Assembly: GCA_012516015.1 (NCBI GenBank)
Contig: JAAYXG010000385.1
Span: 1-13,299 of the forward strand
Direction: 5' to 3'
Origin: Lysobacteraceae bacterium
GTDB taxonomy: Bacteria > Pseudomonadota > Gammaproteobacteria > Steroidobacterales > Steroidobacteraceae
Length of the DNA stretch: 13,299 nucleotides
Positions 1 through 13,299 of the stretch are shown here, one piece after another (within the stretch, counting starts at the first letter, position 1; each line of letters starts with the position of its first letter). The translations under genes were made by a program, and so were the position numbers. Below the pieces are notes generated by a model. That model saw only the letters and a program-made list of their open reading frames with translations, made no database searches and was not told where the DNA came from.

Positions 1-42
1 CAAAGCGTTCGCTCGCCTGCAGCCGAAACGTCGGATTTATGG

Positions 43-63
43 CCGTCAACCGTCAACCGTCAA
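43..63. repeat. Heptamer tandem array, 3 x CCGTCAA
   Basis: Three perfect head-to-tail copies of the 7-bp unit CCGTCAA, followed by one further C. The array sits directly before the first candidate start codon (TTG at 65) of the acetyltransferase gene. The unit shares its CCGT core with the CCGTAGA/CCGTAGG heptamers in the larger array at 8292-8343 (read on the minus strand). It may therefore belong to the same dispersed repeat family; that link is inference. Confidence 0.7.
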
Positions 64-64
64 C

Positions 65-610
65 TTGGCGCTCGTGGAAGGTCTCGAAATAAACGTCGTT
101 CCGAGCAAAGCGCTTGCCGCCGCGGCTCGCGAATCATTGCTCGACCTGTGCTCGCAGGCATACCAAGAAGATTTCACCGCTTATCTACAGCTCCTCTCGC
201 CGGCAGTGCACGTGTGCGGATGGCTCGATGAGTCGCTCGTGAGCCACGCCGCCTGGGTCGATCGATTGCTGTACGTCGACGACACTACGGTTCTGAAGAC
301 TGCTTACATCGAGGCGGTTGCGACGCACCCGGACCATCAACGGCGTGGCTTCGCGTCTGCTGTGTTGTCCAGCATTCCGCCGCTACTCGACGAGTACGAT
401 CTCGCGGCGCTCGCCCCTACCGATGCGAGCTACTATCGTCGGCTCGGCTGGGAGTTGTGGGAAGGGCCGCTCTCGTACCTCGATCCGTCCGGCGTCGACA
501 TGCCAACGCCGGAGGAACAGGTCATGATCTACAGACTGCCGCGTACGCCGGCATCGCTGAGCTTGCGCGCGAAGCTGACGACGCGATGGCGCCCGATCGA
601 GGTCTGGTGA
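65..610 (+). CDS. GNAT-family N-acetyltransferase, AAC(2')-I-like
   Basis: Probable acetyl-CoA-dependent N-acetyltransferase of 181 aa. The acetyl-CoA-binding motif A is visible at residues 84-98: AVAT, then Q92-R-R-G-F-A97 matching the Q/R-x-x-G-x-G/A signature. Before it is a YIEAVA strand, and after it an RLGWELWEGP segment near 126-135. The layout, a TP(E/D)E segment near 148-151 and a C-terminus ending RWRPIEVW recall aminoglycoside 2'-N-acetyltransferases, which also end in a W-R-x-x-x-V-W motif. Substrate specificity cannot be read from the sequence, so a small-molecule acetyltransferase is the safer statement. The start is uncertain: TTG at 65 and GTG at 74 are possible, neither has a clear Shine-Dalgarno, and the frame is open to the left window edge. 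Its last 82 bp overlap, tail to tail, the 3' end of the opposing VWA gene. Confidence 0.78.
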   Translation: MALVEGLEINVVPSKALAAAARESLLDLCSQAYQEDFTAYLQLLSPAVHVCGWLDESLVSHAAWVDRLLYVDDTTVLKTAYIEAVATHPDHQRRGFASAVLSSIPPLLDEYDLAALAPTDASYYRRLGWELWEGPLSYLDPSGVDMPTPEEQVMIYRLPRTPASLSLRAKLTTRWRPIEVW

Positions 611-1536
611 GCGCGGTGACGAGCGATACGCAGGGATGCGGGCCAAAAGCGGATTGCGAGGAGTAAGAGCGCAAGCGTGCTCGGGAGCCATGACACATCC
701 GTCGGTACCGGCGCGCGCCGTGCGAGACGCGCATCCCTCAGCGCAGTGTCGAGCGCTTCGACCCCGTCGAGTCGTCGATATTGGAAACCCACTTGGCTCG
801 CCAGAGCACGCAAGTGCGCCTCATGCACTGCGGATAGATGCTCGCTGCTTGCAATCGGCTCCTCACCGGGCGCGCTCGCGCGTTGAATGACCTGATCGGC
901 GCGCCAGTAGCCGAGCGGGTTGCCTTCTGCATCGGTTCTCGGAATCGGTCTCGGCGTATCGCCGCCGACGCCGAAGATCCAACCGCGAATCGTGCCGACC
1001 GTGAGATCGTCGAAGATCGCGACCGCCTGTCGCGTCGAGTCGAGCGGGGGCGCTTCGTGCCCGTCGGTGAGAAAGACGACGTTCGTCTTCGTGCCGAGAT
1101 CGCGCGCGGCGCGCATCGCCCAGAAAACGCCCTTTGTAATTTCGCTCGCGTTACCCCAGCGCATGCGGCCGTCGATCTGATCGAGCGACGCGAGCAAGTC
1201 GCTGTAGTTGCTGCACACTTCGACCGGCGCGAGCAGCACGATGGTGCGATATTCCGCGAAGGCGCCCCAGCCGACTCTCGAACCGCACGGCAAATTGCGC
1301 AGCGCGGCGTGCATGCTGTGCTTCGCGTAGGCGAGCCTGCTCGCGGGATTCCCATCGATCTCGTAATCCGTCACGTTCATGCTTTGGGTGAGATCGAAGA
1401 CAACGAGATGGTCGTATGTGTCGCGCGGCAGGGTGATCGGCGGCAGCAAGAGCGCGGCTGCCAGTAGGAGGAGCGCCGCGCCGATCGAGACGGTCCCAGA
1501 CTCCCAGAGCGATGCGAGTATACGAACGAGCTTCAA
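529..1536 (-). CDS. mxaL: MxaL-like membrane-anchored VWA-domain protein
   Basis: Protein of 335 aa with one TM helix near the N-terminus (about 17-33), a von Willebrand A domain (about 42-265) and a second TM helix (about 283-301) followed by an Arg/His-rich tail. The positive-inside rule puts the VWA domain in the periplasm. The MIDAS motif is D48-x-T50-x-S52, with Thr for the first Ser of the usual DxSxS; a TDG (157-159) supplies the later metal-site Asp. The only two cysteines, C84 and C108, both lie in the VWA domain and could form a disulfide. It is last in a MoxR-DUF58-A-VWA-TPR-VWA operon, the position of mxaL in methanol dehydrogenase clusters, where MxaA/K/L are known to be needed for Ca2+ insertion. 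The start is TTG, overlapping the upstream stop as TTGA, with GGAG 5 nt before it. A Bat-type VWA protein is the alternative. Confidence 0.75.
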   Translation of the reverse strand: MKLVRILASLWESGTVSIGAALLLLAAALLLPPITLPRDTYDHLVVFDLTQSMNVTDYEIDGNPASRLAYAKHSMHAALRNLPCGSRVGWGAFAEYRTIVLLAPVEVCSNYSDLLASLDQIDGRMRWGNASEITKGVFWAMRAARDLGTKTNVVFLTDGHEAPPLDSTRQAVAIFDDLTVGTIRGWIFGVGGDTPRPIPRTDAEGNPLGYWRADQVIQRASAPGEEPIASSEHLSAVHEAHLRALASQVGFQYRRLDGVEALDTALRDARLARRAPVPTDVSWLPSTLALLLLAIRFWPASLRIARHRAHQTSIGRHRVVSFARKLSDAGVRGSL

Positions 1537-2072
1537 GGCAGCTCCATCCGCGATTGCGGGATCGTCGATGTCGTACGCTCGCTATCGGGTCGGAGATCGT
1601 CTCCTGTCCAGGACATCGACTCGAGCTCAGGTGCAAGCCGCAGTGCGAGCTCGAGGTTGTAGCGTGCATCCCACTCCGAGGGGCGCTCACGCAAGAGAGT
1701 GCGATAACTTTGTTTCGCGAGCTCGATCATCGGTAGCCAGCGAGCGGAATCCGCAGCGCCATACTTCATTGCCTCGCGCATGTGGACATTGCCGAGATTG
1801 AACTGAGCCGCATGCTTGATCTCGCCGCGCTCGGATTGGGTGAGCGCTTTGTACGCTTGGGCGGCGGCTTCGTATTCGCCGGCATTTGCGAGCGCGGCGG
1901 CGTGCGCGAAACGCGCCTCCGGAATCGAAGGATTCAGATCGCCGCTTTGTGCACTCGCTATGGCTTCGTTCACGCGATGAGCATGCCGTAGCTTCACTGT
2001 CTGATGCGCGGATGCGGCCGCGAGAACTGCGACGGTGAGTGCGAACGCGGTATGAACGTGCTTGCGCTTCAC
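1533..2072 (-). CDS. mxaK: MxaK-like TPR protein with N-terminal membrane anchor
   Basis: Small protein of 179 aa. It starts at a GTG that overlaps the preceding stop codon (GTGA), which gives a basic N-terminus VKRKHVH, one hydrophobic helix (about 9-21) and then a soluble helical region. Residues about 52-145 look like degenerate TPR helices: an A-rich pair around ARFAHAAALANAGEYEAAAQAY (about 53-74), then FNLGN (91-95) and ARYNLELAL (136-144), the NLE/NLG type common in BatC/MxaK-like TPRs. The likely role is a periplasmic scaffold for the neighbouring VWA proteins, inferred from operon position between the MxaC-like and MxaL-like genes. The sequence itself is not strongly diagnostic, so the MxaK name rests mostly on context. 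Confidence 0.7.
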   Translation of the reverse strand: MKRKHVHTAFALTVAVLAAASAHQTVKLRHAHRVNEAIASAQSGDLNPSIPEARFAHAAALANAGEYEAAAQAYKALTQSERGEIKHAAQFNLGNVHMREAMKYGAADSARWLPMIELAKQSYRTLLRERPSEWDARYNLELALRLAPELESMSWTGDDLRPDSERTTSTIPQSRMELP

Positions 2073-3082
2073 GTCCAGCTCCGGAGTTGCAGCACGCGAT
2101 AGACGAGCAGCATGAAGCAGGAGAACGCGGCGACGCCGAGGAAGTAGGGCGCATAGTCGCGGCGAGGAATGTGCTCGACGTAGTCGAGCGGTAAGTTCTG
2201 CTGCTTGCCCACGTCCGCGACCGCGCGCGCGAGGTCTTCCTCCACCTCCGCTTGATAGGCGCGATAGGGCGTGCGCAGTGTCTGAAAGAACCGATGCAAT
2301 GCGATCTCGGGTGCGATCTCCGTGCGTGGATCCTCGATATCGAGCGCCGGACTGTTGATCGACCGCAGGTATAGCCAGTAGAGCGCAATGCGGTTGCGCG
2401 CCAAGCCCGCGGCGATGCGATTGCGAGTGCGTGCGTTCAGATGAGCGCCGCCGTCCGAGACCAGCAGAATGATGCGGCTCCCCGAGTATGGACGGTCGTC
2501 GAACGCCTCGATGGCGGTGAGCAACGCACGCCCGACGTTCGTCTCGTTCAGCCCGACGCCGATTCCCGCGGCCGTAATGCCCGCCTGCAGCACGACATCG
2601 CGCTGCGTAAAGGGCACTGCGAGCAAGGGTCCGCCGCTGAAGAACATCAGCGAGAACCGATCGTCGGAGCGCTCCGCGATGAACTGCGACAACAAATCGC
2701 GTGCGGTCTTGCTCTTCTGCGGGCCGCGGTGCCATGCCTGCTGTGTGCGAATGATCGGATCGATCGTCCGCCAATCGCTCGGCATCATCCGCAAGTCCAT
2801 GCTGCGGCTCCGATCCATGAGCACCATGATCTCGGCGCCTTGTCCCGTGCGAAGCACTTGACTCTCGGGCCGGCCGGGCCCTGCGAGCGCGACGATGATG
2901 CTCGCCATCGCGGTAACGGCGAATGCCTTGCCGAACGCTGCCGCGAGCTGGCCTGCTCGGTCGCGCGGAAGCCAGAATAAGGAGGAGTAGGCGAGCGTAT
3001 CCTTGCGGCCGCGAAGCAAAGGAAGCAGCGCAAGCGGGAGCAGCAGCAGAACCCACGAATGTGCGAATTCGATGTTGCTCAT
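2069..3082 (-). CDS. mxaC: MxaC/BatA-like three-TM VWA-domain protein
   Basis: Protein of 337 aa with two N-terminal TM helices (about 9-23 and 51-68), a von Willebrand A domain (about 82-295) and a C-terminal TM helix (about 311-331). RGRK after the first helix and a short basic tail fit cytoplasmic loops with the VWA domain in the periplasm. The MIDAS is canonical: D90-R-S92-R-S94, T181 in LNETNVGRALL, and D210-G211 in LLVSDGG. This is the BatA/MxaC architecture. Its position after the MxaA-like and before the TPR gene matches mxaC. The ATG at 3082 overlaps the upstream stop as ATGA. The frame stays open far upstream, but the longer starts would run inside the MxaA-like gene and lack a hydrophobic N-terminus, so the overlapping ATG is preferred. 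Confidence 0.8.
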   Translation of the reverse strand: MSNIEFAHSWVLLLLPLALLPLLRGRKDTLAYSSLFWLPRDRAGQLAAAFGKAFAVTAMASIIVALAGPGRPESQVLRTGQGAEIMVLMDRSRSMDLRMMPSDWRTIDPIIRTQQAWHRGPQKSKTARDLLSQFIAERSDDRFSLMFFSGGPLLAVPFTQRDVVLQAGITAAGIGVGLNETNVGRALLTAIEAFDDRPYSGSRIILLVSDGGAHLNARTRNRIAAGLARNRIALYWLYLRSINSPALDIEDPRTEIAPEIALHRFFQTLRTPYRAYQAEVEEDLARAVADVGKQQNLPLDYVEHIPRRDYAPYFLGVAAFSCFMLLVYRVLQLRSWT

Positions 3083-3984
3083 CGTTCGTGCCGCCTTTCG
3101 AGTCGTCGCAGATCGCGACAAAGCTCGCGCACCGAGAGCGCGCCGTCCGGTAGGCCGGCTCCGAAGAAAAGCGCGCTCGATTGGGCGTAGAACTGCTCGA
3201 TGCGGGTACGCAGGGGCGAGAAGTGCGGGGCCGCTTGGAAGAGCGCGGCAAGCGTACCGCGTTGCACGACACGCCCCGCCGTGCGATCGAAGGCGCGATG
3301 CACGGCCTGCCACGCTTCCGGCGCATGTTCATCGAGCATGTGCAATTCCACCCAAGCGCGAGCGAACGGCAGCTCTCTGCGCGCGAGCCAGTTGCGCCAG
3401 CCGATCCAGGTGAGCCAAGCCGCAAGCGCAGCAGCGCACGCGCCGCCCAAGGCGATTGCTCGACGCCAGATGGGTCGCGTCGGTACGAGCGGGCTTGCAC
3501 GGTCCGCGCGCAGCGCCTGCGCGACATTGATAGAGGCAGTCGGGTCCGTCAGCGGCGCTACTTCGATCGCTTGCGCCGGTACGAAGAGCGCGTGCTCGCC
3601 GACAACGTCTCTGATCTCCAAGCTCGGCAGCTCGATCGTCATCACTCCGCGCGGTGCGTTGACGATCTGATACTCGAGCACCAACCAACGCTTGCCATCC
3701 TCGTCCGCCGTTTCGATTCTCGGATCCCGCCGCTCGAACCAAACGCCGACGCGTTCGGCGCGAGGAAGCGCCGGTGCGAACTCGCGGCCCGCGGCTTCCA
3801 GCAGCACTCGTTGCGTCAAGACATCGCCGATGAAGTAGCCGAACGGTCGCGGTTGCTGGACTGTCGCCTCGACGGAGTGCTGTAGCGAAACGGCATCGGG
3901 CGCGGTCTGCTCGCTCGCCGCCGCTGCAAGGGTCATCCACGCATATGCGATGGTGATTTGCAGAAAAGCGGAGCGCATCGCCAT
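3079..3984 (-). CDS. mxaA: MxaA-like membrane protein
   Basis: Protein of 301 aa. An N-terminal hydrophobic stretch (about 7-23) is followed by a predicted periplasmic domain (about 24-172), a TM helix (about 176-195) and a positively charged, presumably cytoplasmic C-terminal domain (about 198-301). The periplasmic part has PRPFGYFIGDVLTQRVLL (45-62) and a TIELPSLEIRD strand (116-126), which resemble the MxaA/BatD type of beta-rich domain. In methylotrophs MxaA is required for calcium incorporation into methanol dehydrogenase; here that role is inferred from position between the DUF58 and VWA genes. The chosen ATG shares one base with the upstream stop (TGATG). A second in-frame ATG two codons later (3978) is equally possible. 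Confidence in the family name is moderate. Confidence 0.72.
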   Translation of the reverse strand: MAMRSAFLQITIAYAWMTLAAAASEQTAPDAVSLQHSVEATVQQPRPFGYFIGDVLTQRVLLEAAGREFAPALPRAERVGVWFERRDPRIETADEDGKRWLVLEYQIVNAPRGVMTIELPSLEIRDVVGEHALFVPAQAIEVAPLTDPTASINVAQALRADRASPLVPTRPIWRRAIALGGACAAALAAWLTWIGWRNWLARRELPFARAWVELHMLDEHAPEAWQAVHRAFDRTAGRVVQRGTLAALFQAAPHFSPLRTRIEQFYAQSSALFFGAGLPDGALSVRELCRDLRRLERRHER

Positions 3985-4835
3985 CACACGACTTCGAAGA
4001 AGTAACGCGACATGGCGTCGGCGTCGAAGCGGCCGTCTTCGACGAAGAAGGGCCGAATCGAACGCGCGCCGAAGTAGCCCTCGATTTCGGCGCGACGCAT
4101 CTCCACGGCCGAGCGCCAGCGCGCACGAAGGGAAGGGCGCAGCCATAGCGTTCGCCGAGAGCCGGACTCGACGTCCTCGAGCGGCGCGATCGCATTGCGC
4201 GTCGGCGGTTCGGTTTCGGCCGCATCCCAAATCACGATCGGCACGACGTCGGCATGCGCAAGGAAATCCAGTGCCAAAGTGAGCTGCGGGAGGGGAAAAT
4301 GGAAATCGGACACCAGGAACACGAGTCCCTGGCGCGCGACGCGGGCGGCCACTTGCTCGAGGCCGGCCACGCCTGCACGAGTGGTCTCGAGCGTGCGCAA
4401 TTTCTCCGCCGCGACACTGCTCGCGCCCCGGCTCAAGCGCGCGGGCGCATAAAGATCCGTCCGTTCCTCGGAATCGAACGCGAGCATGCCGAACAGATCG
4501 CCCATGCGAAATGCGCTGAACCCCAGCGCTTCGACGAAGTCGGCGGCGATGTGCAGCTTGCTGCGCGGAGCGCCGAAGCTCATGGACGCCGAGACGTCGA
4601 CGAGCGCGTGCAGCGCGATGCCGGCGCGTTGGCGACTGACGCGCACGAGCCATTCGTCTCGATTCGATCGCAAGCTCGCGCGCACGTCCAGCCGGCGCGG
4701 GTCGGGACGATCGAACAAGCTCACGTGCGCGGCGAACTCGAGGCCCGTGCCGAGACTCGTGCCTGCGTGAGCGCCGGGCCGATGACCGCCGACGCGCCGA
4801 GACAATCGATAGTGGAATTCCTGCTGCGCGCTCAT
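3984..4835 (-). CDS. mxaS: DUF58-family protein with VWA-like MIDAS (MxaS-like)
   Basis: Soluble protein of 283 aa with no TM segment, so probably cytoplasmic. It has the DUF58 hallmarks: an N-terminal G-x-H-x-G-x-x-L-G-x-G-x-E-F block (22-34), then DPRRLDVRASLR (45-56), then a MIDAS-like LVDVSASM with D80-x-S82-x-S84, and VSDFH at 175-179. DUF58 proteins are standard partners of MoxR ATPases; in mxa clusters this position is mxaS. The start used is the ATG at 4835, which overlaps the moxR stop as ATGA. The frame is open about 165 bp further upstream, but that part encodes an Arg/Ser-rich stretch antiparallel to nothing conserved and lies inside moxR. Stop codon and next ATG share one base. 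Confidence 0.85.
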   Translation of the reverse strand: MSAQQEFHYRLSRRVGGHRPGAHAGTSLGTGLEFAAHVSLFDRPDPRRLDVRASLRSNRDEWLVRVSRQRAGIALHALVDVSASMSFGAPRSKLHIAADFVEALGFSAFRMGDLFGMLAFDSEERTDLYAPARLSRGASSVAAEKLRTLETTRAGVAGLEQVAARVARQGLVFLVSDFHFPLPQLTLALDFLAHADVVPIVIWDAAETEPPTRNAIAPLEDVESGSRRTLWLRPSLRARWRSAVEMRRAEIEGYFGARSIRPFFVEDGRFDADAMSRYFFEVV

Positions 4836-5860
4836 GATCGCGGCGTCGGAACCTTGTCGAGAATCTCGGCAACGAGCGCGTCCGCGATCTGGGCTCGCCT
4901 CAGCTCGTATACCGGCGTGAAGAAGATGCGATGGCCGAGGACGGCGGGAACGACTGCGCGGATATCGTCCGGCACGAGGTGAGCTCGTCCATCGAGCCAT
5001 GCGACGACGCGGGCGGCGCGAGTCAGCGCCATCATCCCGCGCGGGCTCGCGCCGGCGAGGATGAGCTTGTCCATATCCACGCCATCCAAACGAATGTCGA
5101 AACGCTTCGGCGATTGCGTCGCCGTCCAGAGGTCCATGACGTAGCGTTCGAGCGCTTCGCTTGCCGTGACGCTTCGTTGAATTGCCGCGCCGATCTCATT
5201 GAGCTCTCGCCACGGCAGAATCGCGGGCGTGACCTTCTCGAGCAGCGCGTCCACGTCGTGAAACTCGGGATGAAAGACGAGCGATCGGCGGATCGTCTCG
5301 TCGGTGGGCGTCGGCATGCGCAACTCGAACATGAAGCGATCGCGCGCCGCGGAGGCGAGCTCGAACGTCTCTTCCCTCTCGACGCGATTGCGGTCCGCGA
5401 ACACGAGCATATAAGGAAAGCGGTACTCGCGGTTGAACGCGGACACCGAGCGCTCCGCCATCGCGCGCAGCATCAGCGATTGCACTTGAGGCCGTGCGCG
5501 ATTGATCTCGTTGAAGAAGAACGTCGTGAGCTGTTCGCCGTGACGCAGCAGGGGCCCAGGCTCGATTCGCGGCTTGCCGTCAGCGTCGACATACGTGTGA
5601 TAGATCAGGTCGCCGGGCATGAGGTCGATCGTGCCTTCGATGCGCTCGAAGGCGCCGCCGATCGCTCGCGCGAACGCGCGCAGAATCGTCGTCTTGCCGA
5701 CGCCGACGTCGCCTTCCAGAAGCACGTGACCGCGAGCGAACAGCGCGACGTTGATGAGCCGGATCGTGTCTCGTTGTCCGACGATCGCATTTCCGACGGA
5801 TGCTTCCACTCGCAACGCGCGCTCGCGCCACTCGTTCAAATGCTCTCGATCATCCGCCAT
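4832..5860 (-). CDS. moxR: MoxR-family AAA+ ATPase
   Basis: AAA+ ATPase of 342 aa, full length for the MoxR family and predicted cytoplasmic. Visible motifs: VGQ near 27-29, Walker A G50-D-V-G-V-G-K-T57, MoxR-typical IEGTIDLMPGDL (74-85), Walker B TFFFNE (113-118) where most MoxR proteins have DE, sensor 1 in FADRN (154-158) where most have ATQNP, an arginine region ARDRF (172-176), and sensor 2 in ASPRGMMAL (271-279). The FFNE/FADRN variant is what I recall for the MoxR-proper (MxaR) subgroup, but I cannot verify that here. It is first in the six-gene operon. The ATG at 5860 is preceded by GAGGGG at a normal distance, and a candidate promoter lies about 70-100 bp upstream. The downstream gene overlaps by 4 nt. 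Confidence 0.92.
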   Translation of the reverse strand: MADDREHLNEWRERALRVEASVGNAIVGQRDTIRLINVALFARGHVLLEGDVGVGKTTILRAFARAIGGAFERIEGTIDLMPGDLIYHTYVDADGKPRIEPGPLLRHGEQLTTFFFNEINRARPQVQSLMLRAMAERSVSAFNREYRFPYMLVFADRNRVEREETFELASAARDRFMFELRMPTPTDETIRRSLVFHPEFHDVDALLEKVTPAILPWRELNEIGAAIQRSVTASEALERYVMDLWTATQSPKRFDIRLDGVDMDKLILAGASPRGMMALTRAARVVAWLDGRAHLVPDDIRAVVPAVLGHRIFFTPVYELRRAQIADALVAEILDKVPTPRS

Positions 5861-5929
5861 GAGCTGCCCCTCTGGACGCGTGCGGCTCTCTCGAAGCGAT
5901 CGATCCGCTGACGTCGATGGTTTCGAACG

Positions 5930-5958
5930 ATTGTTCGGTGACGCGGGAACATCGTCAA
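5930..5958 (-). promoter_or_regulatory. Candidate sigma70-type promoter for the mxa-like operon
   Basis: On the minus strand: -35 TTGACG (5953-5958, 5 of 6 consensus), 17-bp spacer, -10 AACAAT (5930-5935, 4 of 6). Transcription would begin near 5923, giving a leader of about 60 nt before the moxR ATG. An imperfect 14-bp palindrome (5924-5937, arms CGAAC/GTTCG) overlaps the -10 box and could be an operator. Found by eye; no expression evidence. Confidence 0.4.
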
Positions 5959-6012
5959 GCGCCTTCCACGCGCTTGCAACGTCGCGATACCGGCGTTCAA
6001 GAATCGCTGTGT

Positions 6013-6026
6013 CTGCCCTGGGGCAG
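6013..6026. promoter_or_regulatory. 14-bp palindrome, possible operator
   Basis: CTGCCC-TG-GGGCAG, perfect 6-bp arms with a 2-bp centre, about 55 bp upstream of the candidate -35 box of the moxR promoter. The tight spacing suits a dimeric DNA-binding protein better than a hairpin. No regulator is identified. Confidence 0.35.
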
Positions 6027-6082
6027 TGTCACGACAAGCGTCATCTATCCTGAACGGAGCTTCGGCGTTCTGTAATGAATTG

Positions 6083-6112
6083 CCCCTAGTCCACTGCGCG
6101 TTTCGCTAGGGG
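6083..6112. repeat. Inverted repeat CCCCTAG / CTAGGGG
   Basis: Perfect 7-bp arms (6083-6089 and 6106-6112) with a 16-nt loop. It lies about 170 bp past the OmpA-gene stop, and on the minus strand it is followed by only a weakly T-rich run, so it is a poor intrinsic terminator. Function unknown. Confidence 0.4.
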
Positions 6113-6157
6113 AAAATGAAGGCGCAAGCGTCGTTCCGCCGCTGATTGGTGCGTGTG

Positions 6158-6188
6158 GTGTTCGTGGCGGTCGATGCGCATCGAACAC
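6158..6188. repeat. Inverted repeat GTGTTCG / CGAACAC with inner palindrome
   Basis: Perfect 7-bp arms (6158-6164 and 6182-6188); the loop contains a second perfect palindrome, GATGCGCATC (6173-6182), which shares one base with the right arm. It is about 95 bp past the OmpA-gene stop and has no T-tract on either side. It could be a factor-dependent 3' end structure or a binding site. Confidence 0.35.
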
Positions 6189-6283
6189 GTGCTCGAGGTT
6201 CGGAGCGCAGCGCGCCCCGAGCGCTGCTGCTCGAGGCTGATCCGAGTAAACGCACGTCGCGAGCCGAGTAGCGCCCGCGTACC

Positions 6284-7345
6284 TCAACGCATGGCGATGT
6301 CGACGCGTCGCGCTTCGTCGTCCGTCCCGGTTCCGGTCAAACGCGCCGGCGGGTCCATGACGATCTGCGACTCGTCGACGCCTTCGGCGAGGAGTGCATC
6401 GCGCACGGCGGCGGCCCGGTTCTTGGCGATTGTCTCGTTTTGTGACGGGTCGCCGCTGCGATCGGTGTAGCCCGTGATCCTGATCGAGCGGCCGGCGCGC
6501 TTGGCCGCTTCCGCGACACTCGCGATCTTCACGCGATCGCCGTCATCGATGGTGGCCTCCCCGGAGCCGAAATAGACGCGTGCCGACTCGGCGCCCGTCG
6601 TTACTTGCGCGCTGCTCTCGAGGTTCGCCGTGTCATCCGGTCGATTGAATATGAGCAGCAGTGCAAGCGCTGCAACGCCGGCGGCAGCGGCCCATGGCAG
6701 CCACGACCGACGACTTTCGCGCTCGTGTCTGCGCTCGGGTAGGACCCGCTCCGGCTGAGACGGTTCGCCTGGCGCAGGCACCTCTTTCAGCAGGCTCGAG
6801 AGATTGCTGAATCCCAGCGCACTCGTGATTCGGTTGTCGAGTCCCGTGCGCTCGAGCGCGCCGCGCTGCGAGAACAAGAGCGACGCGAGACCGGACGAAT
6901 TGAGACCGGAGGTCGACACGTGCTTGCGCAGGATGCCGAGCATGATCGGCAGCGCAAACGACATCAGGGACGATGCGGAGCTTGCCCGCACGCCAGTGAC
7001 CTGCGAGATCGCGCTACTGAGCGCGCCGGTGCGATTTCCGAACAGAGAGCCGAGAAGCGATGCGCCGACGCTCTGCATCGAATCGATGGCGCCGCGGTTT
7101 CCGAGGATCCCGCCGAGCTTGCTGACGATTCCGCCATCGAGCCGCTCGTCATTGACCGCGCTGTAGATGTCCTCCACGCCGGACGGGTTCGCGGCGCGAT
7201 GCATCAATCCGGCAAGAAGACTCGGTCCCGTCGTGCGCAGCGCCGCGCGAGTGCTGTCTTCGTTCTCGCCGAAGAGCGAGCTGAGCTGTCGTACGACGGG
7301 CGTGCCGAGCGCGGCATTGAGTGACTCGAGTATGTCGATCCTCAT
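6284..7345 (-). CDS. DUF937 - transmembrane - OmpA-domain protein
   Basis: Protein of 353 aa in three parts. Residues 1-185 are a Gly/Ser/Leu-rich DUF937 (YidB-like) region with repeated short motifs such as LGGILGN, LLGSLFGN and LASLLF. Residues 216-234 are a TM helix (WLPWAAAAGVAALALLLIF) preceded by an Arg-rich stretch (205-214). Residues 254-353 are an OmpA C-terminal domain with GYTDRSGD (292-299), AKNRAAAVRDAL (308-319) and RRVDIAMR at the end, the peptidoglycan-binding fold. The charge pattern places DUF937 in the cytoplasm and OmpA in the periplasm. Start ATG 7345 has AAGGAGG a few bases upstream and is chosen over an open extension of 27 residues. It is a single gene with its own promoter candidate. 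The role of DUF937 is unknown; the OmpA part suggests cell-wall anchoring. Confidence 0.88.
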   Translation of the reverse strand: MRIDILESLNAALGTPVVRQLSSLFGENEDSTRAALRTTGPSLLAGLMHRAANPSGVEDIYSAVNDERLDGGIVSKLGGILGNRGAIDSMQSVGASLLGSLFGNRTGALSSAISQVTGVRASSASSLMSFALPIMLGILRKHVSTSGLNSSGLASLLFSQRGALERTGLDNRITSALGFSNLSSLLKEVPAPGEPSQPERVLPERRHERESRRSWLPWAAAAGVAALALLLIFNRPDDTANLESSAQVTTGAESARVYFGSGEATIDDGDRVKIASVAEAAKRAGRSIRITGYTDRSGDPSQNETIAKNRAAAVRDALLAEGVDESQIVMDPPARLTGTGTDDEARRVDIAMR

Positions 7346-7424
7346 GGGGCCTCCTTGCGGAGCACGTGCTGCTGCAAACCTGTGGCAGGCAGGCTGGAAC
7401 CGCAAACGTGGTGAAGTGAGCGGC

Positions 7425-7452
7425 ATTCTCGATCGGCTACAGCGTGCGTCAA
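7425..7452 (-). promoter_or_regulatory. Candidate promoter for the DUF937-OmpA gene
   Basis: Minus strand: -35 TTGACG (7447-7452, 5 of 6), 16-bp spacer, -10 GAGAAT (7425-7430, 4 of 6). The start would be near 7418, giving a leader of about 70 nt. The same -35 hexamer is used in the moxR promoter candidate. The rest of the 274-bp divergent gap (7346-7619) shows only a small GGCGAA/TTCGCC inverted repeat (7478-7494); I see no convincing plus-strand promoter for the methyltransferase. Confidence 0.33.
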
Positions 7453-7619
7453 TGCGGGAAAGGGAACCTACTCGACGGGCGAATCGGCTTCGCCGCAGTG
7501 TCGTGGGCGGCAGCGTGTAATTCCTCCAGCCGTTACCCTTGCTCGATCGTCGGCGCTATCTGTCTACGGGCGAGAATCTGACGTATCGTGTCGATGAATG
7601 AAGTTGCGGTGGTGGACAG

Positions 7620-8285
7620 ATGTTGAAACACGATGTGATGCGCGGCCGCGCCGCGGGGGTGTTGCTGGCGATTGCGTTCGCATGGGCACTGCCCATCTCG
7701 GCGATGGGTGCCGAAAGCGACGCGAGCGAGCTGGACCTTCGGGTCGAACGATTCTTGGACAGCCGCAAAGGGACTTGGCGCGATCTGAATGTGCCGGAGG
7801 TAGACGGTCGCACGTTGCGCGATCTGATCGTGAAGAACGGATTCAAGAATGCGCTCGAGATCGGCACGTCGACGGGCCACTCCGCGATCTGGATCGCATG
7901 GGGATTGAGCAAGACGGGCGGTAAGCTCACGACGATCGAAATCGATCCCGAGCGTCACAAAGTCGCACTCGAGAATTTCAAGGAAGCAGGCTTGAGCGAC
8001 TACATCGATGCGCGACTTGCCGACGCTCACGAGCTCGTGCCGAAGCTGTCGGAATCGTATGACTTCGTGTTTTCTGATGCGGACAAGGAGTGGTACACGA
8101 AGTACTTTCAAGCCGTGTGGCCGAAGATGCCGGTCGGCGGCTGCTTCACCGCGCACAACGTCACGATGAGCGCATCGGGCATTCGGGAATTCCTGGCGCA
8201 CTTGAAGACGGTAAAGGACGGCGAGACGACGATCGATAGACAAAGTCGGGCGGGGTTGTCGATTACGTGCAAGACGGAACCGTAG
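7620..8285 (+). CDS. SAM-dependent O-methyltransferase with N-terminal signal-like segment
   Basis: Class I methyltransferase of 221 aa, close to the catechol/caffeoyl-CoA O-methyltransferase (family 3) fold. SAM-binding motif I is ALEIGTSTGHS (78-88), the acidic loop is TIEIDP (105-110), and the metal-site segment is SDADKEWY (152-159) with D153, D155 and K156. The usual DNV after the GG turn is replaced by AHNV (178-181). The first 31 residues look like a Sec signal peptide: basic start, hydrophobic 12-27, small residues at the AMGA cleavage region near 28-31. If it is exported, SAM supply in the periplasm is a puzzle; retention as a membrane-anchored enzyme is possible. The start ATG 7620 has only a weak RBS, and ATG 7638 also keeps the hydrophobic stretch. 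Substrate unknown. It is convergent with the lipoprotein gene. Confidence 0.88.
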   Translation: MLKHDVMRGRAAGVLLAIAFAWALPISAMGAESDASELDLRVERFLDSRKGTWRDLNVPEVDGRTLRDLIVKNGFKNALEIGTSTGHSAIWIAWGLSKTGGKLTTIEIDPERHKVALENFKEAGLSDYIDARLADAHELVPKLSESYDFVFSDADKEWYTKYFQAVWPKMPVGGCFTAHNVTMSASGIREFLAHLKTVKDGETTIDRQSRAGLSITCKTEP

Positions 8286-8291
8286 CTTGCT

Positions 8292-8343
8292 TACGGTCTA
8301 CGGCCTACGGTCGATAGCCAGAGCCCAGAGCCCAGAGCCCAGA
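8292..8343. repeat. Composite heptamer array between convergent genes
   Basis: 52 bp in unbroken 7-bp phase: three TACGG(T/C)C units (8292-8312), one intermediate unit GATAGCC (8313-8319), three AGAGCCC units (8320-8340) and a partial AGA. On the minus strand it reads as GGGCTCT units followed by CCGTAGR-type units. It fills almost the whole gap between the methyltransferase stop (8285) and the lipoprotein stop (8345). No stem-loop terminator is evident in it. Confidence 0.85.
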
Positions 8344-8344
8344 A

Positions 8345-9265
8345 TTAGATCTCGATGTCCTGGCGGATCGTCTCGCCTTCGTCGATGTCGACGGTCGCCG
8401 TTGCGCGGAAGGTGAGGTCGTCGTTCGTCGATGGATCGTCTTCCGTGGCGTCGCATACGAATGCCAAGGTATAGGTGCCGGGCGCGATGAAGCGCAATCG
8501 ATAATTGAAGCCGTTGCCGTCGAGCACGACGGCGGTAGTCGCGTACGGCTCGGCCGCTTGACCGTCGATGTCGTCGGGCGTCACGTTCTCGCCTTCGAAT
8601 AGATAAACGGCTCCCCGAGTCGTCGTCGTGCTCGTATCGCTCGACAAGCACGCGGCGGACACGATTCCTTGAAGCTCGCCCGCCTCGTCCGTCCGGACCG
8701 AGCGCAGTTTCGGTGTGAGCGAATATCGGTTGTCGTCATCCACGCTGAGCGACATGCGCAGGTCGAGCGTGAGTGTGATCTCCTCGCTGCTGTTTTCGTC
8801 CTCTTTCACCCTGAAGCTCGTGGGAGCGTAGTCGCCGGCGGCGACGGTGAGCTCGCGCTGCGCGCCCAACCCGTCGAGGACGTAGGCGCTATCCGCGTCC
8901 TCCTCGTCGAACACGAGGCGCACACCGTCATAGGTGCCCTCCGGAAGCTCCTCGTCGCTCAACAGGCGAACGGGTGTGCCGGTGGTGAACGTGAGTAGAT
9001 CGATACGCTGCGGTTCGTCGAAAGCGAAGCGCTCCGTGCCGCCGTCCGACCGATGAAACTCGACGCCGCTGAACGGCGCGACGACTTGCTGCAGCGTCGG
9101 GTCTGCCGGGGCGTCGGTCGTGAGATCCGTCGTGATCGTTCCTTCGCAGCTCGCCAAGAACAGGCTCGCGGCAATCGCGACATTGCGTTTGCGATAGCCG
9201 CGGCTCGCATCGGTGCTCGGGTTCGATGATGTGTCGCGCGGCGGCGATGTGAAATTGTCGATCAC
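8345..9265 (-). CDS. DUF4382-type lipoprotein
   Basis: Acidic protein of 306 aa. A lipobox L-A-S-C with Cys40 follows a hydrophobic run VAIAASLFLA (29-38), predicting an acylated lipoprotein in the inner or outer membrane. The mature part contains a DUF4382-like beta domain: SGVEFHRSD (66-74), RIDLLTF (87-93), LPEGTYDGVRLVF (107-119). A C-terminal segment (about 195-306) has a carboxypeptidase-regulatory-like sandwich feel, with FIAPGTYTLAFVC and TATVDIDEGET. Function is not known. The start is GTG at 9265 with GGAGAG 10 nt upstream. The resulting 28-residue polar region before the hydrophobic core is long for a lipoprotein, but no later start codon precedes the core, so this start is forced. 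The stop is separated from the heptamer array by one base. Confidence 0.85.
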   Translation of the reverse strand: MIDNFTSPPRDTSSNPSTDASRGYRKRNVAIAASLFLASCEGTITTDLTTDAPADPTLQQVVAPFSGVEFHRSDGGTERFAFDEPQRIDLLTFTTGTPVRLLSDEELPEGTYDGVRLVFDEEDADSAYVLDGLGAQRELTVAAGDYAPTSFRVKEDENSSEEITLTLDLRMSLSVDDDNRYSLTPKLRSVRTDEAGELQGIVSAACLSSDTSTTTTRGAVYLFEGENVTPDDIDGQAAEPYATTAVVLDGNGFNYRLRFIAPGTYTLAFVCDATEDDPSTNDDLTFRATATVDIDEGETIRQDIEI

Positions 9266-9349
9266 GTGACGTCCACTCTCCAGTGCAACGAGCGGCCAGT
9301 CTACACCGGCTCCTCTCCGCCGTATGTGCGTACATTGTTAACGGGACGG

Positions 9350-9362
9350 GTCTCGTCGAGAC
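9350..9362. repeat. 13-bp palindrome GTCTCG-T-CGAGAC
   Basis: Perfect 6-bp arms around one base, in the 151-bp gap between the MocR stop and the lipoprotein start. As RNA it would make only a 5-bp stem with no U-tract, so it is either a weak 3' end structure for mocR or an operator upstream of the lipoprotein gene. Confidence 0.35.
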
Positions 9363-9384
9363 ATTCGGCCGTGCATGTCTTTGC

Positions 9385-9417
9385 CGCCCAGAGCGCAGCG
9401 CCCAGCGCCCAGCGCCC
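9385..9417. repeat. Heptamer array CGCCCAG at the 3' end of the MocR gene
   Basis: 33 bp in 7-bp phase: CGCCCAG, a variant AGCGCAG, two more CGCCCAG and a partial CGCCC. On the minus strand the unit is GGGCGCT, one base different from the GGGCTCT unit of the 8292-8343 array. The last base overlaps the MocR TAG stop (9417-9419). It is thus the second minus-strand gene in the window with this repeat at its 3' end. Confidence 0.75.
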
Positions 9418-10901
9418 TAAGTCGCGCCGTTTACGACCTGGTACATCTGTCGTACGCCGCGCGCAATATCCTTCTCGGCGACGCCGCCGAAGCCCAACAT
9501 CCACCCGTGTCGAGGAGAGGGGCCGAGATACATGACGGACATCGGCCACAGCCACAGGTCGCGGGCTGCAGCTTTGTAGCTGAGCTCGCGATCTCGGAAA
9601 CCTTCGGGCAGCGTGACGGCAAGGTGCATGCCGGACTCGGCGCCATGGATCTCGAGCTGGTCGCCGAACACCTTGCGTATGTTCTCCTCCAGCAGAGCGC
9701 GCCGTTCCCCGTAGAGCGTTCTCATTCGGCGGATGTGCCGCGCGAAGTGGCCGGCCTCGATGAACTCCGCGAGCACCGCCTGATGCAGATCCGGCGGTGC
9801 AACGTCGACGGATTGTCGAACGGAGATGAAGCGGTCGATCAAGTCGGGCGGCACGACCATGTAGCCGAGTCGCAGCGCCGGAAACAGCACTTTGCTGCAC
9901 GTCCCGACATAGATGACGCGATTGTCGCCGTCGAGTCCCTGCAGGGATGAGATCGGGCGGCTCTCGTATCGATACTCTGCGTCGTAGTCATCCTCGATGA
10001 TCCAGCTCCCGACGCTTTGCGCCCATTCGAGCAGCTTGAGTCGACGCGACAAGCTCATCGTCGAACCGAGCGGAAACTGGTGAGAAGGGGTGACGAAGGC
10101 GAGCCGCGCGCGGCGAAATAGCTTGATCCCCGCTGCGACGTCGAGCCCGTCCCCATCGATCGGCACGGGAACGATCTTCGCGCCGGCAAGCGTAAAGACA
10201 CGCTGCGCGAGCCAGTAGCCGGGATCCTCGAGCCAGACTCGATCGCCTGGATCGAGCAGGGCCAGCGCGGCGATCGCGAGCGCTTGCTGCGAGCCGCTCA
10301 CGATCAAGATCTGCTCCGGTTCGCAGCGCACGGCTCGCGAGCTGCGCAAGTAGCCCGCGAGCGCCTCGCGCAGATCTTGTCGGCCGGACGCGTCTCCGTA
10401 TTGCAGGGAGATCGTGCGGAGCGTGCGCCCGTAACGCGCGACGAGACGCGACCAGATGTGCACGGGAAAGTGATCGAACGCAGGTTGTCCGATGCTGAAC
10501 GCGCCCTTGCCGACGACCCACGGCGGACGGTCGATGGCGGGATAGACGCTGCTTCGCTTCGATAGCGGTCGAGCGGTCGAGCGCGACGCGTGCGCGCGCG
10601 TCGCGCTCGGCTCGCACATCGTGAGCTTCTCGGGAAGCGAACGCGAAACGTAGGTGCCGGAGCCTCTGCGCGACTCGAAGTAGCCTTCCGACAACAACTC
10701 TTCATATGCCGCGATGAGCGGGATACGCGAGATGCCGAGCTCTTTGGATAGGAGCCGCGTGGAGGGCACTTGCTGTCCGCTCGCCAACTCGCCATTCAGG
10801 ATGGCAGTGCGAAAAGCATCGTGAATTTGCCTATGCAGCGCGCGGTTCGAGCGGCGATCGATCGCGATGACCGGAATGAGTGCGCTGGCTTCCTTCTTCA
10901 T
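9417..10901 (-). CDS. MocR-type transcriptional regulator (GntR wHTH + PLP aminotransferase-like domain)
   Basis: Protein of 494 aa with the full MocR architecture. A GntR-type winged helix lies at about 15-87, with ALHRQIHDAFRTAI, SGQQVPSTRLLSKELGIS and the wing GYFESRRGSGTYVS. A linker of about 40 residues precedes a class I aminotransferase-like domain from about 135 to the end. PLP-site residues are visible: SGSQQAL (202-208), EDDYDAEYRY (303-312) and the Schiff-base lysine K337 in GTCSKVLFPALRLGY (333-347). Such proteins bind PLP or a PLP adduct to control transcription, usually of a neighbouring divergent gene. Here the divergent neighbour is a TonB-dependent receptor, 121 bp away. ATG 10901 is preceded by an AT-rich promoter-like region. 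The effector is unknown; nearby genes do not point to a PdxR, GabR or TauR role specifically. Confidence 0.93.
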   Translation of the reverse strand: MKKEASALIPVIAIDRRSNRALHRQIHDAFRTAILNGELASGQQVPSTRLLSKELGISRIPLIAAYEELLSEGYFESRRGSGTYVSRSLPEKLTMCEPSATRAHASRSTARPLSKRSSVYPAIDRPPWVVGKGAFSIGQPAFDHFPVHIWSRLVARYGRTLRTISLQYGDASGRQDLREALAGYLRSSRAVRCEPEQILIVSGSQQALAIAALALLDPGDRVWLEDPGYWLAQRVFTLAGAKIVPVPIDGDGLDVAAGIKLFRRARLAFVTPSHQFPLGSTMSLSRRLKLLEWAQSVGSWIIEDDYDAEYRYESRPISSLQGLDGDNRVIYVGTCSKVLFPALRLGYMVVPPDLIDRFISVRQSVDVAPPDLHQAVLAEFIEAGHFARHIRRMRTLYGERRALLEENIRKVFGDQLEIHGAESGMHLAVTLPEGFRDRELSYKAAARDLWLWPMSVMYLGPSPRHGWMLGFGGVAEKDIARGVRQMYQVVNGAT

Positions 10902-10917
10902 GGACGCATTTTAGGTG

Positions 10918-10945
10918 GTTATATAAAACATGCAAAAAGTGGCTA
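10918..10945 (-). promoter_or_regulatory. Candidate promoter for the MocR gene
   Basis: Minus strand: -35 TAGCCA (10940-10945, 4 of 6), 16-bp spacer, -10 TATAAC (10918-10923, 5 of 6), in an unusually AT-rich patch. Transcription would start close to 10911, leaving a very short leader. An overlapping TAAAAT hexamer nearer the ATG is an alternative that would make the mRNA almost leaderless. Confidence 0.38.
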
Positions 10946-10948
10946 TTT

Positions 10949-10966
10949 CTTGAGAACACTCTTGAG
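10949..10966. promoter_or_regulatory. CTTGAG direct repeat, candidate MocR operator
   Basis: CTTGAG at 10949-10954 and again at 10961-10966, 12 bp start to start, in the gap between the divergent mocR and TonB-receptor genes and just upstream of the candidate mocR -35 box. Several MocR-family regulators bind direct repeats beside their own promoter. The assignment is inference from position. Confidence 0.35.
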
Positions 10967-11022
10967 CGCACAGTCGCGCCACGACCACATCGCTCGATAC
11001 AAGGTCCAAGGGAGAGCCCATT

Positions 11023-13299
11023 ATGACAATAGCCGATAGCAGCCCGTTGGCATTACAACGAGCCGACGCCAGTGTGCGCCGCAACGCAAAGAGAGCGCTG
11101 TTTACGATCGTCGGCGGTGCAGTCCTCATCGGTCCGGCGCTTGCGCAAGAGCCTTCCTATGAGGAGCTCGAGGAAATCGTCGTCACGGGCTTGCGAGGGA
11201 GCTTGCAAGCCTCGATGGATATCAAGCGCGATGCGATCGGCGTCGTCGATGCCATCAGTGCGGAGGACATCGGCAAGTTTCCGGATGCGAACTTGAGCGA
11301 GGCATTGCAGCGCATCACCGGCGTGTCGATCGATCGGCGCAATGGCGAGGGCGCGCTCGTCACCGCGCGCGGCTTCGGCGCGCAGTTCAACATGGTGACG
11401 CTGAATGGCCGGCAGATGCCGACTGCGGATGCGTTCGCGAACGGGCAAGTGATTGCCGGCGGCATCGGGGGCAACTCGCGCGCGTTCAACTTCGCGAATC
11501 TCGCCGCCGAAAGCATCAGCGCGGTCGAGGTCTACAAGACCGGCCGGGCGGAAATTGCGACGGGCGGCATTGGTGCAACGATCAACGTTCGTACGGCCCG
11601 CCCGTTCGACAACGCGGGAACGGTCGCGAATCTCGGTGTCAAAGCCGTGAACGACACGACCAATCGTGTGGGCAACGACGTCACGCCGGAGGTCTCGGGC
11701 ATCTTCAGCTATGCGAACGACGACAAGACGTGGGGCGTCGGGCTCAGTGCGAGCTACCAGGAGCGTCATAGCGGTGCATCGGGCTCGTCCGTGAACGACT
11801 GGCGCATTCAAGCGTGGGATGCGGACATGAGCGTCAACCGGACGCTGGCACCGCTCTACGTCAATCGCAACGATACGCCGTACGACTCTTCGGACGACTT
11901 TCTCGATGCGATGATCGTGAGCGCACCCGCGGTCGGGCAGCTCTACGGAATTCCGAACGACATTCGCTATCACTTCTCCGATCGCAAGCGGGAGCGAACG
12001 AACGCACAGCTCACCGTGCAGTTTGCGCCGAGCGATGCCTTGACGCTCACGACCGATTACACGTATGCCCTCAACGAGCTCGTCGAAGATCGCGGCGATC
12101 AGACGATCTGGCTGCAGCGCAACGGCTTCTATCATCTCGAGTTCGACACGAACGAAGCGGTCGCCACGCCGTTACTGCTGCGGGAGTACACGGGGGCGAG
12201 CAAGGACTTCGGCTACGAGCAACAGCATCGCGAGCAGAAGAACGAGATGAAGTCGCTCGGATTCAACGCCGACTGGCGCGTCACCGATCGCTTCAGCGTT
12301 GCTCTCGACGTGCATGACTCGACGGCCGAGAGCATGCCCAACGATTCGCTCACGGGTGGGGGCGAGACGACATTCAGTGTCGCGGGCAAGGTGCCGAGCG
12401 TGTGCTTGGAGTCGTACGGCCCGAATCCGGGCGGCGGTCAGCCGGCCTGTCGAAACGCGTCGAGCTTCTGGACGCAGGAGTTCAGCTTCAACGAGAGTCT
12501 GCCGATTGCGGGGCGCACCTTCTATCCGACGCAGCTCGATGCGTACGCGGGGACGAACGGCGACTCCAACTACTCGTTCGATGCCTCCAGCATCGGATCG
12601 CAGATCATGCGCATCAACTATCAGGATCAGGCGACCGATCTCATGCAAGCGCGTCTCGACGGCGATCTCGAGTTCGATTTCGGCCGCTTCCAATTCGGTG
12701 TCGAGACCCGCGCGCTCGATATGCGACAGCGAGCCTCCGCGTCGAATCTGACCCTGGGGGACTGGGGTACGAGCGACACCGGGCAGGTACCGGACATGGT
12801 TGCGCTCCTGCGACCCTTCAGCCTGGTTCGCGCGTTCGATGATTTCAACCCGGTCGGCGCGCCGATCGGCGGTTGGAAGGGCAATGCGAACGAGCTTGCA
12901 CGATGGGCTTTCTCGCAAGGGTACGGCGACTGGACCGAGCCCTCGGCGCCCGATGGGCAACTTCGCTACAACCCGGGTTTTACGGTCGACAATTCGGTCC
13001 AAGAGGATACGGAGGCCGCATACGTTCAATTCAGCTGGGGCGGCGATTTGTGGAATCGCACCGCCAATATCGTCGTCGGAGTCCGGTACGAGCAGACGGA
13101 GGTCGAATCGACTGCGCGCATTCTCGTGCCGACCGCGTTGCTGTGGCAGGACGATAACGACTTCCAGGTGCAGCGCCCCCCGCTCCTGCCCGAGAACGTG
13201 CAGGCCGTGAGCGAGACGGCCGACTACGACAACGTGCTGCCGAGCTTCGATTTCGACATCGAAGTCACCGACTCCCTCAAAGCGCGCTTCTCCTACAGC
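11023..13299 (+). CDS. TonB-dependent receptor, Xanthomonas/Caulobacter type (3' end outside window)
   Basis: The first 759 residues of an outer-membrane active transporter; the frame is open to the window edge, so it is partial. A long Sec signal peptide (1-41) has a basic stretch RRNAKR and ends ALA before Q42. A TonB-box-like EEIVVTG (50-56) follows. The plug domain spans about 57-193, with AISAEDIGKFPDANLSEALQRITGVSI, RGFGAQFNMVTLNGRQMPT and VEVYKTGRAEIATGGIGATINVRT, the last typical of this receptor class. Beta-barrel strands follow. C461 and C476 sit in a Gly/Pro-rich segment that looks like an extracellular loop and could be disulfide-bonded. Start ATG 11023 has GGGAGA about 7 nt upstream. 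Such receptors usually import oligosaccharides or other plant-derived compounds, but the substrate is not readable here. The divergent MocR gene may regulate it. Confidence 0.93.
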   Translation, partial: MTIADSSPLALQRADASVRRNAKRALFTIVGGAVLIGPALAQEPSYEELEEIVVTGLRGSLQASMDIKRDAIGVVDAISAEDIGKFPDANLSEALQRITGVSIDRRNGEGALVTARGFGAQFNMVTLNGRQMPTADAFANGQVIAGGIGGNSRAFNFANLAAESISAVEVYKTGRAEIATGGIGATINVRTARPFDNAGTVANLGVKAVNDTTNRVGNDVTPEVSGIFSYANDDKTWGVGLSASYQERHSGASGSSVNDWRIQAWDADMSVNRTLAPLYVNRNDTPYDSSDDFLDAMIVSAPAVGQLYGIPNDIRYHFSDRKRERTNAQLTVQFAPSDALTLTTDYTYALNELVEDRGDQTIWLQRNGFYHLEFDTNEAVATPLLLREYTGASKDFGYEQQHREQKNEMKSLGFNADWRVTDRFSVALDVHDSTAESMPNDSLTGGGETTFSVAGKVPSVCLESYGPNPGGGQPACRNASSFWTQEFSFNESLPIAGRTFYPTQLDAYAGTNGDSNYSFDASSIGSQIMRINYQDQATDLMQARLDGDLEFDFGRFQFGVETRALDMRQRASASNLTLGDWGTSDTGQVPDMVALLRPFSLVRAFDDFNPVGAPIGGWKGNANELARWAFSQGYGDWTEPSAPDGQLRYNPGFTVDNSVQEDTEAAYVQFSWGGDLWNRTANIVVGVRYEQTEVESTARILVPTALLWQDDNDFQVQRPPLLPENVQAVSETADYDNVLPSFDFDIEVTDSLKARFSYS

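Follow-up and report, generated by a model that had tools for sequence, protein, structure and literature searches.

The question raised by this locus is which protein is served by six genes arranged like the mxaRSACKL block of methanol dehydrogenase clusters when no such dehydrogenase lies beside them. According to the available part of PMC6028718, the mxa accessory genes are needed for the insertion of calcium into methanol dehydrogenase. The window, namely the whole stretch of 13,299 nucleotides that was analysed, ends where its contig ends, so that the entire contig was examined. On it, six contiguous genes of the minus strand, spanning 529-5860, code for proteins related to MxaR, S, A, C, K and L, in the order R-S-A-C-K-L:

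65-610, plus strand: GNAT acetyltransferase gene (flank)
529..1536, minus strand: L, MxaL-like VWA protein of 335 aa with a DLTQSM motif; TTG start as called
1533..2072, minus strand: K, MxaK-like TPR protein of 179 aa; weak TPR_16 match, below cut-off
2069..3082, minus strand: C, MxaC-like VWA protein of 337 aa; VWA_2 above cut-off, three predicted TMs, DRSRS motif
3079..3984, minus strand: A, MxaA-like membrane protein of 301 aa; MxaA profile match
3984..4835, minus strand: S, MxaS-like DUF58 protein of 283 aa; DUF58 above cut-off, DVSAS motif
4832..5860, minus strand: R, MxaR-like MoxR AAA+ ATPase of 342 aa; AAA_3 and AAA_lid_2 above cut-off
6284-7426, minus strand: DUF937-OmpA gene (flank)

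Stop and start overlap at all five gene junctions (ATGA, GTGTGATGG, ATGA, GTGA and TTGA). The order proposed in an earlier, sequence-only reading of this DNA agrees with the coordinates, overlaps, domains and homology, and the flanks it named, an acetyltransferase and a DUF937-OmpA gene, are those listed above. All six proteins are homologous to their Mxa counterparts in BLAST comparisons with eight plasmid-borne mxa loci, A and K also by profile. R, whose Walker A motif is GDVGVGKT, shows 51-62% identity (BLAST) to MxaR of mxa clusters, S 30-37% to MxaS of the plasmid-borne clusters, and L, within the aligned region, 34-45% to MxaL and to Caballeronia L. A has no Pfam match and is recognized by the MxaA profile (probability 100, E 1.5e-47); its structure model (mean pLDDT 89.5) comprises an N-terminal helix, a beta sandwich, a TM helix and a helical C-terminal domain. 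K matches the MxaK profile with a probability of 99.2. The VWA match of L lies below the Pfam cut-off, and in Methylobacterium nodulans the Mxa proteins share the Pfam make-up of the window's proteins, except that MxaL there passes VWA_2. The three TMs earlier assigned to C are predicted here too, whereas in L, described as a two-TM protein, a single TM passed the hydropathy threshold.

The operon is intact and under purifying selection. Among the 80 named loci closest to the window's operon, a set picked by that likeness, 73 have all six genes, and the order R-S-A-C-K-L is kept, barring swaps due to overlong ORF starts. For all six genes, dN/dS against two relatives is 0.06-0.39, a rough estimate with dS at 1.1-2.5. 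These low values and the 73 complete loci take the six-gene set beyond chance.

No PQQ dehydrogenase is encoded on the 13.3-kb contig, and no mxaF, J, G, I or D adjoins the operon anywhere on it, as the earlier reading had noted for its surroundings. Its description of an operon "without a methanol dehydrogenase" thus stands for the contig but fails for the genome, a 76% complete Steroidobacter-like MAG in which xoxF, G and J lie together on contig C158. The XoxF (TIGR03075 match, 725 bits) carries the lanthanide-type motif HDEWDYDG (DYD), and beside its gene are those of a cytochrome c and a TIGR03871 protein; pqqBCDE are found on another contig. Physical linkage between operon (C295) and xoxF (C158) is absent in this genome.

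Such linkage is found elsewhere: xoxF lies within 10 kb in 30 of the 80 named loci and mxaF in none, and further xoxF-linked operons are present in three genomes of the class sample (G143, G266 and G368) and two of the window's order. The gene layouts differ among xoxF-linked operons. Paraburkholderia, Ramlibacter, Variovorax and Methyloversatilis have xoxF within a few kb of an RSACKL block that belongs to the same tree branch as the window's, in contrast to the separate contigs here. Of 47 genomes carrying orphan loci, at least 44 possess XoxF; the 47 are what remains of 50 orphan named loci after leaving out L102, L105 (genomes G016 and G008) and L154. The one among them with no XoxF at all in the matches listed (G440), where MxaF is absent too, has a decayed operon, K and L being kept only in part.

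Across 60 relatives of the host, 11 have both operon and XoxF, one the operon alone, three XoxF alone and 45 neither, among the matches listed (Fisher 1.2e-8, not corrected for kinship). XoxF was read from the top TIGR03075 match per genome, plus two beside operons, and XoxF fragments may therefore be missed in these counts. Both XoxF and PqqC are found, among the matches listed, in 11 of the 12 operon-bearing relatives; in the twelfth (G005), where R, S, A and C run to the contig end, neither was found among those matches. Nine of the 369 genomes of a class-wide sample have only non-mxa clusters, and eight of these have an XoxF of >=62% identity, as against 17 of 352 genomes without L, among the matches listed and uncorrected for kinship; in the ninth the enzyme is more distant and carries WDYDE. 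Conversely, an L match is absent, among the matches listed, from 17 of the 31 XoxF genomes of that sample, and XoxF can thus work without the operon. Clade counts in the XoxF tree are not frequencies, because class genomes are mixed there with genomes chosen for the operon; many rows were chosen by likeness to the window, and the "plus" label includes G086, G179 and G198, whose sole cluster is of mxa type.

The suggestion that the client is encoded elsewhere is therefore upheld by the host's xoxFGJ and pqqBCDE, the 11 of 12 relatives and the related operons adjoining xoxF, and this client is, with high probability, a PQQ methanol dehydrogenase of the lanthanide type. That the operon instead acts in the maturation of PQQ alcohol dehydrogenases other than XoxF, or of several of them, such as calcium types, and that XoxF is a mere fellow traveller by lifestyle, seems to us unlikely. 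A further PQQ dehydrogenase, incomplete, does lie at the end of the host's contig C523, and same-genus genomes with the operon are often rich in TIGR03075 proteins (at least 14 to 29 matches in seven of nine, 3-4 in the other two). However, TIGR03075 matches occur in all 60 relatives, at least 43 of which have one above the cut-off, whereas the operon occurs in only 12; G002 and G007, with at least 28 and at least 26 matches, lack it; G004 and G025 have PqqC with neither XoxF nor operon among the matches listed; and the linkage of the operon is to xoxF. We consider XoxF likely to be its client.

The operon shares its six genes, their order, sizes and domain make-up with the mxaRSACKL part of mxaFJGIRSACKLD clusters (Methylobacterium, Methylocystis and Paracoccus), but has no mxaFJGI or mxaD alongside and falls on the other side of the six-protein tree. 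In this unrooted tree, made by a quick method with no bootstrap and without named Methylophilaceae, a branch with an SH-aLRT of 100 separates all 13 mxa-linked clusters from the other 48, of which 15 are beside xoxF and 33 orphan, the window's included. Its 61 rows were thinned from 104 at 78% identity within label; the concatenation left out eight loci with fewer than four of the six genes (L104, L132, L133, L153, L168, L212, L218 and L222) and skipped seven whose genomes already stood under named loci. A tree of MoxR alone gives no resolved split of the two groupings. The window's concatenation has 35-40% identity to mxa-linked clusters, and its identity to xox-linked clusters reaches 58.5%. 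At a marker site in A, Asn occupies 42 of 48 sequences on the xox side and Tyr all 13 on the mxa side, and such marker residues mostly tell the two types apart; no residue with an obvious preference for lanthanide rather than calcium was seen among the proteins compared. Judged from sequence, the window's operon would belong to a grouping that we propose here as xox-type RSACKL, being on the non-mxa side of the tree with a DYD XoxF in the same genome, and would not be an mxa-type cluster proper, as mxaFJGI/D are not adjacent and it does not group with mxa-linked clusters.

These results also leave little room for a relic of a lost mxaFJGI-RSACKL cluster, retained by chance or slow decay: the shared gene order and the absence of mxaFJGI nearby would fit, but the six genes are open and under purifying selection, the operon is on the non-mxa side of the strongly supported branch, and MxaF is found in only four of 50 genomes with such operons, among the matches listed. 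Bat-like MoxR-DUF58-DUF4381-VWA operons have an AAA+, DUF58 and VWA/TPR design, which the window shares; DUF4381 weakly matches seven of 58 A proteins (best E 2.2e-4), and the window gives weak matches to the BatA (41.9 bits) and BatC (23.0 bits) models of Leptospira. An operon of the Bat/aerotolerance or another MoxR type, serving some other periplasmic protein, is nevertheless most improbable, since MoxR, A and K go with the Mxa proteins (A and K matching the MxaA and MxaK profiles), the BatA and BatC matches are far below the cut-offs of 380 and 175, and three other MoxRs of the host, with 31-34% identity to R, fall outside the Mxa/xox group (support 98/94). The check by MoxR tree suggested earlier hence sets R apart from the Bat-type MoxRs of its own genome, the outgroup being these three and one of G257 rather than curated Bat proteins, with long branches, and the other five proteins being compared with Mxa only. 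Nothing in favour of repurposing for an unrelated periplasmic protein was found in this analysis.

Thus, we regard the operon as probably a member of a xox-type branch of the MxaRSACKL machine, with the host's XoxF (C158) rather than a calcium MxaFI as its client; the computed support comprises homology, operon form, clade, co-occurrence, linkage and purifying selection. With membrane topology predicted, the MoxR ATPase R and the DUF58 protein S would act in the cytoplasm, and the membrane protein A might relay their action across the membrane, where C and L (anchored VWA proteins) and K (TPR protein), with metal sites of the MIDAS type, may assist in fitting metal, and perhaps also PQQ, into the exported XoxF. 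That lanthanide insertion is the actual step is a more tentative proposal. Counting against a role with XoxF are the separate contigs in this host, the 17 XoxF genomes with no L match listed, G005 and the absence of an obviously lanthanide-suited residue; in addition, Mxa accessory products are lowered with lanthanide in the alphaproteobacterial XoxF users M. extorquens, Methylocella and M. trichosporium, in the accessible portions of those reports, and a review holds that mxa accessory genes are not required for XoxF.

Orphan mxaRSACKL genes without mxaFI but with XoxF were already reported in Methylophilaceae (PMC4109929), and the available text of that report describes a situation like the window's, namely an operon away from its client in an XoxF- and PQQ-bearing genome without MxaFI, differing in that the host here is Steroidobacter and relatives; we add the direct xoxF linkage and the separate clade. 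To our knowledge, there is no established route of rare-earth metal into XoxF. XoxF4 and XoxF5 were not made active in E. coli, yet are made in native hosts, as stated in the accessible part of PMC6028718. The xox-type MoxR/VWA branch offers a six-gene candidate for XoxF metal loading, with marker residues and named isolates, among them Steroidobacter agaridevorans and, with xoxF linked to the operon, Paraburkholderia unamae. It hints at an XoxF assembly machine of its own in many bacteria, and we venture, with some reserve, that Beta- and Gammaproteobacteria might have an AAA+/VWA insertase dedicated to supplying XoxF with lanthanide, an RSACKL branch apart from the calcium-loading mxa one, mobile within genomes and decaying once XoxF has gone. 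If this is true, the claim that XoxF does without such a machine would apply to no more than the lineages already tested.

The host assembly spans 3.62 Mb in 844 contigs (76% complete, 2.8% contaminated), with contig C295, 13,299 bases long, constituting the entire window. Gene and domain calls confirm the block that the sequence-only reading had claimed, six minus-strand genes in the R-S-A-C-K-L order (relatives of MxaR, MxaS, MxaA, MxaC, MxaK and MxaL):

529-5860, minus strand: RSACKL genes, coding in turn for MoxR ATPase (R), DUF58 protein (S), A-like membrane protein (A), VWA protein with three predicted TM segments (C), TPR-like protein (K) and a further VWA protein (L)

All five gene junctions overlap, as in translationally coupled operons, and all six genes display a purifying signal, with dN/dS values of 0.06-0.39 (NG86, against two relatives) that are rough because dS is 1.1-2.5. 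The L gene (529-1536, minus strand) is convergent with a GNAT gene (65-610, plus strand), the two overlapping by 82 bases as called. At the other end, a long plus-strand open frame (11023-13299) runs past the contig end, and its translation reads like a TonB-dependent receptor.

Each of the six proteins has a counterpart in mxa clusters. Those of A and K are the weakest, with profile matches to the mxa counterparts at probability 100 (E 1.5e-47) for A and 99.2 for K. In the MoxR tree, the window MoxR groups with mxa-cluster MoxRs, apart from the three other MoxRs of the host, with which it shares 31-34% identity. The operon belongs to the RSACKL family; its identification as a Bat operon was rejected given this separation of the MoxR and the match of A and K to Mxa profiles. 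Of 72,556 plasmid records searched by tblastn with the L protein, 11 gave a match, from Methylobacterium, Paracoccus, Caballeronia, Methylocystis and Azospirillum. While the five annotated methylotroph plasmid records all combine mxaFJGI-RSACKL with an SRPBCC (MxaD-like) gene, the window has RSACKL alone, as does the annotated Caballeronia record. This Caballeronia block, an orphan RSACKL (i.e., without xoxF or mxaF nearby), lies on the mobilizable plasmid p3 of Caballeronia sp. Lep1P3 (L076) between genes for heavy-metal efflux and arsenic genes, and near it are genes for transposase and integrase.

The proposal that the client is encoded elsewhere, as a PQQ or lanthanide alcohol dehydrogenase, is supported by a search of the host genome for PQQ dehydrogenases and pqq genes. 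Contig C158 encodes a TIGR03075 protein (725 bits) with the motif HDEWDYDG, the host XoxF. The second Asp of its DYD marks the lanthanide enzymes, while calcium enzymes have Ala there; all five full MxaF sequences of our class sample show DEWDYAG. Adjoining xoxF are a gene for cytochrome c and one for a substrate-binding protein that scores above the cut-off of TIGR03871 and not above that of TIGR03870 (MoxJ). The genes pqqB, C, D and E lie on contig C368, and a second PQQ dehydrogenase is represented by its start only, 114 codons to the end of contig C523 (L007:1378-1719). An MxaF query found XoxF as its best match in the host genome (51%), though in an incomplete assembly this does not prove the absence of MxaF.

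Physical linkage was assessed in the 80 loci from named genomes most like the query, a biased sample. In 30 of these xoxF lies within 10 kb (27 in full, 3 cut at the stretch end), and every full linked XoxF carries DEWDYDG or DEWDFDG. None of the 80 has MxaF, a lack that is partly expected because the loci were picked by likeness to the query. In two further loci (L168, L169) the operon is split across contigs, its remaining part lying near xoxFGJ, and in three genomes of the class sample, drawn regardless of the operon, xoxF adjoins L (G143, G266, G368). Three layouts are seen. In Paraburkholderia, Ramlibacter and Variovorax, xoxF-G-J precedes RSACKL; in Methyloversatilis and others RSACKL comes first, with xoxF downstream; and in G044 and G057, which belong to the same taxonomic order as the host, the two are divergent. 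Since the linkage recurs in differing layouts, it favours a functional tie between RSACKL and xoxF.

Genomes with orphan loci mostly encode XoxF elsewhere (44 of 47 at 67% identity or above, some partial). In G427 and G428 the ends of contigs carry XoxF pieces next to a further copy of RSACKL. The genome search of Paraburkholderia ultramafica (G440) found neither XoxF nor MxaF; in the 20.8-kb stretch analysed (L132), which lies inside a 115-kb contig, its operon keeps no more than the later part of K and L. MxaF at 71% or above occurs in 4 of the 50 operon genomes searched.

Two unnamed families, neither with a Pfam or NCBIfam match, recur in these loci. One, of 118-128 aa with a CSCVIDRIA-like motif, is divergent from the host xoxF (L006/L067:706-1092, minus strand; also L106:5289-5645, plus strand). 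All 40 of its ORF matches lie within 6 kb of a xoxF- or mxaF-like ORF, a nearness partly by choice as many loci were collected around xoxF, and none occurs in the 17 mxa-linked loci checked. The other, of 225-263 aa, is downstream of xoxJ (L114:3705-4496 and L106:4587-5264, both plus strand), with 45 of 47 matches within 6 kb of such an ORF. The contig of the orphan operon of G189 (L214) begins with a copy, suggesting that this operon may be near xoxFGJ too.

In a tree of the concatenated RSACKL proteins (quick LG+G4 on 61 rows and 1611 columns), a branch with an SH-aLRT of 100 cuts off the 13 mxa-linked rows as one group. The opposite, xox-type side intermixes 15 xox-linked with 33 orphan rows, the window among them, and includes the second copy of G194; that of G306 was left out as incomplete. 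The tree is read as unrooted, without an age order for the two types. The MoxR-only tree does not resolve the split. In the XoxF tree, the host protein falls in a 28-row clade with 26 rows from operon genomes, while 13 of 17 rows in another clade come from genomes without the operon, counts that are not frequencies because many rows were chosen for holding the operon.

The correlation of operon and dehydrogenase, which the sequence-only reading proposed to check, is borne out among 60 relatives, host included. The A protein is present in 12, XoxF (at least 65% identity) in 14, PqqC above cut-off in 14 and all three in 11; thus, 11 of the 12 operon genomes have XoxF and PqqC. Only G005 has the operon without XoxF; three (G006, G034, G058) show the reverse (p 1.2e-8, kinship ignored). 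Within the genus (n=14), eight have both, one the operon only, one XoxF only and four neither (p 0.023, kinship ignored). An L profile search recovers 11 of the 60, missing G005, whose contig stops after C. G058 has a MoxR piece of 131 residues that is oriented divergently to xoxF and is probably a remnant.

The class sample of 369 genomes yields 17 with a clear L match (at least 176 bits; the next genome scores 54), eight with mxa neighbours, including G194 and G306 with an extra non-mxa copy each, and nine with non-mxa clusters only. Among the matches listed, XoxF at 62% identity or above occurs in 31 genomes: 14 of the 17 with L and 17 of the 352 others. For the non-mxa-only genomes the figure is 8 of 9 versus 17 of 352 (p 1.4e-9, kinship ignored, matches listed). 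The ninth, G218, has a relative (46-48%, WDYDE) with adjoining G- and J-like genes. Loci L223 (G218:C5) and L215 (G218:C1) show this distant PQQ methanol dehydrogenase with the motif PHDAWDYDE and, after the RSACKL cluster of G218, a second C-like gene. MxaF at 68% or above is found, among matches listed, in six genomes, every one with L. XoxF does without RSACKL in many genomes.

In the accessible parts of the sources cited here, the Methylophilaceae core genome includes XoxFJG, PQQ genes and MxaRSACKL, and the two strains lacking mxaFJGI have two accessory MxaRSACKL copies (PMC4109929); some Sphaerotilus genomes have an incomplete mxa accessory set and no MxaFI (PMC13300288). A review states that XoxF needs neither mxaACKLD nor mxaRSEH (PMC11845868). 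A table for M. extorquens gives -4.3 to -7.0 for mxaR to mxaL and +4.4 for xoxF (PMC6414531); MxaR and MxaS decrease with La in Methylocella (PMC9291206), and M. trichosporium shows the same for several of its Mxa proteins (PMC12482762). XoxF4 and XoxF5 were inactive when made from E. coli (PMC6028718). The literature searched, with most subscription papers outside it, yielded no report of a separate xox-linked RSACKL clade.

In the predicted model of A (mean pLDDT 89.5, pTM 0.56), a helix at the N terminus and a beta-rich domain are followed by a long helix, which holds the predicted TM segment, and by a C-terminal domain made of helices. Most C, L and S proteins match a MIDAS-like motif (C, 97 of 106; L, 110 of 111; S, 92 of 102). 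R and S would act in the cytoplasm, whereas the site of A, C, K and L would be the membrane or beyond it. Since PMC6028718 attributes a role in calcium insertion to MxaACKL, we tentatively suggest by analogy that the step might be lanthanide insertion. The window operon itself is a xox-type variant of RSACKL that very probably serves XoxF.
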